Shown one piece after another: positions 1-64,000 of a stretch of DNA of 64,000 nt. The DNA is taken from contig NZ_AP022829.1 of the NCBI RefSeq assembly GCF_011405655.1, forward strand, positions 2,713,001-2,777,000, read 5' to 3'. The stretch is from Adlercreutzia hattorii (GTDB lineage: Bacteria; Actinomycetota; Coriobacteriia; Coriobacteriales; Eggerthellaceae). The notes below the pieces were generated by a model. The model saw nothing but the letters and a program-made list of their open reading frames with translations. It had not been told where the DNA came from and did no database searches. Position 1 is the first letter of the stretch, and each line of letters opens with the position of its first letter. The position numbers and the translations under genes were made by a program.

Positions 1-116
1 CCGTTTTTGTCCAATACGTGTCCACCGCAGGGCTAGCTCGCAGTTAACGACCCCTTTTCGGCCAAAACGTTACCATCCCAGGGGCTAGCTCGCAGCTAGC
101 TACCCGTTTTTGTCCA
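1..116. repeat. Imperfect tandem repeat, about 52-bp period
   Basis: The block GGGCTAGCTCGCAG occurs at 30-43 and again at 82-95, exactly 52 bp apart. Each copy is preceded by a T-rich CCGTTTTTG-like block and a C-rich stretch, and a third partial unit starts near 104. The repeat runs off the left edge, so the copy number is unknown. It lies downstream of the histidine kinase gene, whose stop is at 222. No gene is visible in 1-221. Confidence 0.6.
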
Positions 117-221
117 TCTCGATCGTCAGGCGCCCAGCAATGCCGTAAATCGCGCCATCCGGATCGCCGCGACGTTGCTTCGAGGCCGCAAAACTTGCAG
201 AACGCCGAAGGGCACCTTCTC

Positions 222-1784
222 CTATCGGCTTGCTTTCGCGGGCTTTTTGTGGCCGGTGCGCTTCTTGGAGTTGCGGCGGTGCTTGGAGGCGTCTTCGTCG
301 TACAACGGGATATGGATGGTGAAGCAGGCGCCCTTGCCCTTCTCGCCTTCCACCTGCACCCAGCCGCCGTGGCGGTCGACGATCTCCTTCACCACGGCCA
401 GGCCCACGCCCAAACCACCGCTCTCGCGGTTGCGGCCGGCGTCGGCGCGCCAGAAGCGCGAGAACACCATGCGGGCCTCCTCTTTGGAAAGGCCGATACC
501 GGTGTCGCGCACAGCAATGGAGGCCATGATGTCGCCCTTCTTCACCGACACCGTGATGTGGCCGCCCTCCGGGGTGTAGCGCACGGCGTTGGAAATCAGG
601 TTCGCCGTGGCCTGGCGGATCATGTCGGCGTCGCCCACCACCATGACGTCGGGCTGAGCGTCGTACTCCAGGGTGAGGCCGGAATCGGACACGAACATCT
701 CATGGGTGGCAATGATGCCGGCGATGAGATCGCCGACGTTGACAACCTCTTCCTTCATGGGCTCGGCGCGGTTTTCCAAGCGCGACAGCTTCAGAAGGGC
801 GTTCACCAGCCGCGACAGGCGCTGGATCTCGGAATTCACGGTGACCAGGCGCTCCTCGTCGGCCTCGTAGACGCCGTCGATCATGGCCTCCACCGTGGCC
901 TGGATGGCCATGAGCGGGGTGCGCAGCTCGTGGGCGACGTCGGTGGTGAGGCGCCGCTCCAAATCGCGGTCCTTCTCCACCGACTCGGCCATGGCGTCGA
1001 AGGTCTCGCCGAGGCGGGCCACCTCGTCCTCGCCGGTCAGCTTCGTGCGGGCCGACAGATCGCCGTCGCCGACGGCCCGGGCCGTCTTCATAATGCGGTT
1101 GATCGGCGACACCAAGTTGCGCGCGAAGAGGAAGCCGATGCAGGAGGCGAGCACGATGGCCACGCCGCCGGCGATGAACATAGCCTGGTAGGAGTTATCG
1201 CGGAACTCCTGGTCGGGCTGGCGCATAAGGGCCTCGGAGCCGTAGACCCACAGGCGCACGGTGCCCACTTTCTCGCCATCGGGAAGCACGATGGAAGCCG
1301 TGACCGCCTGCGAGCGGTCCTGAGGTGCGAAGGACGTGAACACGTCGCCCTGCTGCTCGTCGATGATGACGGAGGAGTCGAAAACGGTGCTCCCCTTCAA
1401 GTCGATCACCCGCACGCCCACACCGCTCGTGAGCTCGGTGGCCTGGGCGGCCGGGCGGGTGGTCTCGGGATTCCACAAATCGCCGGTCTCCTCGTAAATG
1501 GCCGCGATGCGGTTCGCCGTGGTCTCGCAGAGCGTCTGCATGTTGTCGGCCGTGTAGGTGCGGAAATGCTGTTCCCACACAAAGGAGACCACGCCGATGG
1601 CCACAAGGGCGGTCATGGCGGCGATGAGGGCGAAGGCCAAGGTCACGCGGGTCGTATAGGACAGGTTCGACCAACGCAGGTGCTTCTTTTCCTTCTTGCG
1701 TTCCGGAGAAGGCGAAGAGGCCGCCGGCGGGGCGACCTCTTCAGCGGTTTCCAGAATGCGCGGTTTTGCTTCCGTCTCGGTCAT
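222..1784 (-). CDS. Two-component sensor histidine kinase (HAMP, HisKA, HATPase_c)
   Basis: A membrane sensor kinase of 520 aa that autophosphorylates on His and passes the phosphate to the response regulator encoded just upstream. A basic cytoplasmic tail (1-45) precedes TM1 (about 48-70), an extracytoplasmic sensor region (about 71-200), TM2 (about 201-221) and a HAMP linker. The H-box DVAHELRTPL carries His285. The N-box NLISNAVRYTPEGG and the ATP-lid motifs DTGIGL and GLGVGL follow. The start at 1784 is chosen because AAGGAG lies 5 nt upstream; an in-frame extension to 1838 has no such site. The C-terminus is Lys/Arg-rich. The gene is 75 bp behind the response regulator and so probably in the same operon. 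The sensed signal cannot be told from sequence. Confidence 0.93.
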   Translation of the reverse strand: MTETEAKPRILETAEEVAPPAASSPSPERKKEKKHLRWSNLSYTTRVTLAFALIAAMTALVAIGVVSFVWEQHFRTYTADNMQTLCETTANRIAAIYEETGDLWNPETTRPAAQATELTSGVGVRVIDLKGSTVFDSSVIIDEQQGDVFTSFAPQDRSQAVTASIVLPDGEKVGTVRLWVYGSEALMRQPDQEFRDNSYQAMFIAGGVAIVLASCIGFLFARNLVSPINRIMKTARAVGDGDLSARTKLTGEDEVARLGETFDAMAESVEKDRDLERRLTTDVAHELRTPLMAIQATVEAMIDGVYEADEERLVTVNSEIQRLSRLVNALLKLSRLENRAEPMKEEVVNVGDLIAGIIATHEMFVSDSGLTLEYDAQPDVMVVGDADMIRQATANLISNAVRYTPEGGHITVSVKKGDIMASIAVRDTGIGLSKEEARMVFSRFWRADAGRNRESGGLGVGLAVVKEIVDRHGGWVQVEGEKGKGACFTIHIPLYDEDASKHRRNSKKRTGHKKPAKASR

Positions 1785-1859
1785 GGAACTCCTTCGAAGC
1801 AGACGGCGGACACCAAAGCCGAGCGGCTCCGGCGGCAAGTACGCGAAATGAACGGGCGA

Positions 1860-2570
1860 TTACTGGCCGTTCTTGGTGGGATCCTCGAAGCGGTAGCCCA
1901 CGCCGTGCACGGTGTGGAGCCACTTCGGGTTGCGCGGGTTGTCGCCGATCTTGGCGCGCAGGTTCTTCACATGGGAGTCGATGGTGCGCTCGTAGCCCTC
2001 GAAGTCGTAGCCGAGCACCTTCTCCACGAGCTCCATGCGGCTGTACACGCGACCGGGGTAGCGGGACAGCGTGGTGAGCAGCTTGAACTCGCTGGCGGTA
2101 AGATCGACCTCCTCGCCGGAGACGAGCACCTTGTGGCCCGACACGTCGATGGTGAGCTCGCCGAACTCGAGCACCTCGCGCTGGGGCTCGGAATCGGCGT
2201 GCACGCGGCGCAGCAGCGCGCGGGAGCGGGCCACCAGCTCGCGGGGGCTGAAGGGCTTCACCAAGTAGTCGTCGGCGCCCAGCTCCAGGCCGATGATGCG
2301 ATCTTCCACCTCGCCCTTCGCCGTCAGCATGATGATCGGCACATCGGAGGTGTCGCGGATGACGCGGCAGACGCGCTCGCCCGGCACCCGGGGCAGCATG
2401 AGGTCGAGGATGACCAGATCGAAGTGATGCTTCTGGAACTCTTCCAGGGCGTCCTGGCCGTCGCCGACGGCGGTCACCCAGTAGTTCTCGCGCTCGAGGT
2501 AGGCGGTCACCGCATCGCGGATGGCCTTCTCATCTTCAACCAGAAGAATGCGTCGCGTTTCGTTGCTCAT
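1860..2570 (-). CDS. OmpR/PhoB-family response regulator
   Basis: A DNA-binding response regulator of 236 aa. The receiver domain (about 6-120) has the acidic pair at Glu12/Asp13, the phospho-acceptor Asp56 in DLVILDLMLP and the conserved Lys105 in YLVKPF. A winged-helix Trans_reg_C domain (about 135-233) follows, ending in the typical HTVHGVGYRFE segment. The start at 2570 has AAGGAG 8 nt upstream; a Met six codons earlier is possible but less well placed. It is the first gene of a regulator-kinase pair. Its targets are unknown; the genes that follow on this strand lie outside the window. Confidence 0.95.
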   Translation of the reverse strand: MSNETRRILLVEDEKAIRDAVTAYLERENYWVTAVGDGQDALEEFQKHHFDLVILDLMLPRVPGERVCRVIRDTSDVPIIMLTAKGEVEDRIIGLELGADDYLVKPFSPRELVARSRALLRRVHADSEPQREVLEFGELTIDVSGHKVLVSGEEVDLTASEFKLLTTLSRYPGRVYSRMELVEKVLGYDFEGYERTIDSHVKNLRAKIGDNPRNPKWLHTVHGVGYRFEDPTKNGQ

Positions 2571-2749
2571 GGAATGTGCTCCTTGCATACTCGCTTGCAG
2601 TTTCTAGGATGCCCAAGCTTAAATCTGTGTTGACCTGCTATTTTATCTGCAGCTGGCACATATATCAGCCCGGTAGTCGTGTTTGCGTTTATTGTAGCGT
2701 TTGGCTCCATACGGTCGCCGAGGTGTATGCGAAATGACACAATAGCCCC

Positions 2750-4159
2750 ATGCCACAGAGAAGATCCGCGCCCACGCGGCGCGTTGCTACAAAACAACCC
2801 ACATCCCTCTCCCTGCCCGGGGGCCATGAGCTTCTGCTGACGCGCCGTCACTTTCTTTACGGCGTGGCCGGCGTGGCTGCATTGGCCGCCGTGGGCGGCG
2901 GGGCCGCTTGGGCTGCCGGTCGCTCCAACGACGACGACGCCCTGAAGACCCTTAAGGTGCCCGAAAGCGCCGTCACCGCGCAGACCGCCTTGGAAGAGAT
3001 GGAAAACTATGAGGACGCCGTCACGCTGGCCGGCTCGGCGAAACTGCCCTTCGGCACGCTCGTCTGGTGCAGCGACGACGCCGTAGCCGCCTGCCTGCTT
3101 CCCACGGAAACCGCCAAGCCCCTGGCCGAGGTGGGGCTCCTCGACCTGGCCTCCGCCGAGTGCACCACCATCATCGAGCACGCCGTGGGCGAGGCCGAGG
3201 GCTTCGAGATTTACGACGTGCGCGCCAATGCCGCCGGCGTCGTCTGGACCGAGGCCGACATCTTGGACAACCTCTGGCGCGTGTACGCGGCATCGCTTTC
3301 CGGCACCACGCTGGGCGAGCCGCAGCTGCTCGACGAGGGCGACGTGAACTGGGAGATGCCCACCTTGGCCGTCGCCGACGGGTACGCTTTCTGGCAGCGG
3401 CTTCCACAGCTCGACGGCAACGCCCGCGTGGAAGATTCGCGGCTTTTGCGCGCCGCCTTCGGCACGGCCGATTCCCAGGTAGTGTACGCCTCCCAGGGAC
3501 GCATGGCCTGCGCGCCCACCTCCTGTGGCGACAGTCTCACGCTGGCGCCCCGCGCCCGCACAAGCGGCACCTACTACCAGCTCACCCACCTGGACGCCGC
3601 CACCGGCGAGGTCACCGACGCCTGCGTTCTGCCCTCGTCCATGAAGCCGATGGAATGCGGCTGGGGCAAAACCGGCTTCAGCTTCGCCTTCGACGGCATT
3701 TACAACTACGGCGAGGGTATCGCGAATTTGGGCACCTACTTGCCCATGGAATCCCCCGAGGCCGTCTCGCTCGTGGCAGCCAACACGGAGGAAGCCGCTG
3801 CCGAGACGGGTGAGGCAGACGCCGCCGCGCCGTACCTGCCCATCGCCTGCGCCAACCCCGGCACCGAGGCCTACAGCGACGTGCCCTGGTTCCATTTCGC
3901 AGCGAACCCGCTTTCCCCGCCCTGCTGGTGCGGCAACTGGCTCATGGTGCGCGGCGGCAGCTTCGTGGTGGCCGTCGACTTGGCAGGACGGCGCTATGCG
4001 CAGCTGCCCCTGGAGGAGGGGTCGGGCGACTACAATGACTTCCTCGCTTCCACGCATGCGGGCACGCGGGCCGTCACCTACTGCAACGTGGACTACACTC
4101 CCATCGGCGGCGAGCAGCAGAAGCACTGCCTCGTCCGCATTTGGGAACCGGCGGCGTAA
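2750..4159 (+). CDS. Tat-exported protein of unknown function, propeller-like
   Basis: A protein of 469 aa with a twin-arginine signal (LTRRHFLYG, about residues 30-38), a hydrophobic Ala/Gly stretch and an AWA-type cleavage region near 55. I recognise no enzymatic family. The mature part has recurring short units of the type VVWTEADILDNLWRVYAAS and YAFWQRLP..SRLLRAAF, with hydrophobic strands separated by acidic loops, which suggests a beta-propeller. Several Cys and Trp residues recur (CSDDAVAACLL, PPCWCGNW). It is a single gene, divergent from the two-component system (180 bp between starts), and its stop is 18 bp from a long palindrome. Export and fold are moderately supported; the function is not known. 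Confidence 0.75.
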   Translation: MPQRRSAPTRRVATKQPTSLSLPGGHELLLTRRHFLYGVAGVAALAAVGGGAAWAAGRSNDDDALKTLKVPESAVTAQTALEEMENYEDAVTLAGSAKLPFGTLVWCSDDAVAACLLPTETAKPLAEVGLLDLASAECTTIIEHAVGEAEGFEIYDVRANAAGVVWTEADILDNLWRVYAASLSGTTLGEPQLLDEGDVNWEMPTLAVADGYAFWQRLPQLDGNARVEDSRLLRAAFGTADSQVVYASQGRMACAPTSCGDSLTLAPRARTSGTYYQLTHLDAATGEVTDACVLPSSMKPMECGWGKTGFSFAFDGIYNYGEGIANLGTYLPMESPEAVSLVAANTEEAAAETGEADAAAPYLPIACANPGTEAYSDVPWFHFAANPLSPPCWCGNWLMVRGGSFVVAVDLAGRRYAQLPLEEGSGDYNDFLASTHAGTRAVTYCNVDYTPIGGEQQKHCLVRIWEPAA

Positions 4160-4177
4160 GGGCGCTCTAGCTTGTCC

Positions 4178-4377
4178 GCGATCGGGACGGGAGGATCCCG
4201 CGAAGCCCGCTGCGCGCTTTATCCCCCTGCGAACGCAGCAAAAGAAACAGCGAAGATGACGCACATAGGTCGGTACCATCCCGGCATCGCTGCTGCTGAA
4301 GTGGAAGCTGTTTCTTAACGGCCGCGTTCTCCGGGGGGCGCGCAGAGGTCTTCGCGGGATCCTCCCGTCCCGATCGC
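4178..4377. repeat. 200-bp near-perfect palindrome between convergent genes
   Basis: The outer arms 4178-4205 and 4350-4377 are perfect inverted copies over 28 bp (starting GCGATCGGGACGGGAGGATC). Inner matching arms continue, including AAGAAACAGC at 4242-4251 against GCTGTTTCTT at 4307-4316, all centred near 4278. The element sits between the stop codons of two convergent genes, 18 bp from one and 11 bp from the other. RNA from either strand would fold into a long hairpin, so it may act as a bidirectional terminator or be a MITE-like element. It encodes nothing recognisable. Confidence 0.85.
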
Positions 4378-4388
4378 TGCCGTCAAGC

Positions 4389-5639
4389 TTACAACCCGAA
4401 GTACTCCTGTTTGGCGGTAAGGATGCGGGTGAGGGACTCGTCGAGGCGCTCTTCAGTCAGCTCGCCCACTTGCACCGCGCTCAACACCCCCTGGTAGGCC
4501 TCGTCGAAGCGCTCGGGCATAAGCGGAACGTCGCAGCCGGCCTTGAGCGCCGCGACCGCCGCTTCCGCCGGCGAGTAGTAGTTGGTGATGGCGCCCATGG
4601 AAAGCGAGTCGGTGACGATGATGCCCGTGTACCCGAGAGAATCGCGCAGCATGCCCTGAACGACGGCCGAGCTGAGCGGGGCCGGCGTGCTGTCGCCGAC
4701 GATGTTCGGCAGACTCACGTGTCCCACCATGATCATGGGCACCCCCGCTTCGATGGCCGCGCGGAAGGGCACGAGGTCCACCGTTTCCAACTCCTCGTTG
4801 GTCGCCTCGATGGTGATAGCGCCCTCGTGGGAATCGCCAGCCGCCGCACCGATACCCGGGAAATGCTTGGCACAGCAAAGCATCTTCTTGTCGCGGAAGC
4901 CCTCCACCTCGGCCCGCACCATGTCGGCGGCCACGGCGGCGTCGCTCGAGAACGAACGCAGGCCCATGGTGTCACTGCGCAGGGGATCCACCACATCGGC
5001 CACGGGAGCGAAATCCAGGTTGAACCCGAGCGGCGCCAGGTAGTCGGCGATCTGCTCAGCGGCGCGCTTGGCCGCCTCGGTATCGCCGGCGCTGCCGAGA
5101 GCAGAAGCGTCGCCCACATCCTGCACGGGAAAAGCCTCGTTGTCGGCAATGCGCACCACCGTGCCGCCCTCTTCATCGACAGCAATGAAGGGTGCCACGT
5201 TTCCGGCGTCGGCGTAGAACTGCTTGACGTTCGCGAGCATGGTCGTCGTCTGCTCGGGGTCGAGCAAGTTCTGAGCGAAGTAGACGATGCCGCCCACGGG
5301 ATGGGCCGTTACTCCCTCGCGAGTCATGTCGCCGGCCTGAGTGACTTGCGACACGCCTTCCACCAGCGCTTCCGGCGTCACGATAAACAGCTGGGCCACC
5401 TTCTGCTCGAGCGTCATGGCGCCGATGCGCTCGTCCACAGCAGCACGCGCGGCGACTGCGGCGGCTTCGGGGTTCTGACCGTCACCAGCGCCTTCGCCGC
5501 CCGAACCGTCCACCCCGGTCGGTCCGCCCGTCCCGTTCGATCCGTCGCCCGCGCAGCCGCTCAACGCTAGGCTTCCGCCGGCCAAAGCCGCCAGCCAGAC
5601 AAAACGGCGGCGGGTGATGGAATCAACCAGAACAGTCAC
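4389..5639 (-). CDS. Exported GH3-family glycoside hydrolase, beta-N-acetylhexosaminidase type
   Basis: A lipoprotein of 416 aa in glycoside hydrolase family 3, close to NagZ-type enzymes that remove N-acetylglucosamine from peptidoglycan fragments or glycans. The N-terminus has a twin-arginine-like TRRRFVWLA and a lipobox LSGC (Cys29), so the enzyme is probably surface-anchored rather than cytosolic like E. coli NagZ. The barrel has the KHFPGIG and DSHEG motifs, and VTDSLSMGAI carries the predicted catalytic Asp. GTG at 5639 is chosen as start because GAAGGGAAG precedes it and the signal peptide then begins correctly; upstream in-frame codons give an unlikely extension. A Gly/Ser-rich linker follows the lipobox. 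The gene stands alone. Confidence 0.9.
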   Translation of the reverse strand: MTVLVDSITRRRFVWLAALAGGSLALSGCAGDGSNGTGGPTGVDGSGGEGAGDGQNPEAAAVAARAAVDERIGAMTLEQKVAQLFIVTPEALVEGVSQVTQAGDMTREGVTAHPVGGIVYFAQNLLDPEQTTTMLANVKQFYADAGNVAPFIAVDEEGGTVVRIADNEAFPVQDVGDASALGSAGDTEAAKRAAEQIADYLAPLGFNLDFAPVADVVDPLRSDTMGLRSFSSDAAVAADMVRAEVEGFRDKKMLCCAKHFPGIGAAAGDSHEGAITIEATNEELETVDLVPFRAAIEAGVPMIMVGHVSLPNIVGDSTPAPLSSAVVQGMLRDSLGYTGIIVTDSLSMGAITNYYSPAEAAVAALKAGCDVPLMPERFDEAYQGVLSAVQVGELTEERLDESLTRILTAKQEYFGL

Positions 5640-5887
5640 ACTACTTCCCTTCGAACAACGCGATCCCCTCGAACGACGCAGTCCCTTCGAGCCAACCGCG
5701 CACGCACTCGCAATTTCACTTACGCCCACCAGCATAGCGCCAGGAACGCCTTGCGGCAACGGGCCACCGCACGATGCCGAAGCACGTAACGGTCACTTCA
5801 CTTTCTGTGAAGACGGAGGCACGCCGCTCGCAAATAGGGAATAATGCGAGATATCGCAAAACGGCGATCGAAGCAGGAGGAGGATTT

Positions 5888-6550
5888 GTGACCTATCTCA
5901 TCACCTTTCTGGAGGGCATCATCACCTTCGTGTCGCCGTGCCTGCTTCCCATGATTCCCATCTACGTCACCTACTTCGCCGCCGGCGAGGAGGTGCGCAC
6001 TTCAGTGGTGCTGCGCAACGCCCTCGGCTTTGTGCTCGGCTTCACGTGCGTGTTCATCGCTATGGGAGCTTTGGCTTCGTCGGTGGGCGCGTTCTTCATC
6101 GAGTATCAAAGTGCCGTCAACGTGGTGTGCGGCCTGGTGGTCATCGCCTTCGGACTGTACTTTCTCGGCATCATCAAGATCAACCTCTTCCACGGCGCGA
6201 AGAACCCGCTGGCGGGACGACAGCTGGGATTCTTCTCCTCGGTGCTGTTCGGCGTCATCTTCTCCATCGGATGGACGCCGTGCGTGGGGGCGTTCCTCGG
6301 CTCGGCGCTCATGCTGGCCTCGCAGCAGGCATCGGTGGCGCAGGGCGTTATCCTGCTTCTGTGCTACTCGGCCGGCCTCGGTATTCCGTTCGTGGCGGCT
6401 GCCGTGCTCATCGACAAGCTGAAGGGCGCTTTTGCCGTCATCAAGCAACATTACGATATCATTAACAAGGTATGCGGCTGGTTTCTGGTCGCCGTGGGCG
6501 TGCTCATGGCGACGGGGCTGCTCGGCGGCTTCTTGCGCCTGCTGAGCTAG
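5888..6550 (+). CDS. ccdA: CcdA-family thiol:disulfide transporter
   Basis: A polytopic membrane protein of 220 aa with six likely helices. It carries electrons from cytoplasmic thioredoxin across the membrane to an exported thioredoxin-like partner. The two redox cysteines are visible as FVSPCLLP (Cys18) and GWTPCVGAF (Cys132), each at the start of a helix and each beside proline as in CcdA/DsbD cores. The start is GTG at 5888, with AGGAGGA 6 nt upstream. The next gene, 36 bp on, encodes a membrane-anchored TlpA-like thioredoxin, the usual partner. The pair probably keeps exported haem-binding cysteines reduced, which fits the CXXCH and CX4CH proteins elsewhere in the window. Confidence 0.92.
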   Translation: MTYLITFLEGIITFVSPCLLPMIPIYVTYFAAGEEVRTSVVLRNALGFVLGFTCVFIAMGALASSVGAFFIEYQSAVNVVCGLVVIAFGLYFLGIIKINLFHGAKNPLAGRQLGFFSSVLFGVIFSIGWTPCVGAFLGSALMLASQQASVAQGVILLLCYSAGLGIPFVAAAVLIDKLKGAFAVIKQHYDIINKVCGWFLVAVGVLMATGLLGGFLRLLS

Positions 6551-6586
6551 CCGGTGGAACCGGGCCCGAAGGAGAAAGGTTCGAAC

Positions 6587-7495
6587 ATGAGCGAGAACGA
6601 GAAGACGCCGACCGACGCCGGAACTCCGGTTGAGACGGAGATCGCGGCCGACGAGCAGACTCCCGATGCTGGCGGACAAGCAACGACGAAGGGCGCTCCG
6701 GCAACGGCAAGCGCGACCCCCGCGGCAACTGAATCTTCGGCAGCCGAGCAGCGAGGCGAGGTCATCGGCGAGCGCTTGGCGGCTTTGGAAGCAGAGGAGA
6801 AAGCCAACGCTGCCACCCCCGAAGGAGAGAAGGCCGACCGCAAGAAACACGTCGGCGTCATTGTGGCCGCCGTCGTCTTTGCCGTGCTGCTCATCGGCGC
6901 GGGCGTGGCCTACAGCGTCCTGGCGCCGACGGTCGATGACAAGCAGATAGAAGTTACCGGCACCGATGCCGTCCAAGAAACCGAGGTAGATGCCACCGCC
7001 GACGCCGACGTTTCCGACGATACCGGTGACGGCAACGGCGCCAACGCAGCCACCACCCCGGCCCCGGACTTCACCATGACCGACGCGGATGGAGCGACCC
7101 TCACCCTGGCCGACTTCAAGGGCAAGCCGGTGCTGCTGAACTTCTGGGCTAGCTGGTGCGGCCCCTGCGCCAGCGAGATGCCCGACATCCAGTCTGCCTG
7201 GGAAGAACACGGCAACGACGTCGAGTTCGTCATCGTGAACATGACCGACATGAACGGCGAGACCGAGCAGTCCGCCAAGGCCTTCCTCGCCGAGAACAAC
7301 TACACGTTCCCGTGCTACTTCGACGCCAACAACTCGGCGGCCACGGCCTTCGGAGTGAGCTCTATCCCGCAGACCTACCTGATCAACGCCGAGGGCAACA
7401 TCATCGGCGCCTACATGGGCGCCATGGATGCCTCAGTAATCGCCCAGGGCATCGACATGCTCACCGGCAACACCGCTGCCCCCGCTGCGCAGTAG
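6587..7495 (+). CDS. Membrane-anchored TlpA/ResA-like thioredoxin
   Basis: A protein of 302 aa with an unusually long low-complexity Ala/Glu/Thr cytoplasmic tail (about 1-86), one TM helix (about 89-113), an acidic linker, and a thioredoxin fold (about 158-300) with the redox motif WASWCGPCAS (Cys191, Cys194). A cis-Pro region (SSIPQTYLI) and a TlpA/AhpC-type insertion are present. Family members reduce apocytochrome c cysteines or other exported disulfides using electrons from CcdA. The start at 6587 has AAGGAG upstream. It is co-transcribed with ccdA and followed by a strong hairpin. The N-terminal tail of about 86 residues is longer than in ResA and has no recognised domain. Confidence 0.9.
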   Translation: MSENEKTPTDAGTPVETEIAADEQTPDAGGQATTKGAPATASATPAATESSAAEQRGEVIGERLAALEAEEKANAATPEGEKADRKKHVGVIVAAVVFAVLLIGAGVAYSVLAPTVDDKQIEVTGTDAVQETEVDATADADVSDDTGDGNGANAATTPAPDFTMTDADGATLTLADFKGKPVLLNFWASWCGPCASEMPDIQSAWEEHGNDVEFVIVNMTDMNGETEQSAKAFLAENNYTFPCYFDANNSAATAFGVSSIPQTYLINAEGNIIGAYMGAMDASVIAQGIDMLTGNTAAPAAQ

Positions 7496-7525
7496 ACGCC
7501 TCTTTCAGCATTTGTTCGTACAAAG

Positions 7526-7558
7526 AAGGCCCCTAGCACAATCAGCGCCAGGGGCCTT
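7526..7558. terminator. Bidirectional hairpin terminator
   Basis: A perfect 9-bp stem, AAGGCCCCT / AGGGGCCTT, with a 15-nt loop. It lies between the convergent stops of the thioredoxin gene (7495) and purB (7583). T-tracts are weak on both sides. Confidence 0.7.
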
Positions 7559-7582
7559 CCATATAGGTATGCCGATACCCGA

Positions 7583-8932
7583 CTAGAACTCCAGCTCCTG
7601 CAGGCGGTCGAACACCACGTCTTTGCGGGTGAGGAAGTCCCAGGGGTCGAAGATCTCGTCCAGCTTCTCCTGGCTAAGCAGGGCCATGGCCTCGTCGTCA
7701 GCTTCCAAGCGCTCGCGGTAGGTGGGGCCGTCCACGGCGTTCTGGATGTCCTCCCACACCTTCATGGCGTTGCGCTGCACGATAACGTAGGCGTCCTCGC
7801 GGGAGATGCCCGCGTCCACGAGCGCCAGCAGCACCTTGCTGGAGAAGATGAGGCCCTTCGTGCGCCACAGGTTGTGCTCCATCTTGGCCGGGTAGGTCTG
7901 CAGGCCGTCGAGCATCCACTGCATCTTCCCGAACATGTAATCGAGCGCCGTGAAACTGTCGGCCAGCACCACGCGCTCGGCGCCGGAGTGCGAGATGTCG
8001 CGCTCGAACCACAAGGCCACATTGTCGAAGGCCACCTGGGCGTTCGCCTTCACCACGCGGGCGAGGCCGCAAACGCGCTCGGCCGTGATGGGGTTGCGCT
8101 TGTGGGGCATGGCCGAGGAGCCCTTCTGCCCCTTGGTGAACGGCTCTTCCGCCTCGATGACGTCGGACTGTTGCAGCAGGCGCACCTGCATGGCGATGGA
8201 CTCAAGCGTGGAGGCGGTCACGGCCAGCGCGGCCATCACCTGGGCGTGGCGGTCGCGAGCAAGCACCTGGGTGGACAGCGGATCGGGAGTAAGGCCCAGC
8301 TTCTCGCAGACGTAGGTTTCCACAAAGGGATCGATGGAAGAGTAGGTGCCCACCGCGCCGGAAATAGCGCCGGTGGCGGCCACGGCGCGGGCCTCCTCCA
8401 TGCGCGTGAGGGCGCGCTTCAAGGCCCAGGCCCAGCTGCCGAACTTCATGCCGAAGGTCATGGGCTCGGCGTGAATGCCATGGGTGCGGCCGACGCACAG
8501 CGTGTTCTGGAACTCGAAGGCGCGGCGCTTGCAGGTTTCACCGAGGCGCTTGATGTCGTCGATGATGATGTCGCAAGCCTGGGTGACCTGGTAGGACAGG
8601 GCCGTGTCGCCCAGGTCGGAGGAGGTCATGCCGTAGTGCACCCAGCGGGAAGGCTTGTCTTCGCCCTCGGGGATGTCGGCGTCGATGTAGCCCGCCATAC
8701 AGGTGGTGAACGCGATGACGTCGTGGTTCGTCACTTTCTCGATCTCGTCGATCTCCTCAACGGTGAAGTCGGCGTGGTCGCGGATCCACTGGGCCTCCTC
8801 GCGCGTGATGCCCGCCTGGCCGAGCTCTGCCTGGGCCTCGCAGGCCAGAACCTCGATCTCCTTCCAAATGGCGAACTTGTTCTCGAGTTCCCAGATGCGA
8901 CCCATTTCCGGACGAGTATAGCGACCGATCAT
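7583..8932 (-). CDS. purB: Adenylosuccinate lyase
   Basis: A cytoplasmic enzyme of 449 aa of the fumarase/aspartase superfamily. It removes fumarate from SAICAR and from adenylosuccinate in purine synthesis. The superfamily signature GSSAMPHKRNPI is intact, RTHGIHAEP carries a conserved His, and the N-terminus MIGRYTRPEMGRIW is typical of short PurB enzymes. The length matches the family. The start at 8932 has AAGGAA upstream. It is a single gene with its own hairpin terminator and no other purine gene nearby. Confidence 0.97.
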   Translation of the reverse strand: MIGRYTRPEMGRIWELENKFAIWKEIEVLACEAQAELGQAGITREEAQWIRDHADFTVEEIDEIEKVTNHDVIAFTTCMAGYIDADIPEGEDKPSRWVHYGMTSSDLGDTALSYQVTQACDIIIDDIKRLGETCKRRAFEFQNTLCVGRTHGIHAEPMTFGMKFGSWAWALKRALTRMEEARAVAATGAISGAVGTYSSIDPFVETYVCEKLGLTPDPLSTQVLARDRHAQVMAALAVTASTLESIAMQVRLLQQSDVIEAEEPFTKGQKGSSAMPHKRNPITAERVCGLARVVKANAQVAFDNVALWFERDISHSGAERVVLADSFTALDYMFGKMQWMLDGLQTYPAKMEHNLWRTKGLIFSSKVLLALVDAGISREDAYVIVQRNAMKVWEDIQNAVDGPTYRERLEADDEAMALLSQEKLDEIFDPWDFLTRKDVVFDRLQELEF

Positions 8933-9047
8933 GCGCGTTTCCTTTCCCTGGCAATGTGCGCGGACGCCCCAGCGGCCTGCGCGTTTTCCTTATTGCGTAG
9001 ATTACCAAAAACCGCCCGCGCGAACCCCCGACATCCCCAGTTAATCC

Positions 9048-9069
9048 GTGGGTGAGTTGTGGGTGAGTC
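9048..9069. repeat. Direct repeat, two 11-bp units
   Basis: GTGGGTGAGTT at 9048-9058 is followed directly by GTGGGTGAGTC at 9059-9069, about 130 bp upstream of the exported flavoprotein start. It could be a binding site for a regulator, but nothing else shows this. Confidence 0.35.
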
Positions 9070-9144
9070 GCCAAATTTCGGGGAATTCAATCTCGGTGGG
9101 CGATTCGCGAGGCCGTGGCGCCTCCTACCATCTTGCATCGTTCG

Positions 9145-9169
9145 AGGCAGCGCACGACAACGGCTGCCT
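9145..9169. promoter_or_regulatory. Inverted repeat in the leader of the flavoprotein gene
   Basis: AGGCAGC and GCTGCCT are separated by 11 nt, ending 27 bp before the ATG at 9197. It may be an operator or an RNA hairpin just upstream of the AGGAGGG ribosome site. It does not match the TAC[C/T]CA-N5-TG[A/G]GTA palindromes found near the other two LuxR genes. Confidence 0.35.
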
Positions 9170-9196
9170 ACCACGCTAACTTTAGGAGGGTTCAGC

Positions 9197-10774
9197 ATGC
9201 GTTCCATCAATCTTTCTCGCCGATCGTTTCTCTCGGGAGCTGCCGCAGCAAGCGCGCTGGGGGTCATGGCCCTGAGCGGATGCGCGCCCCAGGCAGAACC
9301 CGCAAAGGAGGTCGCCGAAACAGGAACTGCGCCGAAGGAAGTCGTCGAGACCATCGACACCGACCTCCTCATCGTCGGCCTCGGCGGCTCGGGGCTTGCT
9401 TGCGCTGTTCAAGCGGCACTCGACGACACCAACTGCCTGGTCATCGAGAAGAACGCCGAATCAGGCGGAAACGCCCTGGGCGTCGAGGGCATGTTCGCCA
9501 TCAATTCTTCCATGCAGAAAGCCGCAGGGATCGAAGAGATCACTCCCGCTGAAGTCATTGCCGCTCAGATGGAGATGCTGCAGTACCGGCCCAACGGCGC
9601 CGAGTGGGTCGAATTCTGCGAAAGCTCGGCGGCCAACATCGACTGGTGCCTGGAGCAGGGGGTGGAGTACAACGGAACGGTGGATAACTATTACACGGGC
9701 CTTCTGCATACCTTCCATTGGTTCAAGGAAGGCAGCTGCTCCAAGGGCTACGTGCCCCAGATGACTAAGCGGGCCGAGGAACTGGGGGTAGAGGTTCGCT
9801 ACAATACGACAGCGAATGAACTCATACTAGATGATAGCGGCGCGGTTTGCGGCTTGTACGCCATTGGTCAAGATGGTGAAATTCTCATCAATGCGAAAGC
9901 CGTCATCTTGGCTACGGGTGGTTTTTGCGGCAACCCCGACATCATCAAGCGCCAAGGGTGGAACACCGACGACATGGTTTGCCTGGGCCTGAATGGAACG
10001 GGCGATGGATTCAATATGGCTACTGCGGTTGGGGCAATCGACGACCTTGCCAACGCTTCGCAGAGTATTTGCCCCACTATCCCCGCCTTCCCCGTCACTG
10101 ATTACAAGGCCGATCCGTACAACCCTATCAACGGGTTGGGCGGTATCGCAACGGGCGGCCCCATTATGTGGGTCAACGAGACCGGTGATCGATTCGTGCG
10201 TGAGGACACCACTTCGGTAATGGCTCCCTCCTCGGCCAGTATCGCCACAAAGCGCAATGCGGCGACCTACTGCGTCTTCGACCAGAACATTTACGACACG
10301 TTCTTCGGCACGACGCCCGAGGCGCAGGCCATGTTCGAAGAGTCCATAACATCCGACAACGGATACAGCCTCTACTCTTCCAACGATCTGGCCGACCTCG
10401 CCCAGCATTTCGACATGGATCCGGAGAACTTCAAAAACGCCGTGGCCCGCTATAACGAAAGCTGCAAGGCGGGAGCCGATAAGGACTTCCTCAAAGATCC
10501 CTCCCTCCTGATTCCCGTAGAGCAGCCCCCGTTCTACATCGGCCGCATGAGTTATGTGTTCTACTTCGCCACGGGCGGTTTGAAAGTGGATAAGTTCCAG
10601 CGCGTTTGGGACATCGACAAGCAGCCCATCCCCGGCCTGTACGCTATTGGCAACGAGGGCAACAACCACTACGCGAGCGTGTACACCATCAACATTCCGG
10701 GTACCGCCTTCGGCCATCAAGTGAACTCCGGACGCGTTGCGGCGCAGCAAGCGGCCAAGTACATCAACAGCTAG
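9197..10774 (+). CDS. Exported FAD-binding fumarate reductase-like flavoprotein
   Basis: A protein of 525 aa of the FAD_binding_2 family (fumarate reductase, urocanate reductase, flavocytochrome c flavin domain). It reduces an unsaturated organic acceptor outside the cytoplasm; the substrate is unknown. The N-terminus has a Tat motif SRRSFLSG and a lipobox LSGC (Cys29). The FAD nucleotide-binding loop VGLGGSGLA is at 60-68. The C-terminal end (GNEGNNHYASVYTINIPGTA..GHQVNSGR) is the usual FAD/active-site region. There is no haem motif and no FMN-binding domain, so electrons must come from a separate partner. The start at 9197 has AGGAGGG upstream. It converges on a membrane LuxR gene that may control it. 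Confidence 0.92.
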   Translation: MRSINLSRRSFLSGAAAASALGVMALSGCAPQAEPAKEVAETGTAPKEVVETIDTDLLIVGLGGSGLACAVQAALDDTNCLVIEKNAESGGNALGVEGMFAINSSMQKAAGIEEITPAEVIAAQMEMLQYRPNGAEWVEFCESSAANIDWCLEQGVEYNGTVDNYYTGLLHTFHWFKEGSCSKGYVPQMTKRAEELGVEVRYNTTANELILDDSGAVCGLYAIGQDGEILINAKAVILATGGFCGNPDIIKRQGWNTDDMVCLGLNGTGDGFNMATAVGAIDDLANASQSICPTIPAFPVTDYKADPYNPINGLGGIATGGPIMWVNETGDRFVREDTTSVMAPSSASIATKRNAATYCVFDQNIYDTFFGTTPEAQAMFEESITSDNGYSLYSSNDLADLAQHFDMDPENFKNAVARYNESCKAGADKDFLKDPSLLIPVEQPPFYIGRMSYVFYFATGGLKVDKFQRVWDIDKQPIPGLYAIGNEGNNHYASVYTINIPGTAFGHQVNSGRVAAQQAAKYINS

Positions 10775-10815
10775 CCGCCCGATAAGCACCCGACGGCAAA
10801 TCGCCCTCCCCTCTC

Positions 10816-10857
10816 GCCCGCGACCGAGCCCTTCCCTCCCACGGCCTGGTCGCGGGC
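10816..10857. terminator. Bidirectional hairpin terminator
   Basis: A perfect 10-bp GC-rich stem GCCCGCGACC / GGTCGCGGGC at 10816-10825 and 10848-10857, followed on the + strand by CTTTACTCTT. It lies between the convergent flavoprotein and LuxR stops; the LuxR stop begins only 3 nt away. Confidence 0.75.
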
Positions 10858-10859
10858 CT

Positions 10860-12287
10860 TTACTCTTCGAAAGAAGAGGCCCTTTCGCGAACGAGTTCGA
10901 TCAGCTCTTCCTTTGAGTGAATACCGAGCTTCGTATAGATGTGACTCACATGAGTTTTCACCGTTTGGTCGGATACGCAAAGCTCGTCAGCGATTTGCTT
11001 CCGCTTTTTGCCTTCAGCAAGGCAAAGCGCTATCTCCATCTCCCGCGATGTGAGGCCCGCGTCCAATGCCAGATATTGCACGGCAAATTCCTGGGGCGTG
11101 GCCGTACTCGTATCGGTGCTGGGACGAACGACGCCCCAGCCAAACCGTACGTTTCTGATCCCCGAAAGACCGAGAGATCCAATGAGAAGCACAAAGATGG
11201 CACAGGCGGCAACATCGCCGATCGGCGCCTCCAGCCAAAGGGATAGCGTCGTTGCCCCAGCACCTATCACCTGGCCCCCTACGAAAAACAACGTCGTCAG
11301 CGAAATGACCCACGGCGCCGGCAAATCGAACTGCTTCGAGAGATACGAGCAGACTCCGCACATAATAAGATGGAGGAACGCATAGCCAGCCGCAACAATA
11401 CCTACGCCCAAAACGGACGCTTCGGCGCAAACGCAAATGAGAAGCATCCCGAAAGCCATGGCAGGAAATGCCCGGTGGTAAATGAGGTGGTTGAAGTCCG
11501 TTTGCGCAGCCACCATCATGACGCCTAGGACGACCGCCGCTATTCCGTAGCACACCCCGTTAAAGGCAATGTGCGAGCCTTCGACGCCAAGCGCCGAATA
11601 AGCAACGATATAAAACCCGAAAACAGCCCCATGCAGCGCTGATGTTGCTAAAAGCTTGTGCGGCCATGCGGTATTTTTATTAAGCCCGCGCATAAAGACC
11701 TGCCTCAGAGGCATCCCTTTGAAAACCAGCAAGTTAACGGGGATCATCGCCAGCGGAACAAAAAGGCGAGCAATGTCTTTGCCCCATACTCCCATAAAGC
11801 CCAAGGCAACCATAAGCGTTGCCGCGACAAGCATTCCGGCAACAGAAACAAGCAAAGTGTTTCGCGCACCGATTTGAGCGACAATCGAAGCCGTCATGAC
11901 CACAATCAGGGTTGTGCCGAGACACATCAGAATCGACCCGACGTAGGCGACCCTGGAAACAGATCCAAAGAAATCGGTGTTCCACGAAGATGCGATATCT
12001 ATCGTTACACCTGCTGCCATAACAAGGCACACAAGAACGAGGAATCTTCTCCGCAGAAAAAGAGACGCGATTTTGCGGTACCACAGAACGGCAACGAGGT
12101 ACCCCAGGGCGTAGCAGAAAGCGACAACGATCCAAGGGGCCACGAGGCCGGGTTCAAAAGTCCCGTCGACAGCGAAGTCAGGCACCTGAAAGGTAATCCC
12201 CAGCCAGAGAAAGAACAGTGCGACCGAGGCGACAATGGCAGTGTTATCTCGAAGAACCCCCACGTACGTTTTGATGCGATCCCTCAT
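10860..12287 (-). CDS. LuxR-family regulator with polytopic membrane sensor domain
   Basis: A regulator of 475 aa. About 390 residues of membrane segments (roughly ten to twelve helices) are followed by a C-terminal LuxR helix-turn-helix (about 410-470: LTSREMEIALCLAEGKKRKQ, then SDQTVKTHVSHIYTKL). This architecture is greatly expanded in Eggerthellaceae, where such regulators sit beside exported reductases and respond to their substrates. The start at 12287 has AAGAGG 6 nt upstream; the in-frame extension to 12359 has no ribosome site. The gene converges on the exported flavoprotein at 9197-10774, its likely target. The membrane part resembles MFS-type helices but the sensing mode is not visible. 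Confidence 0.9.
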   Translation of the reverse strand: MRDRIKTYVGVLRDNTAIVASVALFFLWLGITFQVPDFAVDGTFEPGLVAPWIVVAFCYALGYLVAVLWYRKIASLFLRRRFLVLVCLVMAAGVTIDIASSWNTDFFGSVSRVAYVGSILMCLGTTLIVVMTASIVAQIGARNTLLVSVAGMLVAATLMVALGFMGVWGKDIARLFVPLAMIPVNLLVFKGMPLRQVFMRGLNKNTAWPHKLLATSALHGAVFGFYIVAYSALGVEGSHIAFNGVCYGIAAVVLGVMMVAAQTDFNHLIYHRAFPAMAFGMLLICVCAEASVLGVGIVAAGYAFLHLIMCGVCSYLSKQFDLPAPWVISLTTLFFVGGQVIGAGATTLSLWLEAPIGDVAACAIFVLLIGSLGLSGIRNVRFGWGVVRPSTDTSTATPQEFAVQYLALDAGLTSREMEIALCLAEGKKRKQIADELCVSDQTVKTHVSHIYTKLGIHSKEELIELVRERASSFEE

Positions 12288-12506
12288 TTGCTCCCTCTTT
12301 GCCGTGCACGATATTCTTTCCACGGTTCGACACTGCAGATACTGGCGCATAGTCGGCATTTTGGCTGACCAGACCGCCTTCAGCGGAAACGTCTCGCCCC
12401 ATTATACTGGCAACAACACAGAGTAAGCTCGATGAGCCTTGAGCGCTTTCACAGCATCGACTCTTTTGAGGCCCTTTCGAAAAGCCGCAAAAGGACGCGC
12501 CAATGT

Positions 12507-12536
12507 GCGCAAACCTGCGCGAACCTGCGCAAATCA
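12507..12536. repeat. Three 10-bp direct repeats upstream of tRNA-Ser promoter
   Basis: TGCGCAAACC, TGCGCGAACC and TGCGCAAATC follow one another without gaps and end 33 bp before the -35 box. The period is one helical turn, so a protein could bind the same face three times. Confidence 0.6.
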
Positions 12537-12569
12537 GCAGGATTCTTTGAGCAACGAGGAATATTTTCA

Positions 12570-12598
12570 TTGCAGAAACCGGAGCGCTCGGGTAAGAT
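12570..12598 (+). promoter_or_regulatory. Promoter of tRNA-Ser(GCT)
   Basis: The -35 box TTGCAG at 12570-12575, a 17-bp spacer and the -10 box TAAGAT at 12593-12598 put the start near 12605, about 6 nt before the mature tRNA. Confidence 0.8.
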
Positions 12599-12610
12599 GC
12601 ATTGTTACGC

Positions 12611-12701
12611 GGAGGAGTGACCGAGAGGCCGAAGGTGCTCGCCTGCTAAGTGAGTATGCCCCACAAGGGCATCTAGGGTTCGAATCCCTACTCCTCCGCC
12701 A
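12611..12701 (+). tRNA. tRNA-Ser(GCT)
   Basis: The acceptor arms GGAGGAG / CTCCTCC pair, the anticodon stem CTCGC/GTGAG encloses the loop CTGCTAA with anticodon GCT, and a long variable arm and GGTTCGAATCC T-loop are present. Discriminator G and an encoded CCA end it at 12701. It reads AGC and AGT codons. Confidence 0.95.
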
Positions 12702-12716
12702 CTTTGCCTTTTCTCG

Positions 12717-12739
12717 AACTCCCTACAGGGAGTTTTTTA
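12717..12739 (+). terminator. Terminator of tRNA-Ser(GCT)
   Basis: AACTCCC, loop TACA, GGGAGTT, then a run of T. The T-tract overlaps the last codon of the convergent gene ending at 12737. Confidence 0.85.
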
Positions 12740-13099
12740 TTTCCCCCATGGCCAGCGACGGCGGGTGGTGGCGGCGAGGCGCTTTTTGCGGTAGTTGGGG
12801 TTGTGCTTGAGAAAGCGCCAGTTGGCGATGCGGGTGATGAGGAGGCCGACAAGACCCACGATCATGAAGCTGAGCGAGAGGTCGAGCACCGCCGGAGCAT
12901 CGTCGAAAAAGGCGTACACCGACACCAGGGCGAAAAAGCCGACGACGACGCCGTTGAACCAGGTGAAGATTTTGATGAGCACCTCTTTGGCGCGAGCCGG
13001 AGAATGGCGGTACGTGACCACCACGTAGATGAGCCCCGCCGCCACCGCCATGACGATGAGCAAAGGGACGACGCGGGACAGGCGAGCGAGAAAACCCAT
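12737..13099 (-). CDS. Small membrane protein of unknown function
   Basis: A protein of 120 aa with three to four hydrophobic segments (LLIVMAVAAGLIYVVVTY, then GVVVGFFALVSVYAFF, then SFMIVGLVGLLITRIANW) and a strongly basic C-terminus ending RRRWPWGK. I recognise no family. The start at 13099 lies 2 nt past the ispE stop, so it is translated as part of the ispE transcript. The longer frame running through ispE is out of frame with that gene and is not real. Its role is unknown; the coupling to an essential isoprenoid gene suggests a housekeeping membrane function but does not prove it. Confidence 0.8.
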   Translation of the reverse strand: MGFLARLSRVVPLLIVMAVAAGLIYVVVTYRHSPARAKEVLIKIFTWFNGVVVGFFALVSVYAFFDDAPAVLDLSLSFMIVGLVGLLITRIANWRFLKHNPNYRKKRLAATTRRRWPWGK

Positions 13100-13101
13100 G
13101 A

Positions 13102-14166
13102 TTACCGCCCTGGAACGACGGCGGCGCGCAAGCCGGAGAGGCTCGTCGGGCGCGCCCACCAGCCGTGAGCCGTGGCAGCCGTGGCGATGCGGCTGGCCCC
13201 GGCAAACGTGTCCACCAGCGCGAAAGTGGCCGAACCGCTGCCCGAGAGGAGCACGCTTTCGCTGCCCGCCTGTTCCGCGAGCCATTCGCGAATGGAGGGC
13301 AGCTCGGGCAACAGGGCCTCGGCCGCCGGCGCGAGGTTGTTGGCGAGAACCACGTCGTCGGCGCGAGTAGCGGCGAGGTCGCAAACGAGCACGTCTTGGG
13401 GCACGGGGCGCGGCGCAGCGTCAAAGCGCTTATAGGCCTCGGCGGTGCAGACGCCCTCTGCTGGTTTCACCAGCACCACGGAGCGCCGCGACGTTTCCAG
13501 ACGGCGTTGCAAAACCTCGCCCACACCGCCGAGCAAGGCACAACCCCCGTGGAGGAAAAACGCCACGTCAGCCCCAAGCGACCGGGCAACGTCGGCCACG
13601 CGCTCGTCATCGGCCGCAAGGCCCCACGCCTTCGCGAGGCCCACGAGCACCGCCGCCGCGTTCGACGAGCCGCCGCCCAAGCCGCCCTGGGCCGGGATGT
13701 GCTTTTCGATGCGCAGCTGGATGGCCTCGGGAAGATCGCGGCCCACCGCCCGGGACAGGCGATCAGCAGCTTTGAAGGCGAGGTTGTCGGCCGCCGGCAC
13801 AGCGAGGTCTTGGCCCGTGCGGTCGGCCAAGTCGATGGTCATGACAAGGTTGTCCGCCGGGCCGCCCACGGCAACGTCCTCGCGGGACGCCCCTTCGGCG
13901 GTGCGCTTCGCCAGCTCATCGGCCGAGATATCTTCTGCGCACAGGTACAACGTATCATGCAGCGCGAGCGCGTGCATGATGGTGTCGGCATCGTGGTAGC
14001 CGTCCTCGCGGCGCGCCCCAATGGCCAAAAGCAGATTCACCTTCGCCGGCGACACCAGCTTCATCGTGTTCGGCCCCATGAAAGCAGCCGCCGACCACTG
14101 GGCCTCCCGGGCCGCCGCCAGCAGGTTCACTTCCGCCTCGCGATTGCGCTGGGCGTTCTCGGTCAT
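13102..14166 (-). CDS. ispE: 4-diphosphocytidyl-2-C-methyl-D-erythritol kinase
   Basis: A GHMP-family kinase of 354 aa that phosphorylates CDP-methylerythritol in the MEP pathway, the source of isoprenoids including the menaquinone side chain. The substrate motif SPAKVNLLLAIGARREDGYH near the N-terminus and the ATP-binding loop PAQGGLGGGSSNAAA are both intact, and a C-terminal GSGSATFA segment matches the family. About 35 residues precede the usual start of the domain, and the protein is longer than typical IspE (about 290-310 aa). The start at 14166 has AAGGAAC upstream. A small membrane-protein gene follows it. Confidence 0.95.
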   Translation of the reverse strand: MTENAQRNREAEVNLLAAAREAQWSAAAFMGPNTMKLVSPAKVNLLLAIGARREDGYHDADTIMHALALHDTLYLCAEDISADELAKRTAEGASREDVAVGGPADNLVMTIDLADRTGQDLAVPAADNLAFKAADRLSRAVGRDLPEAIQLRIEKHIPAQGGLGGGSSNAAAVLVGLAKAWGLAADDERVADVARSLGADVAFFLHGGCALLGGVGEVLQRRLETSRRSVVLVKPAEGVCTAEAYKRFDAAPRPVPQDVLVCDLAATRADDVVLANNLAPAAEALLPELPSIREWLAEQAGSESVLLSGSGSATFALVDTFAGASRIATAATAHGWWARPTSLSGLRAAVVPGR

Positions 14167-14232
14167 TCGCGTTCCTTTCCGTAGTCGGCCGCTTGCCGCT
14201 CCCTAGGCGTTCGTCATTCGTTCGTGGGAAAA

Positions 14233-14238
14233 ATTATA
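14233..14238 (-). promoter_or_regulatory. -10 box TATAAT upstream of ispE
   Basis: On the minus strand a perfect TATAAT lies 66 nt before the ispE ATG. No good -35 hexamer is seen at 16-18 bp, so the call rests on the -10 alone. Confidence 0.45.
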
Positions 14239-14338
14239 GCGAATGGGAAAGCGACGCCTGAGAGAGTCACCAGCGCTCTTTCAAATCTCCGCCAGGAATA
14301 GAGACAGGTCAGAAATCCAGTTGACCAAAACTGGAAAC

Positions 14339-15619
14339 CTATGGTCTCAAGCATCCAATGGGCACCACGCAGACACCATCTTCACGACGATAGCCGTACT
14401 CGGTGGCGGTGATAACGAGCTTCACGTCGGGAAGACGTAATGGAACTTGCTCCTCCTTTTTGTTGCGCTCGGAAACAAGCCGCTCAATTTCAAGAAGATG
14501 CTTTGCGCCTTCATCAATTTCACTTTCGCCCAGCTTGAATTCAACAAGCGCATACCGCCCATCGTCAAGATGGAGCACCGCATCGGCCTCCAATCCGTAC
14601 CGGTCGCGATAGTACGACAACTCGCCCCCGAGCGCCGAGGAATATGCCTTCAGATCCCTCATGCAGAGCGACTCAAAGAGGAAGCCTAACGTTTTGAAAT
14701 CCTCGTTGAAATACGCTGGACTCAGTCCAAGCGCGGCGACGGCAACTGACGGGTCTACCATGTTTCGCTTTCTCGAAGCCCGTATTGCCGTTTTGGATCT
14801 AATGGCCGGGCACCAGGCAAGAACGTCCTCAACAATGTAGAGTTTTTCGAGCGCTTCAAGATAATCGTAGAACGTCGACTCAGACAGCTCCGTCGTTGCT
14901 CGCACGTCGCGGTAGATCGTCTTCGTCTCTGCTAAAGTGCATAGATTGCGTGCGTAGGAGCGCAGAATCGCTTCAGCCCAGCGCGGATTTCTCTTTTGTC
15001 CATCTATGTCAGACATATCAACAAAGCATGTTTGGCGAAAGAGATCCTTGGCCACTGCTAGCTGCGAACGCAAGGAGGTGTTGTTGATGGCGTGCGGCCA
15101 TCCTCCTCGGCATATCGCCACGATCAACTCATCGATGGAAAGCTTCGAGGTGCAGCCGTCATAACTCGTCGAATCATCAAAGAGCGCTTTAAGAGATACG
15201 GAGCCCTCTGACTCGCCGCTCTCGAAAAGGCTCATCGGCTGCATCTTCAACGTTGAGATGCGCAAAGTACCCGTATGCGGGGTGTCCACCTCTTGCGACG
15301 TCGATCCAGTGAGAATATAGAGCCCGTTCTTTTGCTCATCATCCACCGACTTGCGAACAGCGCCCCATAGTTTCGGCGCATCTTGCCACTCGTCGAAGAG
15401 CCTCGGCTTCGGGCCCTCCAGCAGCCGCGAAGGCTGCGTTGCCGCTACAGCAAGGTAATTGTCGCGCTTATCCTCATCTTGCAGCTCCACGACACTGGCG
15501 GCTTTCTGCTTCGCTGTGGTAGTTTTACCGCAGCCCTTAGGGCCCACAATAAGCGTTGCACCGAAAGATTCCAGACGAAACTCAAGCTCTCGATCGGCAA
15601 TGCGATTGCGATACTGCAC
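14339..15619 (-). CDS. AAA-type ATPase with DUF4143 domain
   Basis: A protein of 426 aa. A P-loop GPKGCGKT (26-33) sits in an AAA_14-type domain, with a Walker-B-like RLFDEWQDAP and a sensor segment LTGSTSQE. The C-terminal half has the DUF4143 fold, including a nuclease-like core (ALVEFKLGESEIDEG). Such proteins are widespread and patchily distributed, and their function is unsettled. The start is GTG at 15619 with GGGAG 9 nt upstream. The gene is visibly less GC-biased than its neighbours and stands alone, which suggests horizontal gain. It ends 172 bp from ispE and shares no operon with it. Confidence 0.88.
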   Translation of the reverse strand: MQYRNRIADRELEFRLESFGATLIVGPKGCGKTTTAKQKAASVVELQDEDKRDNYLAVAATQPSRLLEGPKPRLFDEWQDAPKLWGAVRKSVDDEQKNGLYILTGSTSQEVDTPHTGTLRISTLKMQPMSLFESGESEGSVSLKALFDDSTSYDGCTSKLSIDELIVAICRGGWPHAINNTSLRSQLAVAKDLFRQTCFVDMSDIDGQKRNPRWAEAILRSYARNLCTLAETKTIYRDVRATTELSESTFYDYLEALEKLYIVEDVLAWCPAIRSKTAIRASRKRNMVDPSVAVAALGLSPAYFNEDFKTLGFLFESLCMRDLKAYSSALGGELSYYRDRYGLEADAVLHLDDGRYALVEFKLGESEIDEGAKHLLEIERLVSERNKKEEQVPLRLPDVKLVITATEYGYRREDGVCVVPIGCLRP

Positions 15620-15778
15620 TGTCGCTTACTCCCTTCTCAGAGCTTATCCGATTTCATTATCTACATCGTATTTTACACTGATTTGCGATATTCTGTTGGA
15701 GAGATTTGCGCTCAAATTTTAGATACATTTGCGCCGGAGAGATAAATGGGTTGACTCGTAGGCGAGACCGGCCACGCC

Positions 15779-16318
15779 TCATCCAAGATTTGACATCGGC
15801 TTCTTGCGCCGGGCGCGGAAGAAGTCACGCAGCAGGGCCACGCACTCTTCCTCCCGCACGCCACCGGTCACTTCGAACTGGTGGTTCAGGCGCCCATCGG
15901 CGTGAATGTCGTACAGCGTGCCCACCGCACCCGCCTTCTGGTCGGGCGCACCGTACACGCAGCGGGCAATGCGCGCCTGGTGCATGAGACCGGCGCACAT
16001 GATGCAGGGTTCCAGCGTGACGTAGACGGTGCAATCGGTTAGACGCCAGGCGTCCAGCACGCGGGCCGCCTCCTTCATGGCGAGGAACTCCGCATGCCCC
16101 GCCGGGTCGCGGTCGGCCTCGCGGCGATTGCGGCCCCGAGCGATGACGCGCGGTTCGGCCAACGGTCGTCGCGTGCCGCGGTCGATGGGCTCGTACACCA
16201 CGACAGCCCCGATGGGCACCTCCCCCGCCGCGCCCGCAGCCCGCGCCTCTTCCAAGGCCAGCGCCATATACTGCGCGTCCAGCGCCTGTTGCTCTTCGGG
16301 TGTGCGATGTTCGTTCAT
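15779..16318 (-). CDS. tadA: tRNA-specific adenosine deaminase
   Basis: A zinc deaminase of 179 aa that converts A34 to inosine in tRNA-Arg(ACG). Zinc and catalytic residues are visible: His75 and Glu77 in GHAEFLAM, and Cys105/Cys108 in TLEPCIMC. An insertion of about 13 residues (GTRRPLAEPR region) follows the first strand. The ATG at 16318 is chosen because the domain begins just after it and a TATAAT ends 7 nt upstream, so the message may be leaderless; a TTG 51 nt further upstream is an alternative. Its substrate tRNA-Arg(ACG) is encoded 2.2 kb away at 18527. Confidence 0.94.
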   Translation of the reverse strand: MNEHRTPEEQQALDAQYMALALEEARAAGAAGEVPIGAVVVYEPIDRGTRRPLAEPRVIARGRNRREADRDPAGHAEFLAMKEAARVLDAWRLTDCTVYVTLEPCIMCAGLMHQARIARCVYGAPDQKAGAVGTLYDIHADGRLNHQFEVTGGVREEECVALLRDFFRARRKKPMSNLG

Positions 16319-16325
16319 GAGGGGA

Positions 16326-16331
16326 ATTATA
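16326..16331 (-). promoter_or_regulatory. -10 box placing tadA transcription start at its ATG
   Basis: TATAAT on the minus strand with 7 nt between it and the ATG at 16318. No GGAG-like ribosome site lies in that gap. A consensus -35 is not visible. Confidence 0.5.
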
Positions 16332-16452
16332 AGCGGTGCCGCGCAAACAACCGCCGCGCGACGCGGCAAAGCAGGCGATTCCCCATAATCGCAGCGGAAT
16401 GTGGTATCCTGTGCGTCGCGTTCGCCGCACAGCGGCGACAGCCCGATGATGC

Positions 16453-16540
16453 GGAGGCGTGTCCGAGTGGCTTAAGGAAGCAGTCTTGAAAACTGTCGTG
16501 CCGAAAGGTACCGTGGGTTCAAATCCTACCGCCTCCGCCA
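16453..16540 (+). tRNA. tRNA-Ser(TGA)
   Basis: Acceptor arms GGAGGCG / CGCCTCC, anticodon stem GCAGT/ACTGT with loop CTTGAAA (anticodon TGA), a long variable arm, GGTTCAAATCC T-arm, discriminator G and encoded CCA. It reads TCA and other TCN codons. Confidence 0.95.
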
Positions 16541-16548
16541 GAACCTCC

Positions 16549-16574
16549 AAGGCCCGACTCGCTCGGGCCTTTTT
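16549..16574 (+). terminator. Terminator of tRNA-Ser(TGA)
   Basis: AAGGCCCGA, a 5-nt loop, TCGGGCCTT and a T run. Confidence 0.85.
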
Positions 16575-16791
16575 CAAATCTCGACCCTTGTCGGTGACAA
16601 AACAAGACCCTCCTGTGCACATTTATGGACTTATATAGACATTCAGAAAGCCTGCTAAGATCCTAGTCAGGAGATGCGGGAATGCCACATTTGCATTTTG
16701 CCTGGTCAGACCCATCATGCTTTGCGTGACGAGTTGGCGCGCGCTACGAAACGGAAGACCGATGCCTATATAAATCCAAAAACGCGCACGA

Positions 16792-16930
16792 AACAGGGAT
16801 GTTTTGTCACCAGGCTAGCAGTGCTGCCGCGTCCGACCCCCATCGCCGCTCGACCGGCGCAAAACCGGGCGTTCTGTCACCGGGTATACCAGCCTTGCCG
16901 GCTCCGATCCCTACCGCCGCTCGATCGGGA
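16792..16930. repeat. Imperfect duplication of the citrate synthase 3' end
   Basis: Two copies about 70 bp apart. Copy 1 (about 16792-16857) matches copy 2 (about 16862-16927) at roughly three bases in four, sharing GTTNTGTCACC, a GCTGCC/TTGCCG block and CCGCTCGANCGG. Copy 2 covers the last codons and stop of the citrate synthase gene (stop at 16911). The remaining 16575-16791 has no gene or other structure I can identify. Confidence 0.55.
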
Positions 16931-18338
16931 CGTAGGGCTTGGTGCCGCGGATGGTGTTTTTGTAGGCGGGGCGGATGATGCGCTTGCCGGCGGCAATCTC
17001 CTCGAAGCGGTGGGCGGCCCAGCCGGCCATGCGGGCACAGGCGAACAGGGGGGTGAACAGGTCCTCAGGGATGCCCATCATCGAATAGATGAAGCCGGAG
17101 TACATGTCCACATTCGCACACAGCTCCTTGGTTGAGCCCTTCTCGCGGGCGAACACCTCAGGCGTCAAACGCTCGATGGACTTCAGCAGGTTCAGCTCGG
17201 CCTCATATTCCGTGCCAGCGGCCAGCTGTTCGGCGAAACGCTTTCCGATGACGGCGCGCGGGTCGCTCAAAGTGTACACCGCGTGCCCCATGCCGTAGAC
17301 GAGTCCCGTGCCGTCGTAGGCCTGCTTGTTCACGATCTTCGCCAGGTAGGCGGCCACCTCGTCGTCATCTTCCCAATTCTTCACGTTCTCCTTGATTTCC
17401 GCCTGCATGGCGCGCACCTGATGGTTCGCGCCGCCGTGGCGATGCCCCTTCAGCGAACCGAAAGCCGCCGCGTAGGTGGAATAGGGGTCAGTGTCCGCCG
17501 AGGACAGCACATGGGTCGTAAACGACGAGTTGTTGCCGCCGCCGTGCTCGGCGTGCAGGCACAGCATGATGTCGAGCATGCGGGCCTCTTCCGGTGCGAA
17601 CGAGCGGTCGGGGCGCAGCATGGAAAGGATGGTCTCGGCCGTGGACTGTCCGGGCACGAAGCGGTGCATGATCATGGATTCGTGGTTGAAGGCGGCCTGC
17701 TTGGCGTAGTAGGCCAGCACCATGATGCGCGGCAGGCGGCTGATGAGCGAGAGCGCTGTGTGAATCTCGTGCTCGGGAGAGCGGTCCTCGGCGGACTCGT
17801 CGGCCGCGTACAGGCGCAGGATGGAACGAGCCATCATGTTCATGAGATCGGGCGAGGTATCCACCATAAGCGTGCTGGCGGTGAACCCGTCGGGCAGCTC
17901 GCGCTGGGAATCGATCACTTCCACGAAGCGGTTGAGACGCTCCTGCGTCGGCAGCTCGCCCATGAGCAGCAGATAGGCCACCTCTTCGAAAGCGAAGCGG
18001 CGCGTCGGATCCAAATCGCCCAGAAGGTCGTAAAGGTCGTAGCCGCGCAGGCGCAGCGAGCCCTCGGCCGGCATCTTCTCGCCGTCGGACATCACGTAAC
18101 CGTGAACATTAGAGATATTGGTCATACCCGCGAGCACGCCCGTGCCGTCGGCGTTGCGCAGGCCGCGCTTCACATCGTGCTGCGCATACAGCGCCGGATC
18201 GATAGCGTTCACCTGGTAGAAGTTCTCGTACAGGCGCACGCGGCGAGCCTCGTCGTCGCTGATCTCGATGGGCTCGACCTCGTCGATTTCGGCATGGTTG
18301 TCCACGCGGATGACGGCTTCATCTATTTCCATGGCCAT
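16911..18338 (-). CDS. gltA: Citrate synthase (citrate/2-methylcitrate synthase family)
   Basis: A cytoplasmic enzyme of 475 aa condensing acetyl-CoA and oxaloacetate. The regions RLRGYDLYDLLGD, LHAEHGGGNNSSFTTHVLSS and GHRHGGANHQV contain the conserved catalytic histidines, and GLVYGMGHAVY and the PVFACARM-like C-terminal region match the family. It is slightly longer than the usual 370-430 aa because of an acidic N-terminal extension of about 40 residues. The start at 18338 has GGAGG 7 nt upstream; a second ATG two codons on is possible. It stands alone between two tRNA genes. A methylcitrate role cannot be excluded from sequence. Confidence 0.93.
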   Translation of the reverse strand: MAMEIDEAVIRVDNHAEIDEVEPIEISDDEARRVRLYENFYQVNAIDPALYAQHDVKRGLRNADGTGVLAGMTNISNVHGYVMSDGEKMPAEGSLRLRGYDLYDLLGDLDPTRRFAFEEVAYLLLMGELPTQERLNRFVEVIDSQRELPDGFTASTLMVDTSPDLMNMMARSILRLYAADESAEDRSPEHEIHTALSLISRLPRIMVLAYYAKQAAFNHESMIMHRFVPGQSTAETILSMLRPDRSFAPEEARMLDIMLCLHAEHGGGNNSSFTTHVLSSADTDPYSTYAAAFGSLKGHRHGGANHQVRAMQAEIKENVKNWEDDDEVAAYLAKIVNKQAYDGTGLVYGMGHAVYTLSDPRAVIGKRFAEQLAAGTEYEAELNLLKSIERLTPEVFAREKGSTKELCANVDMYSGFIYSMMGIPEDLFTPLFACARMAGWAAHRFEEIAAGKRIIRPAYKNTIRGTKPYVPIERR

Positions 18339-18451
18339 GGGGCACCCTCCCGGAAAATGGTCGCTACACGGGTATCGGACTATTCTAACGCCTGCCGCGC
18401 CCCCTACAGGCGGGGGTACGCTCCGCCGCCGCCCCGCGCGGCGAACGGCGC

Positions 18452-18472
18452 ATTTTCAAAAAAGTTGAAAAT
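18452..18472. promoter_or_regulatory. Perfect AT-rich inverted repeat before tRNA-Arg promoter
   Basis: ATTTTCAA, 5 nt, TTGAAAAT, ending 5 bp before the -35 box at 18478. It could be an operator or an UP-element-like site for the tRNA, or belong to the divergent gltA promoter. Confidence 0.45.
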
Positions 18473-18477
18473 TCTCG

Positions 18478-18507
18478 TTGACAAGGCTTTGGGGCCATGG
18501 TTAAATA
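18478..18507 (+). promoter_or_regulatory. Promoter of tRNA-Arg(ACG)
   Basis: Consensus TTGACA at 18478-18483, an 18-bp spacer and TAAATA at 18502-18507, with the start expected near 18514, about 13 nt before the tRNA. Confidence 0.75.
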
Positions 18508-18526
18508 GTCGTTGCTGTTCGGAAGT

Positions 18527-18603
18527 GCGCCGTTACCTCAGCTGGATAGAGGGACTGACTACGAATCAGTACGTCGGGGGTTCGAATCCCTCACGGCGCA
18601 CCA
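18527..18603 (+). tRNA. tRNA-Arg(ACG)
   Basis: Acceptor arms GCGCCGT / ACGGCGC, anticodon stem ACTGA/TCAGT with loop CTACGAA (anticodon ACG), GGTTCGAATCC T-arm and encoded CCA at 18601-18603. A34 is the substrate of TadA, encoded 2.2 kb upstream. Confidence 0.96.
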
Positions 18604-18628
18604 TTTTAGATCGTTCAGAACAGAATAG

Positions 18629-18654
18629 AAGCCGCCTCGAGCGGTTCTTTTTTT
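18629..18654 (+). terminator. Terminator of tRNA-Arg(ACG)
   Basis: GCCGC, loop CTCGA, GCGGT/TC and a run of seven T. The stem is short but GC-rich. Confidence 0.7.
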
Positions 18655-18871
18655 GTCAGGCCAAGGAAAGGAACGTACTTGAAGGTTCGAAAATCGAAAC
18701 CTCACAGTATGTAGACTTCCGGCTTCTCGCCTCCGCGCGGTCGTCGGAAGGGACGACTGCCGAGCATCAACCATCGCCTTGGGCGCCACTGCGCTTACGT
18801 TCGCACCGTCAGCGACCCGCGCACGCTGCCCCGCCCCGATGCACTGATGCCCACCGCACGGAGGAACGCAC

Positions 18872-20239
18872 ATGCTCTATCTTTCTCAAATGATCGGCGA
18901 GCCCGTGGTCGACGCCCAAGGCGAGCGACTCGGCACCATATCCGACCTGGCCATTTCCACGGGCGAGGTCTTTCCGCGCATCACGAGCCTGGCCTTCCAG
19001 GGGCCCGGGCGCGTGCCGTTCATGATCTCGTGGCGCAAGTACGTCGACACCTTCGACGACGACGGCATCACGCTGTCGGTGGACGCCCACGACATCCGCT
19101 TCAGCTACCTGCAGCCAGACGAGGTGCTGCTGGCCCGCGACCTTATGGACCGCCAGATCGTCGACACCCAGGGCCTTAAGGTCGTGCGCGTGAACGACCT
19201 TAAGCTCTCGCAATCCGGCACGCAGTTGCGCCTGCTCGGTGCCGAGGTGGGCGTGCGTGGCATCCTGCGCGGGCTGCATCCGCTGCTGGAAAAGGCCGTC
19301 GTGAACGTGGCGAAGCTCTTCCACAAGAAGGTGGACGAGCAGCTCATCGCCTGGAACTACATGGATCTGCTCGACCGCGACCTGTCCGAAGTGCAGCTGT
19401 CGGTGACCCACCGCCGCTTGGACGAGCTGCACCCCGCCGACGTAGCCGACATCCTGGAGCAGCTGGACCCCCAGCAGCGCGCCAGTGTGTTCGCCCATTT
19501 GGACGACAGCCGCGCCACCGAGGCCATCTCCGAGATGGAAGACGAGTACCAGGCCGAGTTCATCGACGACTTGCCCGACGCGCGGGCCGCCGAGCTCATC
19601 GGCAACATGGATCCGGACGACGCCGCCGACATCGTGCGCGACCTTCCCTACGAGAAGGCCGAGACCCTTTTGCGCCTCATGGGCGTGGAAGACGCCGCGG
19701 AAATCCGCCGCCTGCTCGGTTACAAGGACGGCACCGCCGGCGGCATGATGACCACCCAGTTCGTCTCCGTGCCGAAGACGGCCACCGTGGCTGACACCAT
19801 CGAAGTGCTGCGCGCGCTGCCCGAGGATCATCCGACGGTGCACTACGTGTACATCACCGACGAGTACGGCAAGCTGCTCGGCGTGAACTCCCTGCGCACG
19901 CTCGTTCTGTACAACGCCGACCGCCTCATGGGCGACATCATGTACGACGACATCATCAGCTGCCTTCCCTCCGAGGAAGAGGAGGACGTGGCCGCCGACA
20001 TCTTCAAGTACGACATCCCGGCCATGCCCGTGGTGGACGAGCACGGCACCCTGCTCGGCATCGTCACCACCGACGACGCCTGGGACGCCATCGAGGACGA
20101 TGTGGCGGGCGACAAGACGAAGATGAATGTGCTGTCGATTGCCGGCATTACCGTCGCGTCTCTCATGGGCCTGTTCCTTTACTCGCTGATTTTGCTGCAA
20201 CTGGCGGGCTCGCTGCATCTCGGCGGCCTGCACTACTAG
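18872..20239 (+). CDS. PRC-barrel / MgtE N-terminal / CBS-pair protein with one TM helix
   Basis: A protein of 455 aa. A PRC-barrel-like N-terminus (about 1-80: IGEPVVDAQGERLGTISDLA) and a second similar unit (about 85-130) are followed by an MgtE_N superhelical domain (about 185-295; HPADVADILEQLDPQQRA, MDPDDAADIVRDLPYEKAE), a CBS pair (about 296-425) and a single C-terminal helix (about 433-453). The five-helix MgtE channel is absent, so it is not itself an MgtE channel. In MgtE the N and CBS domains sense cytosolic Mg2+. The next gene, 9 bp on, is an Nramp-type transporter, so this is probably its Mg2+-sensing regulatory partner. The start has GGAGG 7 nt upstream. Confidence 0.88.
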   Translation: MLYLSQMIGEPVVDAQGERLGTISDLAISTGEVFPRITSLAFQGPGRVPFMISWRKYVDTFDDDGITLSVDAHDIRFSYLQPDEVLLARDLMDRQIVDTQGLKVVRVNDLKLSQSGTQLRLLGAEVGVRGILRGLHPLLEKAVVNVAKLFHKKVDEQLIAWNYMDLLDRDLSEVQLSVTHRRLDELHPADVADILEQLDPQQRASVFAHLDDSRATEAISEMEDEYQAEFIDDLPDARAAELIGNMDPDDAADIVRDLPYEKAETLLRLMGVEDAAEIRRLLGYKDGTAGGMMTTQFVSVPKTATVADTIEVLRALPEDHPTVHYVYITDEYGKLLGVNSLRTLVLYNADRLMGDIMYDDIISCLPSEEEEDVAADIFKYDIPAMPVVDEHGTLLGIVTTDDAWDAIEDDVAGDKTKMNVLSIAGITVASLMGLFLYSLILLQLAGSLHLGGLHY

Positions 20240-20248
20240 GAGGCTGCC

Positions 20249-21610
20249 ATGAACGCGAAGGACATGCGCACAACGGCCGCCGGGCGCCTGGGCGCCGAAG
20301 AGAGCGCGCGGCACCAGGCAGCCGAGGAGATCGCCGATACGGGCATTCCCGCCGGCGAGCAGATCGGCCCCACCGCGACGAAAAAGCCGTCGAAGCTACT
20401 GCTGGTGCTGGCGGCCATGGGCCCCGGCGTCGTGACCGCCATGGCCGGCAACGACGCCGGCGGCATCTCCACCTATTCCACGGCCGGCGCGAACTTCGGC
20501 TTCGGCACCCTGTGGGTCATCCCCATCATGTGCGTGCTGCTCGCCGTCGTGGAGACCACGGCCGGCCGCATGGGCGCCGTCACGGGCAAGGGCTTCGCCG
20601 CGCTCATCCGCGAGCGCTTCGGCATCCGCATCGCCGCCTTCGCCATGCTGGCGCTTCTGGTGGGCAACGTGGCCACGACGTTCTCCGAATTCGCCGGCAT
20701 CGCCTCGGGCATGGAGATGTTCGGCGTGTCGAAGTACATCTCGGTACCCGTGGCGGCCTTGGGCGTGTGGCTGCTCGTGGTGGGCGGCTCCTACAAGCGC
20801 GTGCAGCGGGTGTTCCTCGGGCTGTCGCTGGTGTTTCTCACCTATGTGGTGGCGGCGTTCCTCGCGCAACCGAACTGGGGCGAGGCGCTGCATGACACCG
20901 TGGTGCCCACCTTTGTCGGCGACGTGAGCTTCATCTCGCTCGTCATCGCCATGATCGGCACCACCATCGCGCCTTGGATGATGTTCTTCTCACAGAGCAA
21001 CGTGGTAGAGAAGGGCCTCACCCCTAAAGACCTCTTCTCGCAGAAAGCCGACGCCGTCTCCGGCACCATCGCCGCCTGCGTGGTGGCCTGGTTCATCATC
21101 GTGACCACAGGTGCGGTGCTCTTCCCCGCCGGCATCACCATTGACTCGGCGGCCGATGCCGCTGCGGCGCTCGCCCCCTTCGCCGGCCCCTACGCCGAGG
21201 CGCTCTTCGCCGTGGGGCTCATCGCGGCGTCGTTTCTGGCCGCCTGCGTGCTGCCGCTGACGACCGCATTTGTCATCTGCGAGGCCTTCGGCTGGGAAGC
21301 GGGCGTGTCCTTCAAATGGCGCGAGGCCCCCACGTTCAAGTCCATCTTCACCTTCGTGATCGCGTTCTCGGCCATCGTGGTGCTCATTCCCGACGTGAAC
21401 CTTTTGGGCATGATGCTGACGGCCCAGTTCGTCAACGGCGTGATTCTGCCCATCCTGCTGGCACTCATGGCCATCATCTCGGCGGACAAGTACATCATGG
21501 GCGACTACCGAAGCGGGCGCGTGTCGAAGGTGCTTCTGTGGGCCACCGTCGGTGTGGTGGCGGCGCTCACCGTGGCGTTGCTCGTGATGCAGGTGCTGGG
21601 ACTCGCGTAA
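20249..21610 (+). CDS. Nramp (SLC11)-family transporter, probably the Mg2+-type NRMT subgroup
   Basis: A transporter of 453 aa with about eleven helices. In classical Nramp the metal site is DPGN in TM1 and an A-x-x-M-P-H segment in TM6. Here TM1 reads NDAGG (Asp69 kept, Gly72 in place of Asn) and TM6 reads GTTIAPW (Thr238 and Ala241 in place of Ala and Met, Trp in place of His). Loss of the soft Met ligand is the feature of the Nramp-related magnesium transporters characterised from Eggerthella lenta, so Mg2+ uptake is more likely than Mn2+/Fe2+. A 50-residue soluble N-terminus precedes TM1. AGGAGG precedes the ATG. It is co-transcribed with the MgtE_N/CBS protein. Confidence 0.88.
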   Translation: MNAKDMRTTAAGRLGAEESARHQAAEEIADTGIPAGEQIGPTATKKPSKLLLVLAAMGPGVVTAMAGNDAGGISTYSTAGANFGFGTLWVIPIMCVLLAVVETTAGRMGAVTGKGFAALIRERFGIRIAAFAMLALLVGNVATTFSEFAGIASGMEMFGVSKYISVPVAALGVWLLVVGGSYKRVQRVFLGLSLVFLTYVVAAFLAQPNWGEALHDTVVPTFVGDVSFISLVIAMIGTTIAPWMMFFSQSNVVEKGLTPKDLFSQKADAVSGTIAACVVAWFIIVTTGAVLFPAGITIDSAADAAAALAPFAGPYAEALFAVGLIAASFLAACVLPLTTAFVICEAFGWEAGVSFKWREAPTFKSIFTFVIAFSAIVVLIPDVNLLGMMLTAQFVNGVILPILLALMAIISADKYIMGDYRSGRVSKVLLWATVGVVAALTVALLVMQVLGLA

Positions 21611-21915
21611 CCGTCCGTTCCGTGCGCCCGTCCGTTCCGCCTCTCCTGCCGGCTTCCTTGCGCTCCCCCTCCCCACTTAAACGCTCATCGATTACTGAAT
21701 TCAACAGGGTGTTTACGTAAGCGAATCGGTGCGCTCATCGTTTGGTACATCCCTTGTATTTGCGTTTTGCGGCTCGCATACTGCTAAGTGCCGGGAACAA
21801 AAAAGGACCGCTCCCGACACACCTGCGGGTGACGCAACGTCGGCACGGGCCGTTCGTTCGCGTCGATGGAGCGCAAGCTGCAGACCCGTAGGCGTTTACA
21901 CGTTAGGAGGCTGCA
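21611..21915. other. Intergenic region upstream of the Rrf2 gene
   Basis: A 305-bp stretch without a gene. It holds a candidate promoter (21754-21782) and otherwise nothing I recognise; no clear terminator follows the Nramp gene. Confidence 0.6.
21754..21782 (+). promoter_or_regulatory. Candidate promoter of the Rrf2 gene
   Basis: TTGTAT at 21754-21759, a 17-bp spacer and CATACT at 21777-21782, giving a leader of about 125 nt before the GTG at 21916. Confidence 0.45.
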
Positions 21916-22401
21916 GTGCAATTCAAAGCATCAACAGATTATGGACTGCGCGCCGTCTTGTACCTGGCCGCGCAGGGGCACACCTGCTCGTCGAAGGATA
22001 TCGCCCAGGACATGTCGATCCCCCGCGACTACCTCATTCAGCTCGCGCAGCTTTTGCGCAATGCCGGCATCATCGAGGCGAGGCCCGGCAAGCACGGCGG
22101 CTATCGTTTGGCCAACGACCCCTCGAAGATCACCCTACTGCAAGTGGTGAACGCGCTGGACGACGACGCCAAGGACACGACGCGCACCCGTCGCAAGGAT
22201 CGCGCCGATGCGTCCATGGTGCAAGGCATCAAGCAAGCGTACGATCTGGTTCTCACCGGCTACGACGCCTATTTCGACAGCATCACGCTGCAAATGCTGC
22301 TGGACGCGTCCCAGGATGAGTCCATGGGCAAGGAATTTCTGGCCGGGCGCCTCATCGCCGAGAGCCAGCGCCTGCTCGCCGAAGCTGCTGCGGCGGCGTA
22401 A
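21916..22401 (+). CDS. Rrf2-family transcriptional regulator
   Basis: A protein of 161 aa with an N-terminal winged helix typical of Rrf2 (MQFKASTDYGLRAVLYLAAQ, SSKDIAQDMSIPRDYLIQLA, HGGYRLANDPSKITLLQVVNAL). The three-cysteine cluster that holds the Fe-S centre in IscR and NsrR is missing (one Cys only, near residue 24), so it is not an Fe-S sensor of that kind. A helical Ala-rich C-terminus probably dimerises. The start is GTG at 21916 with AGGAGG upstream. It stands alone and ends in a strong terminator; its targets are unknown. Confidence 0.9.
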   Translation: MQFKASTDYGLRAVLYLAAQGHTCSSKDIAQDMSIPRDYLIQLAQLLRNAGIIEARPGKHGGYRLANDPSKITLLQVVNALDDDAKDTTRTRRKDRADASMVQGIKQAYDLVLTGYDAYFDSITLQMLLDASQDESMGKEFLAGRLIAESQRLLAEAAAAA

Positions 22402-22448
22402 GCAACCGAACGGCGGACGGTCTGCCGCATTCCATAGCCGACCAACGA

Positions 22449-22477
22449 AGAAGGCCCCAGGTTGGGGCCTTCTTTCT
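22449..22477 (+). terminator. Terminator of the Rrf2 gene
   Basis: A perfect 11-bp stem AGAAGGCCCCA / TGGGGCCTTCT with a 3-nt loop and a short T run. Confidence 0.88.
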
Positions 22478-22519
22478 GCGTCGTTGCGCCAGGTCATCAA
22501 TCCGTTGTTGGCTCGCTTT

Positions 22520-22597
22520 GTAGGGGCAGACCTTGGTCTGCCCTCCCGACAAGAGAGATCATCCCCGTTGAGAGGGGCGACCAAGGTCGCTCCCTAC
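22520..22597. repeat. Palindromic interspersed-type repeat
   Basis: Arms at 22520-22543 and 22574-22597 are inverted copies matching at 19 of 24 positions, beginning GTAGGG and ending CCCTAC, and each arm is itself a small hairpin (GACCTTGGTC and GACCAAGGTC). The form is that of the REP/MITE-like repeats scattered in many gut bacteria. It lies just beyond the nhaC stop and could also help end its transcript. Confidence 0.65.
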
Positions 22598-22620
22598 GGA
22601 TTCAGCCAGCGGGATCGATC

Positions 22621-24267
22621 TTACGCCTTCGCCTTCTTCGACGCCTCCATGCGCACGAGCACCAGCACGGCGATCACGATGAGCACCACGCCGAGCGCCA
22701 GCGAGATCCAGGGGTTCTTCGTGAAGCCGGCGATGATGTAGCCCACGAAGCACACGATCATGACCAGCGTGGCGTAGGGAATCTGCGTGGCCACATGGCG
22801 CAAGTGGTTGCACTTTGCGCCGGCCGAGGACAGGATGGTCGTATCGGAGATGGGCGAGATGTGGTCGCCGTACACTGCGCCGGCCAGCGCCGCGCCCACA
22901 GCCACGAGGAACAGCGGATCGTCGGCTGCGAACACGCCGATAATGATGGGCAGAATAAGGGCGATGGTACCCCAGCTCGTACCCATGGCGAAACCGATGA
23001 AGGCCGCCACTACGAAAATGACGGCCGGCAGAAGGTCGAGACCCACGCCCAGGCCATTCAAGAAGCCGGAAACGAACTCGCCGGTGCCCAAGAGGTAGCG
23101 GCAGCATCCGCCGAGCGACCAGGCCAGCACGAGGATCATGATAGCGCCGATCATGGAGCGCACACCTTCCGACATGGCCTCCACGAAGCCGCCCAGGTTC
23201 ATGAGCTTGCGCGGCAGGAACATGCAAGCGGCCACCACGAGCGCCACGCAGGCGCCGATGCACAGGCCCATGACCGGATTCTCGCCGACCGCCGTGGCGA
23301 AGTCGACACCGCTGAAGAAGCCGCCCATGTACATCATGCCCAGAATGGAGAACACGATGAGCACCAAAATGGGCACGATAAGATCCCAGATGGTACCGCG
23401 CTCGGAGATGTTCAGGCCCTTGTACTCCTCAATGGCCCCGGCGGCGGCGTCGTCGATGTCGCCCTCCTCGGTCACCACCGTGGGGATGTTCGGCGCGCCT
23501 TCCAAATCGACCTGGGCCTTGTCGGCGATGCGGGCGAGCGAGACCGCCTCAAGCGCCGAACCCTCGGGGGGAATGCGCCCCTCGGCATCGGCCTGAGCCG
23601 CGGCCATAGGGCCGAAGTCCTTCTGCAGGAACAGCATGAAGAACACGAAGAAGATGGTCAGCAGCGCGTAGAAGTTGTAGGGGATGGAGGCCACGAAAGT
23701 GTTGAAGCCGTCCTCGCCCATATAGCCGCCCACAGCCACGGCCCACGAGGACACCGGTGCGATGATGCAGACCGGGGCCGCCGTGGAGTCGATGATCCAG
23801 GCGAGCTTCTCGTGGCTGACGCGGAACTTGTCCGTCACCGGGCGCATGACGGCGCCCACGGTGAGGCAGTTGAAGTAGTCGTCCACGAAGATGATGATGC
23901 CGAGCAGCGCCGTGAGAATCGAGGCCGCGCGGGCGTTCTTCACATGGGTGGTGACCCACTCCGCATAGGCGCGGGAGCCGCCCGCCGTGGCGATGACCAC
24001 GGTAAGCGCTCCCAGAAGCGCAAGGAACAAAAGCAGCGCCCCGTTGCCGGCTATCTGCTCGGCCATCATTTGGGGCACCATGGTGAACGAGGCGACGAGC
24101 TGCTCGCCACCGGCGCCGTTCAGCGTGAACTGGTAGATGATCATGCCCGTGAACACACCGATGGTCAGCGACGAATACACCTCCTTGGTGATGAGCGCCA
24201 GGACCAGTGCCAGAATCGGCGGCACGATGGACCACAGGCCCGTGGCAATGAGTTCGAACCCTTCCAT
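22621..24267 (-). CDS. NhaC-family Na+/H+ antiporter
   Basis: A membrane protein of 548 aa with about twelve helices of the NhaC/ArsB-like superfamily. It begins GLWSIVPPILALVLALITKE, as NhaC-family proteins do, and contains the paired segments IIFVDDYFNCLTVG and GTSWGTIALILPI plus GAALAGAVYGDHISPISDTT, which are family hallmarks. A hydrophilic loop of about 75 residues (about 215-290) lies between helices. It exchanges Na+ for H+ or for a small carboxylate; the exact substrate is open. AAGGAAGG precedes the ATG. It is followed by the SSS transporter gene on the same strand upstream, 272 bp away, with a terminator between. Confidence 0.9.
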   Translation of the reverse strand: MEGFELIATGLWSIVPPILALVLALITKEVYSSLTIGVFTGMIIYQFTLNGAGGEQLVASFTMVPQMMAEQIAGNGALLLFLALLGALTVVIATAGGSRAYAEWVTTHVKNARAASILTALLGIIIFVDDYFNCLTVGAVMRPVTDKFRVSHEKLAWIIDSTAAPVCIIAPVSSWAVAVGGYMGEDGFNTFVASIPYNFYALLTIFFVFFMLFLQKDFGPMAAAQADAEGRIPPEGSALEAVSLARIADKAQVDLEGAPNIPTVVTEEGDIDDAAAGAIEEYKGLNISERGTIWDLIVPILVLIVFSILGMMYMGGFFSGVDFATAVGENPVMGLCIGACVALVVAACMFLPRKLMNLGGFVEAMSEGVRSMIGAIMILVLAWSLGGCCRYLLGTGEFVSGFLNGLGVGLDLLPAVIFVVAAFIGFAMGTSWGTIALILPIIIGVFAADDPLFLVAVGAALAGAVYGDHISPISDTTILSSAGAKCNHLRHVATQIPYATLVMIVCFVGYIIAGFTKNPWISLALGVVLIVIAVLVLVRMEASKKAKA

Positions 24268-24469
24268 GACCTTCCTTCCTCAAGAGGCCGAGGGCATGAC
24301 ACCCGCGAACGCGCGACCCCGGAGCGCGATGCGAGCGCTCAGCGCGCGAATGCGCAATGCGAACGTTGCGAGCGCTCTGCACGTGACAACGAAACGCGGC
24401 CGTCGCCGGTGCCCTGCCCCCGGCCTTCTGGTGACAGAACAGCATAAGTATATCCGAGTTAGTCAGAGA

Positions 24470-24495
24470 AAAGTCCCGCGATCACACGGGACTTT
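24470..24495 (-). terminator. Terminator of the SSS symporter gene
   Basis: AAAGTCCCG, 8-nt loop, CGGGACTTT; on the minus strand it is followed by a T-rich TTTTCTCT. It lies 45 bp past the symporter stop. The rest of 24268-24539 has no gene. Confidence 0.8.
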
Positions 24496-24539
24496 CCAGG
24501 TTTCTCATCTTCAGTTGTGACGGTTGTGACTTTCCGCAC

Positions 24540-26120
24540 TTACACGTCGGCGGCGGCGCTTACCGTGGCGCTTTCCAGCTCCTCCTGGGCGAGCTCGCGG
24601 TCGTACTCGCGGTCGATGGCGCTTTCCGGAGTCGGCGGCTTAATCTGGAAAGGCACCGCTGGCGTAAACAGGCTCACCACTGGCACAATCACGAGCGAAA
24701 GGATCATGCACAGAGCGCCGCAGTTGATGGGGCTCGCGATAAGCGGCGTGCCGCCGGACAGCGCCAAGCCCATGTTCACAGCCGTCAGGCCCACACCCAC
24801 GGCGAACGAGCACCACACGCTCGCCTTCGAAATGCGCCCGGAATACAGGCCCCACAGGAAGGGACCGAGGAACGAACCGGCCAGCGCACCCCAAGAGTAG
24901 CCCATGAGCTGGGCGATGAACACCACCGAAGAGTGGTACTGGAACAGCGCGATGAGCGCCGAGATGGCAATGAATACCACGAGCAGGCCGCGCATCCAGA
25001 CAAGCTGCTTCTTCTCGGACATGTTCTTGATGATGTTGCCGTTGATGAAGTCGATGGTCAGGGTAGATGACGACGTGAGCACGAGCGACGAGAGCGTCGA
25101 CATGGAGGCCGACAGCACGAGCACAATCACCAGGCCGATGAGCACGTCGGGCAAGGTGGACAGCATCGTCGGGATGATGGAGTCGTAGATGGGCGTGCCG
25201 TTGGCGGCGTACTCGATCTGGCCCTCGTAGAGGCGACCGAAGCCGCCGAGGAAATAGGATCCACCGGCCACCACGAAGGCGAAGATGGTGGAGATGATGG
25301 CGCCCTGCTTGATGGCGGGACCGGTTTTGATGGCGTAGAACTTCTGCACCATCTGCGGCAGACCCCAGGTGCCCAGCGACGTGAGGATGACAACGCCGAG
25401 CAGGTTGAACAGATCGGGCCCGAAGAAGCTGACGAAGGGACCTTGCATGGCCGAACCCTCGGCGGGGATCTGCGACAGCGAGATGATGGCCTCGGAGAAG
25501 CCGCCGTTGTTCAAGATGACCGCCACGATGACGGCGATGATGCCGAGCAGCATGACAATGCCCTGAATGAAGTCGTTCATGACCGTGGCCATATACCCGC
25601 CAAGCACCACATAGATGCAGGTGACCACCGCCATGCCGATGACGCACACATCGTAGGGCAGCGCGAAGGCCATGCCGAACAGACGCGACAGACCATTGTA
25701 GACGCTCGCGGTGTACGGGATGAGGAACACGAAGATGATGGCCGCCGCCGCGATGCGCAGGGCGCGGGAATCGTAGCGCTTGCCGAAGAACTCCGGCATG
25801 GTGGAGGCCTGCAGGCGATGGGTCATCTCGCGGGTGCGAGGGCCTAGGACCCACCAGGCGAGCAGCGAGCCAATGATAGCGTTGCCGATGCCGGCCCAGG
25901 TAGCCGAGATACCGTACTTGAAGCCGAACTGGCCCGCGTAGCCGACAAACACCACGGCCGAGAAGTAGCTCGTGCCGTAGGCGAAGGCGCTCATCCACGG
26001 GCCGACGTTGCGGCCGCCCAGAATGAAGCCGTCCACGGTGCCCGTGTGCCGGCGGCAGTAGATGCCCACCGCCACAGCCACGGCCACAAAGGCAATTACC
26101 AAGAGAACTTTCGCGATCAT
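24540..26120 (-). CDS. Sodium:solute symporter (SSS family)
   Basis: A membrane protein of 526 aa with about thirteen helices. The N-terminal region (GFILGGRNVGPWMSAFAYGT, then SYFSAVVFVGYAGQFGFKYG) and the segment RYDSRALRIAAAAIIFVFLIP are typical of PutP/PanF-like Na+ symporters. The solute (amino acid, carboxylate or vitamin) cannot be assigned. The soluble C-terminus of about 40 residues is acidic. AGAAGGAA precedes the ATG. It forms a pair of sodium-dependent transporters with the NhaC gene on the same strand but has its own terminator. Confidence 0.9.
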   Translation of the reverse strand: MIAKVLLVIAFVAVAVAVGIYCRRHTGTVDGFILGGRNVGPWMSAFAYGTSYFSAVVFVGYAGQFGFKYGISATWAGIGNAIIGSLLAWWVLGPRTREMTHRLQASTMPEFFGKRYDSRALRIAAAAIIFVFLIPYTASVYNGLSRLFGMAFALPYDVCVIGMAVVTCIYVVLGGYMATVMNDFIQGIVMLLGIIAVIVAVILNNGGFSEAIISLSQIPAEGSAMQGPFVSFFGPDLFNLLGVVILTSLGTWGLPQMVQKFYAIKTGPAIKQGAIISTIFAFVVAGGSYFLGGFGRLYEGQIEYAANGTPIYDSIIPTMLSTLPDVLIGLVIVLVLSASMSTLSSLVLTSSSTLTIDFINGNIIKNMSEKKQLVWMRGLLVVFIAISALIALFQYHSSVVFIAQLMGYSWGALAGSFLGPFLWGLYSGRISKASVWCSFAVGVGLTAVNMGLALSGGTPLIASPINCGALCMILSLVIVPVVSLFTPAVPFQIKPPTPESAIDREYDRELAQEELESATVSAAADV

Positions 26121-26193
26121 TTCCTTCTACTTTCCTTCCGTTGCGCGGATACGTCCGATGGCGCACACGACTTTTCGCCCGGGGCTACAAAAA

Positions 26194-26224
26194 AATAGCC
26201 ACGGGCGAAAACCCGTGTGCTATT
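26194..26224 (-). terminator. Terminator overlapping the stop of the small His/Cys protein gene
   Basis: AATAGC-CACGGG, loop CGAAAA, CCCGTG-T-GCTATT. On the minus strand it is followed by a run of seven T. The stop codon of the small gene (26220-26222) lies inside the stem, which supports that gene. Confidence 0.75.
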
Positions 26225-26507
26225 GGTATCGGAACTCAAATTGTGGGGAGACCTCGCGCAGGGACTGCTGGGCTTCATGCTGGCTGGCAACAGCGCGGGC
26301 CGCCTCGGCGATACACTGAGCCGCCTTGTGCGCACTGGCCAGCGCACACTCGACCGCGTCGGTGCAACACTGGGCAGCCTTATGCGCGCTCATGAGGGCG
26401 CAGGCCACCGCATCGCGCGACTGCTGGGCGATGTGCTGGCTTGCCACAGCGAGCGCCGCCGCATCCATGCCACCTTTATGTCCCTGAACGAAAATCATGG
26501 CCGACAC
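26220..26507 (-). CDS. Small Ala-rich protein with 17-18-residue His/Cys repeats
   Basis: A predicted protein of 95 aa (GTG start; an ATG three codons on may be the true start). Four similar units follow one another: AVASQHIAQQ, VACALMSAHKAAQCC, VECALASAHKAAQC and AVASQHEAQQ. Histidines fall at 25, 42, 60 and 77 and cysteines at 36, 47, 48, 54 and 65. A 17-18-residue period is five helical turns, so His and Cys would line one face of long helices, as in a metal-binding bundle. I know no matching family. No clear ribosome site is seen, but a well-placed minus-strand terminator with a T run overlaps the stop. The opposite-strand frame is considered less likely. Confidence 0.55.
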   Translation of the reverse strand: MSAMIFVQGHKGGMDAAALAVASQHIAQQSRDAVACALMSAHKAAQCCTDAVECALASAHKAAQCIAEAARAVASQHEAQQSLREVSPQFEFRYQ

Positions 26508-26647
26508 TTTAGCATAATAAAGTGTGTTTGTGAGTCATAATTTGGAAAAGCCGGCGAGAAGATGCTGCAGCCACGACTGTCGCGGCCATGGCTTAGAAGA
26601 TATCAGGAAGCCGTGATGACATTAAGTCCCTTTCGCGACTTCGAGTT

Positions 26648-26856
26648 CCTTTTTGGCTTGAAAATCACGAAAAATCGGCGCGATCGGAGTAGTAGAGACT
26701 TTTTTGTAATACGCCACCTGGGAAAACGAGCGCTTTTGTATTACTGAGAGGCCTTTTTGGCGCTCTTCGCCCGATCTTTCGTGATTTCTAAGCCAAAAAG
26801 GCCGCGGGAAGGTCTCTTTTAGGCCCCGTATCCGATCTTTCGTGATTTTGAAGCCA
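26648..26856. repeat. Three-copy repeat, two inverted and one direct
   Basis: The core CCGATCTTTCGTGATTT followed by NNAAGCCA occurs at 26771-26801 and 26832-26856 in the same direction, and inverted at 26648-26678. The first and second copies form arms of about 31 bp. A nested pair GTAATAC (26706-26712) / GTATTAC (26738-26744) lies between them. The third copy encodes the last residues of MenH. The rest of 26508-26818 contains no supported gene. Confidence 0.75.
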
Positions 26857-27850
26857 CATTTCGCGCCAAGGCATCTCCATCAAGAACATCTTCAGCGAGA
26901 ACGCCTTCAACGATTCCCGCAAAATTGGAAGAGGCTTCGAGGTGCGCGTTGTGGCCAGCATCGGGGACGAGCTCTGTGGGAAGGCCGGCAGCGCGGACGC
27001 GGGCGGTTACCGCGGAGTACTTCTCATCAAGGACGCCGGCAACGTAGAGCACCGAAACGCCGCGGTTGGCCAGGTCGGCAAGGACGCCAAGCGCAACCGT
27101 TTCGGCAGCTTGATGGTGAGCACCCCAGGCTTCCAGAGAGCGGGCCAAAGGCTCTGCATCGCGGGAGGTGCGCTCGGCTCGGATGGCGGCGTGCGCTTCC
27201 GCGGGAAGCGCACACTGGCTGGCGAACAACGGCAGCGTTTCCCACCAGTCCATGAAGGCCGCAACGCCCTCATCGCGAAGCCGCTGAGCCCAGGCGCCAT
27301 TGCGCTCGGCTAAGACGGCCCGAGCGGCTTCGTCGGCAGGCCCGAGCCCCGCGCTTTCTAAAACAAGCCCGGCCAGCGGCAGATTGGGATAGCGCACCAC
27401 GGTTTCAGCGGCGATGCGGCCGCCCATGGAATAGCCAACGAGCACGGGCGCGGCATCGACCTGCGCGACCAAACGCACGATGGCCGCCACCCGATCACAC
27501 ACCGCATCGAGGGAGGTCAGCGGGTCGCGCACCGCCCCGGAGACGTTTTTGGCATTCGCGTCGCCTTCCACGTCCTCCCCGTCTTCCCCGTCTTCCCCCG
27601 CCTCCGTACCTTCCAAAACTTCCTCAACGCTTGGCAGCTTGAGGTCGCCCTTGCACTCGTACAAATCGGGTGCATAGGTGCGGTGACCGGCCGCCTGCAG
27701 CCGCTGCGCTACCGCATCCCACGACGCAGGCGTTTGAGCAAACCCGTGCAGAAGGATGCAGGGGGCCATCCCTTCACCGGCAGATCTCACCACGGTTCCA
27801 CCGCGTCCCTCCGTAATCGTCCCGCCATCGCACAACTCACCCGAACCCAT
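26819..27850 (-). CDS. menH: MenH-type alpha/beta hydrolase (SHCHC synthase)
   Basis: An alpha/beta hydrolase of 343 aa that eliminates pyruvate from SEPHCHC to give SHCHC, the step after MenD. The oxyanion segment ILLHGFAQTPASWD, the nucleophile elbow GYSMGG (Ser141), an Asp in LYVAGVLDEKYS and His in VPDAGHNAHL are all present. Residues about 74-105 are an acidic insertion with repeated GED units not usual in the family, which makes it longer than MenH (about 250-270 aa). The start at 27850 lies 5 nt past the menD stop. The last codons lie in a repeat also found downstream of the gene. The menD linkage supports the assignment over a generic hydrolase. Confidence 0.88.
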   Translation of the reverse strand: MGSGELCDGGTITEGRGGTVVRSAGEGMAPCILLHGFAQTPASWDAVAQRLQAAGHRTYAPDLYECKGDLKLPSVEEVLEGTEAGEDGEDGEDVEGDANAKNVSGAVRDPLTSLDAVCDRVAAIVRLVAQVDAAPVLVGYSMGGRIAAETVVRYPNLPLAGLVLESAGLGPADEAARAVLAERNGAWAQRLRDEGVAAFMDWWETLPLFASQCALPAEAHAAIRAERTSRDAEPLARSLEAWGAHHQAAETVALGVLADLANRGVSVLYVAGVLDEKYSAVTARVRAAGLPTELVPDAGHNAHLEASSNFAGIVEGVLAEDVLDGDALARNVASKSRKIGYGA

Positions 27851-27855
27851 AAGCG

Positions 27856-30078
27856 TTAGCGCTGATAGGGGGCGTAGCGGTCGCGGACGCCGCGTAGGGG
27901 CAGGGCGACCTCGATGAGGCTTATGCCCGGCGTGCCGAGAAACTGCTCGTAGGCGCTGCGGAAGGCGCCGACCGTGTGCACGCTGGCCGAGGGGATGCCG
28001 AAGGCGGCGGCGGCTTCGGTGAAGCGCACGTCCTGGGGCGCGAGGAACAGCCGCTCGAAGTACGGGTCGGCGGAGGCCTGGGGCAGCATGTCGAAGATGG
28101 CGCCGCCGTTGTTGTTCAGCAGCACGATGACCAGCGACGGGGTTCCTTCCGGCCCACGGCGCTGGAGCAGCATCTCGCGCTGAAGCGCCAAGCCGGAGAG
28201 ATCGTGCAGCAGCGTGAAGTCGCCGGTGAGGAACGTCGTCTGGGCGAAATGTTGCGCTGCGCCCACGGCCGTGGAGACCACGCCGTCGATACCGTTCTGC
28301 CCACGATTGGCCATCACAGCCAGGGGCTTTCCGTCCTTTACGTAGAAGGTGTCCACGGCACGGATGCTCATGGAATTCGCCGAAAAGAGGCACGAGCCTT
28401 CCGGCGCCAGCTCGAGAAGCGAGCGCACGTAGGCGCCTTCCGTGGCCTCGGAATCGTGGGTGGCCACGCCGTCCCATTCCACAGCGAGAATGCGCAGGCG
28501 CGCCTCGTCGTTGAGGGCGACCCAGGCGTCAGCGAAGCGGCGCTGGGCCTTGCGGCCCTCGGCGCGCCATCCGCTGCGCACGAACCCGAGGGGTGTCGTA
28601 CCCACGAACACGTCCGTCGCCGCGTTGAAATCGCGCGTCTCGGCGACATCGACCGCCAGCGAGACGGGACGCGTGCGCTCGAGCAAGGCGGTTGCGCTCT
28701 TCGAGATAGGATAGCGGCCGAAGCGGATGACCACCTCGGGCGCGGGGCAGTCGGCGCGGGCGCAGAGGTTGTCGTAGTTGTCGATGATGAGCGGGTCGTC
28801 GATGGGGCGCAGCCCCGACAGCGGGTCGGCGAGCACGGGCAGCGACAGCTTGCGCGCCCAAGCGAGAATCTCCTCGGCTTCCGCCACGGTCTCGCAGGAG
28901 CCCTCGCCGGCAAGCACTAAAGAGGGCCGCTTCCACAACAATCGCTCGATGGCCTCGATGCTGGAAGGGGGCAATGTGCCGGCAGGGCCAACAAGCGGGC
29001 CCAGATCGAGACGGGCACCATCCTTCGCGGCGATACTGGCGTTGCGAGCGCCCAGAGCGAAGCAGTCGTGGGCGGCACGCTGCATGGCCTGCAGGTCAGC
29101 ACCGGCAAAATCGGGCTTGAGCGGGGCATCGAAGGGGAAGTTCACGTGCACGGGGCCGGCCAGGTGCATGCAGGCGCGGGAAGCCACCTGCAGGTTTGGA
29201 TCGTAGTTCACGATGTCGCCGGCCTCGTTGTAGAAGACAGACTGGAAAGAATCGGCCTCTTCAACGGCTGCGGCCGCAAAGTCGCCAGCAGTATCCCACG
29301 CAGGAGCATCGGCGGGAGCGTCATCGATCGCAGAATTCGCCGGCATCGCGACGGTAGCAGCAGGATCCATCGGCAGCGCGATGGTGGCAGCAGGATCCTT
29401 CGGCAGCGCGGCGGCCCCGGAGCCAGCTGAAACAGCAGCATGCTTGCCGAGGGAAGCCGCCGCGACCGCAGAATCCGTCCCTTCATGCACGCCGGTCGCC
29501 ACGGGCTCGCGCAACCCCTCCTTCACCGGCGCCGGCTCTCGGTAGGGAGCCAGCGTAGCCGTCGGGCCAAGCGCGGCGAGCACCGCCTCGCGAGCCGCCT
29601 GGCGGGCAAAGGCGATATCGCGATCGCGCCCGCGCGGCGTGGGCATGGCTCGGAAGGAGCGCACATGGCTGCCATAGGCCTTCAGCTGGTCGGTGGTCTG
29701 CGGCGCGCCGAGGCCCTGCAGCTGCGGGGGCCGGTCGCCAGACAGAACGATGAGCGGCACCCGGGACGTTTCCGCCTCGATAACTGCCGGGTAGTAGTTC
29801 GCCAAGGCCGTGCCCGAGGTGCACACGAGCGCCACGGGGCGACCGCTCGCCTTCGCAAGACCCAGGCCGAGAAAAGCAGCCCCGCGCTCGTCGATATCCA
29901 CGTAAACTCGCAGATCCTGGGGTCGGCGCTGCTCCAGCTCGTAGGCCGCCATGGCCAAGGCCGTCGACCGCGAGCCGGGGCTCACCACCACCTCGCGCAC
30001 GCCCCAGCGCACCATCTCGTCGAAAAACGCCGCCACGAACAGCGCGGTATCCTGCTGATGAGTCGTCGTTATGGGCAT
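27856..30078 (-). CDS. menD: 2-succinyl-5-enolpyruvyl-6-hydroxy-3-cyclohexene-1-carboxylate synthase
   Basis: A thiamine-diphosphate enzyme of 740 aa joining 2-oxoglutarate to isochorismate in menaquinone synthesis. The PYR domain starts TALFVAAFFDEM with VVSPGSRSTALA and the catalytic Glu of DERGAAF (Glu64). The C-terminal PP domain has GQNGIDGVVSTAVGAA and LLNNNGGAIFDMLP. MenD is normally about 550-580 aa; the excess is a low-complexity Ala/Pro-rich insertion (about 172-300) with a tandem LPxDPAATxA unit, placed between the PYR and central domains. The start at 30078 has AAGGAAG upstream. It lies between menF and menH in one operon. Confidence 0.95.
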   Translation of the reverse strand: MPITTTHQQDTALFVAAFFDEMVRWGVREVVVSPGSRSTALAMAAYELEQRRPQDLRVYVDIDERGAAFLGLGLAKASGRPVALVCTSGTALANYYPAVIEAETSRVPLIVLSGDRPPQLQGLGAPQTTDQLKAYGSHVRSFRAMPTPRGRDRDIAFARQAAREAVLAALGPTATLAPYREPAPVKEGLREPVATGVHEGTDSAVAAASLGKHAAVSAGSGAAALPKDPAATIALPMDPAATVAMPANSAIDDAPADAPAWDTAGDFAAAAVEEADSFQSVFYNEAGDIVNYDPNLQVASRACMHLAGPVHVNFPFDAPLKPDFAGADLQAMQRAAHDCFALGARNASIAAKDGARLDLGPLVGPAGTLPPSSIEAIERLLWKRPSLVLAGEGSCETVAEAEEILAWARKLSLPVLADPLSGLRPIDDPLIIDNYDNLCARADCPAPEVVIRFGRYPISKSATALLERTRPVSLAVDVAETRDFNAATDVFVGTTPLGFVRSGWRAEGRKAQRRFADAWVALNDEARLRILAVEWDGVATHDSEATEGAYVRSLLELAPEGSCLFSANSMSIRAVDTFYVKDGKPLAVMANRGQNGIDGVVSTAVGAAQHFAQTTFLTGDFTLLHDLSGLALQREMLLQRRGPEGTPSLVIVLLNNNGGAIFDMLPQASADPYFERLFLAPQDVRFTEAAAAFGIPSASVHTVGAFRSAYEQFLGTPGISLIEVALPLRGVRDRYAPYQR

Positions 30079-30153
30079 CGCCACTTCCTTTCGCGAATTT
30101 CGTCCGTCCATGATAGCGCACGAAACGCCCCCGGAGAGCCGCGCGACAAGAGG

Positions 30154-31461
30154 CTACGCGCCGAAAGCGGAAAGGATGGTGCGCAGCTTCAGATCGATTT
30201 CCTCGTACTCGGCGTCCGCATCGCTTTCGCCGACGATACCGCAGCCGCCGTACACATAACCCATCTCGCCGTCGAAAACGCCGGTGCGCAGGGCAACGGA
30301 GAACTCGCCGTCGCCGGCGCCGTCCACGAACCCGCAGGCCCCCGCGTAAAATCCGCGGTTGTAGGGCTCGATGGCACGCAGCAGCATCTTCGCCTCCCCC
30401 ACCGGCGTGCCGGCCACGGCGGGGGTGGGATGCAGGTCTTCCATGAGGTCGGCCAGCGTGATGCCGGCGAGCACGCGGGCGCGGGCCGGCGTGAACAGGT
30501 GCTGCACATGGACAAGCCGCATGATCTCGGGAGTGGCAGGCACGTCCACGTCGTAGCAGACGCGGTCGAGAACGCTGCGAATGAGCTGCACCACATAATC
30601 GTGCTCGGAGCGGTTCTTCCCATCGGCCAGAAGCGCCTCTGCCAGCGCGTCCGATTCCGCCGCCGTAGCTCCGGCAGGGCACGTCCCCGCCAGACACATC
30701 GACTCCACCACATCGTCGCGCTTGCGCACGAGAAGCTCGGGCGTGCAGCCGCAGAAAAAGACGTCGGCATAACGGTACAGAAGCACGGTGCCGCGGGCGT
30801 CGCCGTCGATGAGGTTCACGAGCAGATCCTTCGATGAGAAGGGATGCTCGGCCGCAAGGCGCAACCGCCGCGAGAGCACCACCTTCGACACCCGGCCCTC
30901 CCCTATGGCCGCAAGCGCTGCGTCCATGGCCTCGCCCCACGCCTCGCGGGAGTCGGGCTCAAGCGCAAACGGAATGCTCGTGCGCTGGCGGGTCGGCGCG
31001 GAGGCCACCATGCGCGTGAAGCGGGCCACGCGACCGGGGTACACCGGACCCAGCGAGTTCACCTGCAAGAAGCGCCCGCGCTCGTTCTCGATGAGCACGA
31101 TTTCCGGCAGCATGAAGCGAAGGCGCGGGAACGAGGCCATCAGCTCGTCGGCCGGCGCGGGATTGGTAGCGTCGAAGCGATTGAACGAGAAGAACACCGG
31201 CGGCTGGCCGGCGCCAGCCCCACCGGCGACCTCACTAGCAGCCGCACCAGTCGCAACCTCACGCAGCGAGCTGCCCTCGCCGTACTCGTATTCCACATCG
31301 CGCAAACTGGGCAGCGCGATGCAGCGGCCGAGTCCCATGTAGCGGCAGGCACGCTGCTTATCGTAGTAAACGAACTGGTCGGTGAACCCCTTCTGCAGCC
31401 AGCAGAACGCATCCACCAGATCCGCCTCAATGGGAACGTTGCATGTGTAAATTCGCGTCAT
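30154..31461 (-). CDS. menF: Isochorismate synthase
   Basis: A chorismate-binding enzyme of 435 aa that converts chorismate to isochorismate, the first committed step to menaquinone. The C-terminal half has the family motifs LAGTCPAGATAAESDA, KNRSEHDYVVQLI, HLFTPARARV, HPTPAVAGTPV and YVYGGCGIVGESDADAEYEE. The first about 110 residues are less conserved, as is usual. The start at 31461 gives the expected length; the long in-frame extension upstream crosses a decayed gene and has no ribosome site, though the site before 31461 is also weak (GAGATGG). It leads the menF-menD-menH operon, with 75 bp to menD. Confidence 0.93.
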   Translation of the reverse strand: MTRIYTCNVPIEADLVDAFCWLQKGFTDQFVYYDKQRACRYMGLGRCIALPSLRDVEYEYGEGSSLREVATGAAASEVAGGAGAGQPPVFFSFNRFDATNPAPADELMASFPRLRFMLPEIVLIENERGRFLQVNSLGPVYPGRVARFTRMVASAPTRQRTSIPFALEPDSREAWGEAMDAALAAIGEGRVSKVVLSRRLRLAAEHPFSSKDLLVNLIDGDARGTVLLYRYADVFFCGCTPELLVRKRDDVVESMCLAGTCPAGATAAESDALAEALLADGKNRSEHDYVVQLIRSVLDRVCYDVDVPATPEIMRLVHVQHLFTPARARVLAGITLADLMEDLHPTPAVAGTPVGEAKMLLRAIEPYNRGFYAGACGFVDGAGDGEFSVALRTGVFDGEMGYVYGGCGIVGESDADAEYEEIDLKLRTILSAFGA

Positions 31462-31553
31462 GAATCCATCTCGCTCACCGGCCGCGCGGCCATCGCAATA
31501 CCTTAGCGAAATTCTACCATGGGGCTGCGGGGGCGCGCATGGCAACAGGCACC

Positions 31554-31885
31554 TTACTCCAGCACTTGGAAGTTGCGAATGGCGGCGATGGGACTCACCT
31601 TGCCGCCCTCGTTCACGGAGCGCGCCATCATCTGGAACACGCCTCCTCCTCGGGCGTCCGTTCGAGGGTCCACCACACTCAGCGCACACTGTCGGTGCCG
31701 GCGGTGTCGTGACGCGTCCAGCTGGTGCCGCCGTCGAGGGAGAACTCGACGCCGATGGTGTTCTCGCCATTGATCTTGTCGGCGATGATGGCCCTGCGCT
31801 CAATGAGGAAGTCGGGCGGAAAGGAGACCACTATGCCGTCGGTGGCCTCAGGCTGAACGTCCCGCGAGCTCGCCTGCGAGGTATC
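31554..31885 (-). pseudogene. Frameshifted remnant of a sulfite-oxidase-type (Mo-co dimerisation) domain
   Basis: Reading the minus strand from 31885, one frame gives VSFPPDFLIERRAI, DKINGENTIGVEFS and LDGGTSWTRHDTAGTDSVR, then stops at 31679-31681. The next frame continues sensibly with LSVVDPRTDARGGGVFQMMA and ends KVSPIAAIRNFQVLE at 31554. The layout (strand with V-E-F-S-L-D-G-G-x-S-W, then GVFQMMARSVNEGGKVSP) resembles the C-terminal Ig-like domain of molybdenum sulfite oxidases, such as the end of the gene at 36305. A stop codon lies directly upstream of the first frame, so the catalytic part is gone. It is best read as a gene relic between menF and the flavoprotein. The remaining 31886-32122 shows nothing. 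Confidence 0.65.
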
Positions 31886-32122
31886 CTAATCCACAGCTCT
31901 CCCTTTCCCCTATGCGTTTTGGCTCAGCATAGCACCGGAGGAAACGTCAATGGCCCACACGGCCCTTCGCCCCGATGGCTATCCTCGGAAGAGCTACAAG
32001 GCAATGAAGCCATACCGAGAAGGCCAGGGAGGGAACGACCGACTCGATATGGCTCATGCGTGCTGCGGCAAAGGGCGCAGCAGCGAAGAAGGGCGCAGGC
32101 CTCAGTTCCGCCTCAGGGCCGC

Positions 32123-33757
32123 CTAAGCGATACCCAGGCAGTTTCTGGCGCTAATACGGCCGAATGCAAGGCATTCACCGCAGTTTCCGCCGCCGTTATA
32201 CATGTCTGACCAGATAGAGCCGAACTCGCCAGCGCTGTAAAGATTCGGGATGGGATTCTTGTCATGATCGAGGATCTGCCCGAACTCGTTACGCTCGGGA
32301 CCGCCATCGGTATTGAGGAACCACGGGCACTGGCGCGCCGCATAGAACGGCGGCTCAACAATAGGCGCAACCCCGTCATCCGCACGGTAGAACTGCGTAT
32401 CTCCGCCGTTTTGCAACATGGCATTCCACGTTGCAACCGTTCGTGTGAGCTCTTCAACCGGCACGTCGATCTGAGCCGCAAGGCCCTCGATTGTGTCGGC
32501 GCTGTAAGCGAAGCCCTCAGCCACCGGATCGTCGAAGGGGAAGTACGTGGTTGCCTTCTCGAAGCCCGCAGCATCGAAGATGCCCCAGGAAACGGCCGGC
32601 AGATGGCGCGTCATCCACTCGCCGCCGCTCTGGTAGTCGCCATGCCGATTGCCGTTGGTGAGCTTGAGATCCAACGCCACGCGCGTGTTGTTGCCGTAGG
32701 AAACCGCCGGGCACTCGGGAGTGAATCGCCGGCCGTTCGTTCCAACCAAGATACCGTAGCCGGAATCGATCATCTCCAGGTTCGAGGTGAAGCCCGTTCC
32801 ATCGAGTGACACGACGTGGGGCCAGAATCCGGCGATGCCGTGCATGTGCCACATTGATGCACCGACCTTCTCGCACATGACAATGCCGTCGCCGGTGTTG
32901 TGCACCGCCGCTGCGGGGTGACAGCCGTAGGCCTTGAAATAGTTTGCCATCATCTCGGGGTTGTTCTCGAAGCCCCCGCAGCACATGACGACGCCCTTGT
33001 TCGCCCTGACGTTCACTTCCTTGTTCCCGTCAAGATAGGTCACGCCCTCGATAGCGCACGAAACGGGATCCTGGATAAGCCGAACAGCCGGCGCCTTGGT
33101 CTTCCGAGTGATGACATCCGCCAGCTCGTCTGCCTTGGCGCTGAGGAACTTGATGACGTGAGTCAATCCGTCGGGATTATCAGGATTGAAGCGAATCCCA
33201 TGCACCGAAGCGTTGGGATCCAGCTCAGTGTATTCTGCATCATATTTGTAGACGCCCTGGCAGAACCCATCGGGGTCTTCGTAGGATACATAGAAGTCAT
33301 CTGGCGCCCCCAGGGAGCGGAGCCAATTCGCATGCTCCATCGCCTCGCGCACATAGGCCTCGCAAATCGCGTCCGAAACCGTCTCGTTCTCGCCGCGAAG
33401 GGCCTTGACGTACTCCAAGCAATCATCGTAGTTGTCGGTCGTCATTATCATGCCGCCCGAGAAAGCGCTATTGCCGCCGCCGAGCGGACTGTCGCTCTTT
33501 TCCAAGAGAAGGCATGTGGCGCCGTCGCCCTCAGTGCCCACCGTGACTGCGGTGGCCAGGCCGGCAAGACCGCTTCCGACGACGACCACATCATATTCCT
33601 CGTCAAAGTCTACGCCGGTTGATGCAAGATCCTGATCGCCCGAAGACGCATCCTTGGACGAGCAGCCTCCCAGCGCCACCGCGCCAACGGCAGTGCCGAG
33701 CGCCACGCCCGTTCCGACCAAGAAGCTGCGGCGCGTTGTCCCTGTTTCCATGTGCAT
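32123..33757 (-). CDS. Exported FAD-binding fumarate reductase-like flavoprotein
   Basis: A protein of 544 aa in the same FAD_binding_2 family as the gene at 9197 but clearly divergent from it. The N-terminus has a Tat motif TTRRSFLVG and a lipobox-like ALGGC (Cys32). The FAD loop VVGSGLAGLATA starts at residue 60 and LLLEKSDSPLGGGNSAFSGG follows. The C-terminal end (NLYSAGEFGSIWSDMYNGGG, then NCGECLAFGRISARN) is the flavin-capping region of the family. There is no haem or FMN domain. GGAGG lies 6 nt before the ATG at 33757. It is divergent from a membrane LuxR gene, with a palindrome in the shared promoter region, so it is very probably that regulator's target. The substrate is unknown. Confidence 0.92.
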   Translation of the reverse strand: MHMETGTTRRSFLVGTGVALGTAVGAVALGGCSSKDASSGDQDLASTGVDFDEEYDVVVVGSGLAGLATAVTVGTEGDGATCLLLEKSDSPLGGGNSAFSGGMIMTTDNYDDCLEYVKALRGENETVSDAICEAYVREAMEHANWLRSLGAPDDFYVSYEDPDGFCQGVYKYDAEYTELDPNASVHGIRFNPDNPDGLTHVIKFLSAKADELADVITRKTKAPAVRLIQDPVSCAIEGVTYLDGNKEVNVRANKGVVMCCGGFENNPEMMANYFKAYGCHPAAAVHNTGDGIVMCEKVGASMWHMHGIAGFWPHVVSLDGTGFTSNLEMIDSGYGILVGTNGRRFTPECPAVSYGNNTRVALDLKLTNGNRHGDYQSGGEWMTRHLPAVSWGIFDAAGFEKATTYFPFDDPVAEGFAYSADTIEGLAAQIDVPVEELTRTVATWNAMLQNGGDTQFYRADDGVAPIVEPPFYAARQCPWFLNTDGGPERNEFGQILDHDKNPIPNLYSAGEFGSIWSDMYNGGGNCGECLAFGRISARNCLGIA

Positions 33758-33887
33758 ATGATTCCTCCTTTTGGCTTCTTACCTCATGCCGTCCCGTCAA
33801 TGATCGCGAGTCCGGCGGCGAGGGGAAGTCTCGCCCAAGAGGCGTCAAATGACATCCCATCCCACGGGGGAACGCGTCGTTTTTTTC

Positions 33888-33904
33888 TACCCATTCATTG
33901 GGTA
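33888..33904. promoter_or_regulatory. Candidate LuxR operator palindrome
   Basis: TACCCA-TTCAT-TGGGTA, a perfect 6-5-6 inverted repeat in the 250-bp region between the divergent flavoprotein (start 33757) and LuxR (start 34008) genes. It lies 130 bp and 103 bp from the two start codons. A palindrome of the same geometry is at 38069-38085. Confidence 0.7.
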
Positions 33905-34007
33905 TTTTCTCTCCCCACGCCTTGGAACTGGCATTTCTCAGAAAGGCGGCCCTGCGCACATGCTAGGAACTCGCCGCATATTTCTCTAAAATAGGCAGAG
34001 CGAAGCT

Positions 34008-35516
34008 ATGGAGAACACGCCACCCAACATATCAGCGCACCGAGAATCAGAGCCTGCCTCTTCCACCGAGGCAACAAAGGCCCTGATGCTCGTCGTGCAC
34101 ATCATCGGCTTTGCCAGCATTTGGTCGATATTCCAACGATCGTTCTTCCTTCACCCTCTTGCATCGTTCGATCTGGTTCAAACAACGGACGAGCTCCTTT
34201 ATATATGCGTGGGCATGGCGATTTCGACTGCGGCAATCCTCCTGAAAGGCAAGAGCGTCCTTTCTCGCAATCGGCAGTGGCTCAAGGTGGCCCTCGCCGC
34301 AACAGCGATGGGGCTTATCGGAGGAGGCGTGTTGGTCTATTGCAACGAAGCCGCTCTTGCGCCCCCAGCTCTTTTTGCCGAGGCCTTTTGCATAGTGATG
34401 GGTGCTTCCAGCATTCTTTCCCTTTACCTGTGGTCGGTCGAGCTCATTCGCTATGCCTACCAGACAAGCTTCGGTTGGGCGGTTTTCTCCTTCTTCTCTG
34501 CCGTTTTCCTTGCACGGGCGGCGACAGCGCTTGTGGGAAACTCGCTGCTTGGCACTTTGCAGATTCTGTTCTCCTGCCCCACCTCGCTAGCGCTGTGGGC
34601 GCTTTCGGCTCATGCCAGCACCATTGAAGTCCTTGCCATCAGCAGCTTCGAGATAAGTCGAAGCGAGAGGCGCTTCCTCATCGCATCTATCGTTCTGATG
34701 CTGACGATGCCGCTCTCCCATATTCTGCTCATCGGCATACCCTCGTTCGCAGAGATGAGCTTTTCCAACGACACCCGCGAAGCGACTCTTCTCGTGATTT
34801 CCCTTTGCGCCGCCATTCTTGCCGCCGTGCGCTCCTGCAATGTTGTAAAAGCCATAACCGCCCAACATCTCTGGTTTGCGCTCTTCGGTGTGATAGGAGG
34901 AACGTGTCTCGGACTCCTCTTAAGCAACTCAAGCGACGCCTTTACCGCTTCTGCCGCCATCAACACCACCAGTACTCTGTGGTCACTCTCCTTCATGCTG
35001 CTCTACTTCTCGCTCCTGCTCTTTTGCTACGAGTCCTCAGTCAACCCTGCCCTTATTTTCGGCCTCATGTTCTTCGTGCCCCAGTGCATCGATATAGCCA
35101 CCAAGCATTTCGAATTTACCGCAGACGCGCTGCCCCTCATTCATCTGTCAACTCTCGACCAGGGAGTCCTTACCGCTCTTCTCGTTATTGTCACGTTGTT
35201 GGCCCTGTCTCTGCTTCTTGCTGCCTTTGGCTCGAGCAACGCACTCAAGACCCTCGTCAATTCCAACCCCTTCGTCGAAACCGCCGCTCTCAGCGAGGCT
35301 GACCCGCGGAAGGAACGCGCTTTAGATATCGCAGCACGGCATGGTCTCACTTCTAGGGAGCAGGACATCCTCCTTCTTCTTTCGCAGGGGCACAGTGCAG
35401 CCCGCATAGGAGAGCTTCTTTACATTTCTGCGGCAACCGTCCAAACCCACACTAAGCATATCTACGCGAAACTTGGCGTTCATTCTCGCCAGGAGATAAT
35501 TGATCTTTTTGCCTGA
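34008..35516 (+). CDS. LuxR-family regulator with polytopic membrane sensor domain
   Basis: A regulator of 502 aa. About twelve hydrophobic segments fill residues 25-415, and the C-terminus is a LuxR helix-turn-helix (LTSREQDILLLLSQGHSAAR, then SAATVQTHTKHIYAKLGVHS). It matches the architecture at 10860 and 38186 but is not close in the membrane part, which probably reads a specific small molecule. The ribosome site before 34008 is weak (AGCGAAG). It is transcribed away from the exported flavoprotein gene, with the candidate operator between them. Confidence 0.92.
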   Translation: MENTPPNISAHRESEPASSTEATKALMLVVHIIGFASIWSIFQRSFFLHPLASFDLVQTTDELLYICVGMAISTAAILLKGKSVLSRNRQWLKVALAATAMGLIGGGVLVYCNEAALAPPALFAEAFCIVMGASSILSLYLWSVELIRYAYQTSFGWAVFSFFSAVFLARAATALVGNSLLGTLQILFSCPTSLALWALSAHASTIEVLAISSFEISRSERRFLIASIVLMLTMPLSHILLIGIPSFAEMSFSNDTREATLLVISLCAAILAAVRSCNVVKAITAQHLWFALFGVIGGTCLGLLLSNSSDAFTASAAINTTSTLWSLSFMLLYFSLLLFCYESSVNPALIFGLMFFVPQCIDIATKHFEFTADALPLIHLSTLDQGVLTALLVIVTLLALSLLLAAFGSSNALKTLVNSNPFVETAALSEADPRKERALDIAARHGLTSREQDILLLLSQGHSAARIGELLYISAATVQTHTKHIYAKLGVHSRQEIIDLFA

Positions 35517-35658
35517 TCATCGCGACTCCTTTAGACATGGCATCGAGCCCTACCAACGCCATTGTCCTTCGCAAATGAGCTAGCCAGCCAGAAATCACCG
35601 CATCGCAATTCGCGGAGCAACTGCTGCGCCAGGGAATGCCGAGCCCCCGACGTGAATC

Positions 35659-35700
35659 GCGCCCCGAATCTTGGACAAGATAGACCAAGATTCGGGGCGC
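35659..35700. terminator. Perfect 16-bp hairpin between convergent genes
   Basis: GCGCCCCGAATCTTGG / CCAAGATTCGGGGCGC with a 10-nt loop. It has no T-tract on either side, so it may be a rho-assisted or bidirectional terminator. It lies between the LuxR stop (35516) and the convergent stop at 35793; the remainder of that gap is featureless. Confidence 0.6.
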
Positions 35701-35792
35701 AAGGGAGAGGCTTTCTAAATCGCGGGTGCGACCTTGCTGGGAGGGGAGGCGCGAGGCCGCACCCACAGAAGACGAGCTTCGCCTTCCTTGCT

Positions 35793-36290
35793 TTAGGCGG
35801 CGGCCATGGTCATAAGCGAGGCCAAGGACACGCCCGACACCTCGGCATTGGCGATGGCGCCGCCGCCGGGGGCGTTCGAGGCGCAGGAGCAGCCGAGCAC
35901 ATAGGAATCGGCGCCCTCCTCCTCGGCCATCTCGGCCACTGTGGCCTCCATGGTCGGCAAACCCGCGACCGACACTTTGATGGCCTGGGCCGTGTACACG
36001 CCGTAGCCGTCGGCTGTGGTCTGGCACAAAGTAGCTGCCGCTTTGGCGAACACCGAGGCGATAGTCTCGTTGGAAGTCACCACGCCTTGGTCGTAGCTGA
36101 ACTGGCCTTCGACGCGCTGAACGCCAGTCGCCTCGGCGGCAGCACTCGCTTCCGTCGCCTGCTGGGTCGCCGCCGCGGGCGACGCATCGGCCGTGATGTC
36201 CATGACGGCCGGGGCCGCCGCCAGCGCCGCAGAGCCCAGCAGGATCAAGCTGCTCGCCGCCGCGCCAATAGCCTTCGCTGAAGTAGTCAC
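35793..36290 (-). CDS. Small secreted protein paired with the sulfite-oxidase-like enzyme
   Basis: A predicted secreted protein of 165 aa: signal peptide about 1-30 (Ala-rich, AALAAAP), an Ala/Thr-rich stretch to about 55, then a compact acidic domain with VEGQFSYDQGVV, TLCQTTADGYGVYTAQAIKV and DSYVLGCSCAS. I recognise no family. The paired cysteines of GCSCAS and the conserved spacing to the upstream molybdo-enzyme (14 bp between genes) suggest a periplasm-side subunit or chaperone of that enzyme. The start is GTG at 36290 with AAGGAG 6 nt upstream. It is the last gene of the operon. Confidence 0.75.
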   Translation of the reverse strand: MTTSAKAIGAAASSLILLGSAALAAAPAVMDITADASPAAATQQATEASAAAEATGVQRVEGQFSYDQGVVTSNETIASVFAKAAATLCQTTADGYGVYTAQAIKVSVAGLPTMEATVAEMAEEEGADSYVLGCSCASNAPGGGAIANAEVSGVSLASLMTMAAA

Positions 36291-36304
36291 GATGCGCTCC
36301 TTTC

Positions 36305-37939
36305 CTACTCGCTCACTTGGATGATGATGCTGGCGTCCTTGCCCCGCTCAACGCCGTTCTTGCTGACGGCCTTCGCCTTGGCGATGTAGGTGCCGGCCTT
36401 CTCGGGCGTCCACGTCATGGTGAAGTGGGTCCACTGATAGGGATCGAAGCTGTCCGGAGAGTCGACTTCAGTCCAGTTCTGGCCGTAATCCAGGGAGAAG
36501 AGGATTTTGTCCACTTCGTAGTTGCAGGCATCGCCGAAGGTCCAACCCCAGGAAGCGCCCTCCAGGGTCACGGGCTCGCCCACCTTGGCCTGCACGCCGT
36601 CGTTGTCGAACCAGGAGGTGTTCATGTTGATGAGAGCGCCGGCCTCGATGGAGGGCACGGCGATGTCGCTGTACACCGGCGGGTTGTCGGTCTTGCTGAA
36701 CTTGATGCCCACCAGGTTCTTCACCGTGGCCGTGCCACCGGTGCCGGGAACGAAGATCTCCACCGGGCCGCCCTGGGCGATGTTGAGGTCATGACCGTAG
36801 CGCTCGAGCACGATCACAGCATCGTTGTCGATGTAAGACTGCAGGTCGGTGGCACCATCGGGGTAGATGGCCGTCCACCCATCAACGGCGACAGGCGTAA
36901 CGGTGTTCGTACCCGCCTCGACGCCGCCTACGGCCTCGATGAAGTCGGACAGCTTCACGCCCTTCATGGGCATGTTGTCGAACATGGCAGTGTTGTAGCC
37001 GGCCACGTAGCAGTACTGGGCCGCCGTGAACTCCGTCTGGGGCATGGCCTTCAGGTCGTCCAGCGTGTACTCGCCGGGCTTGCCGACGCCTTCAACGGTA
37101 AAGCGGTAGCTGTCGTCGTTCACGGACTTCTCGATCTGGTCATAGGCATCCTCACCTTCGATGCGCTCGAAGTTCAGGATGTTGAACTCGTCTTCCTCGG
37201 CACTCGTCGCCTGATCCACCTGCACGTCGAGCTTGGGGTCGGCCTCGCGAACAACCCCGCTAAAGGTACCCTCGTCCCAACCGTGGCGCTCGAGCCAATG
37301 GATATCGGTCTCATCTTCGTTGGGATAGCCGCCGAAGCGCATGTCGTACTTGACGTCCTCGAACAGCTTCATGATGATATTGCCGCCCTCGTCAGTGTCG
37401 GTCACGTGACAGCTCCAGCAGTTGCCGTTGGCATTCACAAACTCGGGGCTGCTGTAGTGGCGCACGTGCAGGTTCTCAGACATGATGTTGCCCGCCGTGC
37501 CCATTTTCTGGTAGTGGCACACCACACAGTCGCCGTTGTAGGAGCCCTTCTTCATACCCACCTGGTTGGTGATGTGCACGAAGGAACCGTTGTTTTTGTC
37601 CAGCGTGAACAGATCGTCGTGACACGCGGCGCATCCGCGGTTGCCCGCGTTTTGGAACTCCGCATTGCGCTGAATGTCCGGGAACATGCCCGTGGACACG
37701 TCCGTGAAGTCCGCTGCCGTCGAGAACGAACCGGTAGTCGAGGCATCGGCGTCCCCGCCGTCCGACTCGCCCGTCTCGGCCATGGCCGCATTCGTGTCCG
37801 TTGGCTGGGGCGCCGTGGACGGCGCGCAGGCCGCCAGACAGGCCGCCAGAGCGAGCAGGCATACCGCGGCGCCGAGCGCGAACTTGCGCCGCGAGTGCGC
37901 ACGTCTGCCCTCGCCTCTCTTACTCGTAGGGAACCTCAT
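36305..37939 (-). CDS. Triheme sulfite-oxidase-like molybdopterin lipoprotein
   Basis: A protein of 544 aa. The N-terminus has SRRKF and a lipobox LAAC (Cys38). Three c-type haem motifs follow: CAACH (103-107), CVVCH (138-142) and CWSCH (174-178). Next comes an oxidoreductase molybdopterin-binding domain of the sulfite oxidase/YedY type (about 250-400), with a Cys in AAQYCYVAGYN in the position expected for the Mo ligand and MPMKGVKLSDFIEAVGG, then a C-terminal Ig-like Mo-co dimerisation domain (about 430-540). The haem module fused in front gives it its own electron path to menaquinol carriers. The start at 37939 has GGAGG upstream. It is divergent from a membrane LuxR gene. Substrate unknown. 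Confidence 0.88.
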   Translation of the reverse strand: MRFPTSKRGEGRRAHSRRKFALGAAVCLLALAACLAACAPSTAPQPTDTNAAMAETGESDGGDADASTTGSFSTAADFTDVSTGMFPDIQRNAEFQNAGNRGCAACHDDLFTLDKNNGSFVHITNQVGMKKGSYNGDCVVCHYQKMGTAGNIMSENLHVRHYSSPEFVNANGNCWSCHVTDTDEGGNIIMKLFEDVKYDMRFGGYPNEDETDIHWLERHGWDEGTFSGVVREADPKLDVQVDQATSAEEDEFNILNFERIEGEDAYDQIEKSVNDDSYRFTVEGVGKPGEYTLDDLKAMPQTEFTAAQYCYVAGYNTAMFDNMPMKGVKLSDFIEAVGGVEAGTNTVTPVAVDGWTAIYPDGATDLQSYIDNDAVIVLERYGHDLNIAQGGPVEIFVPGTGGTATVKNLVGIKFSKTDNPPVYSDIAVPSIEAGALINMNTSWFDNDGVQAKVGEPVTLEGASWGWTFGDACNYEVDKILFSLDYGQNWTEVDSPDSFDPYQWTHFTMTWTPEKAGTYIAKAKAVSKNGVERGKDASIIIQVSE

Positions 37940-38068
37940 GAGTCCTCCTCTCCTCTTTCTGCGGAAGGCCCTTTGCCGTTCCGCTCCTTCGCGGTTCACT
38001 ATCCCCGAGAAGCCAGTTTTCGGCGTCATCATCCATGCAGCAAAGTACCGACGACCCCAACGACAACG

Positions 38069-38085
38069 TACTCAAATGTTGAGTA
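38069..38085. promoter_or_regulatory. Candidate LuxR operator palindrome
   Basis: TACTCA-AATGT-TGAGTA, a perfect 6-5-6 inverted repeat between the divergent molybdo-enzyme (start 37939) and LuxR (start 38186) genes, 129 bp and 100 bp from them. It shares the form TAC[C/T]CA-N5-TG[A/G]GTA and a following TATTT with the site at 33888-33904. Confidence 0.7.
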
Positions 38086-38144
38086 TTTCCCCGTTCAAGC
38101 CGCTTTTCACTAGTCGGGAAGGCTCCTTCTCGGACGCCCTTCGC

Positions 38145-38150
38145 TATAAT
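38145..38150 (+). promoter_or_regulatory. -10 box of the LuxR gene at 38186
   Basis: A consensus TATAAT 35 nt before the ATG; the start would fall near 38157. No -35 consensus at 17 bp, so the promoter may need an activator bound upstream. Confidence 0.5.
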
Positions 38151-38185
38151 CGAGAGCACAGAGGGAGGAGCCTACGGAGGAAGTC

Positions 38186-39646
38186 ATGGAGAACGAGAAG
38201 ACAGGGGGCGTCCGCGCGGCCGAGCATCGCCCGCTCTGCTTGTGCATCTTGGCTATTGGTGCGCTGTTCGCTTGGTGGAACCTCTACCACGACGACGGAT
38301 TTCTTTTCCTGTCGAACTATCTCAACCAAGTTGAGAGCTGCTTGGCTTGCTACGGCGGCGCCCTCGGCGCCTTCGCCCTCATCGTCGGAGCCCGGGCGAG
38401 CTGGCGACGGCGCGAGCGTCCCTGGCTCATCGCCCTCGCCATTGCCCAAGCGCTCACTGGTACGTGGCTCTTCATCGCCGTTATGGCCGACTGGCCCGCT
38501 GGCGTCATAGGCGGCCAGCTTTTCATCGGCACCGCCTTCTTCTCGCAGCTGTTCTTCCTCATGCGCTGGCTTTGCACACGTCCCGTCCCCCATATCGCCG
38601 TAGCCATTGCGGTAGCTATAGCGACTTACGGCGTTCTGGAAGCGGCCGCATGGGCTGTGATGGCCCTATTCCCCCTCATGCCTCTGCGCATTGCCGTGCG
38701 CTTCCTCCTTCTGGCATTGTGCATCGTCTGCAGCTGGCGAGTTCTTTGGAAACGCCCCGTTTCGGCCCAAAATGGCCCCGAAGCCTCTCCCTTTGCCTCT
38801 GCCGAGACCGATAAGAGCGCCCCTAGGCGCCTTCCGCCCCAACTCCTCTTACACTGTGCAGCTTACTGGCTCATTTTCGGCATGACCCATGCCATGGCGA
38901 GTGGCATTATTCCCTTGGGCCACGACAAGCTCCTCCCCTGCTATATCGGATCCGTCGTCGCGGGTGGCATCTTCTGCGTTGCCTTTGCCCGAGATGACCA
39001 CGCAGCCAAGCTCTGGCCCCGCGTGCGCACAACGATCTTCCCCCTCACGATGCTGAGCTTCTTGCTTCTCTCGCTCGCCAATAGCGGGCTCACATTCATA
39101 TCCATCGGATTCGCTCAATGCGCCATGGATGCTTACCTCGCTTTTTACCTGCTCGCCACCATCGTGGTCATGCGGAAGGTGCATTGCAGCTATTTGCACG
39201 CGGCTGCCACAGCCACGCTCATCGCCGTGCCCTTCATCGTCATCGGCGTCATTATCGGAGACGTTCTGAAAGTAAGCGTGCCGCTGAACACCGAGTCCTA
39301 CGGCACGCTATCCATTCTCGCGTTTCTGCTGCTCGTTGCCGGCACATTCTGGGTTGGGGACGATCGCCGGGTCGAACTCGTGTGGGGTCTCGAGAAGAAG
39401 CTGACGCCCAAGCGCTTCGAGGACAAGGCCACCACCGAGCGCTGCGCGAAAGCCGTCGAGAAGTTCGGCCTCACCAAACGCGAGGGTGAGATTCTGTTGT
39501 TCGTCGCCCAAGGGCAGAACGCGGCGGCCATCGCCGAGTCCGAAGTGATCTCCCTTAACACCGCGCGTACTCACATCTCCCGAATCCATCGCAAGATGAA
39601 CGTGCACAATCAGCAAGAGCTGCTGAGGCGGCTCAAGGAGCCGTAA
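38186..39646 (+). CDS. LuxR-family regulator with polytopic membrane sensor domain
   Basis: A regulator of 486 aa with about twelve hydrophobic segments (residues 15-385) and a C-terminal LuxR helix-turn-helix (LTKREGEILLFVAQGQNAAA, then LNTARTHISRIHRKMNVHN). The HTH is the most divergent of the three such regulators in the window (HISRIHRKM in place of HxxHIYxKL). GGAGGAAG precedes the ATG. It is transcribed away from the triheme molybdo-enzyme operon, which it probably controls through the palindrome at 38069-38085. Confidence 0.92.
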   Translation: MENEKTGGVRAAEHRPLCLCILAIGALFAWWNLYHDDGFLFLSNYLNQVESCLACYGGALGAFALIVGARASWRRRERPWLIALAIAQALTGTWLFIAVMADWPAGVIGGQLFIGTAFFSQLFFLMRWLCTRPVPHIAVAIAVAIATYGVLEAAAWAVMALFPLMPLRIAVRFLLLALCIVCSWRVLWKRPVSAQNGPEASPFASAETDKSAPRRLPPQLLLHCAAYWLIFGMTHAMASGIIPLGHDKLLPCYIGSVVAGGIFCVAFARDDHAAKLWPRVRTTIFPLTMLSFLLLSLANSGLTFISIGFAQCAMDAYLAFYLLATIVVMRKVHCSYLHAAATATLIAVPFIVIGVIIGDVLKVSVPLNTESYGTLSILAFLLLVAGTFWVGDDRRVELVWGLEKKLTPKRFEDKATTERCAKAVEKFGLTKREGEILLFVAQGQNAAAIAESEVISLNTARTHISRIHRKMNVHNQQELLRRLKEP

Positions 39647-39670
39647 AAGCGCTCGCCCAAATGTGCACCT

Positions 39671-39736
39671 GGGGCGAAGCCCCCGCCCGAAGTAGACTAC
39701 GCCGTACTATCGCGATGACGCTCAGCTAGTCTGAGC
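39671..39736. terminator. Two tandem hairpins between convergent genes
   Basis: GGGGC-GAA-GCCCC at 39671-39683 and GCTCAG-CTAGT-CTGAGC at 39720-39736. Neither has a T-tract. They separate the LuxR gene from the convergent toxin gene. Confidence 0.5.
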
Positions 39737-39749
39737 CGTCTGATGAGCT

Positions 39750-40766
39750 TTAAGCGAACGCGTCCAGGTTCTTCTCGATGAGCTTAACAAAGTCAGAAAT
39801 GTCACCGAAGTAATTTGGGTACAGCTTTGCAAGCTTCTCCTTGGAAGAGCCTTTCGTGAGCACGAGATCGCGCTCACCATCGCGGTCGGCGCCCTCCTCT
39901 TCGAAGTACCGCGATAGAGCCGCTATGGAGTCGAGCGGTGTGAGCTCAAGCGTCTGCTCATCCGCGATAAGATCAACAAGGTAGTAATCGGCCACGTCCT
40001 CGTTCGCGTCGTCAGGGAGAAAGTAGACGGCATCGTTGGCGGCCTTAAGCGTTTTTACCGCTTCAATGGCGCACGGTAGCTCGGGCCGTCCATCAGCGAG
40101 ATCTCGTATAGCACCCGCATTTATTTCTCCCCGCTCTTCCAATTGAGCAACAAGCAGGGCCGCTTTTTTGAAAAACCTTCCAGCGGGATTATCGATCTCG
40201 TTGAATTTCAAGCGACTTTTCACAGCCACATCGTGCATCTCCACTGACGTTGCCCAGGCATGCTGAAGCACCGTGCGCAACTGAACCTCGACGAACAGCT
40301 TGTGATTGCATACCAGATCGCAATAATGCAAGATGGCATGCCTTCCGCGGTAGCCGCTCGGGCGAGGATGCGCAATATAGTCGTGGCGCCCTGTCTTCGG
40401 AGCATCAAATGCAGGGAGATCAGCTATTTCGCTATACACGCGCTCGAGCGCCTCGAGATCGGGCACCACTAGCCGGCACCCTGCAATGTCGTACATTGTT
40501 TGAAGGTCGAAAGGAGCATCCGCTCTTCCGAGCTTATCAACAATCGTCGACAGTTTTTTGATGCGCCCTGCAACAAGCACTTCGGAATCGACGGCGATCA
40601 ATCCTTCGATATCCTCGAGAGCGCGTTGAAGAACCTCGGCGTGAATCTCGCGCCAGTAGTTGACAACCGCAAGTGCAGCCGCGCGATCCTCAGAAGAAGA
40701 AAGCGGGGAGGTCAATGCCTCCCCCGCCTTTCCAACCTTGGTTTTCGAGATCCAGCCTGCGCTCAT
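39750..40766 (-). CDS. toxSAS-type RelA/SpoT-domain toxin
   Basis: A protein of 338 aa with a RelA/SpoT nucleotidyl pyrophosphokinase domain (about 60-220). The core residues are present: MYDIAGCRLVV (Asp93, Arg98), the G-loop SGYRGRHAILHY (Tyr139) and EVQLRT (Glu160) followed by LQHAWATSVEM. No hydrolase, TGS or ACT domain is present. Short synthetases encoded with a Panacea partner are toxins that pyrophosphorylate nucleotides or tRNA CCA ends and stop growth. The C-terminal about 110 residues are not recognised. Its ATG overlaps the antitoxin stop by 4 nt (ATGA). Base composition is less GC-biased than in neighbours, suggesting transfer. Alarmone synthesis rather than toxicity remains possible. 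Confidence 0.88.
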   Translation of the reverse strand: MSAGWISKTKVGKAGEALTSPLSSSEDRAAALAVVNYWREIHAEVLQRALEDIEGLIAVDSEVLVAGRIKKLSTIVDKLGRADAPFDLQTMYDIAGCRLVVPDLEALERVYSEIADLPAFDAPKTGRHDYIAHPRPSGYRGRHAILHYCDLVCNHKLFVEVQLRTVLQHAWATSVEMHDVAVKSRLKFNEIDNPAGRFFKKAALLVAQLEERGEINAGAIRDLADGRPELPCAIEAVKTLKAANDAVYFLPDDANEDVADYYLVDLIADEQTLELTPLDSIAALSRYFEEEGADRDGERDLVLTKGSSKEKLAKLYPNYFGDISDFVKLIEKNLDAFA

Positions 40767-41221
40767 GCAAACACCGGATTACCAGCCGGCCTCGTCCCGT
40801 AATAGGACTTCATGCAGTCGACGGCGATAGGCCTGTGCGACCGTTCATTCGGAGCCAGTCCCTCGCGCGCACTTCGCCACGGAGCCTCACTATGAGTGAG
40901 CTCGCTGAGCTGAGCACCCGTCCAGTCTCGCAAGCGACTTACAACGAAATCCACGGCCTCTTGCTCGTCCTTCGAGAAAGCACCCTCACTCACGGGCCCA
41001 AAAAAGCCACGCGCAATAACGAACTCACCTCTATGCCGCCTGAACAAATCGGGAGCAACAGGTCCGTTAGCCCAAGCCTCGAACGCTTCCGGAAAAAGAG
41101 TTGCGCCATGCTCTGCCAGGTAATATGCCTGGCTGTAGAACGCCAGCTTCTGGAGCTTCATGGTGGAAACGCTCCCAAGATCTTCCAGAATGTACGCTGC
41201 TACGTCAACAACATGCGCCAT
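40763..41221 (-). CDS. Panacea-domain (DUF4065) antitoxin
   Basis: A protein of 152 aa with the Panacea domain, starting VVDVAAYILEDLGSVSTMKLQ, then KLAFYSQAYYLAEHG, EAFEAWANGPVAPDLFRRHRG and the acidic DEQEAVDFVV segment, all family hallmarks. Panacea proteins are promiscuous antitoxins that neutralise unrelated toxins, among them toxSAS synthetases, by direct binding. It is the first gene of a bicistron: AAGGAGGAG precedes its ATG, and the toxin ATG overlaps its stop, so antitoxin is made first. The operon lies alone between convergent and unrelated genes. Confidence 0.9.
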   Translation of the reverse strand: MAHVVDVAAYILEDLGSVSTMKLQKLAFYSQAYYLAEHGATLFPEAFEAWANGPVAPDLFRRHRGEFVIARGFFGPVSEGAFSKDEQEAVDFVVSRLRDWTGAQLSELTHSEAPWRSAREGLAPNERSHRPIAVDCMKSYYGTRPAGNPVFA

Positions 41222-41310
41222 AAAGCTCCTCCTTTCACTGGTCTTGCTTCACTAAGCACCCATTCTATCGCACGGGTCAAGCGCCCAAAGTACCCTTTCC
41301 GTCGCTCTTG

Positions 41311-41337
41311 AGGTGCTTATTGGGGCAACAAGCACCT
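41311..41337. promoter_or_regulatory. Inverted repeat upstream of the toxin-antitoxin operon
   Basis: AGGTGCTT and AAGCACCT, perfect 8-bp arms with an 11-nt loop, 90 bp before the antitoxin ATG and 58 bp past the ACT-domain gene stop. It could be the terminator of that gene (no T-tract) or an operator for the toxin-antitoxin operon. Confidence 0.45.
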
Positions 41338-41394
41338 TCACGCTCGCGTCCCCAGTCGAGTCCGCTAAGCGACCGAGACGAACCAAAATATCGG

Positions 41395-41670
41395 CTAAAT
41401 CTCGTACATCGCTTGGAAGACGTCCTCGCGCTGGATGAGAACCTGCATGGACAGGCGCTCGCCGTCGGCGGCGAGGCGCTCCTGCACGGTGTTGAAGTCG
41501 GCGACGGCGGGATCAAGCGTCACCATCATGGTCATGGAAAACATGCGGCCCTCGCCGAGGATCGTCTGGGAGATGTCGTCGATGTTGGCGCCGCAGTCGG
41601 CCAGCGTCGTGGCGATGGCGGCCACCACGCCGGAGCGGTCCTTGCCGAGAACGGAGATGACGCACTTCAT
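41395..41670 (-). CDS. Small stand-alone ACT-domain protein
   Basis: A protein of 91 aa made of one ACT domain (MKCVISVLGKDRSGVVAAIA, then CGANIDDISQTILGEGRMFS, and MMVTLDP). Stand-alone ACT proteins of this size bind small ligands such as amino acids and form dimers; they are often followed by a DUF711 partner, which is absent here. AGAAGG precedes the ATG. It is the gene after folE on this strand, 85 bp away. Its ligand and role are unknown. Confidence 0.88.
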   Translation of the reverse strand: MKCVISVLGKDRSGVVAAIATTLADCGANIDDISQTILGEGRMFSMTMMVTLDPAVADFNTVQERLAADGERLSMQVLIQREDVFQAMYEI

Positions 41671-41755
41671 GGGAACCTTCTTTCTAGTGGGGGTTTCTAG
41701 CGGGGACGGAATCCTTCGACTCGCTTACGCGCGCTCAGGACGATACGGACGGCCA

Positions 41756-42319
41756 CTACTTTCGGAAAATCAGCGACAGCGCCTCGGAGCGCGCGTCGGC
41801 ATCGGTTTCGAAGCAGCCGCGCACGGCCCGCGTGGTCGTTTTCGCGCCCGGCTTTTTCACGCCGCGCATGGACATGCACATGTGCTCGGCCTCCAGCACC
41901 ACGATGACACCGGCCGGGTGCAGCGCCTCCACCAGCGTGTCGGCGATCTGCCCGGTCAGGCGCTCCTGCACCTGGGGGCGCTTGGCGAAGCCGTCCACGA
42001 GCCGCGCCAGCTTCGAGATGCCGCAGATGCGGCCGTCCTCGCCGGGGATGTAGGCCACGTGCGCGCGCCCGAAGAACGGAGCCAGATGGTGCTCGCACAT
42101 GCTGTAGAAGGGAATGTCGCCCACGAGCACGATTTCCTCGTGGCCCTCGTCGAAGGTCACGTCGAAATGCCGCGACGGGTCCTCTTCCAAGCCGCCCAGC
42201 ACTTCCTCGTACATACGGGCCACGCGCGCCGGCGTCTCCCGCAGCCCCTCGCGCTCGGGGTCTTCCCCGACGCCTTCCAAAATCAGGCGGACGCCTGCTT
42301 CGATTTTCGCTGTATCCAC
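41756..42319 (-). CDS. folE: GTP cyclohydrolase I
   Basis: A protein of 187 aa converting GTP to dihydroneopterin triphosphate, the entry to folate or queuosine-type pterins. Zinc ligands are visible in [13 protein letters not shown] and [11 protein letters not shown]. The motifs [32 protein letters not shown] and [13 protein letters not shown] match the family, and the length is typical. The start is GTG at 42319 with AAGGAG upstream, at a long spacing of 11 nt. No other folate gene is nearby. Confidence 0.96.
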
Positions 42320-42434
42320 GGTTGTCGTAACTCCTTGTAAACGGTTGGCGCCATGTTATCACGACGCTATGGACACACGGCAAAAGAGCGGCATAATACC
42401 TTGGCAGAAGGTTTCACGCAAGAAGGGATCGACC

Positions 42435-42914
42435 ATGAAAAGCCTCCTGGCCGAGTTCAAAGAGTTCATCAACCGCGGCAACGTGATCGACATGGCCGTC
42501 GGCATCATCATCGGCGCGGCGTTCACCGCCATCGTCACGTCGCTGACTGACGACATCATCAACCCGTTCATCAAGCTCATCACCGGAGGTGCCGGCACCG
42601 ACGTCGCCGGCCTTACTATCCCCGTGCCCGGCACCGAGAACGGCATCGACTTCGGGGCCTTCATCAGCGCAATCATCAACTTCCTCATTGTTGCCTGGGT
42701 CGTGTTCATGATCGTGAAGGCCTTCAACAAGATGAAGGACGGCACGGCGAAACTCCCCTTCCGCAAGAACGCCAAGGGCGAGGAAGTCATCGAGCACGCC
42801 CCCACCTGCCCCTTCTGTCTTGAAGAGATCAACGTGGGCGCCACCCGCTGCCCCCACTGCACCGCCGAGCTGCCCGCCCCGGCCGAAGTGACCATCGAGA
42901 TCGTGAAGAAGTAG
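42435..42914 (+). CDS. mscL: Large-conductance mechanosensitive channel with C-terminal zinc ribbon
   Basis: A protein of 159 aa. The MscL fold is clear: [20 protein letters not shown] for the first helix, NPFIKLI, the second helix (about 76-95: [19 protein letters not shown]). The C-terminal tail carries a CPFC..CPHC zinc ribbon (Cys125, 128, 139, 142) that the classical E. coli protein lacks. The channel opens under hypo-osmotic stress; the ribbon would sit in the cytoplasm under the pentamer and may gate or tether it. AGAAGG precedes the ATG. It is divergent from folE and converges on the MFS gene. Confidence 0.93.
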
Positions 42915-42929
42915 CGATCAGCACGCCGG

Positions 42930-44084
42930 TCATCGGGCCAGGGACGCCCAACGCTTCGCTAGCAGCAGTCCGACGAGCGCGATAAGACATGCCTGGCAAA
43001 CAAAGGGCTCGGCGGCTGCAGCACCGAAAACGGAAAACACCGCTCCATACAGAGCGCTCGCGGAGGCGATGCCGACGTCGATGGCGTTCTGCTGCAGGGC
43101 GAGCGCCGTCGCCTGGCGGCCTTCCGCCACCTGGCGAGCAATCATAGCCTGGGCGCACACCATGGCGCCCGCATAGCCATAGCCGATGCAAAGGCCCGAA
43201 ACGACAAGGGCTGGCAAAGACGATGCCGCCACGGCGAAGAGCGCAACGCCCATCCCCATGAGCAGCCCATGGACGCCGAACAGCCGGCGCGCATCGCGGC
43301 GATCGCAGAGGATACCGGCAACGGGATTGGCCGCAAGGCCCCCGAGCCCAATAAGCGTGAAGCACCATCCCTCGTTTTCGGTCATTCCGGCAGCCGAGAT
43401 GAAGGTGCCTCCAAAACTGAACAGCAGCCCGTACCCCATGGCAGCGACAAACGTCCCGGTCACCGCCATACCAACAACTCCCGATAAAGAAAGCGAGCCT
43501 TCCACACAGGGGGATTTTACCCGAAGCCGCTCGCGTCGACGGCGAGGGAGCCTCATGGCGCCAACGCAAGTCAAGGCAACAGCAGAGCATCCAGCAAGCA
43601 TCCAGAAGCACGCGGCGAACCCCGCGGCCTTCACGAGCCCGAACGCCACAAGAGGCCCCAGAAGAAGCGAGGCGGAGGTCGTCAGGCGATACAGGCCGAG
43701 CCAGCGGCCCCGCGCCTGGGGCGGCGCCGCCTCCGAAACGGTGGCTGTGGCCGACGACCAGAAAGAAGCAAGGCCGACCGCCTGCACGCAGCGCACCAAA
43801 AGCATCTGCCAGAACTCGGCACACAGCGGGAACAGAATGCCCCCGAGCACAAACGACGCAAGGCCCACGAGCATGACCGGCTTCGTGCCCCACCGATCCG
43901 CCGCCGGGCCGAAGGCGAAGCGCAAGAGGACTGCCGCGGCCAGATACACGCTGTTCTGAAGCCCCGCTTCCGCCAACGTCCCTCCCGCGGCCACCACGAA
44001 AGAGGGGGTCAGCGTCATGAAGATATTGTTGTAGCCGTAAGCGAGGAAGGCGGCGAAAAACAGTGGGGCAAGTTGCCGGCCCAT
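42930..44084 (-). CDS. MFS transporter
   Basis: A membrane protein of 384 aa with twelve predicted helices, a motif-A-like segment GPAADRWGTKPVM after TM2 and a basic loop (RLPRRRRERLRVK) between the two halves. It resembles drug or metabolite efflux/uptake MFS proteins with no clear substrate group. The start at 44084 is 6 nt past the Crp-family gene stop, so the two are co-transcribed and lie downstream of the molybdo-enzyme genes. This suggests it moves that enzyme's substrate or product. Confidence 0.9.
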   Translation of the reverse strand: MGRQLAPLFFAAFLAYGYNNIFMTLTPSFVVAAGGTLAEAGLQNSVYLAAAVLLRFAFGPAADRWGTKPVMLVGLASFVLGGILFPLCAEFWQMLLVRCVQAVGLASFWSSATATVSEAAPPQARGRWLGLYRLTTSASLLLGPLVAFGLVKAAGFAACFWMLAGCSAVALTCVGAMRLPRRRRERLRVKSPCVEGSLSLSGVVGMAVTGTFVAAMGYGLLFSFGGTFISAAGMTENEGWCFTLIGLGGLAANPVAGILCDRRDARRLFGVHGLLMGMGVALFAVAASSLPALVVSGLCIGYGYAGAMVCAQAMIARQVAEGRQATALALQQNAIDVGIASASALYGAVFSVFGAAAAEPFVCQACLIALVGLLLAKRWASLAR

Positions 44085-44090
44085 AGTCCG

Positions 44091-44789
44091 CTACTCCTGC
44101 TCGAGCTGGGCAATCTCGGCGAGGCGTTGCGCATCGATGATGCGAATGGCACTGCGCTGCTTCTCGATGACCCCCTGGGCCTGCAAGCGCGAGACGACCG
44201 AGGTGACCGAGTTGCGGCTCACGCCGAGCATGTCGGCGATGTCGTTGTTGCTGTAGGGAAGCACCACCATTTGCTGCGCCGCGTCTTCCGCAAGACGCTC
44301 GGCCGCCAATTTGGCGAGCAACATGGGCACTCGCTGGGCCGTCACGTAGAACGACTGGTTCAGCATCTCGTTGGTCTGCATGGACAAAAGCCCGAACAAA
44401 TAGCGCACGCAGTATTCGGAGAAATCCGAGCCCCCGCGAAGCAACTTGAAGAACGATTCCTTGGGAATGGCCAGAATGCGGCTGTCCTCCAAGCACTGCG
44501 CCGTCGACATCGTCAGATTGGTGTCGCGCAGGATATGGAATCCGAAGAACATGCCGGGACCGTAGCGGTCGATGACTTTCTTGCGCCCGGCGGCATCGAC
44601 GCCGTACAGCTCCACCGAGCCGCTTTCAACATAGTAATGGTTGCCATCCGGCTCGCCGCTCCAGAACACCATGGCGCCCGCCGGAATCCGCCGAGACGTA
44701 TAGGTGGCTCCCGCCTCGTCGAGCATGCGCTCCAGCTCGGCGCGGCCAATGACCTCGTCGAGCACCTCGTTCTTCCCTGTCCACGTCAT
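44091..44789 (-). CDS. Crp/Fnr-family transcriptional regulator
   Basis: A protein of 232 aa. A cyclic-nucleotide-binding-like beta-barrel (about 30-130: IPAGAMVFWSGEPDGNHYYV, then VESGSVELYGVD) is followed by a dimer helix and a winged helix (YSNNDIADMLGVSRNSVTSV). There is no N-terminal four-cysteine cluster, so it is not an oxygen-sensing Fe-S FNR; the effector is unknown. The ATG at 44789 has GGGAGGGG-like sequence upstream. It lies between a molybdo-enzyme and an MFS transporter on the same strand and probably controls them. Confidence 0.93.
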   Translation of the reverse strand: MTWTGKNEVLDEVIGRAELERMLDEAGATYTSRRIPAGAMVFWSGEPDGNHYYVESGSVELYGVDAAGRKKVIDRYGPGMFFGFHILRDTNLTMSTAQCLEDSRILAIPKESFFKLLRGGSDFSEYCVRYLFGLLSMQTNEMLNQSFYVTAQRVPMLLAKLAAERLAEDAAQQMVVLPYSNNDIADMLGVSRNSVTSVVSRLQAQGVIEKQRSAIRIIDAQRLAEIAQLEQE

Positions 44790-44909
44790 GGTTCCCCTCC
44801 CCTCTCGCGGCCGATCCCCCGCGTCCGCGATCTTATTGTACCAAAGCGCCTTCCCTCGAAGCGAACAGGGGCAGCGACTGAGCGTCGCTGCCTCTATAGG
44901 AGGGAGGGC

Positions 44910-45470
44910 TTACACGTAATAGACCGAAGGCGTGGTGCCGTTCTCCGGCATGTAGGGCTGAGCCCCCTTCTCGGCGATGTACTTCGACACTTCGCTTTCC
45001 GGATCGTTCAGGTCGCCGACAATGCGGGCCTCGGCCGGGCAGGCCTGCACGCACCACGGACGATGGTCGTTGTCCAGACGATCGAAGCACAGGGTGCACT
45101 TCGAGGACACGCCGGCCTCCTCGTCAATCTGCGGCACCTCGTAGGGGCACGAGTTCACGCAGGTGCCGCACCCGATGCACACGTCCTGATCCACTACCAC
45201 AGCGCCGTTGTCCTCGCGCTTCGCCATGGCGCCGGTGGGACAGTTGGCCACGCAGGCCGGCTCGGCGCAATGGTTGCACAGCGTGGGACGGAAGTTCATC
45301 TTCACCTTCGGGAAGGTGCCCGTCGGGCGGTACAGATCGCCATCGAGTCCTTCCACATGGGCCCAATACAGCTCGCCGGGCACGTCGTTGGATACCTTGC
45401 AGGCGACCGCGCAGGTCTGGCAGCCCATGCAGCGAGTCGTGTCGATCACCATTCCATATTGCTTAGCCAT
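44910..45470 (-). CDS. 4Fe-4S ferredoxin-type electron-transfer subunit (DmsB/PhsB-like)
   Basis: A protein of 186 aa with four cysteine clusters: CMGCQTCAVACK, CNHCAEPACVANCP, CIGCGTCVNSCP and KCTLCFDRLDN..CVQACP. This is the iron-sulfur subunit of DMSO-reductase-family enzymes, passing electrons between the catalytic subunit and a donor. It has no signal peptide and would be exported with the Tat-bearing catalytic subunit, whose gene ends 7 bp upstream. No NrfD or DmsC membrane anchor gene follows, so the quinol link must be provided elsewhere or the enzyme is soluble. The start is ATG at 45470. Confidence 0.95.
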   Translation of the reverse strand: MAKQYGMVIDTTRCMGCQTCAVACKVSNDVPGELYWAHVEGLDGDLYRPTGTFPKVKMNFRPTLCNHCAEPACVANCPTGAMAKREDNGAVVVDQDVCIGCGTCVNSCPYEVPQIDEEAGVSSKCTLCFDRLDNDHRPWCVQACPAEARIVGDLNDPESEVSKYIAEKGAQPYMPENGTTPSVYYV

Positions 45471-45477
45471 GTCGCAC

Positions 45478-47943
45478 CTACGCCTTCTCTACTTCCACCA
45501 GCACGTCGTAGAATGCCGTGCAGGTCTGGGAAATGTGCTCTTCTGTGGGGTTCAACGTCAAGTGGGTCAGCGTCTGGTAGTTGCCCTCGATGGTGTAGTC
45601 GGGAGTCCAGCCGCTTTGGGTGGCCACCGTACCGGGCACGATGCCCTCGGTGACAAACACCTTCATTTTGCAGGCGCCGCGATCGTTTGTGATACTCACC
45701 ACGTCGCCATCGGCAATACCGCGAGCTTTGGCATCCACCGGGTTCATCTCCAGCAGAGGCTCGTCCTGGATGCCCGCCAGCGCCGGAATACCGATGTGCT
45801 GGGTGTGCACGTTCATGCGGTCGTGGTACTGCAGAAACACGAGCGGGTACTTCTCGCCGAGCGGACCCTTCGGATCCTCCAGCATGGGCTTGTAGCAGGG
45901 CACTTCCTCCTCGAACTCCACCAGGTCGTCGTTGTAGAAGGTGAACTTCGTGGAAGGCGTGGGGAACACGCCGTCGGCGAAGACGATCTGGGAGTCGTAG
46001 ATGCCGTCGGGGCGGCCCCAGATACCCTCTTCCACAGCCTTGTCGAAATCGAAGCCCTCCCAGGCCGGGTGCTCCTCGTTCACGAAGCTGCGCACCCACT
46101 CCTCATCGGTCTTGTTCCACAAGTCGCCCAGGCCCACCTTGGCAGCGAGCAGGGACATGATCTCGACGTCGGACTTGCTCTCGCCCGCCGGCGCCACAGC
46201 CGGGCTCTGGAAGAACACCCAGGGCGAGCGATCGAGGAAGTCCCACTTCTCCCAATAGTTGCAGGCCGGCAGCACGTAGTCCGAGTACTTCGCCGTCCAG
46301 GTCCAGTAGGGATCCACCGTCACGATGGTGGAGATGTTGGGCAGCACCTCGTTGATGATCTTGTTGGCATCGGGGCTCATGTTGATGAAGTTCGAGTTCG
46401 CGAACCACATGAAGTCGATGGGGTTGGGCTGCTTGGTGATGATTTGGTCGTAGAGCGTCGAGCTCTTCACCATGTTCACCTCGTTGGCGCCGGTATTCGC
46501 CCACTCGTCGTAGTTGAACGCCGGGATGGTGATGCCGGGGGTCGAGCGGATGGACGCCGTGCCGCCCGCGTGGGACGCGCCGCCGCCTTCCACGCCGATG
46601 TAGCCGGCCACAGCGGCCAGCGTGGCCACGGTGCGGAAGGGCGAATGGGAGTTGTAGACGCGCTGCATGCCCTGTCCCATGCGGATGCCGGCCGGCTGGG
46701 CGTTGATGTACTCCATGGCGAAGTTCTCGATGACCTCGGGGTCGAGGCCCGTGATCTCGGAGGTGTACTCCAGCGTGTACTTGGACACCTCGTCGCACAG
46801 GTGGTCGAAGGCGGTGCGGCAGGTCTCGCCGTTCACCTCGAAGGTACCGGAAAGCGCGGCGGTCACGCCCTCGGTGGTGTTGGGCACCGCCTTGCCGGCC
46901 GCCGTGTCCCACACCATCCAGGCGGCGTCCTCGCCCTCGCCGTCGCGCAGCATCGCGCCATCGGACTCGCGCACGAGGAAGGGCGCCACGGAGTTGGCCA
47001 CGAGCCAGTCCTTCGCGTGCAGGTCCTTGCTGATGATGACGTTCATCATGCCGAGGGCCAGCGCCGGGTCGGTTTGAGCCTTGATGGGGATCCACTGATC
47101 GGCGATGGCCGCCGTGGAGCACAGGCGCGGATCCACCACGACGATCTTGGCGCCGTTTTCGCGGGCTTTCACAAGGTAGCGGAACTCGGAGGTGTGGGTG
47201 TCGGCCACGTTGCGGCCCCAGAGCACCACCATGTTCGAGTTCATATAGTCGCGCGTGTCGTGAGCGCCGCGGCCCTGGCCGAAGCACAGCGTCATGCCCA
47301 TGGTGGCGCCGTGGTCGCCCATGATTCCCTCGATATCGAAGGCGGTGCCGCCGTAGGTGCCGGCGAAACGGGTGGGCGCCTCCCAGGAAAGCTTCGACAG
47401 GTTGCCCGTGAACGAGTAGAAGCCGCAGGCTTTAGGGCCGTACTGCGCCTTGGTGGCCTCCATGCGCTCGGCGATCTCGTCGATGGCCTGCTCCCAGGTG
47501 ATCTGCTCGAACTCGCCGCTGCCGCGCTCGCCGGTGCGCTTCATGGGATGCATGACGCGCACGTTCTCGTCGTGGGTGCGCGTGCCCAGGCCGATGGAGC
47601 GCAGGCAGCAGTTGGCGTAATCGTCGCGCCCGGGCATCTGACCGGGGGTGACGGTGTAGATCTTGTCGTCCTTCACGCGGGCGCGCAGATGGCAGCGCGA
47701 GGTGCAGTTCACCGAGCAGCAAGCGCTCTTGTAGGTGAAGCCCTCCTCGGGATCGGCCACCGGGCCGGTCTCGGCCAGCTTGTCATCTTCGCTCTCGCTC
47801 TTCTGGGCCGGGGCGCAGCCAAGGGCACTGGCGCCGATGGCGGACGTGATGGTCAGCCAGCCCGCGCCCTTCACGAAGGTGCGGCGCGTGACCTTGCCGT
47901 CCTTCACGATCTCGGTGGGAGCGAATTGCTCTTTCTCTTCCAT
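45478..47943 (-). CDS. Exported molybdopterin oxidoreductase (DMSO reductase family)
   Basis: A catalytic subunit of 821 aa. The N-terminus has a Tat motif VTRRTFVKG (about 18-26) and LGC (Cys43). The [4Fe-4S] motif ACCSVNCTSRCHL (Cys76, 80, 84) with NCC at 112-113 is followed by the bis-MGD binding domains (VVLWGRNVADTHT, KIVVVDPRLCSTAAIADQWI, then the C-terminal MNPVDAKARGIADGDVV). No residue at the Mo site can be named with certainty. Together with the Fe-S subunit it is a two-subunit enzyme without anchor, the layout of Eggerthella catechol dehydroxylases and some other substrate-specific reductases. The substrate cannot be assigned. The upstream stretch 47944-48133 has no gene. Confidence 0.93.
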   Translation of the reverse strand: MEEKEQFAPTEIVKDGKVTRRTFVKGAGWLTITSAIGASALGCAPAQKSESEDDKLAETGPVADPEEGFTYKSACCSVNCTSRCHLRARVKDDKIYTVTPGQMPGRDDYANCCLRSIGLGTRTHDENVRVMHPMKRTGERGSGEFEQITWEQAIDEIAERMEATKAQYGPKACGFYSFTGNLSKLSWEAPTRFAGTYGGTAFDIEGIMGDHGATMGMTLCFGQGRGAHDTRDYMNSNMVVLWGRNVADTHTSEFRYLVKARENGAKIVVVDPRLCSTAAIADQWIPIKAQTDPALALGMMNVIISKDLHAKDWLVANSVAPFLVRESDGAMLRDGEGEDAAWMVWDTAAGKAVPNTTEGVTAALSGTFEVNGETCRTAFDHLCDEVSKYTLEYTSEITGLDPEVIENFAMEYINAQPAGIRMGQGMQRVYNSHSPFRTVATLAAVAGYIGVEGGGASHAGGTASIRSTPGITIPAFNYDEWANTGANEVNMVKSSTLYDQIITKQPNPIDFMWFANSNFINMSPDANKIINEVLPNISTIVTVDPYWTWTAKYSDYVLPACNYWEKWDFLDRSPWVFFQSPAVAPAGESKSDVEIMSLLAAKVGLGDLWNKTDEEWVRSFVNEEHPAWEGFDFDKAVEEGIWGRPDGIYDSQIVFADGVFPTPSTKFTFYNDDLVEFEEEVPCYKPMLEDPKGPLGEKYPLVFLQYHDRMNVHTQHIGIPALAGIQDEPLLEMNPVDAKARGIADGDVVSITNDRGACKMKVFVTEGIVPGTVATQSGWTPDYTIEGNYQTLTHLTLNPTEEHISQTCTAFYDVLVEVEKA

Positions 47944-48133
47944 ACTCCTCCTCTTTCTCTCGTAAGAGCGGCGACGCGCATTGCGGCGCCGGGTCGCTAT
48001 AAGAGGAGGGCGGTCCCTCGTGATTGCACCCCCTCTTGGCGAATGAGGTCAGTATAGGAAGGGGACGCGCGGGCTTCTGCCCAAAACTGGGCACACCGCT
48101 TTCCCACTTTTGACTAGACGTCGAAAAGCGGCG

Positions 48134-48607
48134 CTACTTGTGGTAGGGCTCGCCGCGGGAGATTTTGAAGGCGCGGTAGAGCTGCTCGAGCAGCACGACG
48201 CGGGCCAAGTTGTGGGGCAGGGTGACAGGGCCGAAGGAGAATGTCTCGTCGGCCCGGGCCCGCACCGCGTCGCTCACGCCGTCGGAACCGCCGATGACGA
48301 AGGCGAGCTCGCTTGCGCCGCGCAGGGCCAGATCGTCCAGGTGGCGGGAGAAGTCGACGCTTGAGCGCTGCTTCCCTTCGATGGCCATGAGGATGACGTG
48401 CGCGCCTTCCGGCACCGCCGCCAGAATGCCTGCCCCCTCGCGCTCGCGGGCCGCCTCCACGCCGCCGGAGCGGGCCGGATCGACATCGGGAATCTCGGCC
48501 ACGGTCACTTTCGCGTAGGGGCGCAGCCGCTTCAGATACTCGTCGCAGGCCGCCACCCAGAACTTCTCCTTCAGCTTGCCCACGGCAATAACGGTTATCT
48601 TCAGCAT
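48134..48607 (-). CDS. rlmH: 23S rRNA (pseudouridine1915-N3)-methyltransferase
   Basis: A SPOUT-family protein of 157 aa. MLKITVIAVGKLKEKFW opens it, the SAM-binding knot reads LAFVIGGSDGV, and the C-terminal SFGPVTLPHNLARVVLLEQL and YRAFKISRGEPYHK are family signatures. It methylates pseudouridine 1915 in helix 69 of 23S rRNA. Its ATG directly abuts the stop of the exonuclease gene (TAA then ATG), so the two are translationally coupled. A weak hairpin (CCGCTTT / AAAGCGG, 48096-48131) follows the stop. Confidence 0.97.
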   Translation of the reverse strand: MLKITVIAVGKLKEKFWVAACDEYLKRLRPYAKVTVAEIPDVDPARSGGVEAAREREGAGILAAVPEGAHVILMAIEGKQRSSVDFSRHLDDLALRGASELAFVIGGSDGVSDAVRARADETFSFGPVTLPHNLARVVLLEQLYRAFKISRGEPYHK

Positions 48608-49393
48608 TTATATATCCAGCTCGAGGCCGACCGGGCAGTGGTCGGAGCCTTCCACGTCGTCGTAGATGCTCGCGGCCACCACATGATCGCGCAGCGCATC
48701 GCTCACGAGGAAGTAGTCGATGCGCCATCCCGCGTTCGTCGAGCGGGCGCGGAACCGGTAGCTCCACCAGCTGTAGCGGCCCGTCTCATCCGGATGCAGC
48801 AGGCGGAACGTGTCGGTGAAACCGGCGTCCACCAGCTCGGTGAACTTCCCGCGCTCCTCGTCGGAGAAGCCCGATGCCCCGCGGTTGGGGCCCGGGTTCT
48901 TCAGGTCGATCTCCTCATGCGCCACGTTGAAGTCGCCGCACATCACCACCGGCTTCGGATCGCTGGCGCTGCCGTCGGGCAGCACGCCGGCCTCGAGCCC
49001 CTTGCAGAAGTCGCGGAACGCGTCGTCCCATTCCATGCGGTGGTCGATGCGCGCAAGTTCCATCTGGGAGTTCGGCGTGTACACGTTCACGAACCAGAAC
49101 CGGGGAAACTCACAGGCCACGATGCGCCCCTCGGCGTCCAGGTACTCGTTGCCCAAACCGTGCAGTACCCGCAGCGGCTCCTCGCGGGTGAACACCGCCG
49201 TACCCGAATAGCCCTTCTTTTCGGCGGCGCTCCAGTACTGGTGGTAGCCCGGCAGATCCAGCTCCACCTGACCCACCTGGCACTTCGTCTCCTGAATGGC
49301 GAAGATGTCCGCGTCGAAGGCGTCGAACACTTCCAGGAAGTTCTTCTTCAGCACAGCACGAATGCCGTTCACATTCCACGAAACAAATCGCAT
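48608..49393 (-). CDS. xth: Exodeoxyribonuclease III
   Basis: A protein of 261 aa of the endonuclease/exonuclease/phosphatase family. The motifs MRFVSWNVNGIRA, AIQETKCQ, GYSGTAVF, NVYTPNS, VVMCGDFNVAHEEIDLKNP and GSDHCPVGLEL are all in order. It cleaves at abasic sites and digests 3' ends in base excision repair. The start at 49393 has AAAGGAG upstream; an extension to 49453 would run through a terminator hairpin. It overlaps functionally with rlmH as one operon. Confidence 0.96.
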   Translation of the reverse strand: MRFVSWNVNGIRAVLKKNFLEVFDAFDADIFAIQETKCQVGQVELDLPGYHQYWSAAEKKGYSGTAVFTREEPLRVLHGLGNEYLDAEGRIVACEFPRFWFVNVYTPNSQMELARIDHRMEWDDAFRDFCKGLEAGVLPDGSASDPKPVVMCGDFNVAHEEIDLKNPGPNRGASGFSDEERGKFTELVDAGFTDTFRLLHPDETGRYSWWSYRFRARSTNAGWRIDYFLVSDALRDHVVAASIYDDVEGSDHCPVGLELDI

Positions 49394-49411
49394 GGGACTC
49401 CTTTGCTCGCA

Positions 49412-49436
49412 AAAGGGCCCCAATGCGGGGCCCTTT
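49412..49436 (-). terminator. Terminator of the LCP-family gene
   Basis: A perfect 10-bp stem AAAGGGCCCC / GGGGCCCTTT with a 5-nt loop, followed on the minus strand by TTTT. It is 23 bp past the LCP stop (49460) and directly upstream of the exonuclease ribosome site. Confidence 0.85.
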
Positions 49437-49459
49437 CGGTTGATGAGATGCACGGCTTC

Positions 49460-51160
49460 CTACTGCCAATCACTACCGATCAGGATGAGGAAGTCGCCGT
49501 CGTAGACGTACTCGCCGTCGGTGTTCTGCACGGCGCGGCCGCAGCCGAGGGCGTCGATGAGCTCCTCGGCGTAAACGCGCTGATCGGGCGTATCGAAGAC
49601 GACCACGGTCTCCTCGTAGCTGAAGCTGTTTGCGTTGGAGGCGTCGGCGGTATACCCGAGCGGTTTGATGCGCTCGAGCGCCTCGGCGCCCACGCCGTTG
49701 ATGCCGTTGCCGTTCTTGATGGTGACGATACCGGTGCGCGTCTCGCCGAAGGTCTGGCGCTGCGTGCCGTTTACGCCCTGAACGCCCTCGCTGTCGCTGG
49801 CGGCCGCCTTGCCGTCGCCAACGCTAGCGAGCACGGTGCCGTTCAACTCGTCCACCTCATCGACCTCGGTGGGGGGCAGGCCCTCGCGCACGCGGCCCAT
49901 CATGGTGTTCCACGCGGCCACGTCCAGCTGCTCGTACCAGGTGTCGTTCTTGTACTCGCTGATGGTGGGCTCCATGGCCGAATAAATGTCCTTAGACGGG
50001 TCGATGCCCTGCATGGAGGTGGCCAGCGCCACGATGTCGCCCACCTTGAAGTCGGTGGTGATGTACTGGGAAAGCGCGCTAATGGTGTTGGCCATGGTGG
50101 CGGGGTCGGCCGAGAGGATCTTCTTGGCGATGGCGCCGAGCACCAAGCGCTGGTTGGCCGCGCGGTAGCGGTCGCCGTCGCCGTACTCGTCATAGGAGTG
50201 GCGCGAACGGCACAGGATGAGCGCCTCTTCGCCGGAAAGCGTCTGCTCGCCCGCATCCACATGTCCGCCGGCCTCGTCGTCGTTGATCTCCATGGGCACG
50301 TCCACTTCCACGCCGCCCAGGGCATCGACGACATCCTCGAAGCCGTCGAAGTTGATCTCGGCGTAGTGGGAGATGGGCACGCCGGCCATCTGGGAGACCG
50401 TCTTGATGGCGAGCGCCGGGCCGCCGATGGCGTAGGAGGCGTTCAGCTTCTGCAGGCCGTAGCCCTCGATCTCGATCTCAGTGTCGCGGTGCATCGACAC
50501 CATGGTGACCTTCTTGTTCTGTGGATCGACCCGGGTGAGGATCATGGAGTCGGAGCGGAAGGTATCGCCAGCATACTGGGTCGATTGCTCGCGAGCAGCC
50601 GACTTGTCGGTGCCCATGAGCAGCATGTAGAAGGTGCCGCCGTCGTACTCGGCCGGCGCCTCCAAGGCTTCCACGACCTCGGGGGTGATGTCCTCGTTCA
50701 TCTCCTGCTCGATACCGGAGATGTAGGCCCAAGCGGCCCCGGTGGCGCCGAGCACGCCCACGAGCACGAAGGCCAGCACGCCCAGCAGAATGCGGCGGCG
50801 TTTCTTGCGGCGACGGTCCTTGGCGTAGTCGTCGCCGGTGGCTCCGCGGGAATAGGGGTTGGGCTCGGCCATGGGCGGTAGCGCCGGCACGGCATTGGCC
50901 GCCATGCCTTCAAGGGCGGGCTGCTTGGGCAGCGGCTGGGAGTGCCGCGGGTTGTTCGAGCCGACGGGCTGCGAATGGCGGGGGTTGTTCGACCCTACCG
51001 GCTGGGAATGGCGCGGATTGTTGGTCGCCTTCCCAAGGGGCTGGGAGTTCCGGGGGTTGTTGGCGCCGACGGGCTGCGAATGCCTCGGATTGTTCGACTT
51101 TCCCACGGGCTGGGATGCGTGTTGGGCACGAGGGTTGTTCTTGCCTGGAGTTTCGGCCAT
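49460..51160 (-). CDS. LytR-CpsA-Psr (LCP) family cell-wall glycopolymer ligase with repeat tail
   Basis: A protein of 566 aa. The cytoplasmic N-terminus has six near-copies of NNPRHSQPVG (residues 8-79), a basic segment KDRRRKKRRR, one TM helix (about 124-147), the LCP catalytic domain (FYMLLMGTDKS, FRSDSMILTRVDP, SMHRDTEIEI, SRHSYDEYGDGDRYRAANQR) and a C-terminal LytR_C domain (about 470-560). LCP proteins attach teichoic-acid-like or capsular polymers to peptidoglycan. The start at 51160 is inferred from where the reading frame becomes Pro/Asn-rich; the ribosome site is poor, so a different start is possible. It follows the MurT-GatD gene on the same strand by 230 bp. Confidence 0.92.
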   Translation of the reverse strand: MAETPGKNNPRAQHASQPVGKSNNPRHSQPVGANNPRNSQPLGKATNNPRHSQPVGSNNPRHSQPVGSNNPRHSQPLPKQPALEGMAANAVPALPPMAEPNPYSRGATGDDYAKDRRRKKRRRILLGVLAFVLVGVLGATGAAWAYISGIEQEMNEDITPEVVEALEAPAEYDGGTFYMLLMGTDKSAAREQSTQYAGDTFRSDSMILTRVDPQNKKVTMVSMHRDTEIEIEGYGLQKLNASYAIGGPALAIKTVSQMAGVPISHYAEINFDGFEDVVDALGGVEVDVPMEINDDEAGGHVDAGEQTLSGEEALILCRSRHSYDEYGDGDRYRAANQRLVLGAIAKKILSADPATMANTISALSQYITTDFKVGDIVALATSMQGIDPSKDIYSAMEPTISEYKNDTWYEQLDVAAWNTMMGRVREGLPPTEVDEVDELNGTVLASVGDGKAAASDSEGVQGVNGTQRQTFGETRTGIVTIKNGNGINGVGAEALERIKPLGYTADASNANSFSYEETVVVFDTPDQRVYAEELIDALGCGRAVQNTDGEYVYDGDFLILIGSDWQ

Positions 51161-51390
51161 CCTGGAAGGTCTCGCTTTCGTGGTTCGTGTTCCTTGGCGA
51201 GCAGAACCGCAAGCCGTGCAGCACCGCAAAACCAAGAATTGCTCAATTCGAAGTAACATTTTGGCAAAGAATTGCCGAACGGCGCAACAAAATGGGCCCC
51301 ATTACCAGTGAAAAGCCATAGGAGAACGGCAGATTGCCCACAACTTCGCCACGGATGCGCCGAGCAGGAGCGTCAGCATTGAAGCGTCTC

Positions 51391-53661
51391 CTACGACAGG
51401 CGCTTGACCATGGAGGCGTTGGCGGCGAGCTCGGCGCCATCATCAAGAGGAGCGAGATCGGCGGCCGGGGTTCCGGTGCGCCCCGCACGGCGTTCGAGAG
51501 CGCGGGCGAGCAGCCAGTCGGCCACTTCCGGATTCTTAGAAAGCAGCGGCCCGTGGGAATAGGTGCCCACAACGTTCTTGTAGCGCGCGCCCTCCACGCG
51601 ATCGTCATCGTTGTTGCCGTGGCCGCAGGAGGACACGACGCGGCCGAAGCCTTCCACGCCTTCGCCCAGGTAAGTGCGGCCGGCGTGGTTCTCGTAGCCC
51701 ACCACAGGATGGGCGGCCAGGGGGGATTCCAGCACCATGTTGTCGATGAGGCGGTCGGCGGACGTGCCGGGGCGGCGCGTCTCCATGTCGATGAGGCCGA
51801 GGCCGGGCACGAGCTCGTCGCCCCACAGCCACTGGCGGCCGAGAATCTGGTAGCCGCCGCAGATGGCGAGCAGCGGGCCGTCTCCTTCCACATAGACGGC
51901 CAGCTCGTCGCGCATCGCCAGCAGCTGCTCGCTGGCAAGCTTCTGCTCGCGGTCGGGGCCGCCGCCCATGAAAACGAGGTCGACCTGGGAGAAGTCCACC
52001 GCCTCTCCGTGCTGGATGCGGCGCACTTCCACGGGGATGCCACGCCAGCGCAGGCGCTGTTCCAAGATGCGCACGTTGCCACCGTCGCCATAGAGGTTCA
52101 GCAGGTCGGGCAGCATATGGGCGATGATGACGGGGGGCTCAGGGGATTCCTCAGATGCGAGAGAGGCGGGAGTTGCGGAAGGCTCGGAGGTTGCGGGATC
52201 CTTCGGCTCCGCGCCTTCGGCGCTGCGCTCAGGATGACACGAGGTGGGAGCGGCACTCGCGCCGGCGGCCTCGGCGATCGGGGCCGGCGTCGGGGCGGGG
52301 GCGACAGCGGGTTCGGCGGCTTCCATGGCGTTCAGGGCGGCGTGCACCTGGGGGAGGGCCGTGTAGTTCGCGATGGCGTAGACGGCGGCGTCGGCCGGCA
52401 GGGTGCCCGCGGCCACAAGCGCCCCCAGGCGGGAGAAGGCGTCTTCGATGTTCTCGATCACCGCCGCCTCGATGCCGGCGTACTTCAAACGCACCGCCAG
52501 GTCGTGGGCACGGGAGCCGCCAGCGAACACCACCGTGCCCGGCTGTCCGGCAAGCTCTTCGAAATCGATATCCCAAATCCACGAGATATCATGGCCGTCG
52601 GCCACCTGGTCGTTGATGAAGAAGGCCACCATCTTGGGACCCTGGTCAGCTTCTACGATCTTCAAATTCTGATTGAAGCCCGTGGGGTTCTTCGCCAGAT
52701 TCAGCAGCACGTCGCGACCGCCGAGGCGGTAACGCTGCAGGCGCCCGTTGCGCGGGTTGAAAGCATCCTGGGCCCGCTGGAAATCGGCCGTGGGAATGCC
52801 CGCCTCGCGGCAAAGGGCATAAGAGGCCACGAGATTGTAGGCGGCGTAGGGCGTCGGCTGCGGCGTGTGCACCGATTCGCAGCCGGCAGGCCCGCAGACC
52901 TCCATGGTCACGCCAGCGGGGCCGATGGCGATGTCGCGGCCGGCGAAGTCCAATGTCGGGCGCGCGAAGTCGCATTGGTCGCAGAAGTAGTCGCCGAGCT
53001 GGCCGTACTGGCGGTAATGGTAGCGCACCATGCCGTCGCATTTCTGGCACATCTGGGCGTCGGTCACGGTGTTCTGGGCCAGGCCCATGGACTCGTCCAG
53101 GCCATAGGCGACCGTGCGGTTGGGCACCTCGTCGGCAATGCGGGCGCACAGCGGGTCGTCGGCATTGTACACGAGCACGGTGTCCGGCGAGGCGGCCAAC
53201 GCCCCCGCAATGGACGTTTGGATGCGGTCGATTTCGCCGCAGCGGTCGAGCTGGTCGCGGAACAGATTCAGCAGCAGCACATAGTTCGAGCGCAGGCGGG
53301 GCAGCACGTGGGCGAGCCACAGCTCGTCGCATTCGAAAACGCCCCACTGGGCAGCCGGCTGCTGCAGAAGCGCCGAGGTGATGCCCGCAGCCAGATTCGC
53401 CCCTGTGCGATTGCAGATGATAGTGCACCCGGCAGCTTCGAAGGCGTCGGCAAGCAGGTTGTTCGTCGAGGTCTTCCCGTTGGTGCCCACGGTGATGACC
53501 GAGCCTTGCGCGCACTTGCCGCGCAGCTCGTCGAGCAGCGACGGATCAATGGCGAGCGCGATCTTCCCCGGCAGATTAGCCGCAGGCCGCCTCGCCACAT
53601 GACGCAGCCCCCAGGTTGAAACGGCGCCGGCCGCCTTCGCAAGCGAAAACCTCAAGCTCAT
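51391..53661 (-). CDS. Fused MurT-GatD lipid II isoglutaminyl synthase
   Basis: A fusion protein of 756 aa. The N-terminal MurT part (about 1-430) has a Mur-ligase P-loop VGTNGKTSTNNLLADAF, the four-Cys ribbon CQKCDG..FCDQCDF, and a DUF1727 tail (ISWIWDIDFEELAG). A linker (about 432-505) with an interspersed repeat follows. The C-terminal GatD part (about 506-750) has the amidotransferase nucleophile LAICGGYQILG and the His of GTYSHGPLL. MurT and GatD together amidate D-isoGlu of lipid II; in most Gram-positives they are separate genes. Fusion fixes the 1:1 stoichiometry. The start at 53661 has GAGGTG upstream. It may be co-expressed with the LCP gene downstream. Confidence 0.93.
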   Translation of the reverse strand: MSLRFSLAKAAGAVSTWGLRHVARRPAANLPGKIALAIDPSLLDELRGKCAQGSVITVGTNGKTSTNNLLADAFEAAGCTIICNRTGANLAAGITSALLQQPAAQWGVFECDELWLAHVLPRLRSNYVLLLNLFRDQLDRCGEIDRIQTSIAGALAASPDTVLVYNADDPLCARIADEVPNRTVAYGLDESMGLAQNTVTDAQMCQKCDGMVRYHYRQYGQLGDYFCDQCDFARPTLDFAGRDIAIGPAGVTMEVCGPAGCESVHTPQPTPYAAYNLVASYALCREAGIPTADFQRAQDAFNPRNGRLQRYRLGGRDVLLNLAKNPTGFNQNLKIVEADQGPKMVAFFINDQVADGHDISWIWDIDFEELAGQPGTVVFAGGSRAHDLAVRLKYAGIEAAVIENIEDAFSRLGALVAAGTLPADAAVYAIANYTALPQVHAALNAMEAAEPAVAPAPTPAPIAEAAGASAAPTSCHPERSAEGAEPKDPATSEPSATPASLASEESPEPPVIIAHMLPDLLNLYGDGGNVRILEQRLRWRGIPVEVRRIQHGEAVDFSQVDLVFMGGGPDREQKLASEQLLAMRDELAVYVEGDGPLLAICGGYQILGRQWLWGDELVPGLGLIDMETRRPGTSADRLIDNMVLESPLAAHPVVGYENHAGRTYLGEGVEGFGRVVSSCGHGNNDDDRVEGARYKNVVGTYSHGPLLSKNPEVADWLLARALERRAGRTGTPAADLAPLDDGAELAANASMVKRLS
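52196..52239. repeat. Interspersed repeat inside the MurT-GatD linker
   Basis: The 44-bp sequence GGATCCTTCGGCTCCGCGCC...AGGATGACA, which reads HPERSAEGAEPKD on the minus strand, is a repeat form scattered in many bacterial genomes. Here it lies in frame in the linker (about residues 475-489) without disturbing either domain. It includes the palindrome GCGCCTTCGGCGC. Confidence 0.7.
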
Positions 53662-53884
53662 GAATGCACCTCGTTGCTCTTAAGAGGAGGCGGCCGCGCT
53701 CAAGGTCACCCTAAGCGGCTTGACTGTGCTACCACACCGCGAGTTTCAAGCCACACTCCCCGTTTTTTCGATGGCGACCAGTATAGCGTTGGAGCGCCCT
53801 CCCCCGCCTCAACCCACGGCCTTTCCAGATTCAGCCGAAATGTTGAAGTGCCGAAGGGCCATTGAAGGCCGCCACTCCCGAAGG

Positions 53885-53914
53885 CGGCACAATTCGGCAC
53901 AATTCGGCACAATT
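53885..53914. repeat. Three perfect 10-bp direct repeats upstream of tRNA-Thr promoter
   Basis: CGGCACAATT occurs three times in succession, ending 46 bp before the -35 box. The spacing of one helical turn matches that of the repeats before tRNA-Ser(GCT), although the sequence differs. Confidence 0.75.
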
Positions 53915-53960
53915 CACCTTCACCGTTGTGCGCGAAAGAGGAATTCGCAGCTCCAAATGC

Positions 53961-53989
53961 TTGCGCAGCATCGCCCAGTTCGCTATACT
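53961..53989 (+). promoter_or_regulatory. Promoter of tRNA-Thr(CGT)
   Basis: TTGCGC at 53961-53966, a 17-bp spacer and TATACT at 53984-53989; transcription would start about 22 nt before the tRNA. Confidence 0.75.
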
Positions 53990-54017
53990 AAACAGCCGCT
54001 TCGCAAGAAGCACTCTC

Positions 54018-54093
54018 GCCAACGTGGCTCAGCTGGTAGAGCAACGCACTCGTAATGCGTAGGTCAGCGGTTCGAATCCGCTCGTTGGCTCCA
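54018..54093 (+). tRNA. tRNA-Thr(CGT)
   Basis: Acceptor arms GCCAACG / CGTTGGC, D-arm GCTCAGCTGGTAGAGC, anticodon stem ACGCA/TGCGT with loop CTCGTAA (anticodon CGT), T-arm GGTTCGAATCC, discriminator T and encoded CCA. It reads ACG codons. Confidence 0.95.
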
Positions 54094-54100
54094 GAATTCG

Positions 54101-54130
54101 AAAGCGCCCCGCCCCGCCGCGGGGCGCTTT
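54101..54130 (+). terminator. Terminator of tRNA-Thr(CGT)
   Basis: AAAGCGCCCC / GGGGCGCTTT, a perfect 10-bp stem with a 10-nt GC-rich loop. It lies 27 bp before the next start codon. Confidence 0.8.
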
Positions 54131-54156
54131 GCATATCGCGCGAGAATCGAGCCTCC

Positions 54157-56799
54157 ATGGAACACATCGAAACCGCCACGCCTCTTGCCTTCACCGAGCC
54201 TACCGCCATTGAGGTGCGCGGGGCGCGGGTGCACAACTTGAAGAACCTCTCGCTGGATGTGCCGCTGCGGCAGCTCGTGGGCATCGCGGGCGTATCCGGA
54301 TCGGGCAAAAGCTCGCTCGCGCTGGGCGTTCTGTACGCCGAGGGCAGTCGCCGCTACTTGGAGGCGCTTTCCACCTACACCCGCCGACGCATCTCCCAGG
54401 CCGGCCGCGCCACCGTGGACGAGGTGCTGCACGTTCCGGCGGCCCTCGCCCTGCGCCAGCGGCCCGGCATCCCCGGCGTGCACTCCACCTTCGGCACGTC
54501 CACGGAGCTTTTGAACTACCTGCGCCTCATGTTCTCGCGCCTCGGCTGCCATGTGTGTCCCAACGGGCACGTGAACGCGACGACCCTGAACGTGGCCGCC
54601 GAGCTGCCCATTACCTGCTCCACCTGCGGCGTGGAATTCTACGGCCCCTCCGCCGAGGACCTCGCCTTCAACAGCGGTGGCGCCTGCCCCACCTGCGGCG
54701 GCACCGGTGTCGTACGCGACATCGACGAGTCCACGCTCATCGCCGACCCCAACCTTACTTTAGAAGAGGGCGCAGTGGCGCCGTGGCGCAACCTCATGTG
54801 GTCGCTCATGCCGCAGGTGGCCCGCGAGATGGGCGTGCGCACCGACGTGCCCTACCGCGACCTCACCGATGCCGAGAAGGACATCGTGCTGCACGGCCCC
54901 ATGGAGAAGCGCCACATCCTGTACGTCCCCAAGAACAAAGACCATGCCACCGAGCTGGACTTCACCTACTACAGCGCCGTGAACACCGTGAGAAACGCGC
55001 TGGCGAAGGCGAAGGACGAGAAGGGCATGGCGCGCGTGGCAAAGTTCCTCTGCGAGTCGGTGTGCCCCGACTGCCACGGCACGCGGCTCTCCGAGAAGGC
55101 GCGATCGTCCACCATCGACGGGCGCAACCTCGCTCAGGTGACGGCCTTGTCGCTGGACGAGCTGCGCGATTGGCTGCCTGGCGTGGCCCCGTGGCTTCCG
55201 CCAGAGATGCGCCCGATGTGCGATTCCATCACGAGCGAGATGACCGAGCCAATCCAGAGGCTGGAGCAGCTGGGGCTGGGGTACCTCACCCTCGACCGTG
55301 CCAGCGAGACGCTTTCGAACGGCGAGCGCCAGCGCGTGGCCCTCACGCGCGCCGTGCGCAGCCGCACCACCGGCATCCTCTACGTACTGGACGAGCCCTC
55401 CATCGGGCTGCATCCGGCGAACATCGAGGGGCTGCTGGGCGTCATGGACGACCTTCTGTCCGACGGCAACTCCGTCGTGATGGTGGATCACGATGTGGCC
55501 GTGCTGCGCCACGCGAACCACCTCATCGAGATCGGACCCGGCTCGGGCGCCGACGGCGGCCGCGTCATCGCCCAAGGGTCGGTGGCCGAGGTGGAGGCGA
55601 ACCCGGCCAGCCGCATCGGGCCGTTTCTGGCAGGCACGGCGAAGGTGCGGGTGCGCACGCCTGTCGCACCCGAACATCTCTTCGACGAAGGAGCCATCAC
55701 GCTGGAGACCGACACCATCCACACCGTGCATCCGCTGGAGGCGCGCATTCCGAAAGGGCGTCTGACCTGCGTGACGGGCGTGTCGGGCTCCGGAAAGACA
55801 ACGCTCGTGCTAGAAAGCCTGGTCGCGGGGCTGAAGGCATCGCTGGCCGGCACGCCGCTGCCGGGGCATGTGCTGTCCGTGGACGCTCCGGGCATCGCGC
55901 GGGTCGATCTGGTGGATGCCACGCCCATCGGCGTGAACGTACGCTCCACCGTGGGCACCTACTCCGGCGTGCTGGACGATCTGCGCCGTGCCTTCGCCAC
56001 TCTGCCGGACGCCAAGGAGCAGGGGCTGAGGGCGGGCGCGTTCTCCTACAACACCGGATCCTTGCGCTGCCCCACCTGCGACGGCACGGGACAAATTTCC
56101 CTGGACGTGCAGTTCCTCCCCGACGTGGACATCCCCTGCCCCGACTGCCGCGGCAGCCGCTACGGGCGGGAGGCCTACGCCATCCAAATGGCCATCGAAG
56201 GCGGCGTCGAACTGTCCGCCGACGCCGAAATGGAACGCAACGCGACCCATGAGCCCACCCCCTACGGAGGCTCAGCAGCGGAGCACAACCATGCCGACGA
56301 TTTCGAAAGCGTGCACACGCTGTCGCTGCCGGAGGTGCTCACGCTGACCGTTGACCAGGCGCTTTCCGCGCTCGCCCATCTGAAGAAGGTGCGGGACAAG
56401 TTGCAGATCCTCCACGATTTGGGCCTGGGCTATCTCACTCTGGGCGAGGCCACACCGGCACTTTCCGGCGGCGAGGCCCAGCGCCTGAAGCTGGCCAGCG
56501 AGATGCGCCGCAACCAGGACGACACCCTCTTCATCTTCGACGAGCCCACCATCGGGCTGCACCCGCTGGACGTGGAAACCCTCATCGACGTGCTGCAGAA
56601 CCTCATCGAGCACGGCGCCACCGTCGTGGTCATCGAGCACGACCTGGACATGATCGCCAACGCCGACTACGTCATCGACATGGGCCCCGGCGGCGGCGAG
56701 ACCGGCGGTCGCATCGTGGCCGAGGGCACCCCGGCCCAAGTAGCCGCCAACCCGGAAAGCCTCACCGGCCGCTATCTAGCGAAAGAATTGGAGGAATGA
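54157..56799 (+). CDS. UvrA-like ABC ATPase lacking the UvrB-binding region
   Basis: A protein of 880 aa with two ABC ATPase modules: Walker A GVSGSGKS (45-52) and a second GVSGSGKT, signatures LSNGERQRVAL and LSGGEAQRLKL, and Walker B YVLDEPSIGLHP and FIFDEPTIGLHP. Zinc-finger cysteines are visible as CPNGH..CSTC..CPTCGGTG and CPTCDGTG..CPDCRGS. In canonical UvrA a domain of about 120 residues, which binds UvrB, lies between the RLGxxxCP segment and the SFNNPAGACP-like block. Here the two are separated by only about 40 residues, so that domain is missing. This is the class II/UvrA2 type, linked to drug or DNA-adduct tolerance rather than standard excision. The start at 54157 gives a normal N-terminus. 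It overlaps the convergent cytochrome gene by 28 bp. Confidence 0.9.
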   Translation: MEHIETATPLAFTEPTAIEVRGARVHNLKNLSLDVPLRQLVGIAGVSGSGKSSLALGVLYAEGSRRYLEALSTYTRRRISQAGRATVDEVLHVPAALALRQRPGIPGVHSTFGTSTELLNYLRLMFSRLGCHVCPNGHVNATTLNVAAELPITCSTCGVEFYGPSAEDLAFNSGGACPTCGGTGVVRDIDESTLIADPNLTLEEGAVAPWRNLMWSLMPQVAREMGVRTDVPYRDLTDAEKDIVLHGPMEKRHILYVPKNKDHATELDFTYYSAVNTVRNALAKAKDEKGMARVAKFLCESVCPDCHGTRLSEKARSSTIDGRNLAQVTALSLDELRDWLPGVAPWLPPEMRPMCDSITSEMTEPIQRLEQLGLGYLTLDRASETLSNGERQRVALTRAVRSRTTGILYVLDEPSIGLHPANIEGLLGVMDDLLSDGNSVVMVDHDVAVLRHANHLIEIGPGSGADGGRVIAQGSVAEVEANPASRIGPFLAGTAKVRVRTPVAPEHLFDEGAITLETDTIHTVHPLEARIPKGRLTCVTGVSGSGKTTLVLESLVAGLKASLAGTPLPGHVLSVDAPGIARVDLVDATPIGVNVRSTVGTYSGVLDDLRRAFATLPDAKEQGLRAGAFSYNTGSLRCPTCDGTGQISLDVQFLPDVDIPCPDCRGSRYGREAYAIQMAIEGGVELSADAEMERNATHEPTPYGGSAAEHNHADDFESVHTLSLPEVLTLTVDQALSALAHLKKVRDKLQILHDLGLGYLTLGEATPALSGGEAQRLKLASEMRRNQDDTLFIFDEPTIGLHPLDVETLIDVLQNLIEHGATVVVIEHDLDMIANADYVIDMGPGGGETGGRIVAEGTPAQVAANPESLTGRYLAKELEE

Positions 56800-57191
56800 C
56801 GGCGAAACACCGACATAACCACCGGTATACGCAGAACAATATGAACGAGCAGGGCGGCTAGTAGTACTTTGGCGGAAAGGGCGTGCACGGGATCCCAAAA
56901 ATAGTAGCCAGTCGCATAAAGGCCCAAGGAGGGAAGCAGCGCCCCCGACACCATGATCCCCGACACGACGCAGAAAGCGAGTGCAACCAGCAGCACGCCG
57001 TTGAGCACGCGCTGCGTCCAACGGCCACGACCGCCTAGACCCTCACCGCTCATCACAACATGAGCAACCATAAGCACAAAGACGCCCACGCCGAGATATT
57101 CGTGCAAGGGCATCCCCGTCGTCGCCGGATTTGCGGTCACCAGATAGAAGGCAAGCAACATGATATCGAAAGCGATTCTAGGCGCTCGCAT
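56772..57191 (-). CDS. Small membrane cytochrome b (DUF4405-like)
   Basis: A protein of 139 aa with four predicted helices. Histidines at 30, 44, 103 and 117 sit in pairs 14 residues apart (MPLHEY, VAHVV, DPVHAL, LVHIV), the pattern of a diheme four-helix cytochrome b, so it probably carries electrons across the membrane between menaquinol and an exported protein. It overlaps the diheme-like gene by 14 bp and the convergent UvrA-like gene by 28 bp. It is the last gene of the operon that begins at the molybdo-enzyme. No ribosome site is clear before the ATG, consistent with coupling. Confidence 0.82.
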   Translation of the reverse strand: MRAPRIAFDIMLLAFYLVTANPATTGMPLHEYLGVGVFVLMVAHVVMSGEGLGGRGRWTQRVLNGVLLVALAFCVVSGIMVSGALLPSLGLYATGYYFWDPVHALSAKVLLAALLVHIVLRIPVVMSVFRRHSSNSFAR

Positions 57192-57603
57192 CGCGCTCTC
57201 CCTTCGACAAGCCGTGTACGGCCAACCAAAGGCCGAGCACCAGCGTCACGGGCATGAGAATCCACAGGTTCAAGGACATATCGGAGGCCTGGTGGTAACG
57301 GCCAGTGAGAGTATCCCAGCCGTGGCACTCGACCGACGCGCAACCAGCCTCGGGACAACGCATCTCGCTGTGACCATCGGGTTCGGGAACAGCGTCGTAC
57401 CCGTGGCACATGACACTTGCGCATCCGGCTACCGGACAAACAGCCTCCGCCGTCAGAGGATGCACACCCGAATCCGGCGCAAGAGCAAACCCCACCCCTG
57501 CCACGCCGGCGAAAACGGCGCCAACGATGGCGACAGCCATAAGCCGCTTACGCCGTGTCTTTCTCCGCTTCAAACTGTTCACTTCGCTCGAATTCGCTTT
57601 CAC
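57178..57603 (-). CDS. Membrane-anchored diheme-like cytochrome c with CX4CH motifs
   Basis: A protein of 141 aa. A basic start and a TM/signal helix (about 21-42) are followed by two near-identical units VCPVAGCASVMCHGYD and RCPEAGCASVECHGWD, each with Cys-x4-Cys-x4-Cys-His (Cys56/61/66-His67, Cys83/88/93-His94), then a second TM helix (about 112-131). CX4CH haem attachment is known in cytochrome c3, so two haems are likely, but the extra cysteine in each unit is unusual and an Fe-S or zinc site is possible. The start is GTG at 57603 with AAGGA upstream. It is the probable electron relay between the small cytochrome b and the NrfD complex. Confidence 0.72.
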   Translation of the reverse strand: MKANSSEVNSLKRRKTRRKRLMAVAIVGAVFAGVAGVGFALAPDSGVHPLTAEAVCPVAGCASVMCHGYDAVPEPDGHSEMRCPEAGCASVECHGWDTLTGRYHQASDMSLNLWILMPVTLVLGLWLAVHGLSKGERDASA

Positions 57604-57625
57604 CGCTCATCCTTTCCAAGGCGAA

Positions 57626-57655
57626 AAGAGCCGCAAGCGCGGGCCTGCGGCTCTT
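57626..57655 (-). terminator. Hairpin between the NrfD and diheme-like genes
   Basis: AAGAGCCGCA / TGCGGCTCTT, perfect 10-bp stem with a 10-nt loop, followed on the minus strand by TTTT. It may reduce transcription of the last two genes relative to the first three. Confidence 0.75.
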
Positions 57656-57689
57656 CGAAGGGAGGTCTCCACTCTCGGCGATAAAGCCG

Positions 57690-58892
57690 CTAAGCGGTCT
57701 TCTCCGTGAGATGGAGCGGGAGGTACTTCAGACCCAGTAGCAGCAGGAAGCCACCGAGAGCCACCACGCCCAGGGCTACGCCGAACTCCAAGGGGGTCGG
57801 CCAGTACACGAGGCCCTGATAGCCGAACAGCGACATGCCGGACTCCCAGTTCGTGATGGTCATATGGTTGGCCACGTCGGCGAACTCGATGTTGGGAATC
57901 TGGAAACCGCCCACCAAGATCTCGCAGCGCTTGCAGAACACACCGGCGATCACGAGCGCCGAGGCGAGAACCACGCCGCCCTTGGTGCGCAGGCGCGGCA
58001 CGAACAGGATGACGCAGGCCAGCACCATGCAGGCGATCTGCGTCCAGAAGAACGGCGCCAAGGGGCCGGTGACCAGCATCGCCACCACATTGGCGCCCTC
58101 GCCGCCGGGGAAACCGCTCGTCAGCAGATCGCAGGCGAAGAAGTACAGATCGACGCAGGTGAACACCGCGAGCATCTTCGCCAGGTTCACCATGGAGGAG
58201 CGTTCGATGGTAAGACGCCCGGCCTTCTGCAGGGCGATGACCACGATGAGCACGAGCGCCGTGCCGCAATCCAGCGCTGAGGCCACGAACCACGGGCCCA
58301 TCAGGGCGGTGTGCCAGAACTCGTGGGCCGCCGACAGCGAGAAGATCCAAGCCGTCACCGTGTGCACACCCACCGCCACCACCAGAGCAATGATGGAGAT
58401 GACGCGGATGGCGGTGTGCGACATCTTCCCCGCATCCTCGCGCCGGTAGGCCCACAGATACACGATGGAGAGAATGAGATAGGTGGAAAGCACGATGATG
58501 TCCCACATGAGCGGCGATGAGAGGTTGGAATAGACGAACAGCTCCCACAGGCGCAAGGGACCGCCCAAGTCAACCACCACAAAGCCGATGGCCACGCAGG
58601 TACAGCAGATGCTCGTCCAAATGGCCACCCGCGAGATGTCCCCGAAGCCCTTCATACCGAAGGCGTTGGGGATGGAGCTGATGATGAGGCCGCCGGCGGA
58701 CAGGCCCACGAAGAACATGAACAGGGTGATGTAGAAGCCCCAGGAATCGAGGTTGCGCATGCCGGTCTGAATCATGCCACCGGACAGCTGCACCATCCAC
58801 AGGGCAACGCCGATGACAGCCACCACCGCGCAAGCGATGATCCCCACGGTCAGTCCGCGATGAGACGCGGCGCTTCCTTTCGCATCGTTCAT
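57690..58892 (-). CDS. NrfD/PsrC-type quinol-interacting membrane anchor
   Basis: A protein of 400 aa with ten predicted helices of the NrfD family (MRNLDSWGFYITLFMFFVGL, then SAGGLIISSIPNAFG near the start). It takes electrons from menaquinol and passes them to the Fe-S subunit. Two long loops contain Cys and Asp residues seen in the family (SGFPGGEGANVVAMLVTGPL). The start at 58892 lies 15 bp past the Fe-S gene stop. The C-terminal helix pair PTPLEFGVALGVVALGGFLL is normal for the family. Confidence 0.93.
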   Translation of the reverse strand: MNDAKGSAASHRGLTVGIIACAVVAVIGVALWMVQLSGGMIQTGMRNLDSWGFYITLFMFFVGLSAGGLIISSIPNAFGMKGFGDISRVAIWTSICCTCVAIGFVVVDLGGPLRLWELFVYSNLSSPLMWDIIVLSTYLILSIVYLWAYRREDAGKMSHTAIRVISIIALVVAVGVHTVTAWIFSLSAAHEFWHTALMGPWFVASALDCGTALVLIVVIALQKAGRLTIERSSMVNLAKMLAVFTCVDLYFFACDLLTSGFPGGEGANVVAMLVTGPLAPFFWTQIACMVLACVILFVPRLRTKGGVVLASALVIAGVFCKRCEILVGGFQIPNIEFADVANHMTITNWESGMSLFGYQGLVYWPTPLEFGVALGVVALGGFLLLLGLKYLPLHLTEKTA

Positions 58893-58907
58893 AGCGTATC
58901 TCCCTTC

Positions 58908-59528
58908 CTAGACGAGATAATAGACAGAGGGCTTGGTGCCGAATTCGGCGTGCAGCTGCGTGTACTCACGACTGGCCAAAAGCTTGGACACTTCGGAGTT
59001 CGGGTCGTCCAGGTCGCCGAAGTGGCGGGCGCGGCCGATGCAGTCGGCCACGCAGGCCGGCTGCTCGCCGCGGGCCACGCGCTGGGTGCAGAAGATACAC
59101 TTCTCCACCGTGTGCTTCTCGTGCTTGGCAGCATCGGCGTCGCCCAGGGCGAAGTCGGCGTAGTAGGCCGGCTCCTCCCAGTTGAACGAGCGGACACCCG
59201 TGTAGGGGCAGGCGGCCAGGCACATGCGGCAGCCGATGCACTTGTCGTAGTCCTGGCGCACAATGCCCGTCTGCTCGTCCTTCCACGTGGCGCCCACCGG
59301 GCACACCTTGGTACAGGCAGGGTTCTCGCAGTGCTGGCAGGCCACGGGCCAGTGCTGCATCTCGGGATTGTCCCAGGTGCCACCAGCCGTGTCAGGCGCG
59401 TTGCCGCCCTCGGTGAGCACGCGGTTCCAGATAATGTCGTTGGGGATGTTGTTGGCCACTTTGCACACGACCGAGCAGGTCTTGCAGCCAGAGCAGCGCT
59501 TAAGATCGATGACCATTCCGTATCTCAT
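58908..59528 (-). CDS. 4Fe-4S electron-transfer subunit (PsrB/NrfC-like)
   Basis: A protein of 206 aa with four cysteine clusters: CSGCKTCSVVCK, CQHCENPACTKVCP, CIGCRMCLAACP and KCIFCTQRVARG..CVADC. It bridges the molybdopterin subunit and the NrfD anchor. There is no signal peptide, so it is exported with the Tat-bearing partner. A 30-residue insertion (about 120-150: FNWEEPAYYADFALGDADAA) precedes the last cluster. Gene spacings of 15 bp on each side show one operon. Confidence 0.95.
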   Translation of the reverse strand: MRYGMVIDLKRCSGCKTCSVVCKVANNIPNDIIWNRVLTEGGNAPDTAGGTWDNPEMQHWPVACQHCENPACTKVCPVGATWKDEQTGIVRQDYDKCIGCRMCLAACPYTGVRSFNWEEPAYYADFALGDADAAKHEKHTVEKCIFCTQRVARGEQPACVADCIGRARHFGDLDDPNSEVSKLLASREYTQLHAEFGTKPSVYYLV

Positions 59529-59543
59529 GGGTTCCTCCTCCTC

Positions 59544-62030
59544 TTATTCCTGAGACTCCGCCACCACGCCGTCCCACGGCTCAATTTCCACGAGGCAATC
59601 GTGGTAGGCGTAGGTGGGGCAGGTCCAGTCCACAATCTGCTTGCTCGTCAGGTCGTTATTGCAGCCGCTTAGGTACTGGGAGCGCTGCCAGCCGCGGTCG
59701 ATATCCAGACAGCCCGGGCGAATACCGGCGCTGAAGGTGGCCTTGGCCACCGCATGGCCGCGGTCGTTGAACAGGCGCACGTAGCTGCCGTCCTCGATGC
59801 CGCGGGCCTCGGCATCCACGGGATTGATGCGCACACAGGGCTCGTTGATCTCCATCTCGCGCAGCAGCGGGTTCTGGCCGTAGTAGGAGTGCACGCGGAA
59901 GCGACGGGTGCCGGCGGTCACGATGAGCGGGTACTTCTCGGCCAGGGGGTTGGCATCGAAGCCACCGGCTGTGACGGGCCACGCCTCCATGGGCGGCTCC
60001 CAATGGGGCAGCGCGATGCTCGCGGGATCCATGGGCTGGCCGTAGTTCTCGATGGGGCCAGGGTTCTCCTGATAGAACTGCAGCTTGCCCGTCATGGTCA
60101 TGTAGGCCGGCATGGGAACGGCGCCCACGTACATCACGCCGGCTTCCTTCAGCTTGTCGGCATCGATGCCCATGGCGGCGCTCATGGCCGTGTTCACCAC
60201 GTGCTTCATGCCCTCGTCGAACTCCTCTTGGAACCACTCGTCCAAGCCGAGCCCACGGCCGATGAGGTTCGCCATGTCGTAGTCGGACTTGGCCTCGAAC
60301 TTCGGCTCGACGGCCTTATCGGCCCAAACCAGACAGCCGTTCATGCCAATGGGGCCGCCCACTTCCTGAATGGTGGCCGCCGGCAGCACGATATCGGAAA
60401 TGTCGGCCGTATCGCACCACTCGATGTTGGCAGTCACAAGGAAATCGAACTTCTTGTACGCCTCGATGGTCTTGTTACGGTCGGGAGCTGAGTTCACGAT
60501 GTTCGCACCGAAAGAGATGAGCATCTTGAGCGGTTGCTCTACCGTGACATCGGGAAGCTCCATCACCTGCTCGCCCATGTGCGCGGTCACGCCCGGGAAT
60601 GTGTATTTTCCCGTGTCGAGCAGGTCGTTGAACATAAAGGTACCCAGCGACTGGACGATAGCGGGATGCTCGGTTTCCGTCTCATCGAAGCCGCTGGAAT
60701 TAAGCGGGTAACTCATACGGGGCTCAGGCACCATACCGCGCATAATACGCAAAACACTCACTGCCGCAATGGTATTGAAACCGTGCCCGTAATGGTCGAT
60801 GCCATAGCCTTGGAAGATGTCGGCCATGCCAGGACGGCAAAGTAGGTCGGCGAAGGTGCGAATGGTTTCCTCGGGAACGGTGGTCGCCTCGGACACCATC
60901 TCGATGGGATACTCGCTGATGCGGTCGATGAGCAGACTGTAGGCCGTATTGCAGCGCTGGCCGGCGACCTCGATGCCCTTCTTGCGCAGCACGGGGTTCT
61001 GCGCCGTGGAGGCGTAGCCCATGGCATTCGTGGCCTCGTCCCACACGGCAAAGTCGTCGGCATCGGCCGCCACGCCCTCTTCCAAGTCGCTCTTGCGCAG
61101 GAAGCGGCCGTCGGACTCCTTCACGAGGAACGGGGCGCAGGACTTCTGCTGCATGAAGGCATCATCCGTCTTGCCCTCTTCCTCGATGATCTTCGCCAAA
61201 CCGAGAGCGAGCGCGGCATCGGTGCCGGGCTGCAGCGACACGAACAAGTCGGCCTTCTGTCCGATGGTGTTCTTGTTGGGGTCGACGACGATGAGCTTGC
61301 AATCGTTATTCTCAATCGCGTCGGCGATGTAGTGCCAGGCGTTAGGCCAGGACACGATGGGGTTATGGCCCCACACGACAAAGGTGCTCATTTGGGAGAC
61401 GAGATCCATGTCGACGCCGCCCTGATAGTAGAAGCCGCCCGCCGTGTACATGGTACCCTGCGTGAGCGCGAAGTCGGTGGTGCGGTTCTGGTGCGAGAAC
61501 TGGGCCACGTTCTCCAAACGGTTGAGATTGTACATGTTGCGAGGCTCGGTAGTGCCGTAGGTGAAGGAGCACACGCTGCCCGAGCCAAATTCTGCCTGGT
61601 ACTCCTTGATCTTCGTACAGATGGTGTCGATGGCCTCGTCCCAGCTGATGCGCTCCCACTGACCGGCGCCACGCTCGGTGCCCTCGGCGCGCTTCATGGG
61701 GTACTGGATGCGCTTCTCCTGCACGATGAGCGTGGGGATGGAGGCGCCGCGGGCGCACATGCGCTTCTGGTCGATGGGCGCGCCCTCGATCTCCTTGGCG
61801 CGCGTGAGCACCACGTTGCCGTCGCGCACCACGGCCTCCAGCGGACAACCCATGCAGGCGTTGCAGTAGGTCGTGCAGATCTTCTCGTCGCTTTGGGCCG
61901 AAGCCGTCTTGGGCGTAAGGGCCGCGAACCCCGCAGCCGAAACGCCGCCCGCAACGAGCGCGGCCGCGGCCGTGGTCTTGAGGAACCCTCTTCGCGTTAG
62001 AGCTCCCGTCGTGTTCTGAACAGACTCCAA
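59544..62030 (-). CDS. Exported molybdopterin oxidoreductase of a membrane-bound respiratory complex
   Basis: A catalytic subunit of 828 aa in the DMSO reductase family (polysulfide/thiosulfate/tetrathionate reductase-like). The N-terminus has a Tat motif LTRRGFLKT (about 11-19) and a cleavage region AQS near 46. Cysteines for the [4Fe-4S] centre lie in CTTYCNACMGC (52, 56, 59, 62) with Cys92. Binding segments VVWGHNPIVSWPNAWH, KLIVVDPNKNTIGQKADLFV and the C-terminal INPVDAEARGIEDGSYVRL are typical. With the Fe-S and NrfD subunits it forms a quinol-linked reductase. The substrate is unknown. The start at 62030 is preceded by AAAGGGGAC-like sequence. Confidence 0.93.
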   Translation of the reverse strand: MESVQNTTGALTRRGFLKTTAAAALVAGGVSAAGFAALTPKTASAQSDEKICTTYCNACMGCPLEAVVRDGNVVLTRAKEIEGAPIDQKRMCARGASIPTLIVQEKRIQYPMKRAEGTERGAGQWERISWDEAIDTICTKIKEYQAEFGSGSVCSFTYGTTEPRNMYNLNRLENVAQFSHQNRTTDFALTQGTMYTAGGFYYQGGVDMDLVSQMSTFVVWGHNPIVSWPNAWHYIADAIENNDCKLIVVDPNKNTIGQKADLFVSLQPGTDAALALGLAKIIEEEGKTDDAFMQQKSCAPFLVKESDGRFLRKSDLEEGVAADADDFAVWDEATNAMGYASTAQNPVLRKKGIEVAGQRCNTAYSLLIDRISEYPIEMVSEATTVPEETIRTFADLLCRPGMADIFQGYGIDHYGHGFNTIAAVSVLRIMRGMVPEPRMSYPLNSSGFDETETEHPAIVQSLGTFMFNDLLDTGKYTFPGVTAHMGEQVMELPDVTVEQPLKMLISFGANIVNSAPDRNKTIEAYKKFDFLVTANIEWCDTADISDIVLPAATIQEVGGPIGMNGCLVWADKAVEPKFEAKSDYDMANLIGRGLGLDEWFQEEFDEGMKHVVNTAMSAAMGIDADKLKEAGVMYVGAVPMPAYMTMTGKLQFYQENPGPIENYGQPMDPASIALPHWEPPMEAWPVTAGGFDANPLAEKYPLIVTAGTRRFRVHSYYGQNPLLREMEINEPCVRINPVDAEARGIEDGSYVRLFNDRGHAVAKATFSAGIRPGCLDIDRGWQRSQYLSGCNNDLTSKQIVDWTCPTYAYHDCLVEIEPWDGVVAESQE

Positions 62031-62191
62031 GATGTCCCCTTTCCTCGTCTCGTGTACCCGTCGCGTTATTGACGGGCATCTTCTGGCCTCATTCTGAAAT
62101 CGCGCGAGGCTTGAGGGGAGAATCTTTAAGTTGTTCGCCGGGAGCTTTTGGTTTACGAAGGAGCTCGCTTAGATATGGAGACGAACCGCCG

Positions 62192-63097
62192 TCAGTCCTT
62201 CCAGAGGACGAAATCTTCTTTGCCGCTGAAAAACCGCAGCAAATAGGGATCGCCAAGCCCCTTCTTCGCAATGGTGCAGTAGAACCATTTCATGGGAGAC
62301 TCTTCAAGGGGAATGCACACCACGTCTGGTGCAACGCGGGGAAACCTCAGATCGCGGTAGGCATAGGTGAGCGTCACCCCGGTTTGCACCATTTCGAGCC
62401 GATTGTGCAAACCCGAACGCGTGCACACAATGTTAAGCTTGACACCGCGCTCTTCGGTCGCCTCCACCAGGCGATCGTGCACATCGAATCCAGCTCCTTG
62501 AGAGGTGAAGGGACGTCCTTCCAAATCCTCGAGGCGTATGAAGCTTTTCTCAGCAAGGGGATCATCAGTACGGACGGCGATGTGGATGCGTCCCCCAATG
62601 GCCGTGTCGTAATCAAAGAGGGACTCGTTCACCACGGTGGCGATAAGACTCGCATAATCAAGATCGCCCTCAAGGATTTGTTGGCGCAGCTCCACGCAGT
62701 TTGCTTCGGTGAAGCGCATTCCCTTAGTCACGAGCTCGCTTGTCGAGGAAAAGTCGATGACCTGTCTCATCTCGCCCGAGGTCATAACGTCGCTTGCCTC
62801 CACCGATTGCCCAAAACGCACGATCCCTTGGCTCTTTAGCTTGCCGAGGTTCAACTCGGCCTCCATTTGCGCGAACGCACTCAACACCGGACGCGAGGCG
62901 CTGAACAGCAGATCGGCCGCCGACGTGGGGAAGAGCACGTTACCCCGGTTCTCGAACAGCGGCTCCCCCATCTCCTGTGCCAACCGCGCCACCGACTTGC
63001 GCAATGCCTGCCGCGAAATGAACAGCGAGTCGGCCGCCTGCGTGAAACTGCGCATCTCATAAACCCGAGAAAAGTACTTGATCTGCTGAATGTCCAC
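62192..63097 (-). CDS. LysR-family transcriptional regulator
   Basis: A protein of 301 aa. The winged helix is at the N-terminus (IQQIKYFSRVYEMRSFTQAA, LFISRQALRKSVARLAQEMG) and the remaining part is the periplasmic-binding-protein-like effector domain (about 92-295). The start is GTG at 63097 with GAGGAGG upstream; the longer frame to 63133 has no site. It is 161 bp upstream of the molybdo-enzyme operon on the same strand and is its likely activator. The effector is unknown. Confidence 0.93.
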   Translation of the reverse strand: MDIQQIKYFSRVYEMRSFTQAADSLFISRQALRKSVARLAQEMGEPLFENRGNVLFPTSAADLLFSASRPVLSAFAQMEAELNLGKLKSQGIVRFGQSVEASDVMTSGEMRQVIDFSSTSELVTKGMRFTEANCVELRQQILEGDLDYASLIATVVNESLFDYDTAIGGRIHIAVRTDDPLAEKSFIRLEDLEGRPFTSQGAGFDVHDRLVEATEERGVKLNIVCTRSGLHNRLEMVQTGVTLTYAYRDLRFPRVAPDVVCIPLEESPMKWFYCTIAKKGLGDPYLLRFFSGKEDFVLWKD

Positions 63098-63143
63098 AGC
63101 CCCTCCTCGCGTCGTGACACCTCGAGCGCTCATTCAGAAACGA

Positions 63144-63201
63144 GTGGCTTTTAGCCACCAGCCAATACGATGGAAGGCCCGCACAAGGACGGACCTTCCA
63201 T
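63144..63201. terminator. Two tandem hairpins downstream of the SnoaL-like gene
   Basis: GTGGCT-TTT-AGCCAC at 63144-63158 and ATGGAAGG / CCTTCCAT with an internal CCG/CGG at 63170-63201. Neither has a T-tract. They follow the minus-strand stop at 63256 and precede the LysR start. GTTAAAGCTTAAC at 63214-63226 is a further near-palindrome. Confidence 0.45.
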
Positions 63202-63255
63202 TGATGCCGGCTCGTTAAAGCTTAACATCCCAGACCATATGAGTGTTAAAACTAT

Positions 63256-63960
63256 TTAAGCACCGTAAGCAAACGCTTCGTAGGACGGATCCTTTTTGTA
63301 CTCATCTCCGCGATAGGAATTCTCCGCGTTCACGCCCGCCTTGGCTTCAATGGTCTCGTTATAGGGGATATCGTAGGACACCGTACGCTTAACGATGACC
63401 CACTTCCCATCGCGCCTCTCCCAAAGATCGTTGTAACGTACTCGTTGGTGAGCCAAGACATCACCAGGATTTGGGTTTGCGTCTTTTACGGCAGTTGCCT
63501 GTGCTTTGCCATCGGGCGAAAAAATTTGATTGATGTGCCCATAGGTGCTGGAACCAGCCGTCCCATTGTCGACGTTCACATCGATTCGCATGGCAGAGTA
63601 CATGTGATGAGTCCACTTGCAACCGTTAAGATGATCGCCCAAGCAGCTATCGATGAACTGACGACCCGTCATGTTGGGGAAAATATCATAGTAATACGAA
63701 CCGTAGTCAAGCAAGCTGTCTTCAGCGAAGACGCTGTAACCCAGCTCGTAGTCGATGCGATCGACAGCTTGAATATAGTTGAAAAGCTGAGCTCGAATTT
63801 CTTCGATGGACGCCAAGCGGTCAATCTCCTTTGCCAATGCCTTCAAATCCACGTCACCGGTAGACGGAAGATCATTGTTCGTGGCACAGCCCGTCATTCC
63901 AGTCAATGCTGCTGCTCCTGCGGCAACTGCAGCCCCTGCCAAGAAATTGCGACGATCCAT
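63256..63960 (-). CDS. Exported SnoaL-like (NTF2-fold) lipoprotein
   Basis: A protein of 234 aa. The N-terminus has a Tat-like MDRRNFLAG and a lipobox-like MTGC (Cys25). The body is a SnoaL/NTF2-type domain (about 45-210): a helical start IEEIRAQLFNYIQAVDRIDY, EDSLLDYGSYYY, and a final segment DLWERRDGKWVIVKRTVSYD. Such domains are small-molecule enzymes or binding proteins; related exported proteins in this family occur beside oxidoreductases. The substrate is unknown. Only 40 bp of upstream sequence (CCCCTTT-like ribosome site on the minus strand as AAAGGGG) lie inside the window. Confidence 0.85.
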   Translation of the reverse strand: MDRRNFLAGAAVAAGAAALTGMTGCATNNDLPSTGDVDLKALAKEIDRLASIEEIRAQLFNYIQAVDRIDYELGYSVFAEDSLLDYGSYYYDIFPNMTGRQFIDSCLGDHLNGCKWTHHMYSAMRIDVNVDNGTAGSSTYGHINQIFSPDGKAQATAVKDANPNPGDVLAHQRVRYNDLWERRDGKWVIVKRTVSYDIPYNETIEAKAGVNAENSYRGDEYKKDPSYEAFAYGA

Positions 63961-64000
63961 TTTGTTAACCCCTTTCGTAGTTATTTGCTGGAACCTTTGT

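Follow-up and report, generated by a model that had tools for sequence, protein, structure and literature searches.

Two divergent promoter regions, each between a gene for a membrane LuxR regulator and one for an oxidoreductase, contain palindromes of the same layout, 17 bp with 6-bp arms and a 5-bp spacer (6-5-6), which raises the question of whether these are the sites to which the adjacent regulators bind. Both are found in the 64,000-nucleotide stretch of the Adlercreutzia hattorii genome analysed here (the window). On the comparisons set out below we consider it quite likely that each palindrome serves as the dimer operator of the membrane-LuxR protein encoded next to it. These proteins would act as one-component activators driving the divergent oxidoreductase genes. 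The main text of Dong et al. (2022; PMC9734109) describes three LuxR proteins of this kind with 10–12 transmembrane segments from Eggerthella lenta, DadR, CadR and HcdR, as activating neighbouring enzyme genes in response to substrate, and links such regulators to enzymes with which gut Actinobacteria metabolise drugs and polyphenols. No operator for DadR, CadR or HcdR is given in that main text, which mentions no palindrome, inverted repeat or consensus, and in the literature searched we found no description of how membrane-LuxR regulators of Coriobacteriia choose their DNA targets. The present analysis adds to the main-text account a geometry for the operator, its half-site types and an MFS-like fold.

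Two palindromes and their neighbouring genes

The features of the locus are collected in Table 1. Arm pairing is complete (6/6) in both candidates, which are of the TAC type and belong to the wider set of sites defined by a spacer of 5, an arm starting with TCA, TAC or TCC, at least 5/6 arm pairs and a position upstream of a membrane-LuxR gene. Direct reading bore out what the initial annotation had said of the two palindromes, namely their coordinates, a trailing TATTT and their distances to the start codons: candidate 1 lies 103 bp from the LuxR ATG (34008) and 130 bp from the oxidoreductase ATG (33757, minus strand), and candidate 2 lies 100 bp (ATG 38186) and 129 bp (ATG 37939, minus strand) from the corresponding starts. 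The bases that follow are TTTTC after candidate 1 and TTTCC after candidate 2, so that TATTT is common to both. Start 37939 of the second oxidoreductase is preceded by AGGAGG; an alternative in-frame ATG of this ORF is located further upstream, at 38032, and would leave a gap of 36 bp. In the upstream counts reported below a later start (34086) was used for regulator 1, by which the listed position of its site becomes −190, the site being unchanged. Neither of the two intergenic regions yielded a sigma-70-like promoter.

Table 1. Features of the locus, with positions in the window
Feature	Position	Strand	Description	Sequence
Operator candidate 1	33888..33904	.	TACCCA-ttcat-TGGGTA, 6-5-6 palindrome; direct reading and whole-genome count	TACCCATTCATTGGGTA
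Operator candidate 2	38069..38085	.	TACTCA-aatgt-TGAGTA, 6-5-6 palindrome; direct reading and whole-genome count	TACTCAAATGTTGAGTA
Membrane LuxR regulator 1, 502 aa	34008..35516	+	GerE HTH, residues 447-500; recognition helix S-A-A-T-V-Q-T-H	
Membrane LuxR regulator 2, 486 aa	38186..39646	+	GerE HTH, residues 429-481; recognition helix S-L-N-T-A-R-T-H	
FAD_binding_2 flavoprotein	32123..33757	-	Divergent; twin-arginine-like start TTRRSFL; flavocytochrome-c-like, under NCBIfam cut-off	
Oxidored_molyb (sulfite-oxidase-like) + Cytochrome_C7 protein	36305..37939	-	Divergent; NCBIfam sulfite-dehydrogenase models match under cut-off	
165-aa ORF	35793..36290	-	Directly downstream of 36305-37939	

The 2,908,404-bp genome has just two copies of TACYCA-N5-TGRGTA, both at this locus (reversed control, 0), and the looser TACNCA-N5-TGNGTA yielded no additional exact copy in the same 2,908,404 bp; with one mismatch allowed, the latter had 17 genome matches including the two exact ones, against 19 for the control. 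Since the pattern was picked after the sites had been seen, a test on other regulators is the stronger one. Footprinting by comparison is impossible for candidates 1 and 2, because regulator 1 is unmatched in 136 other genomes and the matches of regulator 2 there are of 22–35% identity only.

Both regulators carry a C-terminal LuxR/GerE HTH (PF00196; E-values of 1.4e-15 for regulator 1 and 2e-12 for regulator 2) behind a polytopic N-terminus, with 11 and 12 hydrophobic segments, respectively, by a simple hydropathy count, and in a structure model of regulator 2 the membrane part has an MFS transporter fold. In a BLASTP comparison of the two, significant alignment is confined to the HTH (41% over 69 residues). 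The GerE HTH, the transmembrane segments and the neighbouring flavin or molybdenum oxidoreductase place both in the 10–12-TM LuxR family, in likeness to DadR, CadR and HcdR as described in PMC9734109; by analogy with these three relatives, for which it is published, we infer that each regulator would activate its neighbouring enzyme gene in response to the enzyme's substrate. From its position, the flavoprotein is presumed to be the target of regulator 1 and the Oxidored_molyb/Cytochrome_C7 protein that of regulator 2. The second target had been annotated initially as a reductase; what was found is a sulfite-oxidase-like molybdenum domain together with a cytochrome c7 domain. The 165-aa ORF, which had no match in Pfam or NCBIfam, is probably on one transcript with this gene.

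A 6-5-6 geometry upstream of membrane-LuxR genes

Palindromes of the 17-bp 6-5-6 form, with arms that begin with TCA or, less often, with TAC or TCC, are over-represented in the regions upstream of membrane-LuxR genes. In a first set of 126 regulators, drawn from the own genome, its genus and further search loci (some from other genera), 12 distinct perfect T[AC] palindromes were present at spacer 5, against 0–2 at twelve other spacers and 0.5 (maximum 2) in 100 shuffles. This strict form failed in a first validation: of 20 new clusters, 0 had a perfect T[AC] palindrome (shuffles, 0.25). The 5-of-6 pair rule, fitted partly on the data of these 20 clusters, was then applied to a fresh set, where it gave a site in 8/16 regulator clusters, whereas the 15 other spacers compared gave 0–1 each (Poisson P = 2e-7). 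Among all 125 clusters, spacer-5 sites were identified in 31 (25%), regulators 1 and 2 included, against 2–9 at 15 other spacers, and about three quarters of the clusters are without a detectable site under the rule. Rows removed before this count were 8 duplicates, 13 with fewer than 7 hydrophobic segments, 1 with no start and 1 with no upstream sequence; a scan of named genomes had given nine loci, of which the five from Coriobacteriia were kept and the four from other phyla dropped. Upstream regions of regulators also exceeded those of control genes at spacer 5 (27/125 vs 23/481, P = 4.5e-8), the control genes having a slight spacer-5 excess of their own (23 vs 4–18 at other spacers). In one genome (G052), 5/9 molybdenum-enzyme loci with a divergent membrane ORF had a spacer-5 site, against 0–1 at 13 other spacers.

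By anchor, the cluster counts were 21 for TCA, 6 for TAC and 5 for TCC, and some excess was seen with other anchors as well (AGA, 7 vs 1.3; TTT, 10 vs 4.8). The outer half-site bases are common (T at base 1, C/A at base 2, A/C at base 3) and the inner bases differ between regulators. The proposal of a common operator for membrane-LuxR regulators, with differing half-sites, is supported for the 6-5-6 geometry, which was enriched among both the 125 and the 16 clusters, and not for the TAC[C/T]CA form, a minority type (6 clusters) that is not enriched alone. When TACYCA-N5-TGRGTA was scanned as an Eggerthellaceae-wide operator over 138 family genomes it gave 19 sites against 26 for the reversed control, and was rejected in that role. 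The near-identical distances to the start codons that had been pointed out for the two candidates are no family rule either, with site centres at about −40 to −300 and 25/49 of them between −140 and −80. As judged by these comparisons, the two palindromes appear to be two examples of a wider operator family in gut Eggerthellaceae, in which the inner bases appear to change with the regulator.

Unanchored palindromes in the own genome were discarded as a measure, spacer 5 having 28 against 21 in coding sequence and 12 in shuffles with spacers 3, 6 and 7 raised too, and best-palindrome scores in the own genome did not single out spacer 5. A −10 element at a fixed distance was likewise rejected: the LuxR side peaks at 8 TANNNT windows, as does the enzyme side, where TANNNT was present in 6–8/32 in windows starting 22–31 bp from the centre and in 0–6 in the other windows.

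Half-site bases and the recognition helix

The initial annotation had suggested that half-site bases be compared with the recognition helix. In TCA-type sites base 4 covaries with helix residue 2: C was found at base 4 in 8/9 clusters with Asn at helix position 2 and in 0/12 with other residues (Fisher 4.4e-5). In a screen of 13 helix positions against 5 bases, which makes 65 pairs with 400 permutations for each, this pair was the only one starred. After thinning of the HTHs to <55% identity the association was 5/5 vs 0/8, and with all anchors pooled it was 9/11 vs 4/21 (P = 0.0016). In regulator 2 helix position 2 is Asn, yet its site, of the TAC type, carries T at base 4, and a Mantel test of the whole helix against the half-site was weak (r = 0.13, P = 0.046). 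Among regulators with the identical helix SENTVRTHAKHIY, from four genera (g1, g5, g21, g37), TCACAC...(G/A)TGTGA and the flank ttta are kept, and the spacers vary (gacaa, ggcgc, tcgtc, ccggc, cgtgc, ccgtc). We read the half-site specificity of membrane-LuxR regulators as partly decodable from the recognition helix.

The operator of DosR/DevR is a palindromic dimer site with a consensus and length unlike those of the 6-5-6 sites. The HTH of regulators 1 and 2 is of the same superfamily as that of DosR/DevR (1zlk, 3c3w); unlike this cytoplasmic response regulator, regulators 1 and 2 are membrane-anchored. By alignment offset, helix position 2 equals position 179 of the 3c3w chain, in a chain numbering that may differ from the protein numbering. 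Base contacts of DosR are reported for Lys179, Lys182 and Asn183 (PMC4082495), residues that probably include the counterpart of the covarying helix residue.

To a broader model we give even chances: each Eggerthellaceae genome would hold dozens of paralogous activators with an MFS fold and a NarL-type HTH, each with a private 17-bp operator for its own oxidoreductase, the anchor being common and the inner bases set by a helix code (at position 2, Asn reading C and Gly reading T at base 4). If this is true, the sequence alone could suffice to assign regulator–promoter pairs and, by way of these pairs, inducing substrates.

Proposed mechanism and alternative readings

In the mechanism that we propose, the N-terminal membrane domain with its MFS-like transporter fold would sense the substrate, and the dimeric C-terminal NarL-type HTH would bind the 17-bp palindrome in the shared divergent intergenic region. 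The bound regulator would switch on the divergent oxidoreductase gene, both the ligand and the responding promoter being putative, and C versus T at base 4 (TACCCA vs TACTCA) may insulate the two neighbouring systems from each other. A common operator whose half-site varies and can be decoded in part would make the DNA choice of these regulators directly testable, and could provide a route for pairing orphan regulators with target genes and predicting which regulator controls which enzyme; the naturally different 6-5-6 operators would also be a set of parts for inducible promoters.

It is unlikely that both sites are instead bound by one shared factor of another kind, such as a NarL-like response regulator, although GerE proteins that have no hydrophobic segment are encoded in the own genome. 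The HTH of regulators 1 and 2 aligns with NarL chains in the PDB (1je8). NarL and NarP sites consist of two heptamers in a 7-2-7 (16-bp) arrangement, which the 17-bp 6-5-6 candidates do not have, and with TAC arms 2 clusters had the 16-bp geometry (spacer 4), compared with 6 that had spacer 5. The half-site TACCCAT of site 1 fits the NarL/NarP heptamer consensus TACYYMT (PMC4886647) exactly and the other three arms (TACCCAA, TACTCAA, TACTCAA) at 6/7, whereas the sites of most membrane-LuxR relatives carry TCA. Unlike NarL/NarP, regulators 1 and 2 have no receiver domain among their Pfam matches. A single factor would be expected to have a single site sequence, but the arms differ by locus and with the helix of the neighbouring regulator. 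That covariation with an HTH residue would also be left unexplained if the palindromes were RNA hairpins in the LuxR leader, intrinsic terminators or attenuators with a 6-bp stem, a 5-nt loop and a T-run, a reading that we regard as very unlikely. Site 1 was scored as terminator-like, the folds have −7.8 kcal/mol (site 1) and −5.2 kcal/mol (site 2), and T is common after the centre (position 9 in 19/32, position 11 in 16/32); however, site 2 was not scored as a terminator, the enrichment with these anchors is at 5-base spacing only, the outer pairs are TCA/TGA in stems that are not G+C-rich, and wobble pairs are not preferred among mismatched arm pairs (G-T 6, A-C 5, others 3). A terminator between divergent promoters would also be without an obvious role.

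That two chance palindromes were merely chosen for looking alike is highly improbable. The post hoc choice of the pattern and its family-wide count, which is not above the control, would fit such a coincidence, but both genome-wide copies sit in the two neighbouring regulator promoters, the general 6-5-6 form passed the independent test on fresh clusters, and 2/17 exact TACYCA sites outside the own genome lie just before membrane-LuxR genes. By locus reading, 14 of these 17 overlap a non-regulator ORF 80 aa or more in length. One outside site (L120) is intergenic in a locus with no LuxR, and another (L123) is located 55 bp ahead of a 349-aa LuxR ORF (helix AESTVYTH) which, with 6 hydrophobic segments, falls outside the 7-segment inclusion rule. 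A further one (L111/L222) lies 86 bp ahead of a membrane-LuxR gene that probably starts with GTG (helix SLHTVHAH), with an ORF with a twin-arginine-like start on its opposite side.

Two palindromes with divergent regulator and oxidoreductase genes

Direct reading of the sequence confirmed that both palindromes of the initial annotation, and their distances to all four neighbouring start codons, had been correctly placed. The exact pattern (TAC[C/T]CA, five bases, inverted repeat) has two copies genome-wide, both at these sites. Each of the two flanking membrane LuxR regulators contains 11 or 12 hydrophobic segments and a C-terminal GerE domain, and significant similarity between them is confined to the HTH.

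Features of the two promoter regions and of related loci
Feature	Source	Position	Description
Site 1	window	33888-33904	TACCCA arms, spacer ttcat
Regulator 1	window	34008-35516 (+)	membrane LuxR; helix SAATVQTH
Gene divergent from regulator 1	window		FAD_binding_2 protein with twin-arginine-like start; NCBIfam matches below cut-offs
Alanine-rich ORF	window	35793-36290 (-)	165 aa, behind the Mo/haem protein gene; no Pfam or NCBIfam match
Site 2	window	38069-38085	TACTCA arms, spacer aatgt
Regulator 2	window	38186-39646 (+)	membrane LuxR
Gene divergent from regulator 2	window		sulfite-oxidase-like molybdenum domain fused to cytochrome c7 domain; NCBIfam matches below cut-offs
Palindrome	L222	8559-8575	TACCCA, 86 bp before membrane-LuxR gene; helix SLHTVHAH
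Palindrome	L123	1304-1320	TACCCA, 55 bp before membrane-LuxR gene; helix AESTVYTH
Palindrome	L301 (G052)	554-570	perfect TCATCA-ataat-TGATGA near start of a membrane ORF truncated at the locus boundary

Among the titles and abstract openings listed for these regulators and for membrane-LuxR half-sites in general, none described an operator for this family. The parts of PMC9734109, PMC11887054 and PMC12771579 covered contain no description of DNA choice by these regulators. NarL and DosR were taken as comparisons from parts of PMC4886647 and PMC4082495, respectively.

From the exact pattern to a wider 6-5-6 form

The proposal of a common operator for membrane LuxR regulators failed for the exact pattern, found at 19 sites in 138 family genomes versus 26 for the reversed control, and was supported for a wider 6-5-6 form, present in 8 of 16 fresh clusters of regulators. 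Full symmetry was seen in 15 of the 19 exact sites (P = 0.0096 against one half); outside the source genome, 2 of 17 directly precede membrane-LuxR genes and 14 overlap other ORFs. Loci L222 and L123 represent two genera other than that of the source genome. The three regulators with TACCCA sites carry Gln (regulator 1), His (L222) and Tyr (L123) at helix position 5, with no Arg or Lys, the residues found there in 21 of 32 clusters, a pattern that may offer a lead.

GerE matches in the source genome numbered 68, with at least eight hydrophobic segments in 50 and at least seven in 52, and GerE genes of relatives were added. Upstream of a first set of 126 non-identical regulators there were 12 distinct perfect 6-5-6 palindromes starting T[AC], compared with 0-2 at each of twelve other spacers (shuffle mean 0.52, maximum 2). 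Beyond sites 1 and 2, their arms included TCAACA, TCACAC, TCCTCA, TCACCT, TCACTA and TCATCA, in each case followed by the inverted repeat after a five-base spacer. An initial repeat test, again requiring perfect arms, found no such palindromes in 20 new clusters. Under a later rule, fixed before the fresh clusters were scored (arms pairing at five or more of six positions and starting TCA, TAC or TCC), the 8 fresh clusters with a spacer-5 site compared with 0-1 for every one of 15 alternative spacers (Poisson P = 2e-7). The whole set (217 regulators, 125 clusters) gave 31 at spacer 5 and 2-9 at other spacers. By anchor, the clusters at spacer 5, against the mean of twelve other spacers, were 21 and 2.7 (TCA), 6 and 0.75 (TAC), and 5 and 1.8 (TCC); other anchors also exceeded their other-spacer means (AGA 7 vs 1.3, GCC 14 vs 8.4, TTT 10 vs 4.8). 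Taking the first member of each cluster, a site was present in 27/125 regulators versus 23/481 other genes from the window and loci L222-L281 (P = 4.5e-8); within the source genome it accompanied 10 of 52 regulators.

The family genome G052 (3,632,260 bp) yielded 32 Mo-enzyme matches, and 30 loci were examined. In nine, a divergent ORF contains six or more hydrophobic segments, its HTH falling outside the locus; five of these nine carry a spacer-5 site (0-1 at 13 other spacers), against 2/21 of the remaining Mo-enzyme loci. The L301 palindrome also lies ahead of a Mo-enzyme and of an ORF that, on reading its sequence, resembles a TorD-type chaperone.

Half-site base 4 and the recognition helix

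Covariation was scored with one site per cluster, using TCA anchors only (21 clusters). Helix residue 2 (in S-x-2-T) was Asn in nine, and base 4 was C in 8/9 of these versus 0/12 others (Fisher 4.4e-5, for a pair picked from 65). Thinning the HTHs to <55% identity left 5/5 versus 0/8, and adding TAC and TCC sites gave 9/11 versus 4/21. Gly at residue 2 went with T at base 4 in 6/7.

Follow-up loci were retrieved with Gly-type and Asn-type HTH queries, 30 each. TCA sites occurred in 10/30 Gly-query loci, seven of the 30 having no readable HTH; nine sites accompanied Gly and were all TCAT, and one (L330) combined Asn with TCAC. Asn-query loci likewise gave 10/30, all TCAC, eight of these ten having HTHs >90% identical to the query. 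The follow-up loci are partly non-independent (L312, L314 and L344 repeat regulators of the first table, and L313, L315 and L319 closely resemble two of those), many end too near the start codon for a site, and in L342 and L343 the known sites fall outside the loci. In the near-identical Asn group, arms and flank are constant and the five spacer bases variable. Sites 1 and 2, of TAC type, differ at base 4 in both arms (C versus T), the position that covaries in TCA-type sites.

That the palindromes are RNA structures or terminators rather than DNA operators is very improbable. Site 1 does resemble a weak terminator (-7.8 kcal/mol), but site 2 does not; arm mismatches are about equally A-C (5) and G-T (6), the enrichment is limited to one loop length, and nothing about an RNA stem would explain covariation with a residue that reads DNA.

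Regulator fold and proposed mechanism

Regulator 2 is predicted to have an MFS-fold membrane part: its AlphaFold2 model (mean pLDDT 81.5) matched MFS transporters over residues 6-406 (Foldseek best E 4e-5), and VIA-align comparison with them gave Z scores as high as 27.2 for 362 residues. The terms MFS, major facilitator, transporter and AlphaFold do not occur in the main text of the paper describing the family (PMC9734109). The HTH is of NarL type, and in the parts of that paper covered, genetics showed substrate-dependent activation of the neighbouring enzyme for related regulators in E. lenta. On these grounds, the transporter-fold membrane domain would serve as a sensor responding when its substrate is present, upon which a pair of HTHs would act at the palindrome and the divergent oxidoreductase would be activated. 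A promoter search around the sites placed none with confidence.

In the related regulators of loci L076, L138 and L139, the TCAACA palindrome is preceded, 32 bp upstream, by an imperfect second copy reading TCAGCA-N5-TGTTGA; two dimers set roughly three turns from each other would fit this spacing.
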